A stretch of 64,000 nucleotides of DNA, taken from the NCBI GenBank assembly GCA_015231955.1, contig JADGAN010000012.1, forward strand, positions 1 through 64,000, given 5' to 3'. This stretch comes from Oligoflexia bacterium. Its GTDB lineage: Bacteria; Bdellovibrionota; Bacteriovoracia; Bacteriovoracales; Bacteriovoracaceae. Position 1 is the stretch's first letter. Every line of letters starts with the position of its first letter. The notes beneath the pieces were generated by a model. That model was not told where the DNA came from. It did not search any database and worked only from the letters and a program-made list of their open reading frames with translations. Position numbers and translations under genes: made by a program. Positions 1 through 64,000 of this stretch are shown here, in pieces.

Positions 1-127
1 AAAATCAAATGTATGCCATGGATCAAAAAATTGCCCGGCAATTCGTTATTTTAGGGGGGTCAAATGCGTGAAATTGAGGGGGTCAAACAAATGAAATTTG
101 GGGGGTCAAACGCGGTGAAATCCGGCA
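1..127. mobile_element. Probable terminus of an IS21-family element (rest lies left of window)
   Basis: Three direct repeats with a period of about 23 bp lie at 54-75, 76-99 and 100-123; each has a G-run followed by GTCAAA and then GAAAT. Read on the minus strand from 127, the end begins TGCCGGATTTC. The complete IS21-family element at 7762 begins TGCCGAATTTC and also carries several subterminal repeats. The integrase frame runs into these repeats, just as a lipoprotein frame runs into the other element. This is an inference from architecture: no transposase is visible on this side. Confidence 0.5.
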
Positions 128-1193
128 TTCCTGGTTCTACTTGACCGAAATCTAGCTCATCTGTTATCCCCTTTATATTGATTCCGGCCTTGCGTACATA
201 AATCTGCATCGTTTTTAAATTTTTCCAGCCGCCCATGCTCATGACCTTTATTGGCTCAACTCCTTTTGAGAGCATGACGGTGGCCCAGCTGGCCCTTAGA
301 TCGTGGAATCGAATACGATCGAGTCCTATACCATCAAGAAATTTTCTGAGTTCTCTAGCTTGTTCTCCTCTCTCCCATTTTTCTATTCTGGGGAGAACGA
401 AACCTTGGCCTCCAGATTTTATTTTAAGTTCTTTCAGGACTGGAATTAGTGGTAATGCGATCTCTGCTATTCGATCATCCCCTGATTTTGTACTTTTAAA
501 ACCATCCTTACTATTCCACGATTGATCGATCAGAATGTGTCGCCTTTCTAAATCGACCTTATCCCATTTTAATGCAAACAGTTCTCCGTTCCTCATCCCC
601 GTGTATAAGGCCATGGTCCAGATTGGGTACCATTCGTTATTATGGATCATTGCTTTTTTCAGTAAGGTCACGATTTGTTCTTCCGTAAGCACTTTTTTGA
701 TCTTGTCTCCTTCTCGAAATTTCATTTGAGGGGTTGGGTTTGCCATGATTACTCCTGCTTCCATTGCATATCTAAATACTCCTCGAATATATTTCAATAC
801 ATTCTTTTGTTGGGCGATAGATTTATTGGACAACTTATCTTTTACGAGTAAGCGAATATCTTGACCTGTAATGCTGGTGATTAGTTTCTCTCCCCATAGG
901 TTCAAGGTATAGGCCTTTAAAGAATACTGGGCGTTTTCAATAGATTTTTTTGAAAATCCTTGGTCTAACTGTGAACGTATATATTTATCCACTACAACGG
1001 CCCAATTTGGAATTATTAATCTTTCAAATTTTTCCTGCAATTGTTTTTTTAATTCCGTGTACACTCTTAGCGCCTCATTCTTTGATTTTATTCCTATTGT
1101 TTTGCTTATCGTAATTGGTATCCCCGTTATTGGATGCCTTTGATGGTAGTTTACTTCCCAACGTTTCTTTCGTTCGTTATATCGAATACCCAT
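60..1193 (-). CDS. Tyrosine recombinase / integrase, C-terminal tail altered
   Basis: A tyrosine site-specific recombinase likely to integrate and excise the island. The N-terminal half has an Arm-type and a SAM-like core-binding region. The catalytic half shows TGMRNGE (Arg near residue 201), a Lys in STKSGDD, HDLR near 297-300, a Trp in GGWKNL in place of the second His, and Tyr in MQIYV near 332. The ATG at 1193 follows a GGAG site and is preferred over an upstream ATG at 1205. It overlaps the excisionase-like gene upstream, so the two are probably cotranscribed. The last 20 or so residues are encoded by repeats of the element ending near 127, so the native C-terminus seems replaced; all catalytic residues lie before that point. 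Confidence 0.88.
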   Translation of the reverse strand: MGIRYNERKKRWEVNYHQRHPITGIPITISKTIGIKSKNEALRVYTELKKQLQEKFERLIIPNWAVVVDKYIRSQLDQGFSKKSIENAQYSLKAYTLNLWGEKLITSITGQDIRLLVKDKLSNKSIAQQKNVLKYIRGVFRYAMEAGVIMANPTPQMKFREGDKIKKVLTEEQIVTLLKKAMIHNNEWYPIWTMALYTGMRNGELFALKWDKVDLERRHILIDQSWNSKDGFKSTKSGDDRIAEIALPLIPVLKELKIKSGGQGFVLPRIEKWERGEQARELRKFLDGIGLDRIRFHDLRASWATVMLSKGVEPIKVMSMGGWKNLKTMQIYVRKAGINIKGITDELDFGQVEPGMPDFTAFDPPNFICLTPSISRI

Positions 1194-1446
1194 GCTTAAC
1201 TCCATTTCTGCTTTGATTAACTAACATGTCATCTAAGTCTTTTTTTAGATATCTATTTCTTCTTCCCAGTTTATATGGAACAATTCTGCCTCTGGTTCCC
1301 TCGTTAAACAAGGCATGCGTGCTGATCCTTAAATAGCTGGCAGCTTCCTTCGTTGTCATCCAGATTTGATTTAAGTGATAATCATCTGATGAACTACCTG
1401 TTGCAATTGGAATTCGATCAATCGGATTTTTTTTTGACTTTCTCAT
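1177..1446 (-). CDS. Excisionase-like helix-turn-helix protein
   Basis: A protein of about 89 residues with an excisionase/MerR-type winged helix: TTKEAASYLRISTHALFNE is followed by a basic segment ending in KLGRRNRYLKKDLDDML. Such proteins sit beside tyrosine integrases and set the direction of recombination. A GGGAG site precedes the chosen ATG at 1446; an in-frame ATG at 1461 overlaps the stop of the preceding gene (ATGA) and is the alternative start. Its 3' end overlaps the integrase start, which supports a rep-hth-xis-int transcript. The assignment rests on fold pattern and position only. Confidence 0.7.
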   Translation of the reverse strand: MRKSKKNPIDRIPIATGSSSDDYHLNQIWMTTKEAASYLRISTHALFNEGTRGRIVPYKLGRRNRYLKKDLDDMLVNQSRNGVKHGYSI

Positions 1447-1457
1447 AAATAACTCCC

Positions 1458-1664
1458 TCATGTTTTTTTCCTAAAACTATTAACCACTTTTTTAATCTCA
1501 CTCTTTGAAAAGAGCCTGAATTTATTGACAGGATGTCGGATTGACTTGATTTTACCTCTGTCGGCCCATCTTCTGATCGTTGATTTGCATACGTTGAATA
1601 GAGTGGATGCCTTATTTACAGTGATGAAACCTTTGAATATGTTCTCTTCATTTTTGTTCTTCAT
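1458..1664 (-). CDS. Small MerR/excisionase-type DNA-binding protein
   Basis: A protein of about 68 residues with a second helix-turn-helix of the excisionase type: FITVNKASTLFNVCKSTIRRW leads to a basic wing (RGKIKSIRHPVNKFRLF). The ATG at 1664 has an AGGGG site about seven bases upstream; the longer frame starts with TTG at 1670. It overlaps the next gene by an ATGA junction when that gene's upstream start is used. It could be a regulator of the replication or integration genes rather than a true excisionase; the sequence does not decide this. Confidence 0.65.
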   Translation of the reverse strand: MKNKNEENIFKGFITVNKASTLFNVCKSTIRRWADRGKIKSIRHPVNKFRLFSKSEIKKVVNSFRKKT

Positions 1665-1686
1665 AAACAACCCCTATGAAAAATTA

Positions 1687-2523
1687 CTATTTTCCCTGGT
1701 AAAATTTCTTAATTCCTTTGTTGAAATAATCGGACGGCTGCTGCTCACAGGGAATAAGCCTGAAAAATTTTTCATAGTCCCTGTGAAAGTTTCTATTGAG
1801 CGAAAGTTTTTTCTTTGCGAGATAAAGTCCCTCATGCAGCACAAGTGTTCTCAATTCGTAGAAGCGATCGTTTTGCTTGTTTCCTATCGGTTTCCCTTTT
1901 AAAAATTGGACGTAATTAGTTTTTACATATTTCATCGGATGAAAGTCTAATATCCTATCTAGAGAATTAGCTATTTCTCCAAACTTGCTAAATACTATTT
2001 TGCGTCCTCTTAACTGCCTTTCTATTCTTGTCAGAGGGTAGGGTAGATTCTTTTCGTCAGACTTATTATAGATAACAAATTTATCTTGATTCCCTCCGAC
2101 GTTCAATCCTGTCCGATTATAGTTATTATGAAATTCCACGTTCGCTCTTTTATATTTGACTTCAAGACCGGCCAGAACTTCATGGTAAGCGATAGGTATA
2201 TCAACGGTAAAATCGACCCTGTTTACCTTTGCCTCTAAGCACTCTTCTCCTAAGACTTCGATCAAAATTTTTTGCATTTGATAAACATTTTTGAATTTTG
2301 AAGGATTAAGGAAGAAATTGTAGGTAGTGTCTGAACGATTTCCCCATCGTATATATATGGGCCGACCATAGGCCACGACCTCTATTGACCATCTATCTTC
2401 TCTTGGCCGTCCTTTGCCAAACTCAAAACCGTAATGTTTCCATCTTTCGACTAAGCTGTTCTTAAGGAATCCTTGTTCATGATAGCAGCGCACTTTGTCT
2501 AGAAAGCCAGTTTCAAAAGTCAT
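1687..2523 (-). CDS. Replication-initiation protein, Rep_trans-like
   Basis: A protein of 278 residues resembling rolling-circle initiators of plasmids and filamentous-phage-like elements. The most telling stretch is VNRVDFTVDIPIAYHEVLAG near residues 100-120, which matches the R-x-D-x-x-x-D type motif of Rep_trans proteins, together with LTRIERQLRGRK near 165. A good AGGAGG site lies just before the ATG. It is first in a tight minus-strand series with two small DNA-binding proteins and an integrase, so the element may replicate as an excised circle before reintegrating. A nicking tyrosine cannot be assigned by eye, so the family call is moderate. Confidence 0.6.
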   Translation of the reverse strand: MTFETGFLDKVRCYHEQGFLKNSLVERWKHYGFEFGKGRPREDRWSIEVVAYGRPIYIRWGNRSDTTYNFFLNPSKFKNVYQMQKILIEVLGEECLEAKVNRVDFTVDIPIAYHEVLAGLEVKYKRANVEFHNNYNRTGLNVGGNQDKFVIYNKSDEKNLPYPLTRIERQLRGRKIVFSKFGEIANSLDRILDFHPMKYVKTNYVQFLKGKPIGNKQNDRFYELRTLVLHEGLYLAKKKLSLNRNFHRDYEKFFRLIPCEQQPSDYFNKGIKKFYQGK

Positions 2524-2703
2524 TTTTCCTCCTAGTTGACGTAAGTTTGTGAGTTGATACGTAGAAATAATAAACGCAACAACTTATTAATAAGGATTAA
2601 ACAGATGGAAAAAGTTCATCATGTTTAAGCAACCTTATAAAAAGCTACTTTCACTAGAATTAAAAACGTGGTTATCTTGAAAGATATGTACGTAGAGGTG
2701 AGA

Positions 2704-3729
2704 TTATCTGAATACTTCCCAGAGCTTATGGCTTTCTAAAATATTTTTATTTTTTATTGCTACATCGAGCATTTGTATTACTACTGGTATGTACAAGGTG
2801 CCTTTGTGTTTTCTTTTTAATAAAGAAAGTTTTGATTGGATGTCTGTGTAGGATCGACTGTGTTTAATCATTTTTCTATCAACCATGAATGACAAGGTTA
2901 GTTCTTTTGGGCCTGATGATCGATTGCTGAAAGGGGAGATGAGAGCATCTTTTAAATAAGAAGGAACCCCTTCCTCTTTGCAAAAAGAATCGTACTCTTT
3001 TTGATTAAAGATTTTCTCCTTTTTTTTTGTTCTAAAATCACCTATATGCTTGGAGAAATTGTGATAAAAAAGATCTATTCTCCACATATCTAGATTGGTC
3101 TTTGTTTTCTCTCTTCCATCCAGATAGATTAAATCTTTTAAAAATTTCCTGGAATTCTTTGCGCTTTCTTTTGTTCCATACTTGGCATTATGTTGATTAG
3201 TATAGATTTTATTTTGCACAAAAGGGCATTCCAGATAAAGAGGACATACTTTCAATAATTCTGGAATTAATCCATCGGGATAGATAAAAGTAAGCATTTC
3301 CAAAAGTGCCAAACGGTTTTTTACTTCATTCCCAATAATTGATTTGAGAACAATTCCATAGCTGTAAATAGTGTGTCTTGCTTTTGTTACTTCATCAGCG
3401 ATTCGCTCATGTTTAAATATTTCCCCAGCATCATCTTTTGTGCTTTCTTTTATTGTTTTATAAACGGCTACCGCCTCTTCATTGCTCATGAAATTGTCTG
3501 CATCAAGAAGAACTAATACCGTAAACATTTTCACTTTGTACAAATCATCAAAACCATGTTCTGTAGATTTAAATATTTTCAATACTTCTTTAGCACCCCT
3601 GTTTGTTTTATTTAGTTTAGCTCCTTTGTAAAAAGAGTATATCCTGTTCGGTGAGAATAAATTATTTTCCAGGATGATCTTTATCCTACTATCAAGGTCT
3701 TCAATAGATTGGGGCAACGTAAATTTCAT
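2704..3729 (-). CDS. Hypothetical protein in mobile region
   Basis: A 341-residue, Lys-rich, probably cytosolic protein with no signal peptide and no membrane segments. I do not recognise a family. It contains a cysteine pair in VCPLYLECPF near residues 160-170 and is mostly predicted helical. It is transcribed toward the rep-int cassette but separated from it by 180 bp, so it is probably its own unit. An inverted repeat upstream (3782-3805) suggests control by a repressor. Confidence 0.55.
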   Translation of the reverse strand: MKFTLPQSIEDLDSRIKIILENNLFSPNRIYSFYKGAKLNKTNRGAKEVLKIFKSTEHGFDDLYKVKMFTVLVLLDADNFMSNEEAVAVYKTIKESTKDDAGEIFKHERIADEVTKARHTIYSYGIVLKSIIGNEVKNRLALLEMLTFIYPDGLIPELLKVCPLYLECPFVQNKIYTNQHNAKYGTKESAKNSRKFLKDLIYLDGREKTKTNLDMWRIDLFYHNFSKHIGDFRTKKKEKIFNQKEYDSFCKEEGVPSYLKDALISPFSNRSSGPKELTLSFMVDRKMIKHSRSYTDIQSKLSLLKRKHKGTLYIPVVIQMLDVAIKNKNILESHKLWEVFR

Positions 3730-3781
3730 AATATTTCTTTCGCTAATCTTTCGCTTTACGATCTTTATTTAAAAGTCGTAT

Positions 3782-3805
3782 GTCCTAATATATAGGTATT
3801 AGGAC
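3782..3805. promoter_or_regulatory. Operator-like perfect inverted repeat
   Basis: GTCCTAATA at 3782-3790 and its exact reverse complement TATTAGGAC at 3797-3805 flank a 6-base AT-rich centre (TATAGG). The repeat sits about 55-75 bases upstream of the 341-residue gene that starts at 3729. There is no T-run after it, so a repressor-binding site fits better than a terminator. The binding protein is unknown; several XRE-type regulators are encoded nearby. Confidence 0.55.
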
Positions 3806-3846
3806 AGTCCATATTTTTATTAGTTCACTTTTGCTTTTTTATTTTT

Positions 3847-4275
3847 TTAAGATGCAAAAAGATTCATAAACTCTTTTTCAGATGGTACTTTGCTCTTGTT
3901 GCCCTCGTTTTTTTCAATCAGATATGCTCTCAATTGTTTAACGGTCTCTTTCGTGGCCCGCTTGATTTTGCCGATGGTTTTTAGAGTATGCGCGAATTTT
4001 CTTTTGATAGTGATCTCATGAACACCAGCAAATTGGGCCAGAGTTGCTACGGCCACAACATCATCACCAAGGGCCATCTTCTCCATCTTTTCAATGGCCA
4101 CCACATCGCTAGCTTTAATATAAATATCATTTCCTGATTTCTGGTGTACCGTTACCCAAGATGATTTATTAGACATGAGTTCTTTCATTAGATCATCTTG
4201 CTGTTCTTCATCGACAAATAGATTGATAAAGCTGGATGAGAAATAAATTTTTAACACTGTTGGACTGTTGCTCAT
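3847..4275 (-). CDS. Hypothetical protein downstream of split recombinase
   Basis: A protein of about 142 residues. A GGAGG site at 4280-4285 favours the ATG at 4275 over one at 4287. The first half has a beta-rich section containing an IYIKASDVVAIEKM segment. The second half is basic and helical (VHEITIKRKFAHTLKTIGKI), possibly nucleic-acid binding. It starts right after the recombinase fragment ends and is probably cotranscribed with it. I do not recognise a family. Confidence 0.55.
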   Translation of the reverse strand: MSNSPTVLKIYFSSSFINLFVDEEQQDDLMKELMSNKSSWVTVHQKSGNDIYIKASDVVAIEKMEKMALGDDVVAVATLAQFAGVHEITIKRKFAHTLKTIGKIKRATKETVKQLRAYLIEKNEGNKSKVPSEKEFMNLFAS

Positions 4276-4290
4276 AATATCCTCCATCGT

Positions 4291-5189
4291 TTATAAAAGT
4301 TTTACTGGAATTTTTTCGCTGGTTCGATCAGTGATTTGATTTATCCTTGCCAAGTATCGGATGGTAGTTTCAGGGGAACTGTGGCCTAAGTGGTTTTGAA
4401 TTTCAAGTAAACTTGATCCGGCCTCCATTAGTAATGTGCTTGATGTGGCCCTCAATGCATGGGCCGATAACCTTTTCCGTTTTAGGCAGGCCTTCGATAA
4501 ATAAAAATCGATCCTCCTCCTTAAGCTCCGATCGGTTAATCGCTCCCTTTGCTGGGCGGTCGAGGTAAATAATGGCCCTGTCAAATGATCCATCACCGGC
4601 ATTCCTTGGTTTTATTAGCGTAGCTGGTAAGCAGGCCAACAATGTCAGGCCTCAGCTTGCGACTCATTCGTTTACCCCCTTTGACTTTTGTATGAAGGAT
4701 ATAACCATCATCCCTTTTTTCGATATCCTCCCAATTGATGTTGATCACCGTTGATATTCGGTGTCCCTGAGTCAACATAAATCCTATGGCCAGCCGATCC
4801 CTCAATCCAATCCAAGTGCACCGAGGAACTTGCTTCAACAGTTTTTGAACTTCATTTTGGGTTAAGGCCTGTGGAGTGTTTTCATTTTTATCCTTGGGCA
4901 GTGCCTTCAAATTTATAGGGTTTTCCTTCCTGTACCCATTAAGGACTTCCCATTTGAAGTAGCTATAAAGCCTCCTGGCCTTCGTGATGATGGTCGATGC
5001 CTTTAGCTGCCCTTCAAGCCCTCGTAAGTAGGCCAAGGCGTCCCTAGCACCCCATTGATCAAGTCCTTGGTGCTTATTAAGGCCAAGTAACTCCAGCCTG
5101 ACAGCATAGCGAGTTGTTATGGACGGTAACTCCATGCAGTATTCATTTATCCGATCAAAAATGTTTGGCTTATGTTTTTTCATGCCCAC
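4291..5189 (-). pseudogene. Tyrosine recombinase (XerC/D-like) split by a frameshift
   Basis: Two overlapping frames together make one XerC/D-sized recombinase of about 300 residues. The first frame (5189-4593) holds the SAM-like core-binding domain, the catalytic Arg in QGHRIST and the Lys region VKGGKRMSRK. It ends in TGA just as the second frame (to 4291) picks up with HALRAT, the LGHSS box and Tyr in TIRYLA. The second frame has its own stop 12 bases before its ATG, so the shift must lie within about 20 bases near 4593-4612; it corresponds to a -1 change. No canonical slippery heptamer is seen, so a mutation or sequencing error is more likely than programmed frameshifting. Confidence 0.8.
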
Positions 5190-5264
5190 TCAAATACGAT
5201 AAAGTGTCCGAATATGTCAACTGTTATGTTTTGTTGATGTTAATTATGTGGCAAAAATGGGTTC

Positions 5265-6200
5265 ATGATTAAAGGAAGCGTATTACCAGTAAAACCACAT
5301 TCCAAAAAGCGTCCTAGCTGGGCCGAAAAATACCTCATTTATGAAGGGCTTTTGAATGAAAGGTTTATTGGACAGGAGCAGGCTTGTCGTGAATTAGCAG
5401 GAATTGTTGCCAGCTTTATAAATTTAATGACGATGGATAAGACCATTGCAAGAGATCTCTTGGCCCCAAGGGTGATAATCAGTGGGGGAACTTCGCAAGG
5501 GAAAACGAGCATGTCGATGGCCATTGCGGATTTCCTTAATTGCCCTTATTCAATCATCAACTGTGGAGCAATTACTCCTGAAGGATACAAGGGTACAAAT
5601 ATTTCCGATGGCCTTTTTCAAATGGTTCAATCCCATGGTCAGGAGGAAGTAGAAGCAGGAAGTATTTTAATCATTGATGAATTTTGCAAACTAATTCAAA
5701 GGAGCAAGCAAGATCCATTTTATCAAAGTTGTATTTACAACCTACTTGGAATACTTGGAGGGGAAAAGATTTTAATCAATCCCAAGGATGATTCCATCGG
5801 TGGGCCAGTTTTGCTTGATACTAAAAAGATCATAGTTATATTGTGTGGAATATTCAAAGGCGTTCCTCAAAGAGCTTGGTCAAATCAAAAAAATTCCATC
5901 AATGGATTAATCAAGTTTGGCTTTCCCGATGAATTGATGGGGAGGATTTCCCACATCATCGCCTTGAAAAAATTAATGAAAAGTGATGTCGCTCAAATTG
6001 TCGGGCGTGAATTTGAAAAAATCATGCCCTTGTATCAAACAGGAAAAATCAGCTTTGATTTACCACTGAGTGAAATGAAAAAAATAACAAACGAAGTTTA
6101 TTCCGGCCCACTTGGCATCAGGTATGCAAAAATGCTCCTCCACCAAAAAATGTATGATGTTGCTCAAAAAACGGCCATCGATGATATGTTTAACCCATAG
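5265..6200 (+). CDS. ClpX-like AAA+ ATPase without zinc-binding domain
   Basis: A 311-residue AAA+ ATPase. Walker A is GGTSQGKT (74-81) and Walker B is ILIIDE (134-139). A sensor-1-like strand IVILCGIF lies near 190-197, FPDELMGRI (220-228) resembles the arginine-finger region of ClpX, and a sensor-2-like GPLGIRYA lies near 283-290. The N-terminal part RFIGQEQACRELA resembles the VIGQ box of ClpX/HslU-type unfoldases. ClpX's zinc-binding domain is absent, and no ClpP-binding IGF loop is obvious. It is divergent from the split recombinase and is followed by two regulators. A role in remodelling a repressor or replication complex of the element is inference. Confidence 0.75.
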   Translation: MIKGSVLPVKPHSKKRPSWAEKYLIYEGLLNERFIGQEQACRELAGIVASFINLMTMDKTIARDLLAPRVIISGGTSQGKTSMSMAIADFLNCPYSIINCGAITPEGYKGTNISDGLFQMVQSHGQEEVEAGSILIIDEFCKLIQRSKQDPFYQSCIYNLLGILGGEKILINPKDDSIGGPVLLDTKKIIVILCGIFKGVPQRAWSNQKNSINGLIKFGFPDELMGRISHIIALKKLMKSDVAQIVGREFEKIMPLYQTGKISFDLPLSEMKKITNEVYSGPLGIRYAKMLLHQKMYDVAQKTAIDDMFNP

Positions 6201-6216
6201 GGCATTTGGAATAACC

Positions 6217-6486
6217 GTGAGCGATTTTAATTTTAGCAAACGACTGAATAAAATTTTGACCGAAAAACGATTATCCCAAAAGTATATCGCTAAAAAGATA
6301 GGGTGCTCTATTTCAACAGTTAATGGCTGGACTGCTGGATGTGTTCCTCGTGACTTGAAAAAACTTTATGAACTATCCGTCCTCCTTGATGTTGATTTTC
6401 AATATTTGGCCGTTGGAATTGAGGCGGGTAACTGCAAAGCATTTAACTTGAATGGTATTTACCAAATAATTCCTTATCAGAAGTAG
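6217..6486 (+). CDS. XRE-family HTH regulator (copy 1)
   Basis: A protein of about 89 residues starting at a GTG 17 bases after the ATPase stop; the longer frame upstream overlaps the ATPase and lacks support. It has a typical XRE helix-turn-helix: RLNKILTEKRLSQKYIAKKI, then CSISTVNGWTAG, then a helix ending DFQYLAVGIEAG. It is clearly paralogous to the next gene (shared pattern S-x-S-T-I/V-x-x-W-T-x-G and FQ/EYL). It is probably translated with the ATPase and may autoregulate the cluster. Confidence 0.75.
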   Translation: MSDFNFSKRLNKILTEKRLSQKYIAKKIGCSISTVNGWTAGCVPRDLKKLYELSVLLDVDFQYLAVGIEAGNCKAFNLNGIYQIIPYQK

Positions 6487-6574
6487 TGCTTTTTTCAAAA
6501 CGAAGAACCGTATGTTGTAACGGTTTTCCGAATGGGACTAAAGTTAATGTTAAATTTGTCTGATAAACGTATTA

Positions 6575-6931
6575 ATGAAAACTCAAGACAAAAGATGTCC
6601 TAGAAGGGCGAGAAAAAAATCAAAATTCACAGAAAACCTCAACCAGCTTTTGAAGGCGCGAATGATTTCCATTAAGGCCGCAGCTGAGCTAGCAGGGGTA
6701 TCACCATCAACTATTAGTGACTGGACTACGGGATCTGCTCCAAACGATTTTGATGCTGTTGCGAGGTTGGCCAGAGCACTTAATGTAAGTTTTGAGTATC
6801 TCTGTTTAGGAACATCTGAAAATAGATCACCGAATAGTATTCCTCTTGAAGAACTTTTCGAAGAAGTACCAACTGAACTAGATGGAATTTTCAAAATAAA
6901 GATTGTTAAACTGCAACGAAGAAGTAATTAA
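6575..6931 (+). CDS. XRE-family HTH regulator (copy 2)
   Basis: A 118-residue protein with a basic N-terminus, an XRE domain (NLNQLLKARMISIKAAAELA, then VSPSTISDWTTG, then VSFEYLCLG) and an acidic tail. It aligns with the 89-residue regulator just upstream, so the pair looks like a tandem duplication. The product may bind a similar operator. The gene is followed after 3 bp by a small exported protein. Confidence 0.78.
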   Translation: MKTQDKRCPRRARKKSKFTENLNQLLKARMISIKAAAELAGVSPSTISDWTTGSAPNDFDAVARLARALNVSFEYLCLGTSENRSPNSIPLEELFEEVPTELDGIFKIKIVKLQRRSN

Positions 6932-6934
6932 ATT

Positions 6935-7255
6935 ATGAAAACCCTGCTTATTACCATCGTGTTTTTAGTTATTTCATCTCCTGTCATTGCTCAAAACCCA
7001 GCGGATGAGTATGTGAAAATATATTACGCCATAGCTAAAGATGAAACGCCTTCTAAAACCACTGTTAAAAAAGTGTGTCCAGTTTTTGACAAATGGGCTA
7101 AAGATAAAAAAGATAAAATTCAAGCACTCCTTGAGTGGGATAAAGAACAATGCCACTTCCTCTTGGGTAGAGATTGTAATCGTCCTGCCGATAATATGAA
7201 AAGAGCTTTACTCCGATCTGCAATAGCTGAACATTGTGGAGTAAAGAATGATTAA
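6935..7255 (+). CDS. Small exported hypothetical protein
   Basis: A 106-residue protein with a Sec-type signal peptide (hydrophobic ITIVFLVISSPVIAQ, cleavage likely after Ala near 19). The mature part is charged and helical and has four cysteines, which could form disulfides in the periplasm. It follows the second XRE regulator by 3 bp and overlaps the start of the lipoprotein gene by 8 bp, so the three look like one transcript. I do not recognise a family. Confidence 0.6.
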   Translation: MKTLLITIVFLVISSPVIAQNPADEYVKIYYAIAKDETPSKTTVKKVCPVFDKWAKDKKDKIQALLEWDKEQCHFLLGRDCNRPADNMKRALLRSAIAEHCGVKND

Positions 7256-7761
7256 TTATTATAGATTATTGGTCGTTGCTTTTTTGATTACAGGATGCTC
7301 CTCTCTGCCTGAAAAAACACCCCAGGACAACTACAAGGAAATTTTACGATATGTTCATCAAAATGATATTGTAAAAGCAGAGGAGTACTTTCAAAACAAC
7401 AAAAAATCTGCAAGTGGTGTGGATGGGAAGAGATACACCTATGTAGAGATGGATGGATCAACCTGGAGGCATAGGAAACAACAAGAAAGCACTTGGGATG
7501 ATATTCAAAAAATAATTTCCGAAGATAACTCTTTTTTATTAAAAATAATTAACTTGTGTGGCTCAACTATAGAAGAGAATAAGATTGATCCATGTCTTGA
7601 TTTTTTTGCAAAGGTTACTTGTTCTCAAGAATCTAGAAAAGATAATTGCTTTATCTCAAAAAACAAAATTCCGAACACCTATGGGTATCAATTAAAGATA
7701 GAAAATTTAAATGCTATCTTTGATGGTTTATGGGCATCCCAAACTCGTATTGATGATGCAA
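7248..7761 (+). pseudogene. Lipoprotein gene, 5' part, interrupted by IS21-family element
   Basis: A lipoprotein signal peptide ends in the lipobox ITGC (Cys near residue 17), preceded by a GGAG ribosome site. The native frame runs to the target duplication at 7755-7761, after which the open frame continues into insertion-sequence repeats and stops at 7862. Removing 7762-10298 plus one duplication copy joins it in frame to 10306-10766, giving a restored protein of about 324 residues. The mature domain is unassigned; it is encoded next to another small exported protein. The truncated product may still be made but lacks its C-terminal half. Confidence 0.85.
7755..7761. repeat. Target-site duplication, left copy
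   Basis: GATGCAA directly precedes the left terminal inverted repeat and is repeated exactly at 10299-10305 after the right terminal repeat. Seven bases is within the range usual for IS21-family elements. Confidence 0.9.
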
Positions 7762-7859
7762 TGCCGAATTTCCTCGTTGAGAGCCACCTGATTTCCTCCA
7801 TTGAGAGCCGGCCAATTTCCTTCATGGAGTGCCACACAATTTCCTCTATTGAGGGCCAC
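7762..7859. repeat. Left terminal repeat array of the IS21-family element
   Basis: Four related units begin near 7768, 7791, 7815 and 7839; each has an ATTTCCT core followed by an inverted-complement GAG(A/T/G)GCC. The outermost unit is the terminal inverted repeat and the inner ones are probable extra transposase-binding sites. Confidence 0.8.
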
Positions 7860-7933
7860 TAGGAAATTAAAAATCGACAACCAATTTATCGCGCCAAAGT
7901 GCTATTCCTTTACTTTACATAAAGGAGGTTCTT

Positions 7934-9415
7934 ATGGCCGGAAAGAAGTTGGCGATGCAAAAACAACTAGAGATATTAAGATTAAAGACGCAATTTAAAC
8001 TTACCGATCGAACAATCGCTCGAGCACTCAAATGCTCGAGGAATACAGTTAAAAAAGTTCTTGAACAGCAATCAAATTCTCAATCAATAACTTCTACGGA
8101 ATCAGTTGCTATTCCTGAATGGATTAAATCGCTAGGTTGGAACGATCTCTATAAAGAATATACAAGAGGGACTCCTCTGCAAGTTTTGTGGGAAGAGAAT
8201 TATTCCGTTGGTAAAATTCCAGTTCAATATCCAGGGTTCTGGAAGCAATTCACAAGGAGATTTCCATCTCTCCCAGATCCAACGATGGTAAAGAGACATC
8301 TTCCTGGAGAAAGAGTGGAAATTGATTACTGTGATGGGATTGATATTTACAATCCTGCTACCGGTGAGGTTGTTAGCACTCAATTATTTATTGGGGTTCT
8401 CTGTTACTCTCGCTATTGTTTTGCCGAGTTTACCTACTCTCAGAAATCAATTGATTTTTTAAATTCTCATTCGCGAATGTTTGATTTCTTTGGAGGAGTT
8501 CCCTCTGTCGCAACTCCTGACAATTTGAAGTCGGCAGTCTCGAAAGCACATTTCTACGACCCAGAAAAGAATCCTGCATATACTAGATTGGCCGAGCATT
8601 ATAATTTTGCAGTTGTACCGGCCAGAGTTCGTTCCCCAAAAGATAAGGCGATCGTCGAGAGAACCGTACAAATTTTTCAGAGATGGTTTTACCATCGAGT
8701 CCGTAAGATGACGTTTACTAGTTTAATGGAATTAAACCAATGCCTGCAAGAGCATTTAAAAATTTTTCATAAAAAGAAACATCGTATACTGCAAAGAACG
8801 AGAGAGGAGATGTTTCTCGAAGAAAAACCATTGTTGAAACTGCTCCCACAAATTCCATATGAAGTTCACACTCACCATAAAGCAACTCTCCATGATGATT
8901 GTCACTTGCAATTTGAAAAGAACTTTTACTCAGCTCCTTGGCAGCTACGAAAACAGCGCCTTGATATCTGGGCCACCGATAAAGTAGTTGAGATTTGGAA
9001 TAACAAAGAACGAGTTGCAGTTCATAATCGTGCCTACACTCATGGTAAATATATAACCAACAGGAATCACTATCCACCTCAACATCAAGCATATCTAGAA
9101 ATAACTCCATATTATATTAGAAAAAAAGCGAGTGAAATTGGAAGTTGTACTTTAGAAGTTATGGAGGAACTATTCAATGGTGAATATCCACTTCAACATC
9201 TTCGTCGAGCTCAAGGAATTGTGGCACTCGCAAAAAAATATTCTCCTCAACAGTTAGAGGATGCCTGCAAAACTGCACTACTATTTAAAAAATATCAAGT
9301 CCCACTGATTGAGAATCTCATTAGAAGTGGCGTAGGTAGAAAAAACAATATTGTCGAATATAAAGTTAACCGCAGTCCCAACCAATTTCTTCGAGGGGAC
9401 TCTTTATTTAATTAG
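7934..9415 (+). CDS. istA: IS21-family transposase IstA
   Basis: A 493-residue DDE transposase. An N-terminal helix-turn-helix (LTDRTIARALKCSRNTVKK, about 23-41) binds the terminal repeats. The catalytic core shows Asp in VEIDYCD (131), Asp in ATPDNLKSAV (196) and Glu in AIVERTVQ (242), the usual D-D-E spacing. A Mu-type C-terminal region follows. The AAAGGAGG site just before the ATG fixes the start. The gene is intact and is followed by istB after 36 bp, so the element could still be active. Confidence 0.95.
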   Translation: MAGKKLAMQKQLEILRLKTQFKLTDRTIARALKCSRNTVKKVLEQQSNSQSITSTESVAIPEWIKSLGWNDLYKEYTRGTPLQVLWEENYSVGKIPVQYPGFWKQFTRRFPSLPDPTMVKRHLPGERVEIDYCDGIDIYNPATGEVVSTQLFIGVLCYSRYCFAEFTYSQKSIDFLNSHSRMFDFFGGVPSVATPDNLKSAVSKAHFYDPEKNPAYTRLAEHYNFAVVPARVRSPKDKAIVERTVQIFQRWFYHRVRKMTFTSLMELNQCLQEHLKIFHKKKHRILQRTREEMFLEEKPLLKLLPQIPYEVHTHHKATLHDDCHLQFEKNFYSAPWQLRKQRLDIWATDKVVEIWNNKERVAVHNRAYTHGKYITNRNHYPPQHQAYLEITPYYIRKKASEIGSCTLEVMEELFNGEYPLQHLRRAQGIVALAKKYSPQQLEDACKTALLFKKYQVPLIENLIRSGVGRKNNIVEYKVNRSPNQFLRGDSLFN

Positions 9416-9451
9416 GAATAATAATTATTAACGATGAAAGGAGTACAATTG

Positions 9452-10186
9452 ATGATTGAACAGACGAGAGCAATGATGCAAAAGATGAAGTTCTTTGGAA
9501 TGATGGACACCTTAGACCTTCGTCTTCATGAGGCCAGAAGCAATAGTTGGAGCCATGGAGATTTTATTTCAGCACTAATCACTGATGAGAAGATCAGTCG
9601 AGACGATCGCGCGACTAAAACGCGAATAAGAGTGGCCAAGTTTCGAACTGAGGCCACTTTGGAAAAACTAGACCTAACCAGCAAGCGAACGATATCGAAA
9701 GATCAAGTTCAGCAACTAAAATCATTAAAGTTTTTAACTGAACCTCGTAACGTTTTAATTTTGGGTCCCACCGGAGTCGGCAAAACTTTTCTAGCAACAG
9801 CAATTGGGGATCAGGCTTGTCGAGACGGATACAGAGTTTTATTCATGGGAATGAATATGTTTATTGAGGAAACTACTATCAGCAGGGCCGCTGGCAATTA
9901 TTTACGCCTACGAGACCGTCTAGTAAGAGTTGATCTATTAATCCTCGACGACCTAGGAATAAAACCACTACCGACTTCAGCTATACAGGATCTTTATGAT
10001 ATACTAGAAGAGCGTTATCAAAACAAAGCGACGATGATAACTAGTCAGTTGCCACTAGAGAATTGGAAAGAAGTTATCGACGATGCGGTTTCTTTGGAAG
10101 CAATAATGGATCGACTCATCCACGGTGTTATAAAAGTTGAGATTAAGGGTGAGTCCTATCGCAAAAAAAGAGAAACAAAAAAATAG
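9452..10186 (+). CDS. istB: IS21-family helper ATPase IstB
   Basis: A DnaC/DnaA-like AAA+ ATPase of 244 residues that assists IstA in target selection. The P-loop is LGPTGVGKT (about 104-112), Walker B is LLILDDLG, and a sensor segment TMITSQLP follows. The ATG at 9452 is chosen because AAAGGAG lies eight bases upstream of it; an ATG at 9434 opens the same frame but precedes that ribosome site. The sequence looks intact. Confidence 0.94.
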   Translation: MIEQTRAMMQKMKFFGMMDTLDLRLHEARSNSWSHGDFISALITDEKISRDDRATKTRIRVAKFRTEATLEKLDLTSKRTISKDQVQQLKSLKFLTEPRNVLILGPTGVGKTFLATAIGDQACRDGYRVLFMGMNMFIEETTISRAAGNYLRLRDRLVRVDLLILDDLGIKPLPTSAIQDLYDILEERYQNKATMITSQLPLENWKEVIDDAVSLEAIMDRLIHGVIKVEIKGESYRKKRETKK

Positions 10187-10190
10187 ATTG

Positions 10191-10298
10191 ACGGTCAATG
10201 AGGGCCAGTGGAAATTAGAGAACGAGTAACCCGGTTGTCGAAAAAACAAGTGGCCCTCAATCAGGAAATCGGGTGGCTCTCAATGAGGAAATTCAGCA
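10191..10298. repeat. Right terminal repeat array of the IS21-family element
   Basis: Related units in inverted orientation (GGCCCTCAAT / GGCTCTCAATGAGGAAAT type) lie near 10192-10215, 10251-10270 and 10273-10298. The last is the terminal inverted repeat ending in CA at 10298. Confidence 0.75.
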
Positions 10299-10305
10299 GA
10301 TGCAA
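10299..10305. repeat. Target-site duplication, right copy
   Basis: GATGCAA, an exact copy of 7755-7761, directly follows the right end of the IS21-family element. Confidence 0.9.
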
Positions 10306-10766
10306 AGCCTGCTGCTCGCAACATCGTTGAAACTTATAATAAACGAGAGCTGGTACGAGTGAATGAACAGAAAGATAGAGACATGAAAAACAATCAAGTT
10401 TTCCTGCAGCAAGCAACTCTTTGCAAGACGGGGGGATTTGAATATGCAGTGAAAGCGATTGTTCGTATTGAGACCAAGTATGATAATGGTTTTCTTGGGG
10501 CCAGGATTATTGCTGTAAATAATTACCTTTGTGGAAAAATGGTGGAAGTTGTCCGGTGGTTGCCGAAGATGTTTATATTGAAAGCATTTAAAAACCCACA
10601 ACAAAACCATTGTGCAACTGTAATTCTTGGGAGCACGAAAAAAGTTAAGATTCCTAACGATCAAGGTTTTAATGAAGAGTGGATGCTCTGGGATATTATG
10701 CCTGAATCAAAGGTTGAAAAAACATTTTACTCTACTCCAGACTGGCATCCATGTTATGGTCGATAG
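10306..10766 (+). pseudogene. Lipoprotein gene, 3' part, separated by IS21-family element
   Basis: The continuation of the gene that starts at 7248. Reading from the right target duplication in the restored frame gives KPAARNIVETYNKREL and continues without a stop to 10766, adding about 153 residues. An internal ATG at 10359 opens a 135-residue frame, but no good ribosome site precedes it and the frame is explained by the interrupted gene. This half contains WLPKMFILKAF and ends in WHPCYGR. Its function is unknown. Confidence 0.8.
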
Positions 10767-10784
10767 GTATTAAAATCTCTCCAT

Positions 10785-10806
10785 TTAAAAAGCAGAGGAT
10801 CTCTGC
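10785..10806 (-). terminator. Rho-independent terminator overlapping a stop codon
   Basis: On the minus strand GCAGAG-ATC-CTCTGC forms a six-base-pair hairpin followed directly by TTTTT. The stop codon of the 133-residue gene lies inside the T-run, so transcription would end right at the gene end. Confidence 0.7.
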
Positions 10807-11186
10807 CTATGATTAATGATCAACCTCTCTTCTAGGAGATTATAGCTTTTGGCCAAACGGACAAAGTCTTTCGTGCTAAACTTCAAGGCCTTTTTAGGAA
10901 TTTTCCCTTCCATGTATAATTGAAATTCTTGAAACGCAAAGTCGATCAATACGGACAACTTTTGGCCGTTCTGCATGTACTGAGAAATTTCACTCTCTAA
11001 TTTGTGCGAACAAATTTTTTGTTTCATTTCATTCCAGTGATTTTCTCTCTTTTCAACCCAAGACTCTTGAGAACACCAGCGTTCAAGTGTTCTCACCGAA
11101 ACCTCTCTAGCGCTTGCTATTTGCCTTAGGGAGGTTCCTTCCAAAAAGTCGGTGTAACAGGAGGTCTTTTTTTGTGCCGTCATCAT
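10785..11186 (-). CDS. HTH protein, terminase-small-subunit-like
   Basis: A 133-residue protein with an N-terminal helix-turn-helix (DFLEGTSLRQIASAREVSVR then TLERWCSQESW), which resembles the DNA-recognition segment of phage terminase small subunits and other Sigma70-region-4-like domains. The rest is helical and charged. It stands alone between converging and diverging neighbours and has its own terminator. A phage-derived gene or a regulator of the mobile region are both possible; there is no adjacent large terminase gene. Confidence 0.6.
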   Translation of the reverse strand: MMTAQKKTSCYTDFLEGTSLRQIASAREVSVRTLERWCSQESWVEKRENHWNEMKQKICSHKLESEISQYMQNGQKLSVLIDFAFQEFQLYMEGKIPKKALKFSTKDFVRLAKSYNLLEERLIINHRQRSSAF

Positions 11187-11289
11187 GCCGCCATTTTACC
11201 CTATTATTCGACATTGGCCAATTGCCAATTTATCATAACGAGTAAGTTAGAAAAAAAACATTGTACGAACAAAATTTGCGGGAGTGTGC

Positions 11290-11961
11290 ATGTCGAAGAT
11301 AGAAGATCTGTCATCTTACCTAAGTGAACGCTTGTCGGAAAAAAGCATAAAATTAAAGATTGATGAGTTCATTTCAAATGGAAATTCATCTGCTGGGAAG
11401 AGTAGTCGGGAAGAAGTTTTTACGCGGGAGTTTTTATGTCCCGCAATTGCCGATTTTTTCTATCGAGACTTTAGACACAAAACTGAACTGAGCGATGATC
11501 AAATTAAGAGTGGCCTAGGGACAGAAGGATTTAAACATTTGCCATCATTTGGATTTACTCCGGCCAGAAAGAAAAAACACTTCTTTACCAAAAACGACAT
11601 TATCAGGAATGAACCTCCTGGCAGCTGGTATTCATCAAATCCTGATAAGGCAAAAAGCTTTCAGGCTTGCCCCGATTTTGCAATCAGATCGCCTCTTCCA
11701 TTTAACTGCATTGGAGAAACAAAGCTCCTCACCAAGGGTACTTCGAAGGAGGCCATTACAGAGCTATACAATGCCTCCAGGCAGGCCTTGTTTTACCTTG
11801 GGGCGTTTGCACCCGATTACACGAATGCTCTGTTGGTTATGGCGGATATGACTCCAAATCAAGTTCTGAAAACAGCGTTAGAGGAAGATCTTAATAAATC
11901 CATTCTTGATCGTTTTGGTGATGAAACAAATATCCATCTCTGCTGTTGTTTTTTGGGATAG
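11290..11961 (+). CDS. PD-(D/E)XK nuclease-like protein
   Basis: A 223-residue protein (ATG at 11290 after a GGGAG site; a GTG at 11284 is also in frame). The section CPDFAIRSP followed by CIGETKLL gives the PD...ExK spacing of restriction-endonuclease-like folds, and helices after it (TELYNASRQALFYLGAF) fit the same fold. A basic stretch PARKKKHFF lies before it. No methyltransferase is adjacent. It could be a restriction-type or defence nuclease, or a Holliday-type resolvase. The call rests on motif spacing alone. Confidence 0.55.
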   Translation: MSKIEDLSSYLSERLSEKSIKLKIDEFISNGNSSAGKSSREEVFTREFLCPAIADFFYRDFRHKTELSDDQIKSGLGTEGFKHLPSFGFTPARKKKHFFTKNDIIRNEPPGSWYSSNPDKAKSFQACPDFAIRSPLPFNCIGETKLLTKGTSKEAITELYNASRQALFYLGAFAPDYTNALLVMADMTPNQVLKTALEEDLNKSILDRFGDETNIHLCCCFLG

Positions 11962-11968
11962 ATCATAT

Positions 11969-12322
11969 TTAATTGGCCAACCCTTTAGCTACACTAAGTA
12001 AGATTTTTATCTTCTCATCATCGATTGATCTAACAATGTTCTCTAATTCCTCTCTGGGAGTAATTTCAATTTTCATCCTACTGAGACGATCATAAAATGA
12101 TTTTTCACTTGGTATCCCGTACACACTCAACAATCGAGCAAAGAAATCACCCTTAGGAATATCGAGTCTCCCTTTTTCAATATGCCTTATCAACGCTTCT
12201 GAGCAAGACAATATTTTTGCCACTTTCCTGATGGACAGACCAGCCTTTAGGCGTATCCGTCTAAGATAGATTGATTCAGGTGTAATATGAATTGTTTGAG
12301 TCCGTCGATATTTTTTTGCCAT
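11969..12322 (-). CDS. XRE-family HTH regulator (third in region)
   Basis: A protein of about 117 residues starting at the ATG at 12322; the longer frame begins with a TTG at 12361 without a ribosome site. A basic N-terminus is followed by an XRE domain (YLRRIRLKAGLSIRKVAKIL, CSEALIRHIEKGRLDIP). Its 3' end faces that of the nuclease-like gene with 7 bp between. It may repress the divergent channel-like gene starting at 12632. It is not closely similar to the two tandem XRE proteins at 6217 and 6575. Confidence 0.75.
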   Translation of the reverse strand: MAKKYRRTQTIHITPESIYLRRIRLKAGLSIRKVAKILSCSEALIRHIEKGRLDIPKGDFFARLLSVYGIPSEKSFYDRLSRMKIEITPREELENIVRSIDDEKIKILLSVAKGLAN

Positions 12323-12631
12323 AAGTGGTATTTGTAATTTGATGCCATTCTTAGATCTCAAACACTGATAAAAAAAGTATCTAAATTCAATTTAGATTTG
12401 ATAAGCTGAATTTTTTTACTAAGGAGAGAATTACTGAATCCTGCCACTCGAACAGTCACTTCCTCTGCCATGTTTGATTGATTATTAATCATTGCTTATT
12501 AGGGATTGATGGCAGTTACTGCACGAGAATGAAAAAATCAAGTATTAAAGTTTATATTCTTTTTTTTCGAGAAGTATAAAGAAATCACAAAAGATGATCT
12601 CAGCTTTATTTTATTAACAGAAGGAAATCTC

Positions 12632-13651
12632 TTGGATGCAATTATAATTTATACATACAAAACAATAGCTGTAATTAAAGCACTTTTAATAGAGTGCCTA
12701 AATGATAATGTTAAATTTATATCACTAACACTTGCAATATTCCTGCTTTCAATCGCATTTTTTGCAATTTTGTACTGGTTGATTTTTCGCTTCTCTCTTG
12801 TCTCTTATAAGATTATTGAAGGCAATGTCGTAACCGGGTTTGATTCCCCTATGCCAAGCATGGTGGTAAACAGTAGTCTGTTGACTAGAAAAATTATAAA
12901 AGCTAAAAATGACTTACTACTCAGCGATTTCATGGGTGAAACAATAAACCATCGATGGCATATCTTTTCATTAACAAAAATTGATCGCAGCTCTTGGTCT
13001 TCTGCTGAGCAAGAAAAATGGAGAGTTTTCGATAAGCAAATATCATCTGAGCAAATTCCTACGGATATTGTAGAGAAAAAGTTTAGTGAACATGAAAATG
13101 TCTTTATCGAGAGAGAAAGAATTAGCTTAGGTATTTCAGCAGACACCCATGTCCATCTGACATTGAAGATACTAGGAATTCCTCTAGAAGAATTGAATAG
13201 GCGGCTAAGCAATAATCAACAATATGAGATTGATGTTCTTAATATTTCCAAGACAATCGTTGATGAAATTGAGAGAGTAATTTCGAGCGGCAATAGGATA
13301 AGTTTGCAAATATTGCGATCAGAGCTTATGAATATTGTTCGTGCGCATGAGCAAGCAATTACAGATAAAAAATCATTGGCTGAAGGAGTTTACAGCATAG
13401 CTCTATCTGCACTTGCCAGTAATAATCCATCGACAGGTAAATTTGATCTCACTGGACTAAAAGACCAACCAACCATTTTTGATTTTTTATATTTCTCACT
13501 TCTTTTAGGCACATCTAATACCTCCGATGTACTAATACCAATATCAACAACAGCAAGATTATTAGTGTGGCTCCAGATACTATGGTCATACATTATTTTA
13601 AGTCTATTTATTGGTATGTTTGTTGATGTCTTTAAATCTTTGAGAAGTTAA
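12632..13651 (+). CDS. Membrane protein with degenerate two-TM channel-like pore
   Basis: A 339-residue protein, apparently from a TTG start after an AAGGAAATC region. One strong membrane segment lies near 28-55, then a soluble domain of about 220 residues, then two C-terminal hydrophobic stretches (about 288-296 and 310-332) flanking FSLLLGTSNTSDVLIPIS. This layout resembles ion_trans_2 potassium-channel pores, which also have a P-loop before an inner helix, but the selectivity filter TVGYG is not conserved. A resemblance to the C-terminus of DUF1345 proteins is also possible. Neighbours are an XRE regulator and a nuclease-like gene, so a defence or stress role is conceivable but unproven. 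Confidence 0.55.
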   Translation: MDAIIIYTYKTIAVIKALLIECLNDNVKFISLTLAIFLLSIAFFAILYWLIFRFSLVSYKIIEGNVVTGFDSPMPSMVVNSSLLTRKIIKAKNDLLLSDFMGETINHRWHIFSLTKIDRSSWSSAEQEKWRVFDKQISSEQIPTDIVEKKFSEHENVFIERERISLGISADTHVHLTLKILGIPLEELNRRLSNNQQYEIDVLNISKTIVDEIERVISSGNRISLQILRSELMNIVRAHEQAITDKKSLAEGVYSIALSALASNNPSTGKFDLTGLKDQPTIFDFLYFSLLLGTSNTSDVLIPISTTARLLVWLQILWSYIILSLFIGMFVDVFKSLRS

Positions 13652-13893
13652 GTGCTAAAACCATGTTGAACCGCTAATGATTTAACTCTGAGAAAATTGT
13701 CCGATAATCTGATACGCGCGTATTACTGCTTACCAGCACACTACAAGCACCAACTACAAATTTCTAAAACTGCTGTTATTTGCCGTTATTTCCAGTGATA
13801 TTAAAATTAAGAGTGCTGGGCAATGGAGAGGTAAGTAGTGAAGATCACTAGTCTAAAGCATGCTGGGTTTTGATGAATTTTGGGGGTTATGAA

Positions 13894-14283
13894 TGGTGGA
13901 GGTGGCGGGAATTGAACCCGCGTCCAAGGGAAAGTTGAATAAACGGACTACGTGTGTAGTTTGGGAGTTCGTCCCCAAACGGACTATCGATCTTTTGTAA
14001 AGATGCGTGAAAACTCGGTGATTTTGCAGGAACCGAAGTTCTTGCCGCTGTTCCCCGACGAGTCAGCGAAGGGAAGATTTAGAAGGCCCCTTGAAACTTC
14101 TTTGCCGGCATTATTGTTGTTGGGCGCCGACGCCCTCAACGTTTATGGAAGCAATTAAGCGGCCATTGCGTATTCGACTTGTGAGTCGGCATTTAAACTG
14201 TAGTCTCCTTTTGACTAGGCCTGGAGACAAACCTAGACACGCCCAGAAAATTCGCATCGCCCCTGTCGAAACCGGACACCCCC
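13894..14283 (-). ncRNA. ssrA: tmRNA (ssrA)
   Basis: A 390-nt transfer-messenger RNA. The 5' end GGGGGTG pairs with CACCTCC before the encoded 3' CCA, and the T-arm GGGTTCAATTCCCGCC and 5' GGTTTCGACAGGGG are typical. The tag reading frame ends with ADSQVEYAMAA and a TAA stop (14190-14155). Pseudoknot regions follow. It rescues stalled ribosomes together with SmpB. The 3' end is intact, and the mobile region lies directly downstream, consistent with integration at ssrA. Confidence 0.95.
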
Positions 14284-14311
14284 TTAGAAATTGTTCGATC
14301 AGTGCTTTCCA

Positions 14312-14340
14312 ATAATAGGGGTTTGTGGGAAGCAGGTCAA
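14312..14340 (-). promoter_or_regulatory. Strong sigma-70-type promoter of ssrA
   Basis: On the minus strand TTGACC (14340-14335) and TATTAT (14317-14312) are separated by exactly 17 bases, and the mature tmRNA 5' end lies 28 bases further. The gap fits a short 5' leader removed by processing. Confidence 0.8.
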
Positions 14341-14371
14341 TTGGAAATTTTGGTGAGGTAAGGAAAAGGAA

Positions 14372-15562
14372 CTAGCGGACGGTAGAGCGGATCTGCTCGG
14401 TGAAGGAGCGGGTATCGCGCTTAAAGTTTCCAAGGGAGATGGAGGAAAAGAGAATCGCCATTAGGTAGGGGATGGCAAAGGAGAGCAGGACTCCGCCAAG
14501 TGTGATATGCACCGGGATCTTTTGGTCGACAAAGATGTCGGGCATGAGGTTGGGGGCGTAGCGGTCGAGGAGAAGTAGGGCCGCAGCGCCGAGGAGAAGG
14601 CCCAAAATGGACGCAAGAGCGCTTGCGAGGTGGATGAGATGGTTTGCACCTTGGGTGAGCTGCTTTTTAGAGGAGCCCAGGAGCCAGAAGCTTACCAGAT
14701 CGAGTTGGATCTTTTCAAAGAAGAGCATAAGACCGGAGGTGATGGCCACACCGACGAGCATGGTCATGATGATGAAGAGAAAGATCATCACTTTCGTCTC
14801 AAGGTTCATTGCCCACACTAGGGCATCGTTTTCCTGCTCCCAAGTAACAATTTCTAGAGGGGGGATTTTTAGAGGAGACTTCTCTGTAAGCAGTGTTTGT
14901 AAAGACTCTTTTTCAAAAGGGGTGTAGATGCGAATGCGGTTGTAGAGGCGTTCGTGGGTGAGGTTGGTAATGAGGGAGAGGCGAGTCCAGAGGTGGAAAG
15001 CGTCGTTTTCGGGGACGTCGGTAGTGATGCTTTCATCGACAAAGGTGGTAACTTGCCTGGGGATATCTTCCAATATGGAGTTGGTGTGTGAGGGGGAGAT
15101 GAGGGAGATTTGCGAGGAGAGGCCAACTCGTAATTTATAAGCAAGTTCACTGCCGATGATGGTACTGCCGCCATTGCTAGAAGCGAGGTGGTTTTCGAGG
15201 AAGGGAGGGGTGAGCGCGGGGTCGAGGCCATGCACGATGGCGGGGGCGAGTTGCCCTTGGTGGCGCAAAAGCAGCTCGATTTCGTACTCGGGAAAGGCGT
15301 TTAAGTTTTCGGCACGAAGAAAGGCGACGAGGGTTTTGGCACTTTCGAAGGGGAGATCGTGGGGAAGGCGAAGGAAACCGTGGCCGTTGATATTTTTAGA
15401 GCGGGTGATGAGGTTTCGTTGCAGCCCTCCCATCGTGCTTTGTAAAATGAGCAGCGCCATGGAAGAGAGGGTAAGGCCAATCAGGGCCAGCCGAAGCAGG
15501 CCCTGTTTATGTTTTCCAAAGAAGATATAAGAAAAGAAGTAGCGAAAAAACGGTACAAACAC
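14372..15562 (-). CDS. LolC/LolE-family lipoprotein-releasing permease
   Basis: A 396-residue inner-membrane permease with an N-terminal membrane helix (about 22-45), a periplasmic domain of roughly 200 residues, and three C-terminal helices in an FtsX-type domain (from about 257). This is the LolC/E layout for extracting lipoproteins from the inner membrane. The GTG start has an AGAGGG site and sits 12 bp after fadJ. No LolD ATPase is adjacent. The N-terminal RYFFSYIFFGKHKQGLLRLA resembles the LolC/E start. A related FtsX-domain ABC permease is the alternative. Confidence 0.75.
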   Translation of the reverse strand: MFVPFFRYFFSYIFFGKHKQGLLRLALIGLTLSSMALLILQSTMGGLQRNLITRSKNINGHGFLRLPHDLPFESAKTLVAFLRAENLNAFPEYEIELLLRHQGQLAPAIVHGLDPALTPPFLENHLASSNGGSTIIGSELAYKLRVGLSSQISLISPSHTNSILEDIPRQVTTFVDESITTDVPENDAFHLWTRLSLITNLTHERLYNRIRIYTPFEKESLQTLLTEKSPLKIPPLEIVTWEQENDALVWAMNLETKVMIFLFIIMTMLVGVAITSGLMLFFEKIQLDLVSFWLLGSSKKQLTQGANHLIHLASALASILGLLLGAAALLLLDRYAPNLMPDIFVDQKIPVHITLGGVLLSFAIPYLMAILFSSISLGNFKRDTRSFTEQIRSTVR

Positions 15563-15574
15563 AGGCGTGGCCCT

Positions 15575-17797
15575 CTATGGTTGATAGTCGTAGAAGTTAC
15601 GTTTTTCTGCGACCAATTTTTTAAGGAGAGGCGCGGGAGCGTAACGAAGAGCGCTGATTGAGGATGCAAACTTTTCCATCTCTGCTTGAATGCGTGAAAC
15701 TCCAGAGAAGTCGGCATAACGGAGGAGTCCGCCGCGGAAAGGTGCAAAGCCAGTTCCGAAGATCATGCCTAAGTCAACATCGCCAGCGCTTTTTACTACA
15801 CCCTCTTCGAGGAGGTAGGCGGCCTCATTGATCATGGGGAGAATGAGGCGCTTTTGAATGCTCTCTTCATCCATGAGGATATTTTTTTCTGGGAGCATCG
15901 TTTTTAGTTCAGGATTGATCTCGAGTGGACGGTCTCCACCGCTGCCGCTGGAGCGTTCGCTGTCGTCACCACTATCGCCGCTGTCACCGCTGCCTTTGCT
16001 CTTGCTGTAAAGGTAGAAGCCTTTGCCTCCCTTTTTACCTAAGATCTTTAGCTCCTCCAACTTTTTGCTAAGCGGAGCGGGATTAAAGCGCTCACCCAGC
16101 TTTTCGTTGAAGATCTTACCCACTTTGAGTGCGATATCGATACCCACTTCGTCGAGCAGGCGGAAGGGACCCATGGCGAGTCCAAAGTTTAAGCAGGCGT
16201 TATCGATATCTTGCAGACGTACCCCCTCTTCTAGGAGGTAGATCGCTTCTTTGATAAAGGCACCCAGGATGCGGTTAACAAGAAATCCTGGAGAATCTTT
16301 CACAATTAGAGGGGTTTTCTTGGTAGCGAGTACCCAGCGATAGAGAGTATCAATGGTTTCGGGAGCGCACTTGGGATGCGCGATGATCTCCACTAGAGGC
16401 ATTTTCGCCACCGGATTAAAAAAGTGCAGACCGGCAAAGCGAGAGGGGTCTTGTAGTGCTGAGGCCATCTCTTCCACACTCAAAGAGGAGGTGTTGGTGG
16501 TGATGATACAAGAGGGGGCAACTTTTGATTCGATCTCTTGGAAAAGGCGTTTTTTGATCTCCATATCTTCGAAGATCGCCTCAATCACCAAGTCCACGCG
16601 AGAAAAACCGTGATAGGTGGTGGAAGGGATGATAGAGCGCTGTTTTTTCTCCCACTCGTCGCGGGTGATGCGCTTCTTTTTTACACTGCTGGCGTAGTTA
16701 AGTGCGGCCTGACGAACACCAATCTCCAGCGATTCATAGTTTAAATCTTTAAGGATAGGGCGCATATTGCTTTCACTCATAAGATAAGCAAGACCGCCAC
16801 CCATAACTCCAGAACCGACGACGGCCCCTCGTTTGAGGGTGCGGGGTGAAGGTGAATCCGTTTTGAAGGGGGCCTTCTTGGCAGCATCCATGAGGAAAAA
16901 GATGTTACGTAGGCCTGCACTTTGCTGAGAGAGCGCAAGCTCTGCGAAGGCCTGGGCCTCATTGTGAAGGTAGGTGGCGCGTCCGTGGCCAGGGCCCGAC
17001 TCCATCAGATCAAGGATTTTTAAAGGAGCATCGTAAAGTCCTCGTGTCTTCTTTAAAACTTTTTCTCGTGCTTTTTGGAAGATCACTTTGCGCACGAGAA
17101 AGTTATCTTGGAGGAAGTTGCTAATGGAGTCTTTAAGTCCACTCTTTTTATTAAAAAATTTAGGTTTGCGCAGGATCTTGACCGCCATGGGCAGAAGATA
17201 TTCGGAAGGGTAGATTTCATCGGCAAGTCCCATCTTGTAGGCCTTGTAACCCTTTAGTTGTCTTCCTGAGAGAATGAGATCAAGGGCATTGGGAAGCGTC
17301 ACTCGTTGAGGGAGACGATAGGTACCACCAAAACCAGGAAGAATGCCCAGCTGTACTTCAGGAAGTCCCAGTGAGGTTTTGGGAGAGTCGGAAGCGAGGA
17401 TGTGGCGACAAGCAAGTGCTAGCTCAAGACCGCCACCTAAACAGACACCATCAATGCAGGCAACAGTGGGGATGGTTAAATCTTCGATGCGATTGTAAAG
17501 CTCTTGTCCTTTTTGTGCTCCATCGAAGGCCTCCTCTACACTTTTTAGAGTGCTGATCATGCTGATGTCGGCGCCAGCAAGAAAGCAACCGGGTTTGTGG
17601 GAGAAGAAGATCAACCCGTCGAGATTTTTATACGACTTCTCTTCATAAAAAAGTTTAAGTAGCTTATCGAGCTCGATCAAAGTTTCACGATCGATCACTG
17701 TCATGCTCTTTTCACTGTATTTGCCAAAGCCGAGATAGGCAATCTGCTCTTTAACCTCGAAGGTGAGACGACTTAAATTTAAGTTTGCAATTTCCAT
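15575..17797 (-). CDS. fadJ: Fatty-acid oxidation complex alpha subunit (FadJ/FadB type)
   Basis: A bifunctional enoyl-CoA hydratase / 3-hydroxyacyl-CoA dehydrogenase of about 740 residues. The N-terminal crotonase part shows SHKPGCFLAGADI and CIDGVCLGGGLELALACR. The NAD-binding fold begins at VVGSGVMGGGLAYLM, followed by HFFNPVAKMPLVEII and the two C-terminal dehydrogenase domains (VDLGMIFGTGFAPFRGGLL). The ATG at 17797 follows an AAAGGATAA site and is preferred over an upstream start. A Gly/Ser/Asp linker near residues 615-640 separates the two C-terminal domains, which is unusual. It follows the thiolase gene by 52 bp, so the two form a beta-oxidation operon. Confidence 0.93.
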   Translation of the reverse strand: MEIANLNLSRLTFEVKEQIAYLGFGKYSEKSMTVIDRETLIELDKLLKLFYEEKSYKNLDGLIFFSHKPGCFLAGADISMISTLKSVEEAFDGAQKGQELYNRIEDLTIPTVACIDGVCLGGGLELALACRHILASDSPKTSLGLPEVQLGILPGFGGTYRLPQRVTLPNALDLILSGRQLKGYKAYKMGLADEIYPSEYLLPMAVKILRKPKFFNKKSGLKDSISNFLQDNFLVRKVIFQKAREKVLKKTRGLYDAPLKILDLMESGPGHGRATYLHNEAQAFAELALSQQSAGLRNIFFLMDAAKKAPFKTDSPSPRTLKRGAVVGSGVMGGGLAYLMSESNMRPILKDLNYESLEIGVRQAALNYASSVKKKRITRDEWEKKQRSIIPSTTYHGFSRVDLVIEAIFEDMEIKKRLFQEIESKVAPSCIITTNTSSLSVEEMASALQDPSRFAGLHFFNPVAKMPLVEIIAHPKCAPETIDTLYRWVLATKKTPLIVKDSPGFLVNRILGAFIKEAIYLLEEGVRLQDIDNACLNFGLAMGPFRLLDEVGIDIALKVGKIFNEKLGERFNPAPLSKKLEELKILGKKGGKGFYLYSKSKGSGDSGDSGDDSERSSGSGGDRPLEINPELKTMLPEKNILMDEESIQKRLILPMINEAAYLLEEGVVKSAGDVDLGMIFGTGFAPFRGGLLRYADFSGVSRIQAEMEKFASSISALRYAPAPLLKKLVAEKRNFYDYQP

Positions 17798-17849
17798 ACG
17801 ATTATCCTTTTGCTTTTTACTTTTTGCTTTAACTTCTGGAGTAAAATTT

Positions 17850-19145
17850 TTAGAGCGCAAGATTTTCCACTAAAACGGCACCACCTTGTCCGCCGCCAAT
17901 ACATAAAGAGGCCACACCCCATTTTCCGCGCCTGCGCATAAGTTCGTGTACTAGCGTGACAATAATGCGCGAGCCAGAAGATCCAACAGGGTGGCCAAGA
18001 GCTACGCCCCCACCATTCACATTTAATTTTTCACTGGGGATTTCACCGAGCGCTTCACTTAGTCCTACAAAGCGAGAACAGAGAGCGGCATCTTTTGCAA
18101 TCTTTTGTACGGCAATTATTTGTGCTGAAAAGGCCTCATTGATCTCAAAAAGGTCAATGGCGTCCATCGTCTGTCCCGTGCGCTTTAAGAGAGCGGAGAT
18201 GGAGGAGATCGGACCAAGCCCCATATACTTTGGTGCTACTCCATTGAAGGAGTAATCAACGATGCGTGCAAGGGGGGTAAGTGCATGACGGTTTACCGCC
18301 TCTTCAGAAGCGAGGAGGAGAGCAGAGCCTCCATCAGTAATCGGACAGCTGTTGCCGACTGTAACAGAGCCCGATTTCTTATCGAAGAAGGGACGCATCT
18401 GCCCTAGGCGCTCAACGCTGGAGTCACTTCTTGGCCCAACGTCGTGAGTGAGAATGCGATCCATCTTATTACCGACAAGCACGGGTACGATTTCGCTATG
18501 AAAGCGCCCCTCTTTGGTGGCCGCACACGCTTTTTGGTGAGAGTAGTTGGCAAAGGTGTCTTGCTCTTCGCGGGTGATATTTAATTCGCGTGCAAGTAGC
18601 TCTGCGGTTTGACCCATATTAAGACCACAGAAAGGATCGGTGAGTCCCTTCTCAATGGCGATGATGGGTTTTAGAAAGTAGGGACGAAAGCGACCAAAGG
18701 CCGTCAGTCTCTCTTTTAAACTTTTTGCTTTCATCAGCTCAATAAACATATCGGTCATCTCTTTAGAGAAGATGAGAGGCATCTGTGACATCGATTCAAG
18801 TCCGCCGGCAAAGATAAGCTCTGCACGACTGGTAGCGATCTTAAGTGTTGCTTGGGCCACGGCCTCCATACCGGCAGCACAGTTGCGATTAACAGTATAG
18901 GCGCTAGTTTTTTGATCTAGACCGGCCTCAAGGGCAATTACGCGCGAGATGTTGGCAAATTGTGGAGGAGCACCAATGTTTCCAAAGATCACTTCGTCTA
19001 CAGAGGTGTTTTCAATTTTAGGATAGCTATCCAGAATATTTTGAAGTAGCCCAATGGCCAAATGCGGGACACTCACCTCTTTAAAATCGAGTCCCGACTT
19101 AACTTGAGGTGTTCTTTTTGCGGCAACAATAAAAACATTTCGCAT
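17850..19145 (-). CDS. fadI: Acetyl-CoA C-acyltransferase (thiolase, FadI/FadA type)
   Basis: A 431-residue thiolase performing the last step of fatty-acid beta-oxidation. The ATG at 19145 gives the family start MRNVFIVAAKRTPQ. The active-site Cys is in NRNCAAGMEA, and the C-terminal motifs GGGVALGHPVGSSGSRI (His) and SLCIGGGQGGA (Cys) are present. The length of 431 is closer to FadI than to FadA. It is first in the operon with fadJ and the LolC-like gene. Confidence 0.94.
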   Translation of the reverse strand: MRNVFIVAAKRTPQVKSGLDFKEVSVPHLAIGLLQNILDSYPKIENTSVDEVIFGNIGAPPQFANISRVIALEAGLDQKTSAYTVNRNCAAGMEAVAQATLKIATSRAELIFAGGLESMSQMPLIFSKEMTDMFIELMKAKSLKERLTAFGRFRPYFLKPIIAIEKGLTDPFCGLNMGQTAELLARELNITREEQDTFANYSHQKACAATKEGRFHSEIVPVLVGNKMDRILTHDVGPRSDSSVERLGQMRPFFDKKSGSVTVGNSCPITDGGSALLLASEEAVNRHALTPLARIVDYSFNGVAPKYMGLGPISSISALLKRTGQTMDAIDLFEINEAFSAQIIAVQKIAKDAALCSRFVGLSEALGEIPSEKLNVNGGGVALGHPVGSSGSRIIVTLVHELMRRRGKWGVASLCIGGGQGGAVLVENLAL

Positions 19146-19289
19146 GTCATACCCCTTTGATGTAGATGGAAATTGCAAATGACAGTTTTTTTAATTTAAT
19201 TCAATCGATAAATCATAAAGAGACTAGCAAGATAATCGAGGGATGAGAATAAGAAAGATCAGAAAGCGCCAGAAAGCATTAAGAAAGCA

Positions 19290-20456
19290 TTAGAAAGAGA
19301 CGATAACACCGGCAGATATCATGATGCGGTTAGCGCTGCCCAGGTCTTCTCCAAGGATCGTCAAGAGGCGTTGATCTTGGTTAAAGTACGCAGGCGAATA
19401 GTAGTCTGTTTTCTGAGAGGAGAAGTCGTGAATTCGCTTGGAGTATTTAAGCCCAAGATCGATTCCTACACTTTTGCTAAAAAGGTACTCGATTCCAAGA
19501 TTTAAGACACCAGAAGTGTAAGCAGAGGAGTGACTCTCTTGCATAAAGGTCGATGGTGCTGGCGTGTAGTAACCAAGACCATTGTAGTAGTTATAATACT
19601 GTCTTGGCATCTGCTGATTTTCTGGAGCAGCATACTCAAGTTGCAGCCGATCGTAAGCGACTCCCGCTCCAATGTAGGGACGGGCCTTGCTCTTAGTAGG
19701 AACGTAAAGCTTTGCTAAAACTTCAAAATTTACGTCGCTTCCATCGATCTTGCGACTTAAACTATTTTGGCCATAGTTTGAAGAGCTCCAATTATAATAC
19801 CAGTTATAGCTATTGCGTTTGATTTCGGTGATGTCGATCTTGGAGTAATTAAAACCGAAGGCAATACCTAAAAAAGAGTTGAGAGGAAACTCCACCTCTA
19901 TACCGGGCGTGAGACCTGATTCATAGCTCTCGTATTTTCCTGCATAGACAACGCCACCTATGATGGGTTTGATCTTTAAGTTTGGCATCTCTTCTGTTGG
20001 TTGTGATTGGGGTTGGGGTTGCTCTATCACAGTGGTAGGGAGGGAAGTGGTGGTGGCAGTAGCAGCATCGGGTGTAGAGGAAAATCCGCTTTCAATCTTG
20101 CCCTTCATTTTAAGCTCGCTTTCGATGCGCTGTTTTTCAATTAGCGACTGGGCGAGGTCGTTGTTTGATTGCTCTAAGTTTTGGCGTTCACTACTGTCGT
20201 TATTGAGGGTGGAGGCACTGGTAACCGCATTGGCAGCTAGGCCTTCGCTTAAATTTTTTACTTGGGTATTGATATCAAGGTTGGTGCCATTTTCAACGGC
20301 AACACTATCGCTTTCAAAATCGGCATCGGAGGGGGCGGTGTCCTCGTTTATGGTAGCGTAGCTGCTGCCTAAATGAAGTGTGCTCAAAAGCAGTGCGAGC
20401 ATGGCACCCCTTTTGACGACTGATCGTAGTAAGTTGTTTTGCTTCTCTCCTTCCAT
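19290..20456 (-). CDS. Outer-membrane beta-barrel protein
   Basis: A 388-residue exported protein with a signal peptide (MLALLLSTLHLGSSYA), a Ser/Thr/Asn-rich coiled or disordered stretch to about 150, and a C-terminal beta-barrel rich in Tyr and Asn with alternating strands. It ends in AGVIVSF, whose terminal Phe is typical of BAM substrates. The barrel resembles the opacity/OmpA-like eight-stranded class. An AGGAG site fixes the ATG. It has its own promoter region of about 200 bp shared with the divergent GNAT gene. Confidence 0.75.
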   Translation of the reverse strand: MEGEKQNNLLRSVVKRGAMLALLLSTLHLGSSYATINEDTAPSDADFESDSVAVENGTNLDINTQVKNLSEGLAANAVTSASTLNNDSSERQNLEQSNNDLAQSLIEKQRIESELKMKGKIESGFSSTPDAATATTTSLPTTVIEQPQPQSQPTEEMPNLKIKPIIGGVVYAGKYESYESGLTPGIEVEFPLNSFLGIAFGFNYSKIDITEIKRNSYNWYYNWSSSNYGQNSLSRKIDGSDVNFEVLAKLYVPTKSKARPYIGAGVAYDRLQLEYAAPENQQMPRQYYNYYNGLGYYTPAPSTFMQESHSSAYTSGVLNLGIEYLFSKSVGIDLGLKYSKRIHDFSSQKTDYYSPAYFNQDQRLLTILGEDLGSANRIMISAGVIVSF

Positions 20457-20664
20457 TTTTTTTACTCCTGTGTTTAGTTATCTGTACGCTTCTGTACATC
20501 GGGGATGGTGCGTTATTATAGAGGAATGAGCAGTGTTGTCCAGAAGAATTTCGCTTAAAGAGGGCCAGTGTGAAAAAGTTACAGGAGAGATTTTAAGTTG
20601 AAAGATAAGTTTATCCTGGTAAGGTTTCGCTTAAGAGGATCGATTTTTTTTAGGAGTGTGCTTG

Positions 20665-21918
20665 GTGAATATCAACTTTAAGATAGAGCAAGCTGTGTTT
20701 GCTGATTTAAGTAAGATCTTAAACCTCTACTTTTCTAGCTATGGTAATAATTATCCGGTAAACATTGGTATGGATCAAAAGGCCATCACTAATGCTTTAA
20801 AGGATCCAGAAAACTATTATGTGATCGTGGCAAAAACAATGGTAATCCCCGAGGAGAGAGCGCTGATTATTGGATGTTGTATCTTTGCTATCGATCAAAA
20901 GTATAAAATTGGTAAAGTGGTGGGTGTGGCCATCCATGATGACTACCGCAGGCTGGGTGTTGCTTCGTCGCTGATTGCACAGGGGAAACAGATTTTTTTA
21001 GAGAAGCAGCAAGGAGAGGTTCTTATTAATACACTGTATACGACGACGAGAACAGTGGCAATTTCTCACCAGCTTTCCTTTATGCAAAATGGGTTTATTC
21101 CCTTAGGGATTTTTCCCAATGCACGCAAAGTGGATGATTACGAGACATTTACCCTCATGGGAGCGTTTCGCAAAGGGGTTTTAGAGAAGCGGGCCAAGGT
21201 GGAACGGGTGCCGATGGCACTAATGCCAATCTTGAAAGTGGTACACGACTCCATTCCTGGTTGGCGATTACCAGCGGGTGTTGACGACGTTTCTGGGGTG
21301 GTAACTTCTCGTAAGCACTTTGATGAGGGGGAGGTGGGAAGTAGCTACAAAGGAATGGGTAGTAGTAAAGGGAGTTTTAGTGAGGAGTTTGAGTTTATTG
21401 AAGCTGCTCACTTTGTGGAAAAGCGGTTTTATGCTGTGTTTGCAGATGATATGGACTCCACTTTTTATCCTTTTCATAGGCCCAATCTCTTGATCTATGG
21501 GAAGCGCAGTAAAATTGAGATCTATGCGGCCTATAATAAACAAGACCATTATTGTGTTATTATCGTGGCCAGTCAGGTGATGATCACTTTAAAGGAAAAT
21601 TTCAAGAAACTTATTTTGGATATGAAAAGGCATGGCATTTCTTATGTAGAGATTTTAGTGCGCATGAGTCGCTTTGAGCGTTTGGCCTTTTATATGGATA
21701 ATGAGTTTATCCCTTCGGCAATTTATCCAGCGATGAGAGAGATTGAGGGAGAGATGCACGATTATGTGTTGCTAACGAGGACGATGGAGCCACTCGATTT
21801 TCGTGGGATCAATATCCACCATGCGTTTCGCCCCTTTATATCTCAATACACTTCGCAGTGGATTCAAAGGCACATCAACAGTTTTGAGGTTTACTATGGT
21901 AGAGAGAATGAGATTTGA
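20665..21918 (+). CDS. Tandem GNAT-like acyltransferase
   Basis: A protein of about 417 residues with a GNAT domain: VVGVAIHDDYRRLGVASSLIA carries the acyl-CoA-binding R-x-x-G-x-A motif. The two halves look duplicated: SFMQNGFIPLGIFPNARKV near 155 and FYMDNEFIPSAIYPAMREI near 355 share the same pattern. Only the first half keeps the CoA motif clearly, so the second may be structural. An AGGAG site at 20652-20656 supports the GTG at 20665 (TTG 20662 is close). The gene overlaps the LuxE-like gene by 23 bp, so it belongs to the same operon. The acyl donor and acceptor are unknown. Confidence 0.7.
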   Translation: MNINFKIEQAVFADLSKILNLYFSSYGNNYPVNIGMDQKAITNALKDPENYYVIVAKTMVIPEERALIIGCCIFAIDQKYKIGKVVGVAIHDDYRRLGVASSLIAQGKQIFLEKQQGEVLINTLYTTTRTVAISHQLSFMQNGFIPLGIFPNARKVDDYETFTLMGAFRKGVLEKRAKVERVPMALMPILKVVHDSIPGWRLPAGVDDVSGVVTSRKHFDEGEVGSSYKGMGSSKGSFSEEFEFIEAAHFVEKRFYAVFADDMDSTFYPFHRPNLLIYGKRSKIEIYAAYNKQDHYCVIIVASQVMITLKENFKKLILDMKRHGISYVEILVRMSRFERLAFYMDNEFIPSAIYPAMREIEGEMHDYVLLTRTMEPLDFRGINIHHAFRPFISQYTSQWIQRHINSFEVYYGRENEI

Positions 21919-23083
21919 GCTAGGCCCGTCGCTAGCAAATGTACAGCATTTATGTGAACGAAAACACCCTTATCGTGACTTCTATAAGCAAGAGCTAGAG
22001 GAGGAGTTTGTAGCAGCAATGCGAGAAAATCTTTGCTGGCATCAAGAGCGAAGTCCTTTCTTTAAAGCGTATTTGCAGCGGCAAGGGTGGAGCGAAGTGG
22101 AGAAGATGTTAGTGACGATGGAGGATTTGCAAAGAGTACCGATGGTACTGGCCAAATTTTTTAAGCGCCACGAAATGCTTAGTATTCCGCGCGAACAGGT
22201 GTTTTTACACCTTACCTCCTCGGGAACCATGGGAGAAAAGTCGCAAGTTTTTTTTGATGAGTGGTCGATCAAATCGGCGCAGCAGATGGTGACCAATATT
22301 TTTGATTATTATGGGTGGATCGAAAATAGTTCATCTAAAAGTGTGAACTACCTACTGTACACCTATGAACCTACCCGCGATAATGCCAAACTCGGAACCG
22401 CCTATACCGATAACTTTTTGTGCCAGTATGCTCCGATGAATCGTGGATTTACAGCTTTGCGGGCACTGATCGCTCATGGCAACCATCGTTTTGATTGGTC
22501 GGGAACACTGCGCTTTTTAGAGGAGTGTGCCGATAGTGGAGTGCCTGTGCGGATTTTTGGCTTTCCCGCCTTTTTTTATTTTACCATCAAGCGAATGCGC
22601 GAGTTAGCAATGAGAAAGTTAAAGCTTCATCCCGATTCTCTAGTCTTCTTGGGAGGAGGCTGGAAAGGCCATCAAGGAGAGGCGATCGCCAAGCGTGAGC
22701 TTTACGCTTTGGCGGAAGAGTGGCTAGGGCTTCGAGATGAACGACTCCGGGATGGCTTTGGTTCTGTTGAACACTGTATTCCCTATATTGAGTGTAAACA
22801 CCACCAGTTTCATTTACCGCTGTGGTCGCGCGTGTTTATTCGAGACGTGCGTACACTGGAGGTACTGCCCTATGGGGAAAAAGGGTTTTTACAGCTGATG
22901 TCTCCCTATATTACCTCCATGCCGGCGATGAATGTTTTAATGAGTGATCTCGCCTCCCTTCACGATGGCCGGGGGTGTGGCTGTGGTGTGGAGACTCCCT
23001 ATTTTATGGTTCATGGCAGGGCCGGAGTGAGTAGTAGTCGCAGCTGCGCGATTGCTGCCTCCGAACTCTTAAAAGGAGAGTAA
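21896..23083 (+). CDS. LuxE-like acyl-protein synthetase
   Basis: A 395-residue adenylate-forming enzyme of the LuxE type, which activates an acid as acyl-AMP and holds it as a thioester before reduction by LuxC. The nucleotide motif LTSSGTMGEKSQ is present, FLGGGWKGH lies mid-protein, and the C-terminal RSCAIAASEL corresponds to the acylated cysteine region of LuxE. The ATG at 21896 follows a GAGG site and overlaps the GNAT gene; an ATG at 21908 is an alternative. The stop overlaps the next ATG (TAATG), which indicates translational coupling with the LuxC fusion. Confidence 0.8.
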   Translation: MVERMRFELGPSLANVQHLCERKHPYRDFYKQELEEEFVAAMRENLCWHQERSPFFKAYLQRQGWSEVEKMLVTMEDLQRVPMVLAKFFKRHEMLSIPREQVFLHLTSSGTMGEKSQVFFDEWSIKSAQQMVTNIFDYYGWIENSSSKSVNYLLYTYEPTRDNAKLGTAYTDNFLCQYAPMNRGFTALRALIAHGNHRFDWSGTLRFLEECADSGVPVRIFGFPAFFYFTIKRMRELAMRKLKLHPDSLVFLGGGWKGHQGEAIAKRELYALAEEWLGLRDERLRDGFGSVEHCIPYIECKHHQFHLPLWSRVFIRDVRTLEVLPYGEKGFLQLMSPYITSMPAMNVLMSDLASLHDGRGCGCGVETPYFMVHGRAGVSSSRSCAIAASELLKGE

Positions 23084-25614
23084 TGACAATGACGATGATA
23101 AGTAGAAAGCATTGGTGGCAAGGGGTGTGGGTTAGTGATGAAGAGTTGGAGGCAAAACTACAAGATCCCACTTGGGCACGCACGCTTTTGGAAAAAAAGT
23201 TGCCACTTTCACACCTTTTGCAAGTTTTAAGAAAATTCAAACAGAGTGCTTTAGTGAAGGGTAGTGAGGTTTGGAATAAGTTGTCGGCAACGATTTCAGA
23301 GTGGGAGCTTTGTGATGTGAGCGCTTTTTTAGCGGAGGAGGCGCTTTTACAGAAGGTGAAAAAGGAGTTGGGGCTTAACTTTTTGTACGATGATCCTTGG
23401 GTGAAACGGCAAGCGGTGAGTGGTAGCGGTATCTTTGAGGGGTGGGTTCCTTTGGGCATTGTCGCGCACATTACCCCTGGAAATGTCTCGAGTGTAGGTG
23501 CCTTAAGTGTGATTGAAGCGCTGTTAGTGGGCAATGTGAATATTTTAAAGTGCTCTCATGAGGACCATTTTTCACCACTCTTTTTAGAGGAGTTGGCAAA
23601 GTGCGATGAGAGTGGACTACTCTCCCACTTTATTTTATTGGTGAATCTTTCGTCAAAAGAGCGTGAGTTATTGCGAAAAGTAGTTGCCCCTTGCGATGGT
23701 GTAGTGGTTTGGGGAGGGGAGGGGGCGCTGCTAGGAGTGCGGGAGTTGGTGGGAGCGAATACGCGGATTATTCCCTATGGCCCTAAGATCTCTTTTTCCT
23801 ATGTGAGTAGAAAAGGGGCGTGTGCGACCACCTATGAGAAGATTGCTAGCGATATTACTCAATATGAGCAGGAGGCCTGCTCTAGTCCGCAAATTGTTTT
23901 TGTGGAGGCCAAAGAGAGTGAGCGAGGGTTGCTATTAGCAGCGGCCAAGCAGATGGCAGCGGCGTTAGAGGTGTGTGAGCGGACAACTCCTCCTCGCTAC
24001 CATCCTAGTAGCAACGAGTGGGCAGAGATCACCATGGCGTGTGAGCTTCATCACCTAGAGAGTGCGCTGGGGATGGGAGAGGTGCTTCGTGGTAAAGGAT
24101 GGAGAGTGCTTTTATCTTTTAAGAGTGAGCTTCGAAGCTCTCCACTTTTTCGGACGATTTGGGTGATCCCGCTAGAGAAGAGTGAGATTCATGGTGTTTT
24201 ATTTCCTTATCGCGCTTACTTGCAAAGTGCAGGTGTGGAGGTGGCGCCAGAGGAGCTGTCAGCGCTTGCACACACGTTATGGAGTGCAGGGGTTACTAGA
24301 GTAACAGAAGTGGGAAAAATGCATGAGGGGTATGTAGGGGAGGCACACGATGGAGAGATGGCGCTTACCAGAGTGGCCAAACGTGTGTCCTTGGTGACAA
24401 AGCAGCAAGCTTTTTTATCAAGAACCACTTTGCGCGAAGATTTCGCTTTGGAAGAGGAGAGAGCGCGAGAGATCCGTGCACACGCTCCAATGAGCAAAGC
24501 ACACTTTCAGCAGCTGCCGCCAGTGATGGAGCGGGTTGATTTGGTTTTTAAAAGCGGAGGGAGTTCGGGTGATTCCAAGATCTCGACCTTTTCTTATGAG
24601 GATTACCACTACCAGATGTATGCGGCAGCAGGAGGACTTTTAGCAGCAGGCCTTAAACCGCAAACGGACCTAGTGATGAATCTCTTCTATGCAGGAGGTC
24701 TCTATGGCGGTTTTCTAAGCTTTTATACTATTTTGGAATTTTTGAGGGCGCGGCAGTTGCCGATGGCCGCTCACCAAGATTTTTCTATGGTGGCAGATAC
24801 CATTATACGCTTTAAAATCGACACACTTGTAGGAATGCCAAGTTACCTGCGTAAGCTTTTTAGTAGCGAAGAAGAGAGTGGAAGAAAATTAAAAGCGTAT
24901 GCGGGGGTTAAGAAGATCTTTTATGGCGGTGAACACTTCACACCAAAGCAGCAACAATATTTCAAAGAAGAGTTTGCGCTAGCGCTTATTCGTTCTGCCT
25001 CTTATGGTAGTGTGGATGCGGGGCCACTGGGGTATCAGTGCGAGTATTGTGAAGGAGGTGTGCACCACTTACAAGCAGATTTACAGTACTTGGAGATCTT
25101 TAAACTCGATCAAGATCTAGCGGTGACGGAGGAGAGTGAGGTGGGGCGATTGCTTTTTACTTCACTTGCACGCCATGGACATAAGCTAATTCGTTATGAG
25201 ATTGGGGATTTAGGACGATGGGTAAGCAGCGATGGGCGTTGTAAGTGCGGGCGAACTTCACCTACGTTTGAGCTTTTAGGACGCTATGGGGATGTATTTA
25301 AGTGTGGAGGAAGTTATTTAAATTATGAAAAATTCTTGATGGTTTTAGCGGATGTGGTGAAGGGTGATTTTGATCTACAACTCACACTCTCCTCGAAAGA
25401 GGGGTGTGATCATCTGTTGCTGGCAACAGTTGGAAATTTTTCAAGGGAGCACTACAAAGAGGAACTGCTGCAAAGCTATCACGATTTACGAGAGGTGTAT
25501 GTAGAGGGGATACTGTTACTCGAGGTAAAAGCAGTAGCAAAAAGTGAACTACAAACGAGTAGTGCCAGTGGAAAAATTTTACGAGTGATAGATTTACGCT
25601 TACTAGCTTGTTAG
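23083..25614 (+). CDS. LuxC acyl reductase fused to a PaaK/LuxE-like adenylation domain
   Basis: An 843-residue fusion. Residues 1 to about 440 are a LuxC-type NADPH-dependent acyl reductase: HITPGNVSSVGALSVIEALL, NVNILKCS and the catalytic Cys266 in YEQEACSSPQ. Residues from about 450 form a PaaK-like adenylating domain with FKSGGSSGDSK (489-499), IFYGGEHF and SYGSVDAG, and the C-terminal SGKILRVIDLRL with the A10-type lysine. AAAGGAG precedes the ATG. The fusion would activate an acid and reduce it to an aldehyde in one chain. The C-terminal domain is paralogous to the next gene, so two or three different acids may be handled. The substrate is unknown. Confidence 0.85.
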   Translation: MTMTMISRKHWWQGVWVSDEELEAKLQDPTWARTLLEKKLPLSHLLQVLRKFKQSALVKGSEVWNKLSATISEWELCDVSAFLAEEALLQKVKKELGLNFLYDDPWVKRQAVSGSGIFEGWVPLGIVAHITPGNVSSVGALSVIEALLVGNVNILKCSHEDHFSPLFLEELAKCDESGLLSHFILLVNLSSKERELLRKVVAPCDGVVVWGGEGALLGVRELVGANTRIIPYGPKISFSYVSRKGACATTYEKIASDITQYEQEACSSPQIVFVEAKESERGLLLAAAKQMAAALEVCERTTPPRYHPSSNEWAEITMACELHHLESALGMGEVLRGKGWRVLLSFKSELRSSPLFRTIWVIPLEKSEIHGVLFPYRAYLQSAGVEVAPEELSALAHTLWSAGVTRVTEVGKMHEGYVGEAHDGEMALTRVAKRVSLVTKQQAFLSRTTLREDFALEEERAREIRAHAPMSKAHFQQLPPVMERVDLVFKSGGSSGDSKISTFSYEDYHYQMYAAAGGLLAAGLKPQTDLVMNLFYAGGLYGGFLSFYTILEFLRARQLPMAAHQDFSMVADTIIRFKIDTLVGMPSYLRKLFSSEEESGRKLKAYAGVKKIFYGGEHFTPKQQQYFKEEFALALIRSASYGSVDAGPLGYQCEYCEGGVHHLQADLQYLEIFKLDQDLAVTEESEVGRLLFTSLARHGHKLIRYEIGDLGRWVSSDGRCKCGRTSPTFELLGRYGDVFKCGGSYLNYEKFLMVLADVVKGDFDLQLTLSSKEGCDHLLLATVGNFSREHYKEELLQSYHDLREVYVEGILLLEVKAVAKSELQTSSASGKILRVIDLRLLAC

Positions 25615-25636
25615 AACAGCTAAAGGAATGCTAATT

Positions 25637-26863
25637 ATGATTTATTCGTTACAAGAGATTGTTTTACATGCCAAAAATTGTTCTCCCTATTATCGAAAAT
25701 TGTATGCGGGAATCGGTGAGCACTTTTCCTTAGAGGATTTGCCAATCGTTACTCAGGAGGATTTTTGGGAGCACAATAGTATTCAAAATAATCGCCTCTT
25801 GACTGGGCCTATAGAGGATGGCGTGGTTTTTAAAAGTGGAGGAACAACGGGCAGACCTAAGTTTTCGGTTTTTACTAAAGCGGAGTGGGAGCGTTTTACT
25901 GCAGAATTTGCTTATGGCATGGATCACTTGGCACTAGAAAATGGTGATAGGGTGGCCAATCTTTTTTATGGAGGCAGTATGTACGCCTCGTTTGTCTTTA
26001 TTATGAAGTCGTTGGAAAAGTGTCATCAAAGGTTACTGCATTTTCCTATCTCAGGGCAATGTCCACTAGAGGACACCATCGCCTTTATTCGTGATTACGA
26101 TATTAGGGTGCTGCTAGGTGTACCCACTTCGATCATCACTTTGATTAGTAAAGCTAGCGCCATGGAGGTGAAGCTACCACTAACCAAGATTTTTTTTGGC
26201 GGAGAGAGCATGTATCCCGATCAGAGGGAGTTTATTAAAAGCTATTTTCCCAAAATCCTCATCTCTTCCATTGGACACGCCAGTGTAGATGGCGGACATA
26301 TTGGCCTTGCCACTCCCCTTTGCTCCTATAATGAACATGTGGAGTTTTGCAAATCTTCAATCTTGGAGATTATCGACCCGGATAGTGGGCAACCCATTAT
26401 CAACAGCAGAAAACGAGGCCGACTCGTGTATACTAACCTGACCAGAAAGTTAATGCCGATTATTCGTTACCCTGTAGGGGATATGGCAGAATGGACGAGC
26501 GAGAGCAGTGAGGGTGAGCGTAAATATCGCATCCTTGGCCGTGACGATGCAGGAGCACGGGTGGGTACGGTAACTCTTACTCGCGATGATTTAGAGCAGG
26601 TCTTTGCTGCGTTTAAGTTTACCCATAAACAGATGTTATTGGAGCGTATTGCAGGTAAGGATGCGCTTACTATTCGTGTGGTTGGTTCAACTACAACGTC
26701 TAAAGAGCAACTGTTACAACATCTTTATAAAGAACGTTCGCATCTCTTGGCAGAAGTTAAAAAAGGCCATATCAATCCTCCCATTATTGAGATCGTAAAC
26801 GAAAGTGATTTAGAGGTTAATCCAAGAACTGGGAAGCTACGCTTGGTTATTGATCGCCGCTGA
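25637..26863 (+). CDS. PaaK-like adenylate-forming enzyme
   Basis: A protein of about 408 residues with the adenylation motifs FKSGGTTGRPK near 80, NLFYGGSMYASF, KIFFGGES, the SIGHASVDGG segment and a C-terminal TGKLRLVIDRR lysine motif. It aligns closely with the C-terminal domain of the preceding fusion protein, so one arose by duplication of the other. The ATG at 25637 is ten bases after AAAGGA; the ATG at 25628 is too close to it. It is last of four tightly packed genes. It may be a ligase supplying an acyl group to the reductase or to the GNAT protein. Confidence 0.78.
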   Translation: MIYSLQEIVLHAKNCSPYYRKLYAGIGEHFSLEDLPIVTQEDFWEHNSIQNNRLLTGPIEDGVVFKSGGTTGRPKFSVFTKAEWERFTAEFAYGMDHLALENGDRVANLFYGGSMYASFVFIMKSLEKCHQRLLHFPISGQCPLEDTIAFIRDYDIRVLLGVPTSIITLISKASAMEVKLPLTKIFFGGESMYPDQREFIKSYFPKILISSIGHASVDGGHIGLATPLCSYNEHVEFCKSSILEIIDPDSGQPIINSRKRGRLVYTNLTRKLMPIIRYPVGDMAEWTSESSEGERKYRILGRDDAGARVGTVTLTRDDLEQVFAAFKFTHKQMLLERIAGKDALTIRVVGSTTTSKEQLLQHLYKERSHLLAEVKKGHINPPIIEIVNESDLEVNPRTGKLRLVIDRR

Positions 26864-26960
26864 AGATTCTTTGCATAATTTTTCATATAAAGTTAAAGGG
26901 CCTAGGTAAAAGCACCGAAAAGTGTTGAGTAGTCTCTTTGGTCTAAAGAGTAAGGAGTAG

Positions 26961-27845
26961 ATGATGGAAAAAGTGGTTATCAAGCTTTGCGGGGTTAGTA
27001 GAAACTTTTATGGAAGCCAAGTGTTGCAAAATGTCTCTTTTGAGATTGCAGCAGGCACTTTTTGCTCTTTGATTGGGGAAAATGGCGCAGGAAAATCGAC
27101 ACTTTTAAACATCTTGATGGGACTAGAGAGTTTTGATGAGGGAGAGGGCGTAGTGCTTGGTAAGAGCATCTACCTGGATTTGGGGGTGATGAAAAATGAG
27201 ATAGGGTTTGTGAGCGAAAAGATTAATTACGATTTGCCCATAAAAGTGGGGCAATTTTTTGAGAACTATGCTCTCTTTTTTCAAAACTGGGATCAAAAAC
27301 TATTTTTGACTTTGATGAAAGAACGCAAATTGGACTTAGGGGTCTCTTTTCGAGAGTATTCACGCGGACAAAAGATGCAGGCAGCACTGGTAGCGGCATT
27401 AGCGATCAAACCTAAGCTTTTACTAATTGATGAGATCACCTCTGTCTTGGATATTTGGGCCCGTAAATATTTCATTGAGATTTTGAAAAATTTTACAACA
27501 GAGGGTGGGACTGTTTTGATTACCACTAATGTAATTAATGAGATTCAGTATGCTACAGATCAGGTGATCATTTTGAATAAGGGTGGTATTCAACTGGATG
27601 AAAAGCTAAAAGATATTCCTAACAAATTTATCAAGATCAGAAATGCCAAAAATGAGGAGCATACGATCTTCAAAGATCCTAAATGTTTTTGGAGTGGTGA
27701 GAATAGCGATGGAACCTTCTCTTATATTGTCCCGATTACAGTGGCGGAGGAGCACTCGATTCCCGAGCGCTTACTCGATAGACGGGCCGTCAACTTAGAT
27801 GAGTTATTTATCTATTTTGTTAAAACCGGTGAAAGAAGTAAATGA
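26961..27845 (+). CDS. ABC transporter ATP-binding protein, divergent
   Basis: A 294-residue ATPase of the YtrB-like exporter class. Walker A is GENGAGKST, the signature is YSRGQKMQ (degenerate LSGGQ) and Walker B is LLLIDE. At the switch-histidine position the sequence reads LITTNVINE, so the usual His is Asn, and the Q-loop reads GFVSEK. An AAGGAG site precedes the ATG. It pairs with the membrane protein that starts 23 bp downstream, and the pair may export the product of the preceding acyl-reductase genes. Confidence 0.85.
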   Translation: MMEKVVIKLCGVSRNFYGSQVLQNVSFEIAAGTFCSLIGENGAGKSTLLNILMGLESFDEGEGVVLGKSIYLDLGVMKNEIGFVSEKINYDLPIKVGQFFENYALFFQNWDQKLFLTLMKERKLDLGVSFREYSRGQKMQAALVAALAIKPKLLLIDEITSVLDIWARKYFIEILKNFTTEGGTVLITTNVINEIQYATDQVIILNKGGIQLDEKLKDIPNKFIKIRNAKNEEHTIFKDPKCFWSGENSDGTFSYIVPITVAEEHSIPERLLDRRAVNLDELFIYFVKTGERSK

Positions 27846-27868
27846 TACAAGATTTGTGAACCAGGGGA

Positions 27869-29707
27869 ATGAACTTGCAAAAATTTACAACGCTCTTTAA
27901 ATTGTTTTGTTTGCGATATTTGGGGGTACAACTTTTTATCACCATATGTTCAATTGGTGTTTTTGCCTTTTGGGCACTATTATTTCCCTCCGATTTTCGT
28001 TCACCTCGCTCCTTTAGCGACTATTTGGCAGTCTTCACTATTATCTATTTGTTGATTCCTATCGGATGGGGGATGACTTATGGTGGGAATTTAAGTTGGC
28101 TTTTGCTGACACCTATGAGCAAAGTCAACATTTTTGTGAACTTCATTAAGCTCAAACTTATTTGCTTTGTGGGGAGTTTTTTTCTTTGGTGTGTTTTGTT
28201 GATGGCGATTATGGTGATTTCAAAATTATTCTATCAAGACTTAATTCCTTCACAACTTATAAGCAGTGGTCAATATACACAACTTGGAGTGAGCATGAGC
28301 ATTGATCTCCCTGCAGTGAGTGCTCTACACCCAGGGGAAAAGCCGATTACTGGTGTAGGAGAGGGTGGAATGTTTTCTGGAAGTGATGTTGGAATGATGT
28401 CATTGATCTTGGCCTTACTCATTTTTGTGTTTATGAGCATCCCACGTGGTTATAACGATTATGTACAGTTTTTAAAGGAAGAGCATACACTAAAAGGAGG
28501 ACGTTACATTTTATTCGTTATACAAAAATGGGGCTGGGTTTTTATTATTACTTTAGCACTAGTCTCCTTAATATTTAAAAAATATGTGGTAACCTTCTTT
28601 TTTATCTACTTGGTGCTAGCACTATTCTTGTCTTTGTTTACCATTAACAACAATTTCAAACAACTTAAGATCTCCTCTAGAAAATTAAAATACTCCTTGC
28701 TTGCAATGTGCACAGTGAGTTTTTTGTTATTATTTGCCTGGAGTTATGCCATCTCTTATAAAACCATTAAAAATAAAGACGCCTCTGTTGATGAGGTGCT
28801 TGCGCAAATTAGCTATCTTGGCCATTGGGGGCCTGCGATTAATACCGAGGAGATGATCAAGTTTTTTGAACAAAAGCTTGCGGCAGATACTTTTGAAAAG
28901 TTACTAGACCATCCTTCGTTCGTAGCGCATAAGCATGAAATTATTCGCAAGATTGGCGTGCAAAAACTTTTGGAGATGGTGGAAGATTGGCATAGTTTCT
29001 TGAAAGTGTTAGATTACTATCGCAGCATCAGTTTGACTTTAGAGGAACGACGTTTTTTTCTAGAGCGTTTTTCCAAGATTGTGAACGAAGATGCGAGAAA
29101 TGCTTATTGGCAGTTAAAAGTTGTGGCGGTCTTTTTTTCCTACCAACATCTCAAAATGAAGGATGTGGAAGATATGATTGATTCTAAAAATCCAGTAGAG
29201 CAGGCGATTGGAATTTTACTGGCCAGGGTTTATGGTGATTTGCCGATGGGAATGAAGCTTATTAGATTTGTAAAGTCCCCACCGCTAGATCTCTTTGCCA
29301 ATGTACGCGACTCTTTAGTGTTGCTTCATGGGATTAACTATACCCATGAGGATCTGTTTGAGCTTTACGCTAAGGCGCAAAGGGGAAGTGTGATTTCCTA
29401 TGTGCAATCCAAGGGTGAGCGTTATAATAACGATTGTAATGATCTCTTGAATCGTCTCAAAAAATATTGTAAATTTGGTCTCTCCTCCAATAAGCGTGAG
29501 GAGGAGGCGGTTGGACTTACAAGTTATATTAGTGCCCGTAACGTGTTATTGGTTAACATTTGCGTGAGAGATCGTATTGTCAGTTATCGTCCCGATTTGG
29601 TGGGAGATTTTGTGATGTGCGGTCCTTTCTTGTGGCCTTTAAGTGATTGCAGTGAAAGTTTGATTCGTAAGGTAGTCTTGGATAAGAGCGAGATTACCCA
29701 AGATTAA
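27869..29707 (+). CDS. ABC transporter membrane protein with large soluble C-terminus
   Basis: A 612-residue protein. The first 300 residues have six or seven membrane helices (LFITICSIGVFAFWALLF, AVFTIIYLLIPIGWGM, then others ending SFLLLFAWSYAI). The remaining 300 are soluble, helical and charged, with no motif I can name. It is the likely partner of the ATPase just upstream, 23 bp away. Its soluble half is much larger than in usual permeases of this class and may bind a substrate or a partner. An AGGGGA site is close to the ATG at 27869, and a TTG at 27875 is a possible alternative start. Confidence 0.65.
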   Translation: MNLQKFTTLFKLFCLRYLGVQLFITICSIGVFAFWALLFPSDFRSPRSFSDYLAVFTIIYLLIPIGWGMTYGGNLSWLLLTPMSKVNIFVNFIKLKLICFVGSFFLWCVLLMAIMVISKLFYQDLIPSQLISSGQYTQLGVSMSIDLPAVSALHPGEKPITGVGEGGMFSGSDVGMMSLILALLIFVFMSIPRGYNDYVQFLKEEHTLKGGRYILFVIQKWGWVFIITLALVSLIFKKYVVTFFFIYLVLALFLSLFTINNNFKQLKISSRKLKYSLLAMCTVSFLLLFAWSYAISYKTIKNKDASVDEVLAQISYLGHWGPAINTEEMIKFFEQKLAADTFEKLLDHPSFVAHKHEIIRKIGVQKLLEMVEDWHSFLKVLDYYRSISLTLEERRFFLERFSKIVNEDARNAYWQLKVVAVFFSYQHLKMKDVEDMIDSKNPVEQAIGILLARVYGDLPMGMKLIRFVKSPPLDLFANVRDSLVLLHGINYTHEDLFELYAKAQRGSVISYVQSKGERYNNDCNDLLNRLKKYCKFGLSSNKREEEAVGLTSYISARNVLLVNICVRDRIVSYRPDLVGDFVMCGPFLWPLSDCSESLIRKVVLDKSEITQD

Positions 29708-29722
29708 TGAAAGGATTATTTA

Positions 29723-30448
29723 GTGGATCAGCATTTTAAGAGTCGTATTGTTTTTGAAAATGAGCACTTTATTATTATAGATAAAAAAGGTGGAGAGTTA
29801 AGTGTCCCTGCTCGGGAGGGGGATAAGGATACAAGGGCCTGTTTGAAGCGAACACTTGCTGAGTATTTACGGGGGAGTGAAGGTGTAGAAGTGTTACCGG
29901 TACATCGGCTAGATTTTGAGGTGAGCGGAGCGATTCTTTTTGCCAAGACGAGGAGTGCACAGCGTGCGGCCAATGAGTGGTTTTTGCAACAGAGTGTGCA
30001 GAAAATTTATCAAGCGACTACAGAGGTGAATAAGCTTGCTCCTTACTATATCGAAACTAGCGCAGGCAAAAGCTATTGTTGGAAAAATAAGATGCTTCGA
30101 GGAAAAAAGCGCGCTTACTATGCTGATTATGGCAAGCTGGCCATCACTTATGCCACTTGTTTAGGCATGGAGGAGCAAGGGAACCATAGCTATTATCGTT
30201 TTCAGCTGCAACCCAAAACGGGACGTGCACACCAATTGCGCTTAGAACTTGCTATGCATGGGTACCCGATTTTAGGGGATGTGCTCTATGGTTCAACTCG
30301 AAATTTTTTGGTTACTAATCCAGAGGCCATCGCTTTACGAGCGGTGGAGATCAACTTTTCTGCCTGTAAAGAGGCGACCACTCTTTTTGCTTTACCTCCC
30401 CGGGTGTTACTTACAGTCTCCGCTATGACAACCGAACTCTTTGCTTAA
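29723..30448 (+). CDS. RluA-family pseudouridine synthase
   Basis: A 241-residue protein with a GTG start after AAAGGA. It has the RluA-type catalytic motif HRLDFEVSGAILFAKT (the Asp attacks the uracil) and QLQPKTGRAHQLRLELAMHG, then GDVLYGS. It modifies uridines in rRNA or tRNA; the target subtype cannot be told from sequence by eye. No S4 domain is present. Its last 42 bases overlap the 3' end of the opposing FAD-protein gene. Confidence 0.9.
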   Translation: MDQHFKSRIVFENEHFIIIDKKGGELSVPAREGDKDTRACLKRTLAEYLRGSEGVEVLPVHRLDFEVSGAILFAKTRSAQRAANEWFLQQSVQKIYQATTEVNKLAPYYIETSAGKSYCWKNKMLRGKKRAYYADYGKLAITYATCLGMEEQGNHSYYRFQLQPKTGRAHQLRLELAMHGYPILGDVLYGSTRNFLVTNPEAIALRAVEINFSACKEATTLFALPPRVLLTVSAMTTELFA

Positions 30449-32005
30449 GATGGAGAGTGCGACATTCACTCCATCGACAGCAGCAGAGGTGATGCCGCCT
30501 GCATACCCAGCACCTTCACCACAAGGATAGAGCCCTTGGTGTGAGGTGGACTCTAGCGTTTCAAGATGGCGGATGATGGTAACGGGAGCAGAGGTTCTGG
30601 TTTCGGGGGCAAGTAGCGTCGCCTCTTTGGCAAAACCTGGAGTAATACGCTCCCACTCTAAAAGGGCCTTTTGCAGGTGAGAGAGAACAAAGGGCGGAAA
30701 AATAGTTGCAAAGTCACTTGCAACCACTTCACCTGGACAAGAGGAGGGAAGTAGTTTGCGACTTTTTGTTTTTTTAGAAGAGTGTAAGAACGATTCAATA
30801 CTCATGCCGGGAATTTTGGGGCGTGAGGATGCTTTTGGGGCAAATTCATGAGCAGTAGCGAAGGCCTCTGCCTCAATTTTTTGTTGAAAGAGCATCCCTG
30901 CAAGCGGCGAGCTAGAGGAGTCGCAAAAGTCACTCTCTTTGACGGCGACTACAATGGCGGCATTGGAGAAGTGGCCATTTCTTCCTTGGTTGCTCATCCC
31001 ATTGATGACCAGTTCTGCTTTGCTGGTAGCGGCGGGTACAATAACGCCTCCAGGACACATGCAGAAGGTATAGGTTCCACGTTCACTCTGTTTACAATGG
31101 TGAGTGAAACGGTAGTTGGCAGCGCCTAAGCGGGGATCACCAGCAAAGCGCCCCAATTGCAGTTGATCGATGTAGCTACGCTTGTGTTCAATACGCACAC
31201 CGATGGCAAAGGGCTTGGGTTTCATCGCCACCTCTTTGTGGCAAAGCTCTTCATAGATTTCACGGGCCGAATGGCCACTGGCGAGAATAATGGCACTAGA
31301 GTAGTGGCGCTTGCCATCAGCACACTCGACACCAATAGCACGGCTGTCACTAGTAAGAATTTGCTTCACTTTGGTGTTGTAGTGAATTTCTACCTGATGC
31401 TGGCAAAGGTAGCTTAAAAGGTTTTGCATGATCCTTCTCATAAGGTTTGATCCGAGATGAGCATCTTTTAAGTAGAGCGTTTCTGGAGGTGCTCCAAACT
31501 CGACCAGCTTTTGTAGGACGTAACCAATATAAGGCGATTTGACTCTGGTAAAGAGTTTTCCATCGCTAAAAAGGCCGGCCCCACCAGCACCATACTCCAC
31601 ATTGCTTTCGGGATTTAACTCTCCATACCTCCAGTAGCGGGCCATGGAGAGGATACGCTTTTGCAACTCCTCGCCGCGTTCGAAGAGAATCGAGGGGATC
31701 CCCTGCTCGATCAAGCGCAAGGCCGCAAAGAGGCCTGCAGGGCCTGCACCAATGATGATGGGCCTTTGCTGCCTGCTGGGATCAAAATTTATTTTAGCTA
31801 ATTGCAGTTTTTCACAAGAGAAACGCTCGTCAGCGGAGGTGCGAATTTCTACACTATAGTTAAAGCGAGGGGCACGATCTTTAGAGATGTTTCTAGCATC
31901 CAGCGCTTTGGAGAGGATTCTAAAGTCGTAGCACTCTTTGTACTTTTTTTTAAGGAAGCGTTCAAGATCTTCCCGGAAATCTAAATCAATTTGTGTCTTT
32001 ATCAT
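30407..32005 (-). CDS. FAD-dependent dehydrogenase (COG2509-like)
   Basis: A 532-residue flavoprotein with the dinucleotide-binding motif GAGPAGLFAALRL near 85, the GGAGLFSDGKL segment and a C-terminal ACGEG/CGEGAGYAGGITSA pattern. This is the layout of uncharacterised FAD dehydrogenases of COG2509, related to geranylgeranyl-reductase-like and thiazole-type flavoproteins. A preceding small exported protein gene overlaps its start by 20 bp on the same strand, so they are cotranscribed. Its physiological substrate is unknown. Confidence 0.82.
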   Translation of the reverse strand: MIKTQIDLDFREDLERFLKKKYKECYDFRILSKALDARNISKDRAPRFNYSVEIRTSADERFSCEKLQLAKINFDPSRQQRPIIIGAGPAGLFAALRLIEQGIPSILFERGEELQKRILSMARYWRYGELNPESNVEYGAGGAGLFSDGKLFTRVKSPYIGYVLQKLVEFGAPPETLYLKDAHLGSNLMRRIMQNLLSYLCQHQVEIHYNTKVKQILTSDSRAIGVECADGKRHYSSAIILASGHSAREIYEELCHKEVAMKPKPFAIGVRIEHKRSYIDQLQLGRFAGDPRLGAANYRFTHHCKQSERGTYTFCMCPGGVIVPAATSKAELVINGMSNQGRNGHFSNAAIVVAVKESDFCDSSSSPLAGMLFQQKIEAEAFATAHEFAPKASSRPKIPGMSIESFLHSSKKTKSRKLLPSSCPGEVVASDFATIFPPFVLSHLQKALLEWERITPGFAKEATLLAPETRTSAPVTIIRHLETLESTSHQGLYPCGEGAGYAGGITSAAVDGVNVALSILSKEFGCHSGDCK

Positions 32006-32381
32006 AGCGGGTACTGTCTTCTATGGTTGTGTTGATTTTTTTTATGGTAATTTCGTTATCGTAACTGATACTTTCTCGGTAGTTACTGGAGTAGGTGGTA
32101 AGTGATGATGAGGAGGCCGGAGCACGATCCAAGCTATGTAGCTCAATCATCAGCTGATTTTTGGTACTTACCTCGAGTTCATCGAGTTGCTCTGGCGTTA
32201 GCTTTATAATATGGTCTTGAAACTTTTTTGCATTCACTTCACTGATCATGTTGCTTGCAAAAAGCAGGGATAGGGTGGCCTTTAAATGGTTTTGAGTAGC
32301 GATTTGATCGGAGTTTAAATCGATTTGTGCAAATGCTATATTGGCAAGAAAGCAAAAGCAAAAGAGAAAAGCATAAATCAT
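31986..32381 (-). CDS. Small exported hypothetical protein
   Basis: A 131-residue protein with a signal peptide (FLFCFCFLANIAFA). The mature part is helical around residues 30-80 and Ser/Thr-rich after. It contains no obvious domain. It overlaps the flavoprotein start by 20 bp and lies 60 bp downstream of dksA on the same strand, so it probably shares their transcript. Confidence 0.55.
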   Translation of the reverse strand: MIYAFLFCFCFLANIAFAQIDLNSDQIATQNHLKATLSLLFASNMISEVNAKKFQDHIIKLTPEQLDELEVSTKNQLMIELHSLDRAPASSSSLTTYSSNYRESISYDNEITIKKINTTIEDSTRYDKDTN

Positions 32382-32441
32382 AGGACAAAACCTCTTGTGA
32401 AGTTGTTACCCTATGATTATGAGGAATACAAATGAAAAAGT

Positions 32442-32903
32442 CTAGCTGTGAGTGATTCCGAAAACTTCTCCAAGTGAGCGAGAGCGTTGGTTGTTCCCTG
32501 AGGAGAGTTCGTCTCGTTCGGCCTCTTCTTTGCATTGAATACAAAGATCGGCGGTCGGACGGGCCAGCAAGCGAGAGAAGTTGATAGGTGTTCCACAATC
32601 TTTGCAAAGGCCATATTCGCTACACTCCAAACGCTTTAGTGATTCGTCGATCTTTTTTTCATAGAGATTTTCACGTGTGCGAAAGCGTAAGCGTTGGAAG
32701 GTTGAGAGGTCGGCATTGGCGTGATCGACATCGTCACTACACTCCTCTTGATCGAGGTTGAACTCATCCATCTGGCAATTTTTGAAAACCAGATTTTTCT
32801 TCTGCTCTTCGAGAATTTTTCGTAACACTGCTACCTCCGATTTGTTAAGAGCACGACCAAAATCGGCAGATAGTTTATGAGAGCGCTTCATCCTCATCTC
32901 CAT
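32442..32903 (-). CDS. dksA: DksA/TraR-family zinc-finger transcription factor
   Basis: A 153-residue protein with an N-terminal coiled coil, the D-x-x-D-x-A type tip motif (DDVDHANAD near 65) and a C-terminal C4 zinc finger CKDCG...CIQCK. It would bind RNA polymerase through the secondary channel and act with ppGpp in stringent control. GGGGGAG precedes the ATG. Its length and DksA-like tip favour DksA over shorter TraR forms. Confidence 0.87.
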   Translation of the reverse strand: MEMRMKRSHKLSADFGRALNKSEVAVLRKILEEQKKNLVFKNCQMDEFNLDQEECSDDVDHANADLSTFQRLRFRTRENLYEKKIDESLKRLECSEYGLCKDCGTPINFSRLLARPTADLCIQCKEEAERDELSSGNNQRSRSLGEVFGITHS

Positions 32904-33320
32904 ACAATTCTCCCCCTTGTTTAAAAGTTGCCAACCTTTAAATAAAATTAAGTGGTATTAGCAACAACACGATTTGCAGGATGTTCGGAATAAAAATATA
33001 ATTTTAATGTTCCCCGTATTAAAATTTTAGGTTCATTAAAGCAGAGAAAAAAGAAAGTATCAATCTCTAAATAAATAAAATTTTTAAAAAAATATTTTAA
33101 AAATTTTGGCATCGTGTGTATTGGAAAAGTGTAAAATGCATCTAACAATCAGAGGGTTTAAAGATGAGATTGTTTGATGCGACTCTAAGGCACACAACAT
33201 TGGCCCAATAAATTTTTACGATCTTGCAAATTGATTTCGCATAAAGAATTACTTGAGAAAAAGCAATGGATGACGATAATGGTGGTGATTAAAGGTGCTA
33301 GTTAAGAGGGAGGAAGAAGT
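32904..33320. other. AT-rich intergenic region between dksA and lipid-kinase gene
   Basis: A 417-bp stretch with no convincing coding frame, tRNA or terminator. It should hold the divergent promoters for dksA (minus) and the kinase-mtgA pair (plus), but I see no clear consensus pair. Long A/T runs lie at 33040-33110. Confidence 0.4.
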
Positions 33321-34181
33321 ATGCAATATAGAAAGTTGGAGCTTATGAGTTCTAATCCCGAAGAGGAAGTGACAACAATGAGTAGTGAGAATGAGAGAGA
33401 GAGTGAGCAAGAAGGTGAGAGTAAAGATAAGAAGCGTGATCGCGCTAGTGCTCAAGAGAAACAGAGTGCTTCATTTAAGCTTACAAAATTTTTTACTGCA
33501 ATAGACGATTTTTTTGATGCTGCTATTTACCGTTTTAAACGCCAATCTTCACCCAATGCCACTCGATATAATCTGCAGTTAGGACGAAGGCTTTTTCACT
33601 TTTCCAATGGTGCAGTTGTTGCAACCATGTACAACCTTTTCTTGGAACACCGACAGGTGGTTTATGCTTTGGGATTGGTTGCATCGCTACTTTATCTCAT
33701 TGAACAGATTCGTTTGGCCTATCCAGAGATTGCAGGAAAGTTTCGCTGGTTTAGTAATTTTTTATTAAGGGCGGAGGAGGAGATTAAAGAGTCAGCGGCA
33801 GTTCCCTACTCAATGGCGCTGCTTTTGACGATCCTTAGTTTTCCTAAAGTGGTAGCGGTGATTGCTATTTATACCTTGGCATTTGCAGATCCCATGTCGG
33901 CGATCATTGGTATTCTCTATGGAAAGAGGAAGATTGCTCGCAATAAGACCTTAGAGGGGTCACTGGCCTTTTTTGTTACGACACTCACAGTCTGTTTATT
34001 GGTGCTTTTGACAACCTATGATGGTTTTTATTGGGCGATTATCAAAGTGTCGGTGATGGTAGCACTCTTTTCCAGCATGATTGAACTTTTGCCAATTAGG
34101 ATTGATGATAATCTTACGATACCTTTATCAACGGCAATTATTGCATGGATCTTTTGTGCGATGGCGGGGCTTCCACTCTAA
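33321..34181 (+). CDS. SEC59/Dgk1-type CTP-dependent lipid kinase
   Basis: A 286-residue protein with an acidic, low-complexity N-terminus and multiple membrane helices (from about 90). The family signatures are RRLFHFSNG near 93, ADPMSAIIGILYGKRKI near 193, LEGSLAFF and IDDNLTIPL near the end. Members of the dolichol-kinase/diacylglycerol-kinase group phosphorylate isoprenoid or glycerolipids using CTP. The identity of the lipid is unknown. The stop overlaps the mtgA ATG (TAATG), so the two are translationally coupled. A cell-envelope role is likely. Confidence 0.75.
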   Translation: MQYRKLELMSSNPEEEVTTMSSENERESEQEGESKDKKRDRASAQEKQSASFKLTKFFTAIDDFFDAAIYRFKRQSSPNATRYNLQLGRRLFHFSNGAVVATMYNLFLEHRQVVYALGLVASLLYLIEQIRLAYPEIAGKFRWFSNFLLRAEEEIKESAAVPYSMALLLTILSFPKVVAVIAIYTLAFADPMSAIIGILYGKRKIARNKTLEGSLAFFVTTLTVCLLVLLTTYDGFYWAIIKVSVMVALFSSMIELLPIRIDDNLTIPLSTAIIAWIFCAMAGLPL

Positions 34182-34972
34182 TGGCGATGAAAGCTCCTTT
34201 TTCTTTTTCTGGTTACTACAAGAAATATCGCTATTTTGTATTTGCGCTGTTAGGAGTATTTCTCCTTTACACTGTTGTGGACATCGCACTTATCATGATG
34301 GATATCAATAAATTAAGCAAAGGGTATATCGAAGTACGAGTGGATCAAGAGAGTGGTCTTGCTGATTATGAGTGGAGTGCAAAGCGTCCTGCACGATGGG
34401 TGGCGCTAAAGGCGGTTGCCCCTTTGGTGGTAAGAGCAATTATTATTAGTGAAGATGGTCCTTTTTATATGCATCCAGGTTACGATTTAGAGCAGATTAA
34501 GATTGCGGTTGGAGAGGCCTTTAGCAATGGGGGGAGAGTGCGGGGAGCAAGTACGATTACTCAGCAGGTGATAAAAAATCTCTACCTAACTCGTAGTAAG
34601 AGCTTATGGCGAAAGCTAAAGGAGTTGCCTTTGGCAATTTATATGGATCGGGTGCTTTCTAAAAACCGCATTTTGGAAATATACCTTAATATTATTGAGT
34701 ATGGGCCAGGCCTTTATGGGATAAAACCTGCGGCCTATCACTATTTTGCAAAATCCCCTGGGGAGTTAGATGCTAAAGAGGGAGCGTTTCTAGCAATGCT
34801 ACTTCCAAATCCGAAAAAGAACTCTTCCTCCTTTAAAAAGCGTGCAACCACCGTCTATGCGAGAAGAGTAATGAAGACGATCTTATACCGTATGGCCACT
34901 CTTGGTTATATTAGGCGGGACGAAGCTTTGAATTTTGCTAGCTCAAAATTCTCTTGGGAAAACGAAAAGTAA
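34181..34972 (+). CDS. mtgA: Monofunctional peptidoglycan glycosyltransferase MtgA
   Basis: A 263-residue inner-membrane GT51 enzyme polymerising lipid II. One N-terminal membrane helix (FVFALLGVFLLYTVV) is followed by the GT51 motifs EDGPFYMHPGYD (catalytic Glu), GASTITQQVIKNLYL, RKLKELPLAI and LEIYLNIIEYGPGLYG. No transpeptidase domain is present. It starts on the overlapping TAATG with the lipid-kinase gene. Confidence 0.93.
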   Translation: MAMKAPFSFSGYYKKYRYFVFALLGVFLLYTVVDIALIMMDINKLSKGYIEVRVDQESGLADYEWSAKRPARWVALKAVAPLVVRAIIISEDGPFYMHPGYDLEQIKIAVGEAFSNGGRVRGASTITQQVIKNLYLTRSKSLWRKLKELPLAIYMDRVLSKNRILEIYLNIIEYGPGLYGIKPAAYHYFAKSPGELDAKEGAFLAMLLPNPKKNSSSFKKRATTVYARRVMKTILYRMATLGYIRRDEALNFASSKFSWENEK

Positions 34973-34974
34973 AA

Positions 34975-35163
34975 CTAAGGGCCTGCTAGCTTTTCCATCT
35001 CTTTGGAGAGAATCTCTTGCGCAAGCTTAGGAACCAGCTCTTTTAAATCTTTCTCTAGTTGTTCCTTGGAGTAATTATTTAAGATCTCTTCCACCATTTG
35101 TGATATTTGTGGCATCAGTTGTGCTTTTAAATCATTTAAATCCATATCGTTTTTTTTATTCAA
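34975..35163 (-). CDS. Small amphipathic helical protein
   Basis: A 62-residue, Leu/Lys/Glu-rich protein predicted to be a coiled coil. GGAGGAG sits seven bases before the TTG start at 35163, which is a strong ribosome site, and an ATG at 35145 is an alternative. It is convergent with mtgA. I do not recognise it. Confidence 0.5.
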   Translation of the reverse strand: MNKKNDMDLNDLKAQLMPQISQMVEEILNNYSKEQLEKDLKELVPKLAQEILSKEMEKLAGP

Positions 35164-35221
35164 AATATCTCCTCCCCTTAAATTTGAATTTTGGACTCTT
35201 TTGTATTATTGTAACCAATTT

Positions 35222-36319
35222 ATGAATGAATTAAAGAGTTTTCCTAAAGAACGTATTGCAGAAATCTTTACCCAAAATCTCCCCTTGATCGATGTACGAG
35301 CAGCGGTGGAGTTTGAAAAAGGGGGAATGCCTAATGCTTGCAATCTTCCCCTTTTGAATAATAAAGAGCGGGAGCTGGTGGGGATTTGTTATAAGGAACG
35401 AGGCCCTAGCGCGGCGATTTTATTAGGACAGCAGTTGGTGAGTGGAGAAACCTTGCTAGATCGTCAAGTAAAATGGGCCCGCTTCATTGAGGAGAATCCA
35501 AACGCTTTACTCTACTGTTTTCGAGGGGGGCTACGCTCTAAGTGGGCACAAACTTTTATTTTTGAGTATACGGGTAGAGAAATCGCAAGAGTAGAGGGTG
35601 GACATAAAGCGCTTCGCCACTTTTTATTGAACACTATGGTAAAGGAGAGTGAAGAGCGGAGTTTTCTTATTTTAGGAGGTAAAACGGGTGCAGGGAAGAC
35701 TGAACTTTTGTTGCGTCATGCTTATCAGATCGATATTGAGGGACTGGCAGTTCACCGTGGATCTGCTTTTGGAAATAGGATGACGCCGCAACCTTCTCAA
35801 GTCGATTTTGAAAATGCACTAGCAGTAAAACTTTTACAGATGAGGAAAGGGCCTTCTATCCTTTTAGAGAATGAGAGCCGAGTGTTGGGGCGAATCTCCA
35901 TTCCCGATGCGCTTTATTGCAAAATGCAAAACTCGCCACTTATTATTTTAAATAAAAGTGTGGAGGAGCGTGCGCGCTTTATTGTGCAAACTTATATTGT
36001 AGAAAGCTATCACTATTATCTACAAAAATCTGATAGTGGACAAGATGAGAGCAGTGCACTGGAAATGGTTCATCAGGATTTGAAACAGTCACTACAAAAA
36101 ATCTCACGTAGATTAGGTGGAGTTCGTTACCAAGAGATCTTAGCACTACTCGAGCGTGCTACCAATAGTAGCAAGTGGGAAGAGTATCTCCCATTTGTAG
36201 AAAGGCTGCTTGTTGATTATTACGATCCTTATTATGACTATGCTGAAAGTAAAAATAGTGAGAGAATTGTTTTTAGCGGAAGAGAAGAGGAGATTTTAGA
36301 GTATTTGACGGCCTCTTAG
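35222..36319 (+). CDS. mnmH: tRNA 2-selenouridine/geranylthiouridine synthase MnmH (SelU)
   Basis: A 365-residue protein with an N-terminal rhodanese domain, whose active-site Cys is in YCFRGGLRSKW, followed by a P-loop domain GGKTGAGKT near 145. This two-domain order is that of MnmH, which exchanges sulfur for selenium at U34 of tRNA. The ATG at 35222 is preferred to a TTG at 35201. SelD and SelA are not in the window. Its 3' end overlaps the opposing gene by 4 bp. Confidence 0.9.
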   Translation: MNELKSFPKERIAEIFTQNLPLIDVRAAVEFEKGGMPNACNLPLLNNKERELVGICYKERGPSAAILLGQQLVSGETLLDRQVKWARFIEENPNALLYCFRGGLRSKWAQTFIFEYTGREIARVEGGHKALRHFLLNTMVKESEERSFLILGGKTGAGKTELLLRHAYQIDIEGLAVHRGSAFGNRMTPQPSQVDFENALAVKLLQMRKGPSILLENESRVLGRISIPDALYCKMQNSPLIILNKSVEERARFIVQTYIVESYHYYLQKSDSGQDESSALEMVHQDLKQSLQKISRRLGGVRYQEILALLERATNSSKWEEYLPFVERLLVDYYDPYYDYAESKNSERIVFSGREEEILEYLTAS

Positions 36320-37113
36320 CTTTTCTTGGCAGGTTCCATAAGCGTAGTCTTAACAATATTTTCTATCCTTTCAGCGGGGATAGGAAAGAAGACGCAAAAG
36401 ACGCCTATTTCAAAAACAATCATGATTAGGGAGACCATCAGTTTTTTACTAAGACGTGACCAGATGGAACCTTGACGTGCAACCAACAGTCCTAGCAGAA
36501 AAAAGAAGAGACCACCTCCAACAGCAATGTTCCGAAATTTAGGAAAGATCTCCTTGTTTTGATAAGTCTTAATCACCTCTGGTAAAACTTTATTATCCCT
36601 TAGAATACGAATACAAATTCTTGCTACTTTATCAAAGTATAAAATAGCGCCAAGGAAAGGTATTTCTGTGCTTTTTTTGGACAATTCTGAGAGGATCTTG
36701 TTTTCGTCAAGGGTGCTGAAGGGATTGGCAAAACCATCAAGCGGTGTGGGGGAGTTTGCGGGTGCCGGTGTTGCTGTCTCTGCTACTTCTGGGGCACTGG
36801 TGGTCGTGGCGGCGGCAGCATCGGTCTCTGCTGCTGGAGTGGCCGCGACTGATGCTGGTGCATGGGCCCCTCCTGCTGCATTTTCACTAAGTTCAGTGGC
36901 CCCTGCGTTGTCTTCGTATTCTTTGTACTCTTTATCTTTGTAATCTTTATCTCTGTACTCTTTGTTTTGGGGATTATCGTCATTTTCGTTGAGATTTTCA
37001 CTCTCACTTGCACTCACGTTGTCATTTTGAGCATATATTGGAGGGGTGAAAAGGGCCACGCTTAAGAGGAAGAGAAAAAAAATAAGACTTAATTTTGAGT
37101 TTAAAAAATGCAT
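36316..37113 (-). CDS. Exported/membrane protein with Ala-Thr-Pro-rich linker
   Basis: A 265-residue protein with a signal peptide (FFLFLLSVALFTPPIYA), an acidic KEYRDKDYKDKEYKEY-type repeat, an Ala/Thr/Pro-rich stretch (75-120), then a soluble part and two C-terminal membrane helices (about 197-212 and 227-245). A good GGAGGT ribosome site precedes the ATG. The disordered linker suggests it spans the periplasm. I do not recognise a family. Confidence 0.55.
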   Translation of the reverse strand: MHFLNSKLSLIFFLFLLSVALFTPPIYAQNDNVSASESENLNENDDNPQNKEYRDKDYKDKEYKEYEDNAGATELSENAAGGAHAPASVAATPAAETDAAAATTTSAPEVAETATPAPANSPTPLDGFANPFSTLDENKILSELSKKSTEIPFLGAILYFDKVARICIRILRDNKVLPEVIKTYQNKEIFPKFRNIAVGGGLFFFLLGLLVARQGSIWSRLSKKLMVSLIMIVFEIGVFCVFFPIPAERIENIVKTTLMEPAKKS

Positions 37114-37142
37114 AAACTACCTCCAAGTGTTTCCTCGGAAGT

Positions 37143-37685
37143 TTAGGGACAATGCTTTAGCCAAATAAACTTAAGATAGTCTAAATAAGTTTTATCGGAA
37201 AAAATCTCATGCAGATATTCATGACTTTGATCTTGAAGCAGCTGATAAGTGCGTTTTAGTTGTGTCGCTTGGACAATCATTGTTTGATAGAGGATATTGA
37301 TCTCATTTAATTGATTCTCCTCTTTTGCCTTGAGAAAGAGTGCCGTAGTTTGTGCAAACTCAATTGCTGAAAGTTTAACATACGCTTTGATTTCAGAGTC
37401 GATATTTTTCCATCGCTCATAAAATTGAAAGAGGAAGCGAATACTTTGAGTTAATCCCGATTTTAAGGAGGTGATATCCTCTTTCTCTTTTTTACTTAAG
37501 CGGATAGAGCAGAGAACATTACTATTACTACTATCACTGTTTTTTTTGCGCTTAAGTAGTTTCTCAGATAATTTGTCGAAGCGATCAAGGGCCGTACGTG
37601 CCTCCTCATGGGAGAGCACTGAAGAGAGGTTCTCTTCTTTCAGAAAATTCTTCATGAATGAGTTTTGGTTGGATCCGAAGCTCAC
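37143..37685 (-). CDS. Hypothetical cytosolic helical protein
   Basis: A 180-residue, largely helical protein rich in Lys, Leu and Ser. The GTG at 37685 opens the frame; an ATG at 37655 is the alternative start. No motif is recognised. It is 29 bp upstream of the exported protein gene on the same strand and probably cotranscribed. Confidence 0.5.
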   Translation of the reverse strand: MSFGSNQNSFMKNFLKEENLSSVLSHEEARTALDRFDKLSEKLLKRKKNSDSSNSNVLCSIRLSKKEKEDITSLKSGLTQSIRFLFQFYERWKNIDSEIKAYVKLSAIEFAQTTALFLKAKEENQLNEINILYQTMIVQATQLKRTYQLLQDQSHEYLHEIFSDKTYLDYLKFIWLKHCP

Positions 37686-37795
37686 AGCACACCCTTTTTT
37701 TACACCGGTTTTTTACTATAGCTGCAACGGTCTGCTTTTTAAATGGGAAATTTCTATTTCTTATGGCGCAAGTCACCGACTAGGCCCTAAGAGAT

Positions 37796-38974
37796 TCAAG
37801 CGAGCAGAGTGCGAGCAAGAGTAATCCAATACTTCGCTCCAATAGCAAGTGCTTCGTCTGGAAAATCGAAATCGGGATGGTGAAGCGGCGAAGGAGTTCC
37901 AATACCCAGATGAATATAACAAGCTGGAACTTTCTCTGCAAAGTAGGAGAAATCTTCTCCACCAAGGCTTGCTGGTACAGGGTAATGCAACTGCTGTGGA
38001 TGAGAGATTATCGAGGAGATTACCTCTTTGCAAAGAGTAGTTTCTCGTTCACTATTGATGGTGACGGGATAACCATAAACATAATTGATATCAATCTTTA
38101 CATTGTGAATGGCGGCGATCCCTTCGGCAATTTGAAAGATGCTTGCTTTTAAAAACTCACGCACGTCAGAAGAGAGTGAGCGTGCGGTTCCACTTAAGCG
38201 TGCAGTGGCGGGAATAATATTATGAGTAGTCCCAGAGTGTACTTCGGTGATAGAGATCACCGCTGGAGTATGGGGATTTATTCGCCTAGAGACAATTGTT
38301 TGTAGTGATAGGATCAATTCAGAGAGCGCTACAATGGGATCGGGGGAGTGGTGTGGTTGTGCTCCATGCCCTCCCTTGCCGGTGATAGTAATATAAAGTT
38401 CATCACTATTGGCCATGATAGCACCTGGTGCAAGTCCAAACTCTCCAAGAGGGAGGTCAGGCCAGCCGTGCATGCCAAAGATAGCATCCATGGGAAAGCG
38501 ATCAAACAGCCCCTCTTCAATCATCTTTTGCGCACCAAAAAATCCCTCTTCGCCTGGTTGGAAAATAGCATACACATTTCCCGCAAAATCTCTGGAGTGC
38601 GCTAGTTCTTGGGTTGCACCAAGGAGCATGGCCATATGGCCATCATGGCCACAAGCGTGCATTATTCCAGGGTGTTTTGATTTGTAGAAAGGGGTGCCAT
38701 TTTCTTGCAGCGGAAGAGCGTCGATATCTGCTCGAAGACCAATAGCACGGTAGTTGTTACCTTGCTTGCTTGGATGCTTCCCCTTAATCACCGCCACCAC
38801 GCCGGTTCCCGCAATAGCAGTGACCACCTCATCCACAGGCATGCTCTTTAAGATAGTTTCAATTTTTTTAGAGGTGAGCTTCTCCTCCATGCCAACCTCT
38901 GGGCACTGATGAAACTCTCTTCTCCATGAGGTCATTGCTGCAATGGTGTTATCTTGAATAATTTTTTTTTGCAT
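37796..38974 (-). CDS. M20-family metal-dependent amidohydrolase
   Basis: A 392-residue cytosolic enzyme of the hippurate/N-acyl-amino-acid amidohydrolase group. The metal-binding motifs HACGHDGHMAMLLGA near 110 and GEEGFFGAQKM near 150 are present, as is GGEDFSYFAEK. It cleaves an N-acyl group from an amino acid; the specific substrate is unknown. It starts one base after the stop of the receiver-domain gene, so the two are translationally coupled. Confidence 0.9.
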   Translation of the reverse strand: MQKKIIQDNTIAAMTSWRREFHQCPEVGMEEKLTSKKIETILKSMPVDEVVTAIAGTGVVAVIKGKHPSKQGNNYRAIGLRADIDALPLQENGTPFYKSKHPGIMHACGHDGHMAMLLGATQELAHSRDFAGNVYAIFQPGEEGFFGAQKMIEEGLFDRFPMDAIFGMHGWPDLPLGEFGLAPGAIMANSDELYITITGKGGHGAQPHHSPDPIVALSELILSLQTIVSRRINPHTPAVISITEVHSGTTHNIIPATARLSGTARSLSSDVREFLKASIFQIAEGIAAIHNVKIDINYVYGYPVTINSERETTLCKEVISSIISHPQQLHYPVPASLGGEDFSYFAEKVPACYIHLGIGTPSPLHHPDFDFPDEALAIGAKYWITLARTLLA

Positions 38975-38975
38975 A

Positions 38976-39440
38976 CTAAAAAATTTCGCGGAGGTATTTT
39001 TCCACCTCTTGTAAAAGTTTGTCTTCGATATGAGAAAAACCTACATCTGACTGTCCGTTTTGCAAAATAGTTTGCTTTACTCTTTTAACAAAGTCAAACA
39101 TTTGCTTGGGAGTAAAAGGCTTGCCCATGTAACTAACCTTTTTAAGTGCAGAGTAGCTGGGTACATGTGCTAAAAGTCCACTGAGCATGAGAATGTAAGT
39201 GGGATGCTGCTCTTTGGGTAGTTTAGAGACCAATTGTAAAATCTCTTTGCCATCGAGGCCTGGCATTTTAAGATCGCAAATCATAAGATCAAACTTTTGA
39301 CTTTTAATTTTTTCTAAGGCCTTTGTGCCGTTTACACAATAGGCAATGGTAATGCCGTTAATCTCTTTGCCGATACTCTCTGAGAGGTGCTGGCAAAAAT
39401 CCTCTTCATCATCAATGATCAAAATTTTAATCTCGCTCAT
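38976..39440 (-). CDS. Receiver-domain response regulator, single domain plus tail
   Basis: A 154-residue protein with a CheY-like receiver: acidic pocket LIIDDEED, phosphorylatable Asp in CDLKMPGLDG, Ser in MLSGLL and Lys in YMGKPF. A helical tail of about 30 residues follows and there is no output domain. A partner kinase is not adjacent. It is cotranscribed with the amidohydrolase. Confidence 0.85.
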   Translation of the reverse strand: MSEIKILIIDDEEDFCQHLSESIGKEINGITIAYCVNGTKALEKIKSQKFDLMICDLKMPGLDGKEILQLVSKLPKEQHPTYILMLSGLLAHVPSYSALKKVSYMGKPFTPKQMFDFVKRVKQTILQNGQSDVGFSHIEDKLLQEVEKYLREIF

Positions 39441-39476
39441 GAAATACCTCTGAAAAAAAATAGTTTGTCTTAATAA

Positions 39477-39537
39477 GCATACTAAATTGTCTCACAATTT
39501 AACATGATAAAAAACATTTGCTTTTGGCATACTAAAT
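39477..39537. promoter_or_regulatory. Direct repeats and hairpin upstream of receiver gene
   Basis: GCATACTAAAT occurs at 39477-39487 and again at 39527-39537. Between them AAATTGT and ACAATTT (39484-39500) form an exact inverted repeat with a 3-base centre. They lie 37-100 bases upstream of the receiver-domain start and may bind a regulator. Confidence 0.45.
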
Positions 39538-39590
39538 CAGTCGAGTGTCTTTGACCAAAACTACCAGTTTCAAGGTAAGTGAGGGATCTA

Positions 39591-40007
39591 TTATCGACGG
39601 CGATTCCAGCAGCTTAAGGGATAGCGATTTCCTCTCCAAGTTGTCCACCCACTGGCGGTTACAGCGGCGGCATCATAGTTTAGAAGCCAATTGTCTGGTT
39701 CATTTCCTAAATAACGAATGGCCAGATGGCGATTACTAGAGGAGTTGATGTCTAGTCGCACCCAAGCACTGCCACTATCGCTAAACCATCCCACTGTTTT
39801 AACCCCAGAGGTGGTTGAACAGATATCGCCATTGCATGTGGTGCGAGAATCATCAACAACTTGCCACACCATCTGTGCTGAGCGGCCATCAATATTGCAA
39901 TTCCAGGTACCGTGGTACCATTGGGTTATAACCATGCTGGCGTGAGCAGCAGAAAGAAAAGAGACAAGTGCCAACAGAGGAAAAAGTAAGCGTAATGATT
40001 TCATCAT
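39591..40007 (-). CDS. Secreted DUF6006-like protein
   Basis: A 138-residue exported protein with a signal peptide (LLFPLLALVSFLSAAHA). The mature part is Trp/Cys-rich: GTWNCNIDGRSAQMVWQV, CNGDICSTTSG and GWTTWRGNRYPLSC. This pattern resembles the DUF6006 family of small secreted proteins of unknown function, recalled rather than searched. GGAG precedes the ATG. It probably folds with two disulfides and acts outside the cell. Confidence 0.65.
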   Translation of the reverse strand: MMKSLRLLFPLLALVSFLSAAHASMVITQWYHGTWNCNIDGRSAQMVWQVVDDSRTTCNGDICSTTSGVKTVGWFSDSGSAWVRLDINSSSNRHLAIRYLGNEPDNWLLNYDAAAVTASGWTTWRGNRYPLSCWNRRR

Positions 40008-40179
40008 AGGTGACTCCTTTTGACAAAATGAACGTTGAGTAGCTGATTAATAAAAAAAAAAAAAGAACAAAACTCTTTTTTTTATAAAAATGCAAATAAA
40101 GTGCCAAGGAAAAACGGAGTGTGACGGGGCAAAAGGATACCGATAGGATACTGCTATTCTCTAATCAAAAAATAGTATT

Positions 40180-41352
40180 TTATCTTTCTTTCTTTTCTTT
40201 TTTCTCTCTTGCTTCGTCTTGCATTTTTTTCTTCCTCTCTAAGTTTTGAGCAACTGATTCTTTCATTTGTGAGGCATAGTCATCGATAAGCAGCTTGTTG
40301 TACAGGTCATGGGAGTAAGCTTTGAAATTTCTATGCAATTTTATGATTGCCTTAAGCGCAAGATGTTCTTTGTAGACTTTTTCAGAGTTTTTGCCGTTTG
40401 CTATTTGTGCAGAAATAGTGCCTATTTCCATAGTGTATATAGTAATAAGCTGATCTAGGAAATTAATATACTCTTGCTGTTTTTCACTATTTTGCTCCGA
40501 AGTTGGTGCATGCTTAGCTGCAAGCATTTCGGACAGTCCTGCCATTAAATTTTCCAATCCTTTTGATTCTAGCCCTAAATTGTCTTGAATTTTATCTTGC
40601 AGCCAACTAAACGCTTTGAAAATATTTCCATTACTCCTTAGTTCTGTCAAGGTCTGCTCTGCATTGGTTAGTGTTGTCATAAGCATCTTAAAATCTCGAG
40701 CTTTGCCGTTATTACTCTTATCGGAAAAGATGAATTTTATGACTCTATTGATTCTGTTTTTTTCATCTGCTTTTTTTAGTGGATAGATCTGTACTAACAA
40801 CTGAGTAATCTCATCATCGGTAAACGCTCTTAAGCGTGTTCTCATGGTTTCACCCTCGTTTTCACAAAACTTTGTTTGTGCATTGTTTTGTAAATAGGAG
40901 GTAATAGTGTTTGCATCCATGTTAGAAAAATTCAACGACATCTCCTCTTTAGTCATCTTGCAGATCTTTTCTGCGTTGGTCACCAGTGGGAATGAGTTGT
41001 TTTTATTATCAAAAGAAACATCAGTATTATCAGTAGTATCAGAAGTGTCAGAGAGGCAGCTGGAAACTCCCATGGAGAAATCGCCTGGATCATAGGATAG
41101 ATTAGCGGCCTCATATGCTACCTTTAGAAGTATGTCATTCCTCTTTTGAAAATCAGTGCCGCAACTTTCTAGTTGTTTTGATAGTTCTGGATTATTTCTG
41201 ATCAGTGATTGAAAAAAATCTTGCATGTTAAATTTTCTATATTCACTTTTTGTATACGCAGAACTTGTGAGATCATCGTTGCCAAAAGAGTTAAACACAG
41301 GAAAGATAAGGTATCCTAACAAGAAAAACAAAAGATGGCCTATACGTTTCAT
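40180..41352 (-). CDS. Exported hypothetical protein, helical
   Basis: A 390-residue protein with a signal peptide (HLLFFLLGYLIFPVFNSFG) from the ATG at 41352, which follows a GGGAG site; an upstream in-frame start at 41403 would hide the signal peptide. The mature protein is helical and Lys/Asn-rich and ends in a strongly charged tail of Lys/Glu repeats. Four cysteines lie in the first half. No family is recognised. Confidence 0.55.
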   Translation of the reverse strand: MKRIGHLLFFLLGYLIFPVFNSFGNDDLTSSAYTKSEYRKFNMQDFFQSLIRNNPELSKQLESCGTDFQKRNDILLKVAYEAANLSYDPGDFSMGVSSCLSDTSDTTDNTDVSFDNKNNSFPLVTNAEKICKMTKEEMSLNFSNMDANTITSYLQNNAQTKFCENEGETMRTRLRAFTDDEITQLLVQIYPLKKADEKNRINRVIKFIFSDKSNNGKARDFKMLMTTLTNAEQTLTELRSNGNIFKAFSWLQDKIQDNLGLESKGLENLMAGLSEMLAAKHAPTSEQNSEKQQEYINFLDQLITIYTMEIGTISAQIANGKNSEKVYKEHLALKAIIKLHRNFKAYSHDLYNKLLIDDYASQMKESVAQNLERKKKMQDEAREKKEKKER

Positions 41353-41554
41353 ACATTCTCCCAATAAAGAGTATTTGTTCAATGACAGCAATAATGCTAC
41401 CACTGGCCTTGTAAAAGTTATAAAAGAAAACCAGGTATGTTTTGTTTTAGGATAGTTAGCAGCGGGAGAGGGGACCTTTGAGGGTCAATAAAATTTATGA
41501 ATAGTGGGCACTACCGTTTGGAAGAATTGAATGGTTTCACTTGCTGATTTGTTG

Positions 41555-41560
41555 TATAAT
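41555..41560 (+). promoter_or_regulatory. Candidate -10 element upstream of glycyl-radical genes
   Basis: A perfect TATAAT lies 59 bases upstream of the activase ATG. A good -35 is not evident at 16-18 bases, so an activator-dependent promoter (for example an anaerobic regulator) is conceivable. Confidence 0.3.
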
Positions 41561-41618
41561 CTCCCTGGCGAGAAAAGTGGTTCCTAGTACAAATATTTGA
41601 AAGCGAGAGCAAGCAGTA

Positions 41619-42479
41619 ATGACGATAACAAAACATAAAGCAATGATTTTCGATATTCAAAAGTTTTCTATCCATGATGGGCCAGGCATCAGAACCCTGC
41701 TCTTTTTTAAAGGCTGCCCTCTCCGTTGCCTTTGGTGTTCCAATCCTGAAGGGCTTACCTCCACGCCTAGTTTTTTTCGAGATCAAAAGCTTTGTATTCA
41801 CTGTGGCCAGTGTGAACACCATTGTCCTAGCGGTGCTTTAAGAGTCATTGGTCAAGAGATGAGTGTTTCAGAGGTGATGAAGATCTTGATGAGCGATTTT
41901 ATTTTTTATCGTGAGTCGGGAGGTGGGATCACCCTTGGGGGAGGAGAGCCGACTATGCATAGTGAGTTTTGTCTTGAGCTTTTACGCCAGTGTCGTGGGC
42001 AGGGCACCCATACCGCTATAGAGAGCTGTCTTTATGCTCCCTGGAAAACCATTGAGCAACTCCTTCCTTGGTTGGATCTTTGGATGATTGATCTTAAGGT
42101 GATGGACGACAAGATTCATCAAATGGCCACAGGAGTCTCCAATACGCTGATTCTTGAGAATATGAAAAAGCTATTCTTGGCCGCCAATGTCCCACTGCTA
42201 CTGCGTCTTCCAGTTATTCCTGGAATCAACGATCATCTCGAGAATTTCCAACAAATCATCGCTTTTATCAAAGAGCATGATCCATTAGGGAGGGTAACGG
42301 CGGTTGAGCTGTTGCCCTATCATCGCTATGGCGTGAGGAAATATCAAGGACTACAAATGGAGTACCGCTATTCCGAAGCAGCAACAAAAGATGACCAATA
42401 TCTACAATACCTCAATGAAATTGTGCAACTCTTTTCCACTCAACATAATATTAACTGCAACCTTGGAGAACAATTATGA
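41619..42479 (+). CDS. Glycyl-radical-enzyme activating enzyme (radical SAM)
   Basis: A 286-residue radical SAM activase. The cluster-binding motif is CPLRCLWC (C-x3-C-x2-C) near 33-40, followed by one extra [4Fe-4S] site, CIHCGQCEHHCPSG. GGGITLGGGEPT is the SAM-binding glycine-rich segment. It installs the glycyl radical on the protein encoded next; its stop overlaps the eliminase ATG (ATGA). The added cluster is typical of activases for eliminase-type glycyl radical enzymes. Confidence 0.93.
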   Translation: MTITKHKAMIFDIQKFSIHDGPGIRTLLFFKGCPLRCLWCSNPEGLTSTPSFFRDQKLCIHCGQCEHHCPSGALRVIGQEMSVSEVMKILMSDFIFYRESGGGITLGGGEPTMHSEFCLELLRQCRGQGTHTAIESCLYAPWKTIEQLLPWLDLWMIDLKVMDDKIHQMATGVSNTLILENMKKLFLAANVPLLLRLPVIPGINDHLENFQQIIAFIKEHDPLGRVTAVELLPYHRYGVRKYQGLQMEYRYSEAATKDDQYLQYLNEIVQLFSTQHNINCNLGEQL

Positions 42480-44863
42480 GTACCTCTTCCGTGCTTCCAG
42501 AGCGCATCCAAAAAATTAGAGAGAAATTTTTCACCACTAAACCCTCCATTTCTATCTACCGAGCGAAGGCCTTTACAGAGGTGGCCTCACAAAATCCTGG
42601 CATGCCCATTATGCTCATGCGAGCAAAGGCGATCTATCGAACGGCCGAGATCTTGCCTATCTATATTGATGAAGGAGAGCTGATCATTGGCCACCCCGGA
42701 GGAAAATCACGAGCAGGAGTTTTCTCTCCCGATGTTTGTTGGCGTTGGGTAGAGAAGGAACTTGATACTGTTCACCAAAGGGTACAAGACCCTTATGAGA
42801 TCTCTTCCGAGGATAAAAAGACGTTAAGAGAAGAGATCTTTCCTTTTTGGAAAGGACGCTCTGTCGATGAAAAGATCAATGCGGAGATGGCGGCGATCGG
42901 CATTCTCCCTATTACCTATGATAGTGGGGTGGTTGACTGTGAAGTCAAAACCGGAAGTGGTGGGGGAGACTTATCTCCAGGTTTTGGTAACATTCTCTTT
43001 CACAAAGGTTACGCGGGCATTAAGAGGAGTGCTGAAGAGAATTTGAAAAACTACTCCATGTCTTGCGCAAGCGATATTGATTGCATCTATTTTCTACAAG
43101 CAGTGGTGATGGTTTGTGATGCCATGATCTTGCTCGGTAAGCGTTACTCTGCTTTAGCACAAGCTTGTGCGGAGAGAGAGAGCAATCCCAAGAGAAAGGG
43201 CGAATTACTTGCTTTGGCAGAAATATGTGCACACATTCCGGCCTATCCTCCACGCTCTTTCCATGAGGCCTTGCAGATGATTTGGTTTGGGCAAATCTCG
43301 ATCTATTTAGAAGAGAACACCTCTGGTACCTCCCCAGGAAGAGTCGATCAATACGTCTATCCCTATTTGAAGAGCGATCTAGAGAGTAAAAGAGTGACCC
43401 AAGAAGAGGCGAGGGAGCTGCTTTACTGTTTTCTCATGAAGTTTAATGAAATTCCCTGGCCACTAAGTGAGGCCGGTGCTTACTACTTTGCTGGTTATAT
43501 TCCCTTCTTTAACCTTGTTGTCGGCGGGCAAACCACTCAAGGCAAAGATGCAACTAATGATCTCTCCTATATGATTTTAGAGTGTGTTAAAACACTCAAG
43601 ATGTACCAACCCTCCCTGGCGGCGCGTATTCATAACAATACACCGCAAGCGTTCCTCATAGAGATCACCGATGTGGTCTCCAAAGGTTTAGGCTTTCCCG
43701 CTTTGCACTTTGATGACCCCACCATTAAGATGTTGCTCTCTCGAGGCATCTCCCTTGAGGACGCTCGCGATTATTGTCTTATGGGATGTGTGGAGCCTTA
43801 TGTGCATGGTAAGCTTTTTAGATGGACCTCGGCGGTGTATACCAATTTTCCGGTGGCCATTGAGTTTGCACTTACAAATGGAGTGCTTCGTTCCACTGGT
43901 AAAAGTTTAGGCAAGGCCACGGGAGCACTTTCCTCTTTTAAAAATTTTTTAGAGTTTGAAGTTGCAGTGAAAAAGCAGCTCGATCACATCATTGAAGTTT
44001 CAGCAATTGCCACTTTAGTGAGTCAGCGAGCACACCGGGATATTCTCCCCAAACCCATGAGTTCGGCAATCGTCGAGGGGTGTGTGGAGAGTGCTCGCGA
44101 TATTATGCAAGGAGGGGCCAAATACAACTCGGGGCCTGGGATGGTTTTTGTGGGTCTTGCCGATTATGCCAATTCCATGGCGGCGATCAAGCGGATTGTC
44201 TTTGAAGAGCAGCGCTTCTCTTTAACCGAACTATCCACCGCTTTAGCGGCCAATTTCGAAGGATACCCTGAGATAGAGCGTGCTTGCCTTGCTGCTCTTA
44301 AGTATGGCAACGATCACGATGAAGTGGATCTCTTGGCCGCTGACGTACTTGATTACGTCTCTAAGCGCGCCAATCAGTATCGGGGCCTTTACGCGAACAT
44401 GGAGCTAGGAACACTCTCTGTCACCACGAATATTCCTCAAGGAAAAGTGGTTAGCGCGCTTCCTAGTGGACGCCGTGCCGGTATGCCTCTTGCTGACGGG
44501 ATTGGCCCTGCTCAAGGAACTGATATCAGTGGGCCAACGGCGGCGATTAAATCGGTGGATAAACTTAATCACGAATCCACCTCGGTGGGGACACTTTTTA
44601 ATATGAAGTTACACCCTAACCTTTTAAAGAGTGATCGTGGCAAGGCCAATTTTATGGCCTTAGTGCGGGCGCATAATCAGCTGGGCGGATCGCAAATTCA
44701 ATTTAACTGCATCTCGAGGGAAGAGCTCTTAGATGCACAAGCTAATCCACAAAAATATCGATCGCTAATCGTGCGTGTCTCTGGCTATAGTGCTTTTTTT
44801 ACCGAGCTATGCAAAGAGGTTCAAGACGATATCATCAGCAGAACAGAACAAAAGCAGTGGTAA
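42476..44863 (+). CDS. Glycyl-radical enzyme, eliminase/dehydratase type
   Basis: A 795-residue glycyl radical enzyme. The radical-bearing Gly770 is in RVSGYSAFF and the active-site Cys438 and Glu440 are in MGCVEP. Pyruvate formate-lyase has two adjacent cysteines there, so this is not PFL; the Cys-Val-Glu pattern is that of diol dehydratases, choline or isethionate lyases and hydroxyproline dehydratase. The segment after it (HGKLFRWTSAVY) lacks the common KTDG pattern, so the substrate is not clear. GGAG lies before the ATG. The enzyme is oxygen-sensitive, so the host lives at least partly anoxically. Confidence 0.9.
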   Translation: MSTSSVLPERIQKIREKFFTTKPSISIYRAKAFTEVASQNPGMPIMLMRAKAIYRTAEILPIYIDEGELIIGHPGGKSRAGVFSPDVCWRWVEKELDTVHQRVQDPYEISSEDKKTLREEIFPFWKGRSVDEKINAEMAAIGILPITYDSGVVDCEVKTGSGGGDLSPGFGNILFHKGYAGIKRSAEENLKNYSMSCASDIDCIYFLQAVVMVCDAMILLGKRYSALAQACAERESNPKRKGELLALAEICAHIPAYPPRSFHEALQMIWFGQISIYLEENTSGTSPGRVDQYVYPYLKSDLESKRVTQEEARELLYCFLMKFNEIPWPLSEAGAYYFAGYIPFFNLVVGGQTTQGKDATNDLSYMILECVKTLKMYQPSLAARIHNNTPQAFLIEITDVVSKGLGFPALHFDDPTIKMLLSRGISLEDARDYCLMGCVEPYVHGKLFRWTSAVYTNFPVAIEFALTNGVLRSTGKSLGKATGALSSFKNFLEFEVAVKKQLDHIIEVSAIATLVSQRAHRDILPKPMSSAIVEGCVESARDIMQGGAKYNSGPGMVFVGLADYANSMAAIKRIVFEEQRFSLTELSTALAANFEGYPEIERACLAALKYGNDHDEVDLLAADVLDYVSKRANQYRGLYANMELGTLSVTTNIPQGKVVSALPSGRRAGMPLADGIGPAQGTDISGPTAAIKSVDKLNHESTSVGTLFNMKLHPNLLKSDRGKANFMALVRAHNQLGGSQIQFNCISREELLDAQANPQKYRSLIVRVSGYSAFFTELCKEVQDDIISRTEQKQW

Positions 44864-45122
44864 TACGCAAAGATTTTTAGTGTATCCCTTTCTCTATAGT
44901 GTAGTGATAAATTCTGCTCCTAATTATCGCACTTCTGTTAAATATTCTTGACGAATGAATCTATTATCTTCTGCCTACTACCTGAGTGAAAATATCAACA
45001 AAAGATGTTGGGAAATTTTAGATCTTTATGCTTTTAAAAGGGGTGATTGAACGTTAACGTTTGAAATTCAAAAAATTGTTAGATTTTGATTAAAGAAAAA
45101 AAAGAGAAGAGGTTTAGTATTT

Positions 45123-45632
45123 ATGGCACTAATAAAACCACTTAGAGGGATTACTCCAACTTGGGGAGAGGAGTGTTACTTTGCAGAGAATGCCACCATC
45201 ATTGGTGATGTGACGATGGGTCGTGGATGTAGTGTTTGGTTTCATACGGTGATTAGGGGCGATGTGCACTCGATACGCATTGGGGATAGGTGTAGCATTC
45301 AAGATGGTGCTGTCATTCATTGCACTTATCAGAAGGCAAGTACCGTGATTGGTAATGAGGTAACGGTTGGTCATCGAGCGATTATTCATGGGGCGGTGGT
45401 AGAGGACCTGGTGCTGATTGGAATGGGGGCGATCGTGCTCGATCATGCTGTGGTTAAAAGTGGCTCGATTGTGGCGGCGGGAGCGGTGGTACGAGAAGGA
45501 AGTGTGCTAGAGAGCGGGGCCCTCTATGCAGGGGTTCCTGCAAAAAAGATTAAGATGCTTGATGAAGAGGATCTGGCGATGATTAAAAGGCTCGCCAAGA
45601 ATTATATTACTTACACCTCTTGGTATAAATAG
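45123..45632 (+). CDS. Gamma-carbonic-anhydrase-like hexapeptide-repeat protein
   Basis: A 169-residue left-handed beta-helix protein with hexapeptide repeats. Three zinc-ligand histidines are visible in DGAVIHC, VTVGHRA and IIHGAVV, as in gamma-type carbonic anhydrases/YrdA. It would bind a metal and hydrate CO2, though many family members have no proven activity. GAGG precedes the ATG. Confidence 0.85.
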   Translation: MALIKPLRGITPTWGEECYFAENATIIGDVTMGRGCSVWFHTVIRGDVHSIRIGDRCSIQDGAVIHCTYQKASTVIGNEVTVGHRAIIHGAVVEDLVLIGMGAIVLDHAVVKSGSIVAAGAVVREGSVLESGALYAGVPAKKIKMLDEEDLAMIKRLAKNYITYTSWYK

Positions 45633-45657
45633 GTAAACCGTGAGGGAAGGAGAGTTG

Positions 45658-46968
45658 ATGGGAATGAGAGCTATACAAGGATTACTTTTTTTAAGTTTGT
45701 TTTTAGTGGTGCAGAGTATTTGGGCGCAAAATTTTAAAGTGAGTAGTGATGGAGAATTAAGCTTTTATCAGAAGAGCGGGCAGAGGGCCTTGGTGAAAGA
45801 GTATGCGGGAAAAATTGTGGTCGATGGCAGTAGTGGAGAGGTGCTTTATCAAGGAAGAGTGGTAGGAGACCTCGATTTTTTTTCTGGGAGACTTATTTTA
45901 TGTCAGGAGCAATTTGCGAATGAGTGCGAGCTCTCTTTTGGAAAGAAAGTGGAAGAGGGAAAGAGTGTGCAGTCGGTGGAGTTAAGTTTGAAAGAGCATG
46001 GCCATCAAAAGGGTATAGGTACTTCATTTAATGCTCTTGACCGTTATGTGTACGCTTCTCCTAATCAAGAGGAGGGCGGCACTTGTCTTTATATGGCATC
46101 TACCGGTGCCATGGAGATTTTACTTAATAAGCATCGTGCTTCGACTACTCGTAGTTATGATGGAGTAAGCGATCTCTCTGAGCGTTTTTTGATGAGCTTA
46201 GAGGTACCAGGAGGTTATCTTGGTGATTGGCGAACCGATACTATTCTTAGTTTTAACTATCGAGGAAAGGCACTGTTAAATCGCGACTATCGTTATACTA
46301 AGGGATGGTATAAAGGAGATGAGACAACAGGTAATGTTACACGCGCGAGTGCGAAGGAGAGGGGTGCCAAGTATGGAACTTATTACAACTGGGTTAATGA
46401 TTACGATTTTAGACGTAATCGAGAGATTGATAGCAAACTCATCAGCGTGCCAAAGATTGCAAGAGATTTAATTTTTGTGGATCCCGCACACGATCAGTGG
46501 AATGTAGGGGTTATGGATAGTAGTGTGATTGAAAAAATCAAGAGTTCGCTTAGGAGGAAAAATGCTCCCGTCTTAATCATCTATAACCACTATGCTTATT
46601 GGCATGCAGTTTTAATTGTGGGGTATGATGACGAGCAAGCAGTAAATGGTTGTGCCTTTGTCAATAGCTGGAAGCAGTATATGGCCAAGGAGGCGAGGGC
46701 AAGCGTAGCGCGTGGAAAAAGGTTCCAAAGGTATATCGCTCAAGTGAATAATTCTATCGCCAAAAATGGCGGGTGTAGTAGCAAAGGGGTTTTTTATGTA
46801 CGTGATTCCATTTACGATGGAGTAGAGGAGCCTATCTATGACTACGATCCGGCAAAAGTTGGAGAAGAGACCCGCTACTCCAAGCGGATTATTTTGCGTT
46901 CCTACGACTGGGCCAAGTATCTTGGTAATCACGCCTACGTCATTTATAGTCAAGAGCAAAGTCGTTGA
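45658..46968 (+). CDS. Secreted papain-like (C1-family) cysteine protease
   Basis: A 436-residue exported protein; an AAGGAG site favours the ATG at 45658. A signal peptide (LLFLSLFLVVQSIWAQ) is followed by a prodomain-like region. The catalytic triad is Cys in NQEEGGTCLYMA near 141, His in WHAVLIVGYDDE near 318 and Asn in CAFVNSW, with the oxyanion Gln just before the Cys. It is 25 bp after the carbonic anhydrase-like gene. It may degrade extracellular or prey protein. Confidence 0.78.
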   Translation: MGMRAIQGLLFLSLFLVVQSIWAQNFKVSSDGELSFYQKSGQRALVKEYAGKIVVDGSSGEVLYQGRVVGDLDFFSGRLILCQEQFANECELSFGKKVEEGKSVQSVELSLKEHGHQKGIGTSFNALDRYVYASPNQEEGGTCLYMASTGAMEILLNKHRASTTRSYDGVSDLSERFLMSLEVPGGYLGDWRTDTILSFNYRGKALLNRDYRYTKGWYKGDETTGNVTRASAKERGAKYGTYYNWVNDYDFRRNREIDSKLISVPKIARDLIFVDPAHDQWNVGVMDSSVIEKIKSSLRRKNAPVLIIYNHYAYWHAVLIVGYDDEQAVNGCAFVNSWKQYMAKEARASVARGKRFQRYIAQVNNSIAKNGGCSSKGVFYVRDSIYDGVEEPIYDYDPAKVGEETRYSKRIILRSYDWAKYLGNHAYVIYSQEQSR

Positions 46969-46984
46969 CAATCATTAATGATTG
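46965..46984. promoter_or_regulatory. Palindrome with -35-like element upstream of hutH
   Basis: CAATCATTAATGATTG (46969-46984) is a perfect 16-bp palindrome. TTGACA (46965-46970) overlaps it, and the protease stop codon also lies there. It is about 90 bases before hutH. It may be an operator, but no good -10 follows at 17 bases. Confidence 0.4.
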
Positions 46985-47070
46985 AAGTTACGCTTCTTGT
47001 GAAGTTAAACAAGATCAATTAAAAAACAATCACTCAATATCAGTTATTATTTTTTTCATTGGAGAAGATT

Positions 47071-48633
47071 ATGGCAGTCAATGTAACTGGAAAAAGCCTT
47101 ACAATCGAAGATCTCGTTAAAGTGGCGCGTGACTATGAACAAGTTACTCTGGATGCAGCGGCCGTAGAAAGAATTAAAAAGTGCAGAAGCATGCTGGAGA
47201 AAAAAATTGTTGCACGTGAGATTATGTATGGCGTGAATACAGGAATTGGAGAGTTTTCCGAGATCGTTTTAAGCGATGAGCAGGTAAAGCAATTTCAAAA
47301 ATATTTAATCTATAATCACTCCGCGGGAATTGGAGCACCAGCACCGATTGACCACGTGAGGGCGGCGATGCTTGCACGAATTAATGTGCACGCTAATGGA
47401 CACTCTGGGTGTCGTCCCGTGATTACTCAGACTTTGGTGGAAATGTTAAATAAGCGCGTGACTCCTTTAGTGTGCGAGAAAGGATCGGTGGGGGCCTGTG
47501 GTGACTTATCACCAATGAGTCAGATTGCGCTAGCGCTGATGGGAGAAGGGGAGTGCTTTTATAATGGTGTACGCATGCCTTCAAGCGATGCTTTAAGAAA
47601 AGCTGCAATTACTCCAGTGGTGCTTGAAGCAAGAGATGGACTGGCTACTATCAATGGTAGCAACCTCTTAAATGCTATTGCTGCACTTTCCATTTACGAT
47701 TGTGAAAGGTGGATTAAGCAAGCTGAAATTTGTGCAGCAATGACCCTGGAAGCCTTGCTTGCAAACTTAAAACCGTATGACCTTCGCCTTCACCAGCTGC
47801 GTGGCTTTGGCGGTTCAGTCACTTCAGCGGCCAACATTATGAAGGTGATTGAGGGTAGCGATCTACAGACTGGAAAATTAAAAGTCAAAGTGCAAGATGC
47901 TTACTCTATGCGCTCGACTCCACAAGTGATTGGGGCCGCTCGTGATCACCTTCAATACGCAAGAAAGCAGGTGGAAATTGAGCTAAACGGTGTCGGTGAT
48001 AATCCTATCTTCTTACCCGATGAAGATATAGTGCTTACAGGTGCAAATTTCCAAGGGACTCCCGTGAGTTTGCCGATGGATCTTGTGGGAGCATCGATCT
48101 GTATGATCTCTGTGCTTTCGGAGCGCAGGTTGAATCGTTTGTTAAATCCTGCTTTAAGTGTGGGGCTGCCTGCTTTCTTAACTAAGGGTGCAGGGATGTT
48201 CTCTGGCCATATGTTAAGCCAATACACCGCTGGTATGCTTATTGTTGAACAGCGAATTCTCTCCACCCCAGCATCGGTTCAGTCAATTCCTGCGGCCGCG
48301 GATCAAGAAGATTTTGTAAGTATGGGGATGAACACTTCACTAAAACTTCGACAAATTTTAGAAAATGCCAATGGTGTTTTAGGAATTGAGTTTATTGCTG
48401 CTGCTCAAGCACTCGACTTCCGTGAATTTACTTTTGGCCGTGGCACGAAGGCGGCACACGCCTGTGTTCGTCAAGTGGTAGAGCACCTGGAGGAGGATCG
48501 TCCACTCTTTGTTGATCACAACAATATGATGGAAGCGGTTCGTACCAATGCAATCCTTTGTGCAGTGGAGAGTGAGATTGGAGCACTTCAGACCTACTAT
48601 AAAGTGGACACTGTTTTAACTCCTGTTTGGTAA
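47071..48633 (+). CDS. hutH: Aromatic amino-acid ammonia-lyase (HutH-like), MIO triad Ala-Cys-Gly
   Basis: A 520-residue MIO-dependent lyase of the HAL/PAL/TAL family. It matches histidine ammonia-lyase best (YNHSAGIG, QDAYSMRSTPQVIGA, NNMMEAVRTNAI). The cofactor-forming triad, normally Ala-Ser-Gly, reads Ala142-Cys143-Gly144 (GSVGACGDLSPMSQ); the DNA is unambiguous (GCC TGT GGT). The conserved HAL motif QEDHVSMG reads QEDFVSMG. GGAG precedes the ATG at 47071. No hutU or hutI is adjacent, so it may use histidine or another aromatic amino acid. Confidence 0.85.
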   Translation: MAVNVTGKSLTIEDLVKVARDYEQVTLDAAAVERIKKCRSMLEKKIVAREIMYGVNTGIGEFSEIVLSDEQVKQFQKYLIYNHSAGIGAPAPIDHVRAAMLARINVHANGHSGCRPVITQTLVEMLNKRVTPLVCEKGSVGACGDLSPMSQIALALMGEGECFYNGVRMPSSDALRKAAITPVVLEARDGLATINGSNLLNAIAALSIYDCERWIKQAEICAAMTLEALLANLKPYDLRLHQLRGFGGSVTSAANIMKVIEGSDLQTGKLKVKVQDAYSMRSTPQVIGAARDHLQYARKQVEIELNGVGDNPIFLPDEDIVLTGANFQGTPVSLPMDLVGASICMISVLSERRLNRLLNPALSVGLPAFLTKGAGMFSGHMLSQYTAGMLIVEQRILSTPASVQSIPAAADQEDFVSMGMNTSLKLRQILENANGVLGIEFIAAAQALDFREFTFGRGTKAAHACVRQVVEHLEEDRPLFVDHNNMMEAVRTNAILCAVESEIGALQTYYKVDTVLTPVW

Positions 48634-48686
48634 ATCAAAAAACGATAATTAAAGTAAGTAAGTAAAGAATGAAGCGAGGTGTTCTT

Positions 48687-49388
48687 ATGAGCAAAAGTTT
48701 TGCAAAGTCCTCTTTGTATTTCAATTACTTCTTCTCCTCGATTGGAAAGAAGCAAGTGTTGGCAGTAACTGCAACTTTTTTATGCCTATTTACAATAGTT
48801 CACTTTATAGGCAATTTATTGATGTTTGCAGGCCCTCAATATTTTAACTGGTATGGGCATACCCTGGCATCAGGCCCTCTTTTGCCTCTAGCAGAGGGGC
48901 TGTTGCTGCTGCTTTTTTTATCACACGCTTCGCTTGGACTTTGGCTTGCTTGCGAGAACTATCGAGCTCGTCCAGAGCGCTATTATAAAAAGGTGCGAAG
49001 TGGTCGAGGAGCTACTTTTGCTTCTGCAACGATGCCGTTCACAGGCATACTGTTGCTGTTTTTTTTAGTGCTTCACCTCTTGCATTTTCGTTTTGGTCCT
49101 GTATACACCATTGTTTATGATGGCGTAGAGATGCGAGATTTCTATCGTTTGATGATTGAATTTTACGCCAATCCTTTAAACGTAGTGCTCTATTTGCTAT
49201 CGATGTGCCTTTTAAGCTTTCACCTGGGGCATGGAGTGCAATCAATCTTTCAAAGTTATGGATGGATTCATTCTAAGTACACTCCTTGGGTGAAACGTAT
49301 GGGCCTACTGATTGCTGTCTTTTTAGCAATAGGCTTCTCTAGCTTTCCGTTGTGGGCCTATCTCAAGCATGGTGTAGTTGGTTATTAA
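48687..49388 (+). CDS. sdhC: Succinate dehydrogenase cytochrome b558 subunit
   Basis: A 233-residue membrane subunit with five hydrophobic helices and several buried His residues likely to ligate heme ([26 protein letters not shown]). The single-chain, five-helix form is the b558 type of Bacillus/Wolinella complexes. GCGAGGTG precedes the ATG at 48687. It is first of sdhCAB, 54 bp after hutH. Confidence 0.88.
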
Positions 49389-49416
49389 TCAAAATGAAAA
49401 TGAAGGAGATATTGAT

Positions 49417-51348
49417 ATGTTTAAGTTAGATGCAAAAATACCAGAAGGTCCCATTCAAGAGAAGTGGGATCGCTACCGCTTTCAATTAAAGTTGGTCAAT
49501 CCCGCCAATAAAAGAAAGTATAGCGTGATTGTGATTGGAACGGGGTTAGCAGGGGCCTCGGCCTCTGCCAGCTTGGCAGAGCTTGGTTATAATGTGCAAA
49601 CTTTTTGTATTTCCGACTCCCCAAGAAGGGCACACTCTATTGCTGCTCAAGGTGGGATTAACGCTGCTAAAAATTATCCCAATGATGGCGACTCTGTTTG
49701 GCGCCTCTTTTACGATACCGTTAAGGGCGGTGACTATCGCTCTCGTGAAGCAAACGTCTATCGCTTGGCCCAAGTTTCCAACAACATCATCGATCAGTGT
49801 GTGGCGCAAGGGGTGCCCTTTGCACGCGACTATGGAGGGACGCTTGCTAACCGCTCTTTTGGAGGTGCACAAGTTTCTCGCACCTTCTATGCTCGCGGGC
49901 AGACGGGACAACAGCTGCTTCTTGGTGCCTATCAAGCGATGATGAGGCAAGTAGGTATGGGAAAGGTGCAACTTTTCACTCGTCGTGAGATGCTAAACTT
50001 GGTGGTGATCGATGGTCGCGCCCGAGGAGTGGTGATTCGTAATCTGGTTACCGGTGAACTTGAACACTACGTTGCGGATGCTGTGATCTTGGCCAGCGGT
50101 GGCTATTCAACCGTTTACTACCTTTCAACCAATGCGATGAACTCTAACTGCAGTGGTATTTGGCGTGCTCACAAAAAAGGTGCAGGCCTTGCTAATCCTT
50201 GCTTTACCCAAATTCATCCCACCTGTATTCCTATGAGCAGCGATCACCAATCGAAACTTACACTTATGAGTGAGTCGCTTCGCAATGATGGCCGCGTGTG
50301 GGTACCTAAACGTGCAGGCGATAATCGTCCTCCAGCAGAAATTCCAGAGGAGGAGCGAGACTACTATTTAGAGCGCATCTATCCTAGCTTTGGAAACTTA
50401 GTCCCAAGAGATGTGGCCTCTAGAAATGCTAAACTACAGTGTGATGCGGGCAAAGGTGTAGGCGCAACCAAGCGTGCGGTTTATCTCGATTTCGCTTCGG
50501 CGATCGCACGCGATGGCGCCGACAGCATTCGTAAAAAATATGGAAATCTTTTTGAGATGTACGAGCGGATCACCGATGAGGATCCTTATAAGGCACCCAT
50601 GAGAATTTACCCCGCTGTTCACTATACGATGGGTGGACTTTGGGTTGATTACAATTTAATGAGCACGATCCCCGGACTTTTTGTTTTAGGAGAGGCCAAT
50701 TTTTCTGATCATGGTGCTAACCGCTTAGGGGCCTCTGCGCTGATGCAAGGGCTGGGCGATGGTTACTTTGTGATTCCTTATACCATTGGTAACTATTTGG
50801 CAGAGTTACCACTAGCAACGGTTGCAAATGGACGTCCCGAGAGTAAGCACCCCGCCTTTATGGCCGCGAATAAAGAGGTTCAAGAGGAGATCAATCGGAT
50901 TATCTCCGTTAAAGGCAAACGCTCCGTCTCCGACTTACACCGCGAACTGGGAAAGATCATGTGGGAAAAAGTGGGGATGGCCCGAAACGAAAAAGGCCTG
51001 AAAGAGGCGCTAACAGAGATCCCACGGTTACGAGAGGAGTTTCGAAGAAATTCCAAAGTTCCTGGGCGTGCTGACGATTTAAATCCAGAGATGGAGAAGG
51101 CGCTGCGAATGAACGATTATCTCGACCTTGGGGAGCTAATGGCCCGAGATGCGTTAGGCCGATTAGAGTCGTGTGGAGGCCACTTCAGAGAGGAGTCGCA
51201 AACGGCAGAGAGTGAGGCAAAACGCGATGATGAGAAACATTGTAATGTAGCAGTTTGGGAACATAAGGGCGAAGGGGCGCTTCCTGAAAGGCATGTGGAA
51301 GAGTTAAAGTTTGAAAATGTTCAACTTTCGCAACGTAGTTACAAATAA
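49417..51348 (+). CDS. sdhA: Succinate dehydrogenase/fumarate reductase flavoprotein subunit
   Basis: A 643-residue flavoprotein. The ATG at 49417 follows AAGGAG and lies just past the sdhC end. The FAD-binding motif [16 protein letters not shown] and the [16 protein letters not shown] segment, with the covalent-FAD His, are present, as are [11 protein letters not shown] and [18 protein letters not shown]. Which direction it runs in cells cannot be read from sequence. Confidence 0.95.
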
Positions 51349-51397
51349 GTTTAAAGTTAAAGCAAAGCTATAGCTATAAAGAGAAGGAATAAAAAGT

Positions 51398-52192
51398 ATG
51401 AGCAGTAAAAATATGACAATTCACTTGAAAATCTGGAGACAAAAGTGTTGCAGCGAGAAGGGTAGGATGGAAAACTACACCTTAACCACCGTCTCACCCG
51501 ATATGTCCTTTTTAGAGATGCTCGACCTTTTAAATCAAGAGCTGATTGTAAAAGGGGAAGAACCGGTGGTTTTCGATCACGACTGTCGTGAAGGTATTTG
51601 TGGCGCTTGCTCTTTAATGATTAATGGTGAGCCCCATGGACCAGAGATGTTGACGACGAGCTGCCAGCTGCATATGAGAAAGTTTAAAGATGGTGACACC
51701 ATCGTTGTCGAGCCCTTTCGTGCCAAAGCTTTTCCAGTCATCCGCGATCTTGCTTGTGATCGTAGCGCCTTCGATAAGATTATTGCCTCTGGCGGTTTCA
51801 TCAGTGTGAACACGGGGAGTGGAGCAGAGGCCAATGCCACTTTAGTAAAGCAAGAGAGTGCTGAACTGGCAATGGATGCCGCGGCCTGCATTGGTTGTGG
51901 TGCTTGTGTGGCCGCGTGTAGTAATGCCTCGGCCATGCTCTTTGTGGCGGCAAAGGTCTCTCACCTGGGGTTGCTGCCTCAAGGCGATCCCGAGGCGAGT
52001 AAGCGCGTTTATAACATGGTTAAACGGATGGATGAACTTGGCTTTGGAAATTGTAGCAATGAGGGGGAGTGTGAAGCTGCTTGCCCCAAGGGAATTAAGA
52101 TCAGCAATATTGCTCGCATGAATCGCAAATTCCTTCTCTCCTCGCTTACTTCTGCTCCTGAAGAGGGTGGTGGCAAACAAGAGTGGAACTAG
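51398..52192 (+). CDS. sdhB: Succinate dehydrogenase/fumarate reductase iron-sulfur subunit
   Basis: A 264-residue iron-sulfur protein. The [2Fe-2S] site is [10 protein letters not shown] with a later Cys in TTSCQLH. The remaining clusters use [11 protein letters not shown] and [11 protein letters not shown]. It passes electrons from SdhA to the heme subunit. It is 50 bp after sdhA and its 3' end overlaps the next, opposing gene by 4 bp. Confidence 0.95.
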
Positions 52193-52452
52193 ATTCCGCT
52201 CCAACCGCCGCCGCTATCATCTGGGCCGCTATATCCGCCACCGCTATCATCGCTACTGCCTCCGCCACAAATTGGAACATCTCCGCTATCCCAGGTACGA
52301 CCATCATTGCCATTATCGGGGGAAACATCAATAGGATCAGGGGTGCTCGGAGAGTGATCGGGCATACTGCCACTGCCGTCACCACCGCCAGTAGCATAGG
52401 CGGCCACGTTTAGTGTTGTTAGTAGCAGGAAGGCGTAAATTAATTTTTTCAT
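52189..52452 (-). CDS. Small secreted Gly/Ser/Asp-rich protein
   Basis: An 87-residue exported protein with a signal peptide ([15 protein letters not shown]). The mature part is low-complexity, with repeated DDSGGG(Y/W)SG units and a single Cys. AGGAGA precedes the ATG. It converges with sdhB and shares 4 bp with it. Its composition suggests an unstructured surface or secreted peptide; function is unknown. Confidence 0.6.
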
Positions 52453-52552
52453 GGTAAATTCTCCTGTTCATTTTGTGAAAAAAAGTTTTTTATCGAGGGA
52501 TCAGGGAAATTGCAATACAAAGAGCGACATGAAATAAGTGAGGAAAGTAAAA

Positions 52553-53674
52553 ATGTTTGTTTACTCAGAGACTATTAACGCTTTTATGCTACGAATGAAA
52601 AAACGCTTTAAGGAAATTCTTACTTATGAGCTGGGGATGCGCTTTAGTGGAGATCATTTTTTTCATCGCCAGAGTTACCACTATGTACAGTTTGCGGCCT
52701 TTGAGCGAAGCGGAGTGCAGCAGATGCTGGCGTATTTTGACAGCGAGCTAAAGCTGATTGCCTTCAATAAGCTGTTAGTCTATAGCGCAAAGGATGCACT
52801 GATTAGTGATATTCTTCGGCATGAAGTGGCCCATCTGATGGTGTTTTTAGATTATGGAGTGGTGGATGAGATGCACGGGAGAGAGTTCCAAGCAGTTTGC
52901 CAGCGCTATGGGTGGAATAGAGAGAGTATTATGCGTGCTTCTTCATCGCTTGAGGTGGAAAATCAAAACATTGTAGGCGATTTAGAGAGTGAACGGGTAC
53001 TGGATAAGGTGCAAAAGTTATTAGCGCTTGCAGGAAGCTCCAATGCACACGAGGCGGAGTTGGCGATGTTGCGGGCCAATCAGTTGTTGCTAAAACACAA
53101 TTTGAAATTTTTAAGTGCCAAGGAGAGGGTCGCGGCCTCCGATCTTATCTATTGTGATCAAGTGTTGCGGGCCAAGAGAAAGTCGGCGAAGCTTAATGCG
53201 ATTGCCAGGATTTTAGGGTGCTTTTTTGTGGCGCCTATTTTTAGTTACAAAGGGGAGGGTGTCTCTTTGGAGGTAACGGGATCACGTACCAATGTGGAGT
53301 TTGCAAAGTATGTGGCGGCCTTTTTAGACCGGGAGTTAGAGCGTTTGTGGGAGGATAGTCGTAAACTTTTACATTGCGGTGGACTGCGTGCTCGCAACTC
53401 CTTTATGACGGGGGTGGCGTATGGCTTTAAAGAGAAGCTCCAGTCGTCACAGCAGCAAGATGTCAGCAAAGAGGACAGTTTGGCGCTAACGGTGTTTCAA
53501 AAGAGGCTGCAAGAGGATTTGAAGGTTGTCTATACACGAATAACCAGTAGTTATTCTAGTGCCTCCATTGATCAATTGGGATTGGGACTGGGTAAGGCCG
53601 CAGGCAAGAAGCTTACGATTCATCCAGGAGTAGGGGATAAGGGAGGGTGCTCGCCGCTTCTATTTTTGGAGTAG
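52553..53674 (+). CDS. SprT-like metalloprotease fused to DUF2786
   Basis: A 373-residue protein. The N-terminal SprT-like zinc-metalloprotease core has RHEVAHLMVFLDYG (HExxH) and a later His in MHGREFQAVCQRYG. After it the DUF2786 motif VLDKVQKLLALAGSSNAHEAELAM begins near 160, and a C-terminal DUF7168-like part follows. GAGGAAAG before the ATG at 52553 is preferred over GTG 52538. The pairing of SprT with DUF2786 is seen in phage-related and genomic-maintenance proteins. The substrate is unknown. Confidence 0.72.
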   Translation: MFVYSETINAFMLRMKKRFKEILTYELGMRFSGDHFFHRQSYHYVQFAAFERSGVQQMLAYFDSELKLIAFNKLLVYSAKDALISDILRHEVAHLMVFLDYGVVDEMHGREFQAVCQRYGWNRESIMRASSSLEVENQNIVGDLESERVLDKVQKLLALAGSSNAHEAELAMLRANQLLLKHNLKFLSAKERVAASDLIYCDQVLRAKRKSAKLNAIARILGCFFVAPIFSYKGEGVSLEVTGSRTNVEFAKYVAAFLDRELERLWEDSRKLLHCGGLRARNSFMTGVAYGFKEKLQSSQQQDVSKEDSLALTVFQKRLQEDLKVVYTRITSSYSSASIDQLGLGLGKAAGKKLTIHPGVGDKGGCSPLLFLE

Positions 53675-54466
53675 CTGATACTTTTTCTTGCAATACTCAC
53701 AAACTACTTCAAGCTCTTTGCTTCCTTGATAGAGGTTCTGTCGTTCACTCTCAGAAAGGGCATTAATCAGTGCTTGCATATTTTCAATAGAACAACCACA
53801 GGTGAAGGTTAACGCTTTAGCATGGAGAAATTTGAGTCCATGAGTTTCCACGAATGCTTGGATTGCTGCTAACTCATTTAGGCCTAGTTGAAAGAGTTCA
53901 CTAAAGAGCTTTTGTCGAGAGAACCAATACTCCTTTGGCGTCAGTTTACTCGCAGCTTTTTTAGAGGAGGGAGGCAGTCTCATCAGCAGTAGTGCTTGGT
54001 CACTCTCTTTACTCGTAAAGAGGTGTGCATCGATTTGATACGATTTAATCAACACCAAAATCATCAGTTGATCGATAGTGGAATCGTTGATTTCGATGAT
54101 CGATTGGTAGGGACGCTTGCCGGGAAAACTTTTAGTCAGTCGCAATCTTCCACAAAGCTTTTGCGGGAACTCTTTAAAATCTTCAGGCAAAAGTACGGAG
54201 CGGTAACGGCCATCAAAGTCGGTTTCAATTTTAAAGTGAAAGTCAGGATAGTGAGAATCGATATAAATTCCTAGACGTTCACCACGCTTTAAAAGTGAGG
54301 TCATCAACATCGTAGTAAGGATAAGATCACGGTAAAAATTAAGACCACTAGCTTGTAGTGATTGTGTAAGTACCATCTCTTGAATTATTTTTTGACCTTC
54401 TAAAAAATGAATGAGATAATCTTCTTGGTCATCAATAAGCGTAATTAGTGTACTGGAATTTAACAT
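53660..54466 (-). CDS. hslO: Hsp33-family redox-regulated chaperone
   Basis: A 268-residue protein with the Hsp33 C-terminal zinc switch: TCGCS (C-x-C) and VCEYC (C-x-x-C) about 30 residues later. The N-terminal domain is divergent. Oxidation releases zinc and activates a holdase that protects proteins from oxidative unfolding. The ATG at 54466 is chosen over a TTG at 54469. Its 3' end overlaps the SprT-like gene by 15 bp. It lies next to a rubrerythrin gene, consistent with an oxidative-stress theme. Confidence 0.85.
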   Translation of the reverse strand: MLNSSTLITLIDDQEDYLIHFLEGQKIIQEMVLTQSLQASGLNFYRDLILTTMLMTSLLKRGERLGIYIDSHYPDFHFKIETDFDGRYRSVLLPEDFKEFPQKLCGRLRLTKSFPGKRPYQSIIEINDSTIDQLMILVLIKSYQIDAHLFTSKESDQALLLMRLPPSSKKAASKLTPKEYWFSRQKLFSELFQLGLNELAAIQAFVETHGLKFLHAKALTFTCGCSIENMQALINALSESERQNLYQGSKELEVVCEYCKKKYQLLQK

Positions 54467-54551
54467 CAAAAAACCCTAAACTAAAGTAATAAACAGTAAT
54501 TCGTAAGCAGAATAGATAGCAATCTCATATCAATTTCTTAAGGAGTGGACA

Positions 54552-55130
54552 ATGAAAATTACAGGAACGGAGACAGAGAAAAATCTTTTAAAGGCCTTTG
54601 CCGGAGAGTCGCAAGCAAGAAATCGTTACACTTATTTTGCGTCTCAAGCAAAAAAAGAGGGATTGGAGAAGGTTGCGGCAATCTTTGAAGAGACCGCTAG
54701 TCAAGAAAAAGAGCATGCAAAGCGCTTCTTTAAATTCCTAGAGGGGGGTGATGTGGAGATCACTGCCACTTTTCCTGCGGGAAAGCTCGGAACAACGCTG
54801 GAAAATTTACAAGCGGCAGCGCATGGAGAGCACCATGAGTGGACAGAGATGTATCCGGAGTTTGCCAATATTGCCCGTAGGGAAGGGCTGGAGGCGGTGG
54901 CAAAGGTGTTCGAAGCGATCTCCATTGCAGAAAAGCGCCACGAGGATCGTTATAATCGTTTGCATGTACTTTTAAAAGATCAACAAATATTTAAGCAAAG
55001 TGGTCGAGTGACTTGGCGCTGTCGTAATTGTGGTTATATTCATGAGGGAAATGAAGCTCCTGCTGTCTGTGTAGCATGTGCTCATCCGCAGGCCCACTTC
55101 GAAATTTCAGCAGATCTGCTGGCCCTCTAA
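54552..55130 (+). CDS. rbr: Rubrerythrin
   Basis: A 192-residue rubrerythrin. The N-terminal ferritin-like di-iron domain shows EKNLLKAFAGESQARNRY and the second E-x-x-H pair in SIAEKRHEDRY. The C-terminal rubredoxin-like domain has CRNCGYIHEG and CVACAHPQ. It reduces peroxide in the cytosol, commonly in anaerobic or microaerophilic cells. AAGGAG precedes the ATG. Confidence 0.93.
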   Translation: MKITGTETEKNLLKAFAGESQARNRYTYFASQAKKEGLEKVAAIFEETASQEKEHAKRFFKFLEGGDVEITATFPAGKLGTTLENLQAAAHGEHHEWTEMYPEFANIARREGLEAVAKVFEAISIAEKRHEDRYNRLHVLLKDQQIFKQSGRVTWRCRNCGYIHEGNEAPAVCVACAHPQAHFEISADLLAL

Positions 55131-55221
55131 GCAAATTTTGATTATTGCTTCCTCCTATGCGGTCGTCATTTTAATCCTTTAGTAAATCGCAAAGTAGACA
55201 CCTCTTTGCATAGTAAAGAGT

Positions 55222-55743
55222 ATGAACTTTAGAACCACAGGTGTTTTTAAAAACAAGAAAGGTTATCACTCCGTCGGTGTCTTTGGTTACGCGTCCAGAG
55301 GTATTCCCGGAGTGGAGATTATTGGTTATGGCAAGAATGTTAAATTGATGCGCGAAAAATTTATTTTTCTAAGTAGGCAAAGGGCGCTCGCGATCCCCCT
55401 AAAACGTTATGTTCTTTGTATCGAGCAACACGAGCAGCTGATCTTGTCTTCGCTTAGTGAGGTAGATGAATCGATTTCATGGCTGGAATTGCCGTTACTG
55501 CTAATCTTTTGGTCTTTAGCGGGTGTGATTCAGATGGGTCGATTAGATGATTGCATCCTAGGAGGAAAGGTGTCGATTGCAGGCGAAGTTTTAACCTTAT
55601 CGTGTGAGGAGCTTACTGCAGTTGCCACTTTTTCTCCCCATCAAAAATGTATCACTATCCCTAAGCGCAGTGATCTCTACTATGTGCTACCGTTACCAGA
55701 AATCTTAGGTGAGGAGTTGATGATCCATTGCCGATTGTTTTAG
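55222..55743 (+). CDS. ComM/ChlI N-terminal-domain-only protein
   Basis: A 173-residue protein that resembles only the N-terminal S5-like domain of ComM: GIPGVEIIGYGKNVKLMREK matches the GLPAF-IVGL-AVKE segment, followed by LELPLLLIFWSLAGVI and DDCILGGKVSIAGEV. No Walker motifs follow, so it lacks the AAA+ part. It could be a remnant or a standalone partner. The frame is clean and ends normally. Confidence 0.55.
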   Translation: MNFRTTGVFKNKKGYHSVGVFGYASRGIPGVEIIGYGKNVKLMREKFIFLSRQRALAIPLKRYVLCIEQHEQLILSSLSEVDESISWLELPLLLIFWSLAGVIQMGRLDDCILGGKVSIAGEVLTLSCEELTAVATFSPHQKCITIPKRSDLYYVLPLPEILGEELMIHCRLF

Positions 55744-55799
55744 GGGTATTAGGAGAAGAGTTTTGCCGCTATTGACGAAAATACACTCTTTTCGATCTA

Positions 55800-56825
55800 A
55801 TGAAAGAGATGAATATTTTAAATTCTCTCAGACAAAATAATCTCTCTTTTAAATTAGTGCCTATTCATATTCGGGAGCTGATCTACTTTCAAGAGGTTCC
55901 ATGCGATATTTACGGTTATGTAAATGAATTTTTTGTAGTGGTGATGCAAAAGGGACTACTTATCAATAAAGATAGCTTACAGCAGGTGATCAATTTAGGC
56001 GCAGATCAACTCTTTGTCCTTGATGATGACTATAAGTTGCTAGTGAAGAAAAATCAAAAAATTTTACTGGAGATATCTCGCTCTCTTTCCATTGGTGATG
56101 TCATAGCAAATGGAAAAAAACAAGTATACTACTTATCTTTAAACCTTGAGTACCTTTATCAAAATCCCACTGATGACGAGACACTGCTCTTGCAATATCA
56201 GTGTATTAAGAGCTTAGGGCGACTTTTGTTGGCAAAACTTAGTTTGATTCCAGTGTTGTTTCAATACTTACTTGATCAAACCTATCATTACTCGGTCTCT
56301 CAACCACTACTATCATCACTGATATTGCTAGGATATTTAAAGAGTACACAACAGTTTAGTGAAAAAGATATTATCTCGTTATTTCTTACCAGCTATTTTA
56401 AAGATATTGGTCTCTCGATTATTCCGAAAACTTGTCTTGATAAAAAAGATTTAAATGAAGAGGAAAAAAAATTAATCTCGCAACACCAACAATTTTCAAT
56501 AGAAATTTTAAGTGGAAGGATCCCTCTGGGAGTCAACTATTTTAATATTATCAATAATCATCATGTGCACTCTTTGCTTGGTGGAGATGTGGTGACTAAA
56601 GCAAATGATCAAAATGAGGTGCTGATCGGGGCAGAGACGTTATTTGTGGAAATGGTTGATATATTAGCTGCAATGATTAGCAAGCGGCCTTACCGTGATG
56701 GCCTTACACTTTATAGTGGTCTTCAACGGATAAAAGACATTCTGGGGAAAGAACATCAGCAGGAGTTTAAGTTGTTAGTTTGGTTCTTGCAAAAATTTTT
56801 CAAGCTGGATGACAAATCGTCTTGA
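55800..56825 (+). CDS. Degenerate HD-GYP domain protein
   Basis: A 341-residue protein whose second half follows the HD-GYP phosphodiesterase pattern, but with key residues altered. The canonical HDIGK is SYFKDIGLS (HD lost), HHE-x-x-x-G-GYP is NNHHVHSLLGG, and the ADVFDALTSxRPYR segment is EMVDILAAMISKRPYRDG. A c-di-GMP phosphodiesterase is therefore unlikely; it may bind c-di-GMP or act as a scaffold. Bdellovibrio has several such divergent HD-GYP proteins. No signal peptide is seen. Confidence 0.72.
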   Translation: MKEMNILNSLRQNNLSFKLVPIHIRELIYFQEVPCDIYGYVNEFFVVVMQKGLLINKDSLQQVINLGADQLFVLDDDYKLLVKKNQKILLEISRSLSIGDVIANGKKQVYYLSLNLEYLYQNPTDDETLLLQYQCIKSLGRLLLAKLSLIPVLFQYLLDQTYHYSVSQPLLSSLILLGYLKSTQQFSEKDIISLFLTSYFKDIGLSIIPKTCLDKKDLNEEEKKLISQHQQFSIEILSGRIPLGVNYFNIINNHHVHSLLGGDVVTKANDQNEVLIGAETLFVEMVDILAAMISKRPYRDGLTLYSGLQRIKDILGKEHQQEFKLLVWFLQKFFKLDDKSS

Positions 56826-56905
56826 TATTTTTTCTTTTCAAAGCTCAAAAAGTTCAGCACAATTTTATTAAAGAAGATATTCTTGTCAAAGTCTAAGGAG
56901 GGATA

Positions 56906-57127
56906 ATGGCACAAAAAATCGTGAGTCCAGTCACGGGAATTTTAGAGGAAGATAAAGTGTACGTTGATTTTGGAGAGCATGAAGGAAAATCTGTTTTAGA
57001 AATTGCGGATACTTTGCCAGATTATTACAGCTACATGATTGCAGCAAAAGATCAAGGCAATTTCTTTATCCGTAGAGGAAAAGATAAGCTTTTTAGATTG
57101 TACATTACGGAAAGCAATAGAGTGTAG
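56906..57127 (+). CDS. Small conserved-looking protein
   Basis: A 73-residue protein with AAGGAGGG before the ATG. The core VDFGEHEGKSVLEIADTLPD then YYSYMIAAKDQ resembles, loosely, the F-G-x-H/Y-x-G-x-x-L-x-x-I pattern of DUF3820-type domains. It is convergent with flagellin, 17 bp apart. Function is unknown. Confidence 0.55.
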   Translation: MAQKIVSPVTGILEEDKVYVDFGEHEGKSVLEIADTLPDYYSYMIAAKDQGNFFIRRGKDKLFRLYITESNRV

Positions 57128-57143
57128 ATTTTAAATCAAGAAA

Positions 57144-57977
57144 TTAAGAGAGAAGTTTTAGTGCAGCTGAGCCTTGGTTATTTGCTTGAGCTAGTACAGA
57201 TGTACCTGCTTGAGTTAAAATATTAAGGCGCACATTCTCTGCGGTCTCTTGAGCAAAATCGGTATCACGAATTCGCGAGTTGGCAGCTGATAAGTTTTCC
57301 ACCATACCTTGAATATTATTCGAGGTATTAACCAAACGGTTTTGAACAGCTCCAAGATCTGCACGTTGTCCTGATATTTTTTGAATAGCAGTATCTAGAA
57401 GTGCCAGACTGAATTGAGAATTCTCTTTGTTGTGTACGGAGATTTGATCAAGACCTAAACTCGTAAGTGTAGAGTTTGTACCAGCGGCATTGTAGGAGAT
57501 ACGATCTTCAAAGGCATTATTATTGGTACCAATTTGAAAATCGTAGCTAAGTCCAGTTCCATTTAAGAGCTTTTTGCCGTTGTACTCTGTCACTTGAGAG
57601 ATTCTTTCAATCTCCATTTTCAACTGTTGATACTCGATATCAGTGAGGCTTCTTTCTGAATCACCCATGGTGTCGGATGCTGATTGCACTGCTAGCTCAC
57701 GAAGACGAGTAAGAATGGAAGAGATCTCATTTAATCCTCCCTCGGCCGTTTGAATCAGAGAAATACCATCATTGGCGTTACGGTTTGCCTGATTTAAACC
57801 ACGAACACCGGCCTTCAACTTTTCACTGATGGCCAGTCCTGCAGCGTCGTCAGCAGCTTTGTTGATCCGATTACCAGTAGATAATCGTCCAAGAGAAGTG
57901 TTTTGTTTTTCCGTAACTTGCCCTAAGCTTCTCTGTGCACTTAAGGACGAGACATTGGTGTTGATACGCAGACCCAT
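57144..57977 (-). CDS. fliC: Flagellin
   Basis: A 277-residue flagellin with the conserved D0/D1 termini: GLRINTNVSSLSAQRSLGQV, NRINKAADDAAGLAISEKL at the start and VENLSAANSRIRDTDFA, NILTQAGTSVLAQANN at the end. The variable central domain is short. AAGGAGG precedes the ATG at 57977, preferred to an upstream start at 58019. It is the filament subunit exported by the type III flagellar apparatus. No clear sigma-28 promoter is seen upstream. Confidence 0.96.
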   Translation of the reverse strand: MGLRINTNVSSLSAQRSLGQVTEKQNTSLGRLSTGNRINKAADDAAGLAISEKLKAGVRGLNQANRNANDGISLIQTAEGGLNEISSILTRLRELAVQSASDTMGDSERSLTDIEYQQLKMEIERISQVTEYNGKKLLNGTGLSYDFQIGTNNNAFEDRISYNAAGTNSTLTSLGLDQISVHNKENSQFSLALLDTAIQKISGQRADLGAVQNRLVNTSNNIQGMVENLSAANSRIRDTDFAQETAENVRLNILTQAGTSVLAQANNQGSAALKLLS

Positions 57978-58102
57978 CGATGACCTCCTTGTTTCCTTGC
58001 GATCATCCCTGATGCTCAACCTCTCAGAAACCTTGAGAAATCGATAAGCGTACTGCTTTTAGTAGTTATAGAAATGTTTATATCACTTAAGAGTGCTTCA
58101 TA

Positions 58103-59221
58103 ATGAAAGGCGCTCTTGCTGTGTCAGATCGTAATTTCAAAAATAAAACTTTAGGAAAAAATAAAAAAAATGCAAAAAGAAAAAAACTTATCTTCTTTGT
58201 AAAATCTTTCGATAGTTGCAGTATGAAGAATAGTCCGTTAGAGAAGCATGCTATAGTATTTTACTTAGAGAAGCGCTCAAAGAGCAGAGAGCAGTTGCTG
58301 GCACTCTTGCAAAATATAGAGATACATCCAGAAATCGAAATCTTGGTCATCAAAGAGCAGAGTGAACTTACTGCACTTTTAAAACAAACGAGCGAGTTTT
58401 TAATTATTACCAGTGAAATAAAACAACTGTTAGAAGCGATGGAGAGTTCGCAGCTTAGGCCAAAGCTGTGGTGGGCGGTAGTCTCTAAGAAAATAAGTAA
58501 TAAGACCGAAGATTTTCTGCGCACTAAAGCTTTAGAGAAAATTTTTTTATTGGAAGAGGTGGAGAAGATTTTCACCGAAGTAAAGCGATATCACAATCAG
58601 CTGGTGAATCGTCTTAAGAGGCGAAGAGAGTTGCGGCCAATCTTTGATCGCTATAGTGATTTAAAACATCTTGGGAACTTTTTATTTGAAAGCTATAGAG
58701 CACACCTCTCCCTGTATTTATTTAATGATCAAGAAGCTGTCTTTGAGAATAGCTACTCTAGGAAAATCTCTTTGTTTGCAGGAGTTCGCAAACACTCTGC
58801 CTTTTATCGCTCACTTATAGAAGAGGCACGCTTTTATCAAGAGGAGGTCTTGCAAAAATATGCTTTTGTATCGCAAATCACTCATGCCGCCTGGGTAGTG
58901 GAGGAGGGGGGAGGGCTTGCTTACGATGAGACTCCCTACTATGCTGCTAATGCACTGGTATGCCCTTTTCCGGAGGGGGTTGCTCTCTTGCATTTTGTGA
59001 AGGGGGAGGTTGGGAGAAGGGGTGATCTGAGAATGAGTTTTTTAGTGGAATTGATTTTGCATTATCAGCAAGAGTTTGCTTTGCAAATGGCCATTTATAA
59101 GAGGAGAGTTTTTTTAAGATTTTTTTCTTACCATCTAGAGCAAATGGTGTCTTTTTGCCACCGCAAATACACTCGGTTGCTCTCTTTCTTGCGGTACTGT
59201 TTTTGCAACAAGAAAAGATGA
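58103..59221 (+). CDS. Hypothetical protein, basic N-terminus
   Basis: A 372-residue protein; an ATG at 58223 (MKNSPLEKHAI) is a credible alternative start after a Lys-rich leader. The first half has a beta-alpha pattern reminiscent of a receiver-like fold (EILVIKEQSEL, FLIITSEIKQL) but lacks the acidic pocket. The second half is helical and Arg/Tyr-rich, ending in a basic tail. I do not recognise it. Confidence 0.5.
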   Translation: MKGALAVSDRNFKNKTLGKNKKNAKRKKLIFFVKSFDSCSMKNSPLEKHAIVFYLEKRSKSREQLLALLQNIEIHPEIEILVIKEQSELTALLKQTSEFLIITSEIKQLLEAMESSQLRPKLWWAVVSKKISNKTEDFLRTKALEKIFLLEEVEKIFTEVKRYHNQLVNRLKRRRELRPIFDRYSDLKHLGNFLFESYRAHLSLYLFNDQEAVFENSYSRKISLFAGVRKHSAFYRSLIEEARFYQEEVLQKYAFVSQITHAAWVVEEGGGLAYDETPYYAANALVCPFPEGVALLHFVKGEVGRRGDLRMSFLVELILHYQQEFALQMAIYKRRVFLRFFSYHLEQMVSFCHRKYTRLLSFLRYCFCNKKR

Positions 59222-59234
59222 GGTGTTTCTATTC

Positions 59235-59333
59235 ATGAAAAAAATTCTAAGGCCTAGCAATATTTTTAGATTTTATACTATTATAGTGGTGTCACTGGTA
59301 ATTTTCCTTTTTATTATGCGCCTTCAAGGTTGA
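59235..59333 (+). CDS. Candidate 32-residue single-helix membrane protein
   Basis: The frame reads KKILRPSNIFRFYT, then one membrane helix (IIVVSLVIFLFIM), then RLQG and TGA. A GAGGTG site lies about 11 bases before the ATG. It overlaps the end of the opposing DsbD-like gene by 10 bp. Positive-inside charge fits insertion in the inner membrane. Short length means it may be chance. Confidence 0.4.
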   Translation: MKKILRPSNIFRFYTIIVVSLVIFLFIMRLQG

Positions 59334-61528
59334 TCTTGGCCCTTGATGGCATTGGCAACTCTCTTTACTGTAATCATCTCTCCTAAATTCACAAGCTGGC
59401 CCTTTTTATTAATGACAAAATAGGCCGGCACTCCGGCGTACCCTGCTTTTGCAAGCCATTTGGAAATTTCCGGATCTTTGCGGGTCCAATCTGCTTTGAC
59501 CATCAAGAGTTGTTGCTCTTTTATGAGATCGTGAAACTCCTTACTCATGAGTACCAAGCGCTCATTGGTCTTACAGGTAAGGCACCATTTGGCAGTAAAG
59601 TAGATGAAGGAGAGGCGTTTTTCTTGTTGCAGCTTTGCCATCAGTGCTTCACTCCAGGCAAGTTCACTATCTACTCTATTGACCACTTGATCAGAGGTAT
59701 TGACATGCTTGGCGATGGCCGTACCAAGGGAGATAGAGCTTAGGAGTAAGAGCAAAGTGAAACTCCAATAGAGAGGACGGCGTAAGTAGAGAGCATTTTT
59801 GAAATAGAAAAAAAGTGTCGTTGCTAACATAAGAGTTGCCACCAAGAGCAGAAGCGTTTTGGAGTTGGTTAAAGCAAAGAGAATGGATAGTGGCCAAAGT
59901 GTAGTTAAGAGCAAAAGAACACCAAAAAATTTCTTTAAGCTATTCATCCAGGCCCCAGGTTTAGGCAGAAGCGAGAGTGCGCCAGGGAAAGGGATGATAA
60001 TAATAAAAGGGAGTGCTAGGCCTACTCCAATGGTGAGAAAAAGCAAAATGGTGTGAGAGAAAGGGGCAGTAAAGGCATAAGTGAGTGCGGTTCCAAGAAA
60101 AGGAGCACTACAAGGAGTGGCCAAAACGGTGGCAAGGATGCCGTTAAAAAACTCTTGCAGGGTATGGGAGTTACCATGGCCTTCCGCTACGCTTAGTAAC
60201 TTTCCTCCTGGCGTAGAGAATTCATACAGGCCTAGCAGCGAGAGTGCAAAGAGAAAAAGCAAGAGTGTGAGTGCAAAGACAAAGAGCGGGGACTGTAGAT
60301 GAAAACCCCAGCCAATGGCCTCACCACCTTGTTTTAAAATGATCACGGCCAGTGCTAAGAGGAGCATGGTAGCGAGCACGCCTGCAATATAAGCAAGATT
60401 ACTTTTTATGATCGTGCTCTGGATCCCTAGGTGGGTTGCTTGGCCTTGAGTAAGCTGACTCCGCTGTTGCATGAGCGCAAAGAATTTTAGGGAGATTACT
60501 GGAAGCACACAAGGCATAAAATTCAAGATAAATCCTCCAAGGAAGGCAAAGAGTAGTGCTACCCACAAAGAGGTACTCTTTTTTGCAGTAGTGGCCGCTT
60601 CAGGTGCCGTAGTAATCATGCTGTTACTGCTGCTACTACTGCTGCTACTGATTTGTGGAATGGAAGAGGTGATGACTCTAGTTTCCGCAGTAAAGGGATT
60701 GGCATAGAGAAATTTTAGTTGAAGTGCAGGCGAGAAGATGCCATTTAGGGGGAGTTTTAAGGGAGGTGTCTGAAAATCGCCTTCCCACATCAGTGCGCGT
60801 TTAGAGAGAAGGATATTTTTATCTTGATCGTACGTCACCTCTTCTAAACCAAAAGTGAAGAGTGGGTGCGGAAAAGGCAGCAACAGATCGTGTTCTTGGG
60901 AGAGAAGGTGCTGCCTACTTTTTAGCTCCACTTGGGAATAGAGGTAAAGTCTTTCTTGCTCATCAATGATGATTTGAACATTGAGATTATCGGGGAGAAT
61001 AGATTCGTCAGGAATATTTTGTAGATTGCTCTCTTCTTGCTTGGAAGTGATGGAAAAAGCAGGTGTAGTGGGGTCGTGATAAGTGAACTTTCCCTCTTGA
61101 ATGCTTCCTTGAACCAAGCTTTCTCCCGGGACGCAAGTCTCTTTGCAGGCAAGCCAGCGCACCTTGATCATCAAAGGAGTTTGCGTTGCTGATAGCGAAG
61201 GCAGTTTGAAATAGATTCCATACACTCCTTCATACCCATAAGACCACTCGTATTGGTTTTTAAGATAGCGCTTCGGGAGGGGCCACTCTAGTGCAGGCAG
61301 AGTGACTGCTTGATTATTAAGTGTAAAACTTGGATCAAAGCTAAGACCTGCACTGCCAGGATTTTTCCAATAGGTATGCCACCCCTCTTGATTTTTAAAA
61401 TAGAGAGCGAGTAGTGAAGAATCAAAGGAAGCGGTCTTCACCAGAAGTTCTACTAGTGGTTGGTTTGCATGTAGTTTGTTGGTAAATGAGAGAAGAAGAA
61501 AAATAGTAAGCATGTAAAAACTCTTCAT
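59324..61528 (-). CDS. DsbD-family thiol:disulfide interchange protein (ScsB-like)
   Basis: A 734-residue protein. A signal peptide is followed by an N-terminal periplasmic domain with ACKETC (Cys pair) near 125, a Ser-rich linker near 300, about eight membrane helices with functional Cys pairs in PCVLPVISLKFF and ATPCSAPFLGTAL, and a C-terminal thioredoxin domain with WCLTCK. It moves reducing power from cytosol to periplasm to keep cysteines reduced. The ATG at 61528 is preferred; AAGGAG lies 13 bases upstream. Divergent from the PEP-synthase gene. Confidence 0.88.
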   Translation of the reverse strand: MKSFYMLTIFLLLSFTNKLHANQPLVELLVKTASFDSSLLALYFKNQEGWHTYWKNPGSAGLSFDPSFTLNNQAVTLPALEWPLPKRYLKNQYEWSYGYEGVYGIYFKLPSLSATQTPLMIKVRWLACKETCVPGESLVQGSIQEGKFTYHDPTTPAFSITSKQEESNLQNIPDESILPDNLNVQIIIDEQERLYLYSQVELKSRQHLLSQEHDLLLPFPHPLFTFGLEEVTYDQDKNILLSKRALMWEGDFQTPPLKLPLNGIFSPALQLKFLYANPFTAETRVITSSIPQISSSSSSSSNSMITTAPEAATTAKKSTSLWVALLFAFLGGFILNFMPCVLPVISLKFFALMQQRSQLTQGQATHLGIQSTIIKSNLAYIAGVLATMLLLALAVIILKQGGEAIGWGFHLQSPLFVFALTLLLFLFALSLLGLYEFSTPGGKLLSVAEGHGNSHTLQEFFNGILATVLATPCSAPFLGTALTYAFTAPFSHTILLFLTIGVGLALPFIIIIPFPGALSLLPKPGAWMNSLKKFFGVLLLLTTLWPLSILFALTNSKTLLLLVATLMLATTLFFYFKNALYLRRPLYWSFTLLLLLSSISLGTAIAKHVNTSDQVVNRVDSELAWSEALMAKLQQEKRLSFIYFTAKWCLTCKTNERLVLMSKEFHDLIKEQQLLMVKADWTRKDPEISKWLAKAGYAGVPAYFVINKKGQLVNLGEMITVKRVANAIKGQDQP

Positions 61529-61610
61529 AGGTTTTGCTACTCCTTGAAAGTGCAATGGTTGTACGCTATGATGTTAATTAAAAAATAAAGATAGATAAAG
61601 AGGGTCTTTT

Positions 61611-64000
61611 ATGTATTTAGCAAGCGACATTGGTGGTAAAGCGGCAAGTCTTCTGCGCTTAAAATCCTGGAACATCTTAGTCCCGGAGTTTGAGATCATC
61701 TCCGGGGAAATCTATCTCAAGTGGAAGCAGGATAAAAAGTTTCCACAATCCTTTTGGGAGCAGCTTTTGGAGCGCATTCACGCTTGGGGCGCGAGCTATT
61801 ATGCTGTTCGTAGTAGTATGTCTTATGAAGATGGTGCTAAAGATAGTTATGCTGGTATGATGGAGAGCTTTTTATTTGTCACGCGGGAAGATCTTCCAGA
61901 GGCAGTGGTAAAGTGTTGGCGTTCTCTCGATAGTGAACGGGTACAGATGTATCTTAGTAGTAGAGAGCAGCTGCAAGGTGATGAAAATCGCCAGAGTACT
62001 CCGAAGGTGGGTGTGATCATCCAGCGTATGCTCAGCAGTGAGGTGAGTGGAGTGGCCTTTAGTCGCTCGCCACAAGGAGACTCAGCGCTTTTGGTGATTG
62101 AGTCTTCCTGGGGGCTGGGCGAAGGAGTTGTCAGTGGTAAAGTAGGGGTGGATCGTTTTCTTTGTGATCGCTTTGGTGAGCTGCTTAAGCAGGAGATTGC
62201 AGTAAAGGAGCAGATGTACGCTTTCTTTGCCACTCCAGGAGCACTAGAAAAGTGTACTTTACAAACAGTGGCAACAGAGAAGCAAAGGGTGAGTTCGCTT
62301 AGCAGTGCTAAGCTTAAGCTCTTGGTGCAAGTTGCCTGTGACTTAGAGTACCGCTATGGACATGCTGTCGATATAGAGTGGGCCGTGGCAGACGATAAGC
62401 TCTATATTTTGCAAGCAAGACCAATTACACAAACTTTTCCAGAGCTAGAGTATTTTACGGATCTTAACTTATCGGAAAGTTATCCTGGCATTGCTTCTCC
62501 TATGACTGCAAGCTTTGTGCGCAAAGTGTATGCTAAAGTTCACTCCGAGTGTGGAGAGTTGGTGGGGATCTCCTCTTCACGAAAAGAGTGTGATGATCCT
62601 ATCTTTAATAATTTAATCACCTATGTAGGTGGACATCTCTATTATCAACTAAAAAGTTACTACAAGATGCTCCTCTCCATCCCTGGAGGAGAAAAAAACA
62701 TTGAGAATTGGCATCGGATGATTGGAGGAAAACGCATTTTAGAGGTGAAGATTTCTAAGGAGGAGTATCTTCCCTTCTCCCTTTGGGATCGTGTAAAGTT
62801 GCTGTTTTTTGTGTTTAAAGTTTTTGCTTTTTATAGTTACGTTTATGGGCGTTTTGTCAAGCGCGCCCAAGAAAAAGAGGCGCAGTTAAAACAAGAGGCG
62901 CTGGCACTTTCGCATGCCGCAGATTTGATCTTATTGCTAAGAAAGAAATTGTTTAGCATCAAAGGTTTTAGTCTTACCGCTTTTAACGATTTCTTGATCA
63001 TGTCGGTCATTCGTAAAATCAATGGTGTTTTAAAAAAGTATGGTTATGGAGAAGAGCATCTGCCTTTATTGATTAAGACTGATCATGGAGTGAAATCGCT
63101 ACTCCCGGAAAGAGATCTGGTGGAAATGATCTCTTCGATAAAAAATCCAGAAGAGTTTTTACAAGCGTTTAGCAGCTCTTTACAAGGGAACCTAGAGGCA
63201 GCAGGAGAGGATATTTATTGTAAAGTATGGGAGGAACTTAAAGCAAAAGGGTATGGCGAAGAGGTTTCGAAACTTTGCGATTATTTACAAAAGTATGGGC
63301 AGCGCTCTTTTGAAGAGCTAAAGCTTGAGTGCATGACCCTTTTGCAATCGCCACAAGAGTTCTTAAATTTACTCTCCTGGAAATTAAAATCCAAGACAAG
63401 TGTAAGACCCCTTGGAGATTCAAACGCTGCCTCTGATCATTTTGTCGATAAGCTGCCGCTCTCCTTTTTTGAACGTAAAAAACTTAACCTCTATTTGCGA
63501 TTGGCGCACAAAACGATCGCTACTCGAGAGGAGACCAGGCTTATTCGTGGTGCCTTCTATGGATGGGTACGAGCAACATTGTTGAAAATTTTCTATGCGC
63601 TAAAGAGTGAGCACCCTGCGTTCTTTAAAGAGCATGAGATCAAAGAGTTTTGGGGATTAACTTTTGACGATCTCTTCGAATTTGCGGCCACTTCAAAGGA
63701 AAAGGCCAAGGCATTGGCACCCCCTACGTTAAAACAAAAGCTATTAAACAATCGCTATTGGTGGAAAGTAAAGAATGAGTTTCCAGAGTTTTACTGTCAG
63801 GAAAAAGATAGCGTTTACGAACCCTATTTTGTGACGTATAGAGGATGTTCCACTGCTATTGCTCATCATGAAGAGGAGAGAGATCCTAAAGATAGTGGTC
63901 AGCTTTTAGGGTTAGTGGCCTCGGCCAGTAGCAGTGGTAGCAAGCGTGTGCGAGCAAAGATTCTGGTGCTAAGCGACCCGCGAGAAGCAATGGGAGTGGC
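61611..64000 (+). CDS. PEP-synthase/pyruvate-phosphate-dikinase-like enzyme, 3' end cut by window
   Basis: An open frame from the ATG at 61611 (AAGAGGG upstream) that runs without a stop to the window end (about 796 codons). The start matches the PPDK N-terminal ATP-grasp domain: ASDIGGKAASLLRLK, YAVRSSMSYEDGAKDSYAGMM, PKVGVIIQRML and SSWGLGEG. The stretch at the window end (LGLVASASSSGSK) is the start of the PEP-utilising mobile domain. It may be a PEP synthase or a rifampin-phosphotransferase-like enzyme; the catalytic His and C-terminal part are outside the window. Confidence 0.85.
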   Translation, partial: MYLASDIGGKAASLLRLKSWNILVPEFEIISGEIYLKWKQDKKFPQSFWEQLLERIHAWGASYYAVRSSMSYEDGAKDSYAGMMESFLFVTREDLPEAVVKCWRSLDSERVQMYLSSREQLQGDENRQSTPKVGVIIQRMLSSEVSGVAFSRSPQGDSALLVIESSWGLGEGVVSGKVGVDRFLCDRFGELLKQEIAVKEQMYAFFATPGALEKCTLQTVATEKQRVSSLSSAKLKLLVQVACDLEYRYGHAVDIEWAVADDKLYILQARPITQTFPELEYFTDLNLSESYPGIASPMTASFVRKVYAKVHSECGELVGISSSRKECDDPIFNNLITYVGGHLYYQLKSYYKMLLSIPGGEKNIENWHRMIGGKRILEVKISKEEYLPFSLWDRVKLLFFVFKVFAFYSYVYGRFVKRAQEKEAQLKQEALALSHAADLILLLRKKLFSIKGFSLTAFNDFLIMSVIRKINGVLKKYGYGEEHLPLLIKTDHGVKSLLPERDLVEMISSIKNPEEFLQAFSSSLQGNLEAAGEDIYCKVWEELKAKGYGEEVSKLCDYLQKYGQRSFEELKLECMTLLQSPQEFLNLLSWKLKSKTSVRPLGDSNAASDHFVDKLPLSFFERKKLNLYLRLAHKTIATREETRLIRGAFYGWVRATLLKIFYALKSEHPAFFKEHEIKEFWGLTFDDLFEFAATSKEKAKALAPPTLKQKLLNNRYWWKVKNEFPEFYCQEKDSVYEPYFVTYRGCSTAIAHHEEERDPKDSGQLLGLVASASSSGSKRVRAKILVLSDPREAMGV

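Follow-up and report, generated by a model that had tools for sequence, protein, structure and literature searches.

LuxE and LuxC of luminous bacteria convert an acid to an aldehyde by way of acyl-AMP, acyl-S-LuxE, and acyl-S-LuxC, and members of the LuxE family self-acylate on a Cys. The locus described here encodes homologs of both enzymes, with the reductase Cys aligned to that of the Photobacterium phosphoreum LuxC-LuxE reductase (PDB: 7xc6) and a Cys at the C-terminal end of LuxE, but it differs from the systems of luminous bacteria by the fusion of LuxC to a PaaK-like domain, by an extra PaaK-like gene and a GNAT gene, and by the lack of a luciferase; its LuxC and LuxE also score far under their equivalog cut-offs, with 74.8 bits where LuxC requires 750 and 80.1 bits where LuxE requires 550. 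PaaK1/PaaK2, BT_0428, ClxA, NatL2, and AjiA1 share the fold and the ATP-site residues of its PaaK-like modules, which differ from the PaaK family in scoring far below the equivalog cut-off (49.5 and 67.7 bits against 646.3 bits for TIGR02155) and in being fused to, or clustered with, LuxC and LuxE. GNAT-fold acyltransferases resemble the remaining protein, which has two GNAT-fold halves and a CoA motif in the first, but the known matches listed cover one domain only. A further parallel is found in grixazone biosynthesis, where GriC (AMP-binding) and GriD convert an aryl acid to the aldehyde (PMC10179220). Compared by description, this pair and our locus both combine an adenylating enzyme and a separate reductase in one cluster, and our locus would likewise make an aldehyde from a carboxylic acid on the way to a natural product, but the gene sets differ, and no genes for 3,4-AHBA synthesis are seen beside our locus. 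The sequence-only reading of this DNA knew of no described system with such a layout, and the open full-text literature likewise gave no description of the gene set. What appears to be new is the conserved arrangement and the pathway; the enzyme families themselves are known.

The window, by which we mean the whole stretch of 64,000 nucleotides analyzed, lies on contig 18 of genome bin G000 (5.6 Mb, 95% complete), whose relatives are Bdellovibrionota, many of them bearing the name Bacteriovoracaceae. In the list of open reading frames, the + strand has a head-to-tail run of four genes between positions 20665 and 26863: a tandem GNAT-like acyltransferase (20665-21918), a LuxE-like acyl-protein synthetase (21896-23083), a LuxC-PaaK fusion of 843 residues (23083-25614), and a stand-alone PaaK-like adenylate-forming enzyme of 411 residues (25628-26863). 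The fusion is composed of a LuxC acyl-reductase domain (residues ~1-438, positions 23083-24400) and a PaaK-like adenylating domain (residues ~475-843, positions 24500-25614). The ATG of LuxE at 21896 is inside the GNAT gene, which stops at 21918, position 23083 is the one base common to the LuxE TAA and the LuxC ATG, and 13 nt separate LuxC-PaaK from PaaK, in agreement with the initial description of four overlapping or tightly packed genes. A gap of 97 nt leads to an ABC ATPase gene (26961-27845, PF00005 match), followed by a gene for a membrane protein with no Pfam family (27869-29707). The sequence-only reading had this pair as divergent, but both genes are on the + strand like the cassette. 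A promoter and terminator scan was set aside because the counts were within two standard deviations of those from shuffles.

The LuxE protein matches PF04443 (4.8e-25) and the LuxE chain of 7xc6 (3.4e-17), while the LuxC domain matches PF05893 (1.5e-76) and the LuxC chain of the same entry (2.4e-18). The C-terminal Cys of LuxE (SRSC; Cys415 when counted from the GTG start of the reading frame at 21803) and the Glu of its VEH motif are each invariant (115/115 sequences). Cys266 of LuxC is aligned with the Cys of YDQQACFST in Photobacterium LuxC and is invariant in all 104 sequences, although some loci in these residue counts, and in those given below for PaaK, are the same genome repeated, and the sequences are not all independent. 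The structure model of the fusion has a pTM of 0.50, because of which the relative placement of its LuxC and PaaK domains is not interpreted. At two loci (L039 10137-12631 and L041 10284-12785), LuxC and PaaK are separate neighboring reading frames, and the fusion is therefore not essential. The genome contains one LuxC and one LuxE. A search of this 95% complete genome with PF00296 gave no match to luciferase (LuxA/LuxB), with the control positive in 10 of 14, which extends to this genome the earlier remark that luxA and luxB are not here; the LuxD model PF02273 had no match in the genome, but it had none in any control genome either.

The fused PaaK domain matches the NCBIfam PaaK models (8.9e-20) and the structures 4r1l and 2y27, and it retains the C-terminal Lys831 and Asp709 (104/104 each). 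The free enzyme matches NF045666 (1.8e-27), with its catalytic Lys, in RTGK, kept in 97 of 98 sequences (one gap) and its motif Asp in 98 of 98. The PaaK-like domains have the Asp of an SVD motif at the position where PaaK has what we take to be a Glu, and their chemistry could differ from that of PaaK. The relatives with solved structures mostly bind small aryl acids, namely phenylacetate, 3-amino-4-hydroxybenzoate, or salicylate. Every adenylating or reducing module of the cassette is conserved and probably active.

The GNAT protein matches PF00583 (1.3e-6), and its AlphaFold model (mean pLDDT 89.6) has two halves of GNAT topology, of which the second is degenerate in sequence and visible in the structure model. 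The first carries a CoA-binding motif of the R/Q-x-x-G-x-A type (YRRLGVA); across the family, R or Q is found in most sequences and Gly in about half. In Foldseek, GNAT enzymes match the model (1.8e-9), and its structural neighbors include the protein N-acetyltransferases RimI and Naa60; among the matches listed none is full length, the coverage of ~165-182 columns corresponding to one domain. The GNAT, LuxE, LuxC-PaaK, and PaaK assignments of the sequence-only reading agree with these Pfam and NCBIfam matches, with the second GNAT half coming from the structure model, and the two Cys it had singled out, in RSCAIAASEL and as Cys266 in YEQEACSSPQ, were both located and are both invariant.

The four genes travel together, and the cassette is present in many genera of the family. 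Among the 18 family loci fetched first, 10 have all four genes in the order of the window, two lack only an adjacent GNAT, five carry only three genes, in a diverged version that has no second PaaK, and one is cut off by the end of its contig; the four-gene group is 52-58% identical to the window in LuxE and 35-43% in LuxC-PaaK. The diverged version (GNAT, LuxE, LuxC-PaaK) is seen at L023, L024, L025, L026, L028, and L130 and is apparently common in genus g24; its product may be a simpler relative of the cassette product. Across the phylum, a LuxC-PaaK profile finds matches in 106 of 369 genomes and 46 of 182 genera, counts that include a few PaaK-only matches. When the LuxE alignment was run against ~85,000 species genomes, 242 relatives emerged, and the best 80 of the 242, which were taken on, include Massilia, Azonexus, Azorhizobium, Chromobacterium, Iodobacter, Xenorhabdus, Algicola, Dokdonella, Longimycelium, Streptomyces, and Corynebacterium. 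All 53 loci that have full flanks carry LuxE together with LuxC-PaaK and PaaK, and 51 of them also carry the tandem GNAT; a score of no LuxC at L106 is an artefact of a stop-to-stop reading frame that starts upstream of LuxE. In three genomes, of genus g18 and G103, no GNAT adjoins the cassette and one is found elsewhere in the genome, and in G021 (95% complete) the other three genes are present and no GNAT was found in the genome. Over 45 non-redundant loci, the four proteins have pairwise distance matrices that correlate at r of 0.82-0.93, a level reached in 0 of 2000 permutations; shared descent feeds this correlation, which therefore speaks for inheritance as a unit and not for physical contact. 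From these comparisons, we regard the four-gene core as a real unit and not a chance neighborhood. Free variation of the neighbors between genomes, raised at the outset as grounds for abandoning the idea, is not what the four core genes show, and the expected co-occurrence of GNAT, LuxE, LuxC-PaaK, and PaaK is borne out at the 53 loci; the ABC pair does vary freely and does not co-occur with them.

The position of the GNAT gene and the accompanying genes differ between lineages. A first type of GNAT stands upstream of LuxE in the window, most Bdellovibrionota, and Actinobacteria, and a second type follows the free PaaK in Xenorhabdus, Chromobacterium, Salmonella, Azonexus, Dokdonella, and Azorhizobium. 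A deep separate clade (L116, L118, L120, L121, and L129) has PaaK, second-type GNAT, LuxE, LuxC-PaaK, and first-type GNAT side by side, and three of the five also have an MFS gene. An MFS transporter is the usual type linked to the cassette (19 of 53 loci); its gene overlaps GNAT in many Bdellovibrionota, and the order in Streptomyces is PaaK-MFS-GNAT-LuxE-LuxC-PaaK. The genome of the window has a cassette-type MFS on contig 37 (L136 8577-11343), 39% identical to the MFS of L031 and divergent from a radical-SAM/SPASM gene, which is a possible candidate for an exporter in trans. No pathway genes are linked to the cassette in Algicola. The second-type GNAT of Azonexus, Dokdonella, Azorhizobium, and L115 carries a fused RsbW-like HATPase_c_2 domain (L073 8083-15404, L091 13944-17362, L084 13873-15465, and L115 11047-15133), and STAS or Cache-HAMP-SpoIIE genes adjoin this fusion in some of these loci; the HATPase, STAS, and SpoIIE parts suggest that the pathway may be under partner-switch control. 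Apart from the cassette, L117 has two PaaK-like genes with no LuxC or LuxE nearby (6397-8408 and 11554-13584), each followed by a gene for a ~230-residue protein with a similar start, of which the one tested had no Pfam match; a PaaK-like gene and its ~230-residue partner would make a two-gene unit.

Copies of the cassette are carried on plasmids in Salmonella and Streptomyces. The plasmid search returned only two records with the cassette, the thousands of others matching only the last bases of the query, an adjoining transposase region outside the cassette. A conjugative IncF Salmonella plasmid, CP053580 (L111 13983-19740), has LuxE, LuxC-PaaK, PaaK, and GNAT; the GNAT frame is interrupted there, while a GNAT gene is annotated in CP054717. 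E. coli genomes gave no DNA match to the Salmonella copy. A viral origin was set aside, as viral contigs gave no relative with a single-sequence query. The cassette is patchy within the family, and in a quick LuxE tree the Actinobacteria and most Proteobacteria are nested among Bdellovibrionota sequences with supports of 96 and 99; the tree is unrooted with long branches, and the direction of transfer is therefore unproven. Patchy spread and plasmid copies together argue for horizontal movement, and we read the cassette as a self-contained, horizontally mobile unit.

What goes beyond conserved and probably active modules is what we infer. The reading we favor, and consider reasonably probable, is a mobile small-molecule cassette in which LuxE and LuxC make an aldehyde, the PaaK-like enzymes activate further acids, and GNAT acylates an amine. 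By analogy with its family, LuxE would adenylate an acid and load the acyl group on its own C-terminal Cys; Cys266 of LuxC would then take it over, and reduction with NAD(P)H would release the aldehyde, as in the fatty-acid reductase of bioluminescence. The fused and free PaaK modules would activate one or two additional acids by forming their AMP or CoA esters, and the tandem GNAT could acylate an amine from such an acyl-CoA. The product is likely to be an aldehyde that is N-acylated or conjugated in some other way, or else a cyclised derivative, and it would serve as a signal or inhibitor outside the cell. Common metabolites are the probable acids, given that the cassette can stand alone, as in Algicola, and moves without precursor genes, and the PaaK structure ligands together with GriC/GriD suggest that at least one of them may be aryl. 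The first interpretation of this locus, a LuxC/LuxE operon without luciferase for an acyl-aldehyde or derived metabolite, is thus retained with strong support from gene conservation, invariant residues, and correlated divergence, except for its ABC export. In a more specific version, the cassette would make bacterial signals or inhibitors of a new, diffusible class: common metabolites would be converted to an N-acylated or conjugated aldehyde and exported in this form by MFS, with control in some lineages by a SpoIIE-STAS-HATPase partner switch that has its kinase-like domain fused to GNAT; we put this forward tentatively, as a possibility that may well prove wrong.

We consider it rather unlikely that the cassette serves membrane or storage lipids (ether lipids, waxes, alcohols) by supplying long-chain fatty aldehydes, with no secreted small molecule. 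Fatty acids are the classic LuxC/LuxE substrates, 7xc6 is the nearest solved structure, and beta-oxidation genes adjoin the cassette on the opposite strand in the window and in G024, but these neighbors are found only in this closest relative, and a lipid function does not sit well with the linked MFS genes, the plasmid copies and patchy family spread, or the mostly small aryl ligands of the solved PaaK relatives. Much less probable still is an acylation of proteins or peptides, in which LuxE and PaaK load acyl groups, GNAT transfers them to a protein, and LuxC reduces or releases them: the likeness of GNAT to RimI and Naa60 and the self-acylation of the LuxE family would fit, but no recurrent gene for a peptide or substrate protein is seen beside the cassette, and the linked transporters are MFS. 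A role in anti-phage defence was rejected; PADLOC gave no match for the four core proteins, and its matches to the ABC ATPase look like those of a generic P-loop.

Slightly less weight than to protein acylation is given to the proposal of the sequence-only reading that the neighboring ABC ATPase and its membrane protein export an aldehyde-derived metabolite. The pair is on the same strand and close downstream of the cassette, but the membrane protein occurs in only one of 57 other genomes (G024), where it and its ATPase are not on the contig that carries the cassette. The pair there adjoins a DksA-like gene and a membrane gene, both of which are also downstream in the window. The membrane protein is thus accompanied by an ABC ATPase in each of the two genomes in which it was detected (L137 6990-8981 and the window). 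The G024 cassette, the nearest relative of ours, retains the upstream neighbors of the window (hydratase-dehydrogenase, thiolase, and outer-membrane protein) and has no ABC genes downstream, and the window is therefore a junction of two gene blocks. We judge the ABC pair to be lineage-specific and outside the cassette, and export by it was rejected for want of conserved linkage with the four genes; MFS is the recurrent transporter, with a cassette-type relative elsewhere in the genome of the window.

With the mobile small-molecule cassette as the preferred reading, enzymes that databases annotate as luminescence proteins would serve a mobile pathway that is widespread among bacteria lacking luciferase; its hosts include Bdellovibrionota related to predatory bacteria, actinomycetes of the soil, symbionts of nematodes and insects, corynebacteria, and Salmonella, there on conjugative plasmids. 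The LuxC-PaaK fusion is a natural one-chain candidate for carboxylic acid reduction, and the presence of the four genes in culturable hosts (Xenorhabdus, Chromobacterium, and Streptomyces) makes the pathway directly testable. If the product is a signal or an antibiotic, it would be common to very different lineages.
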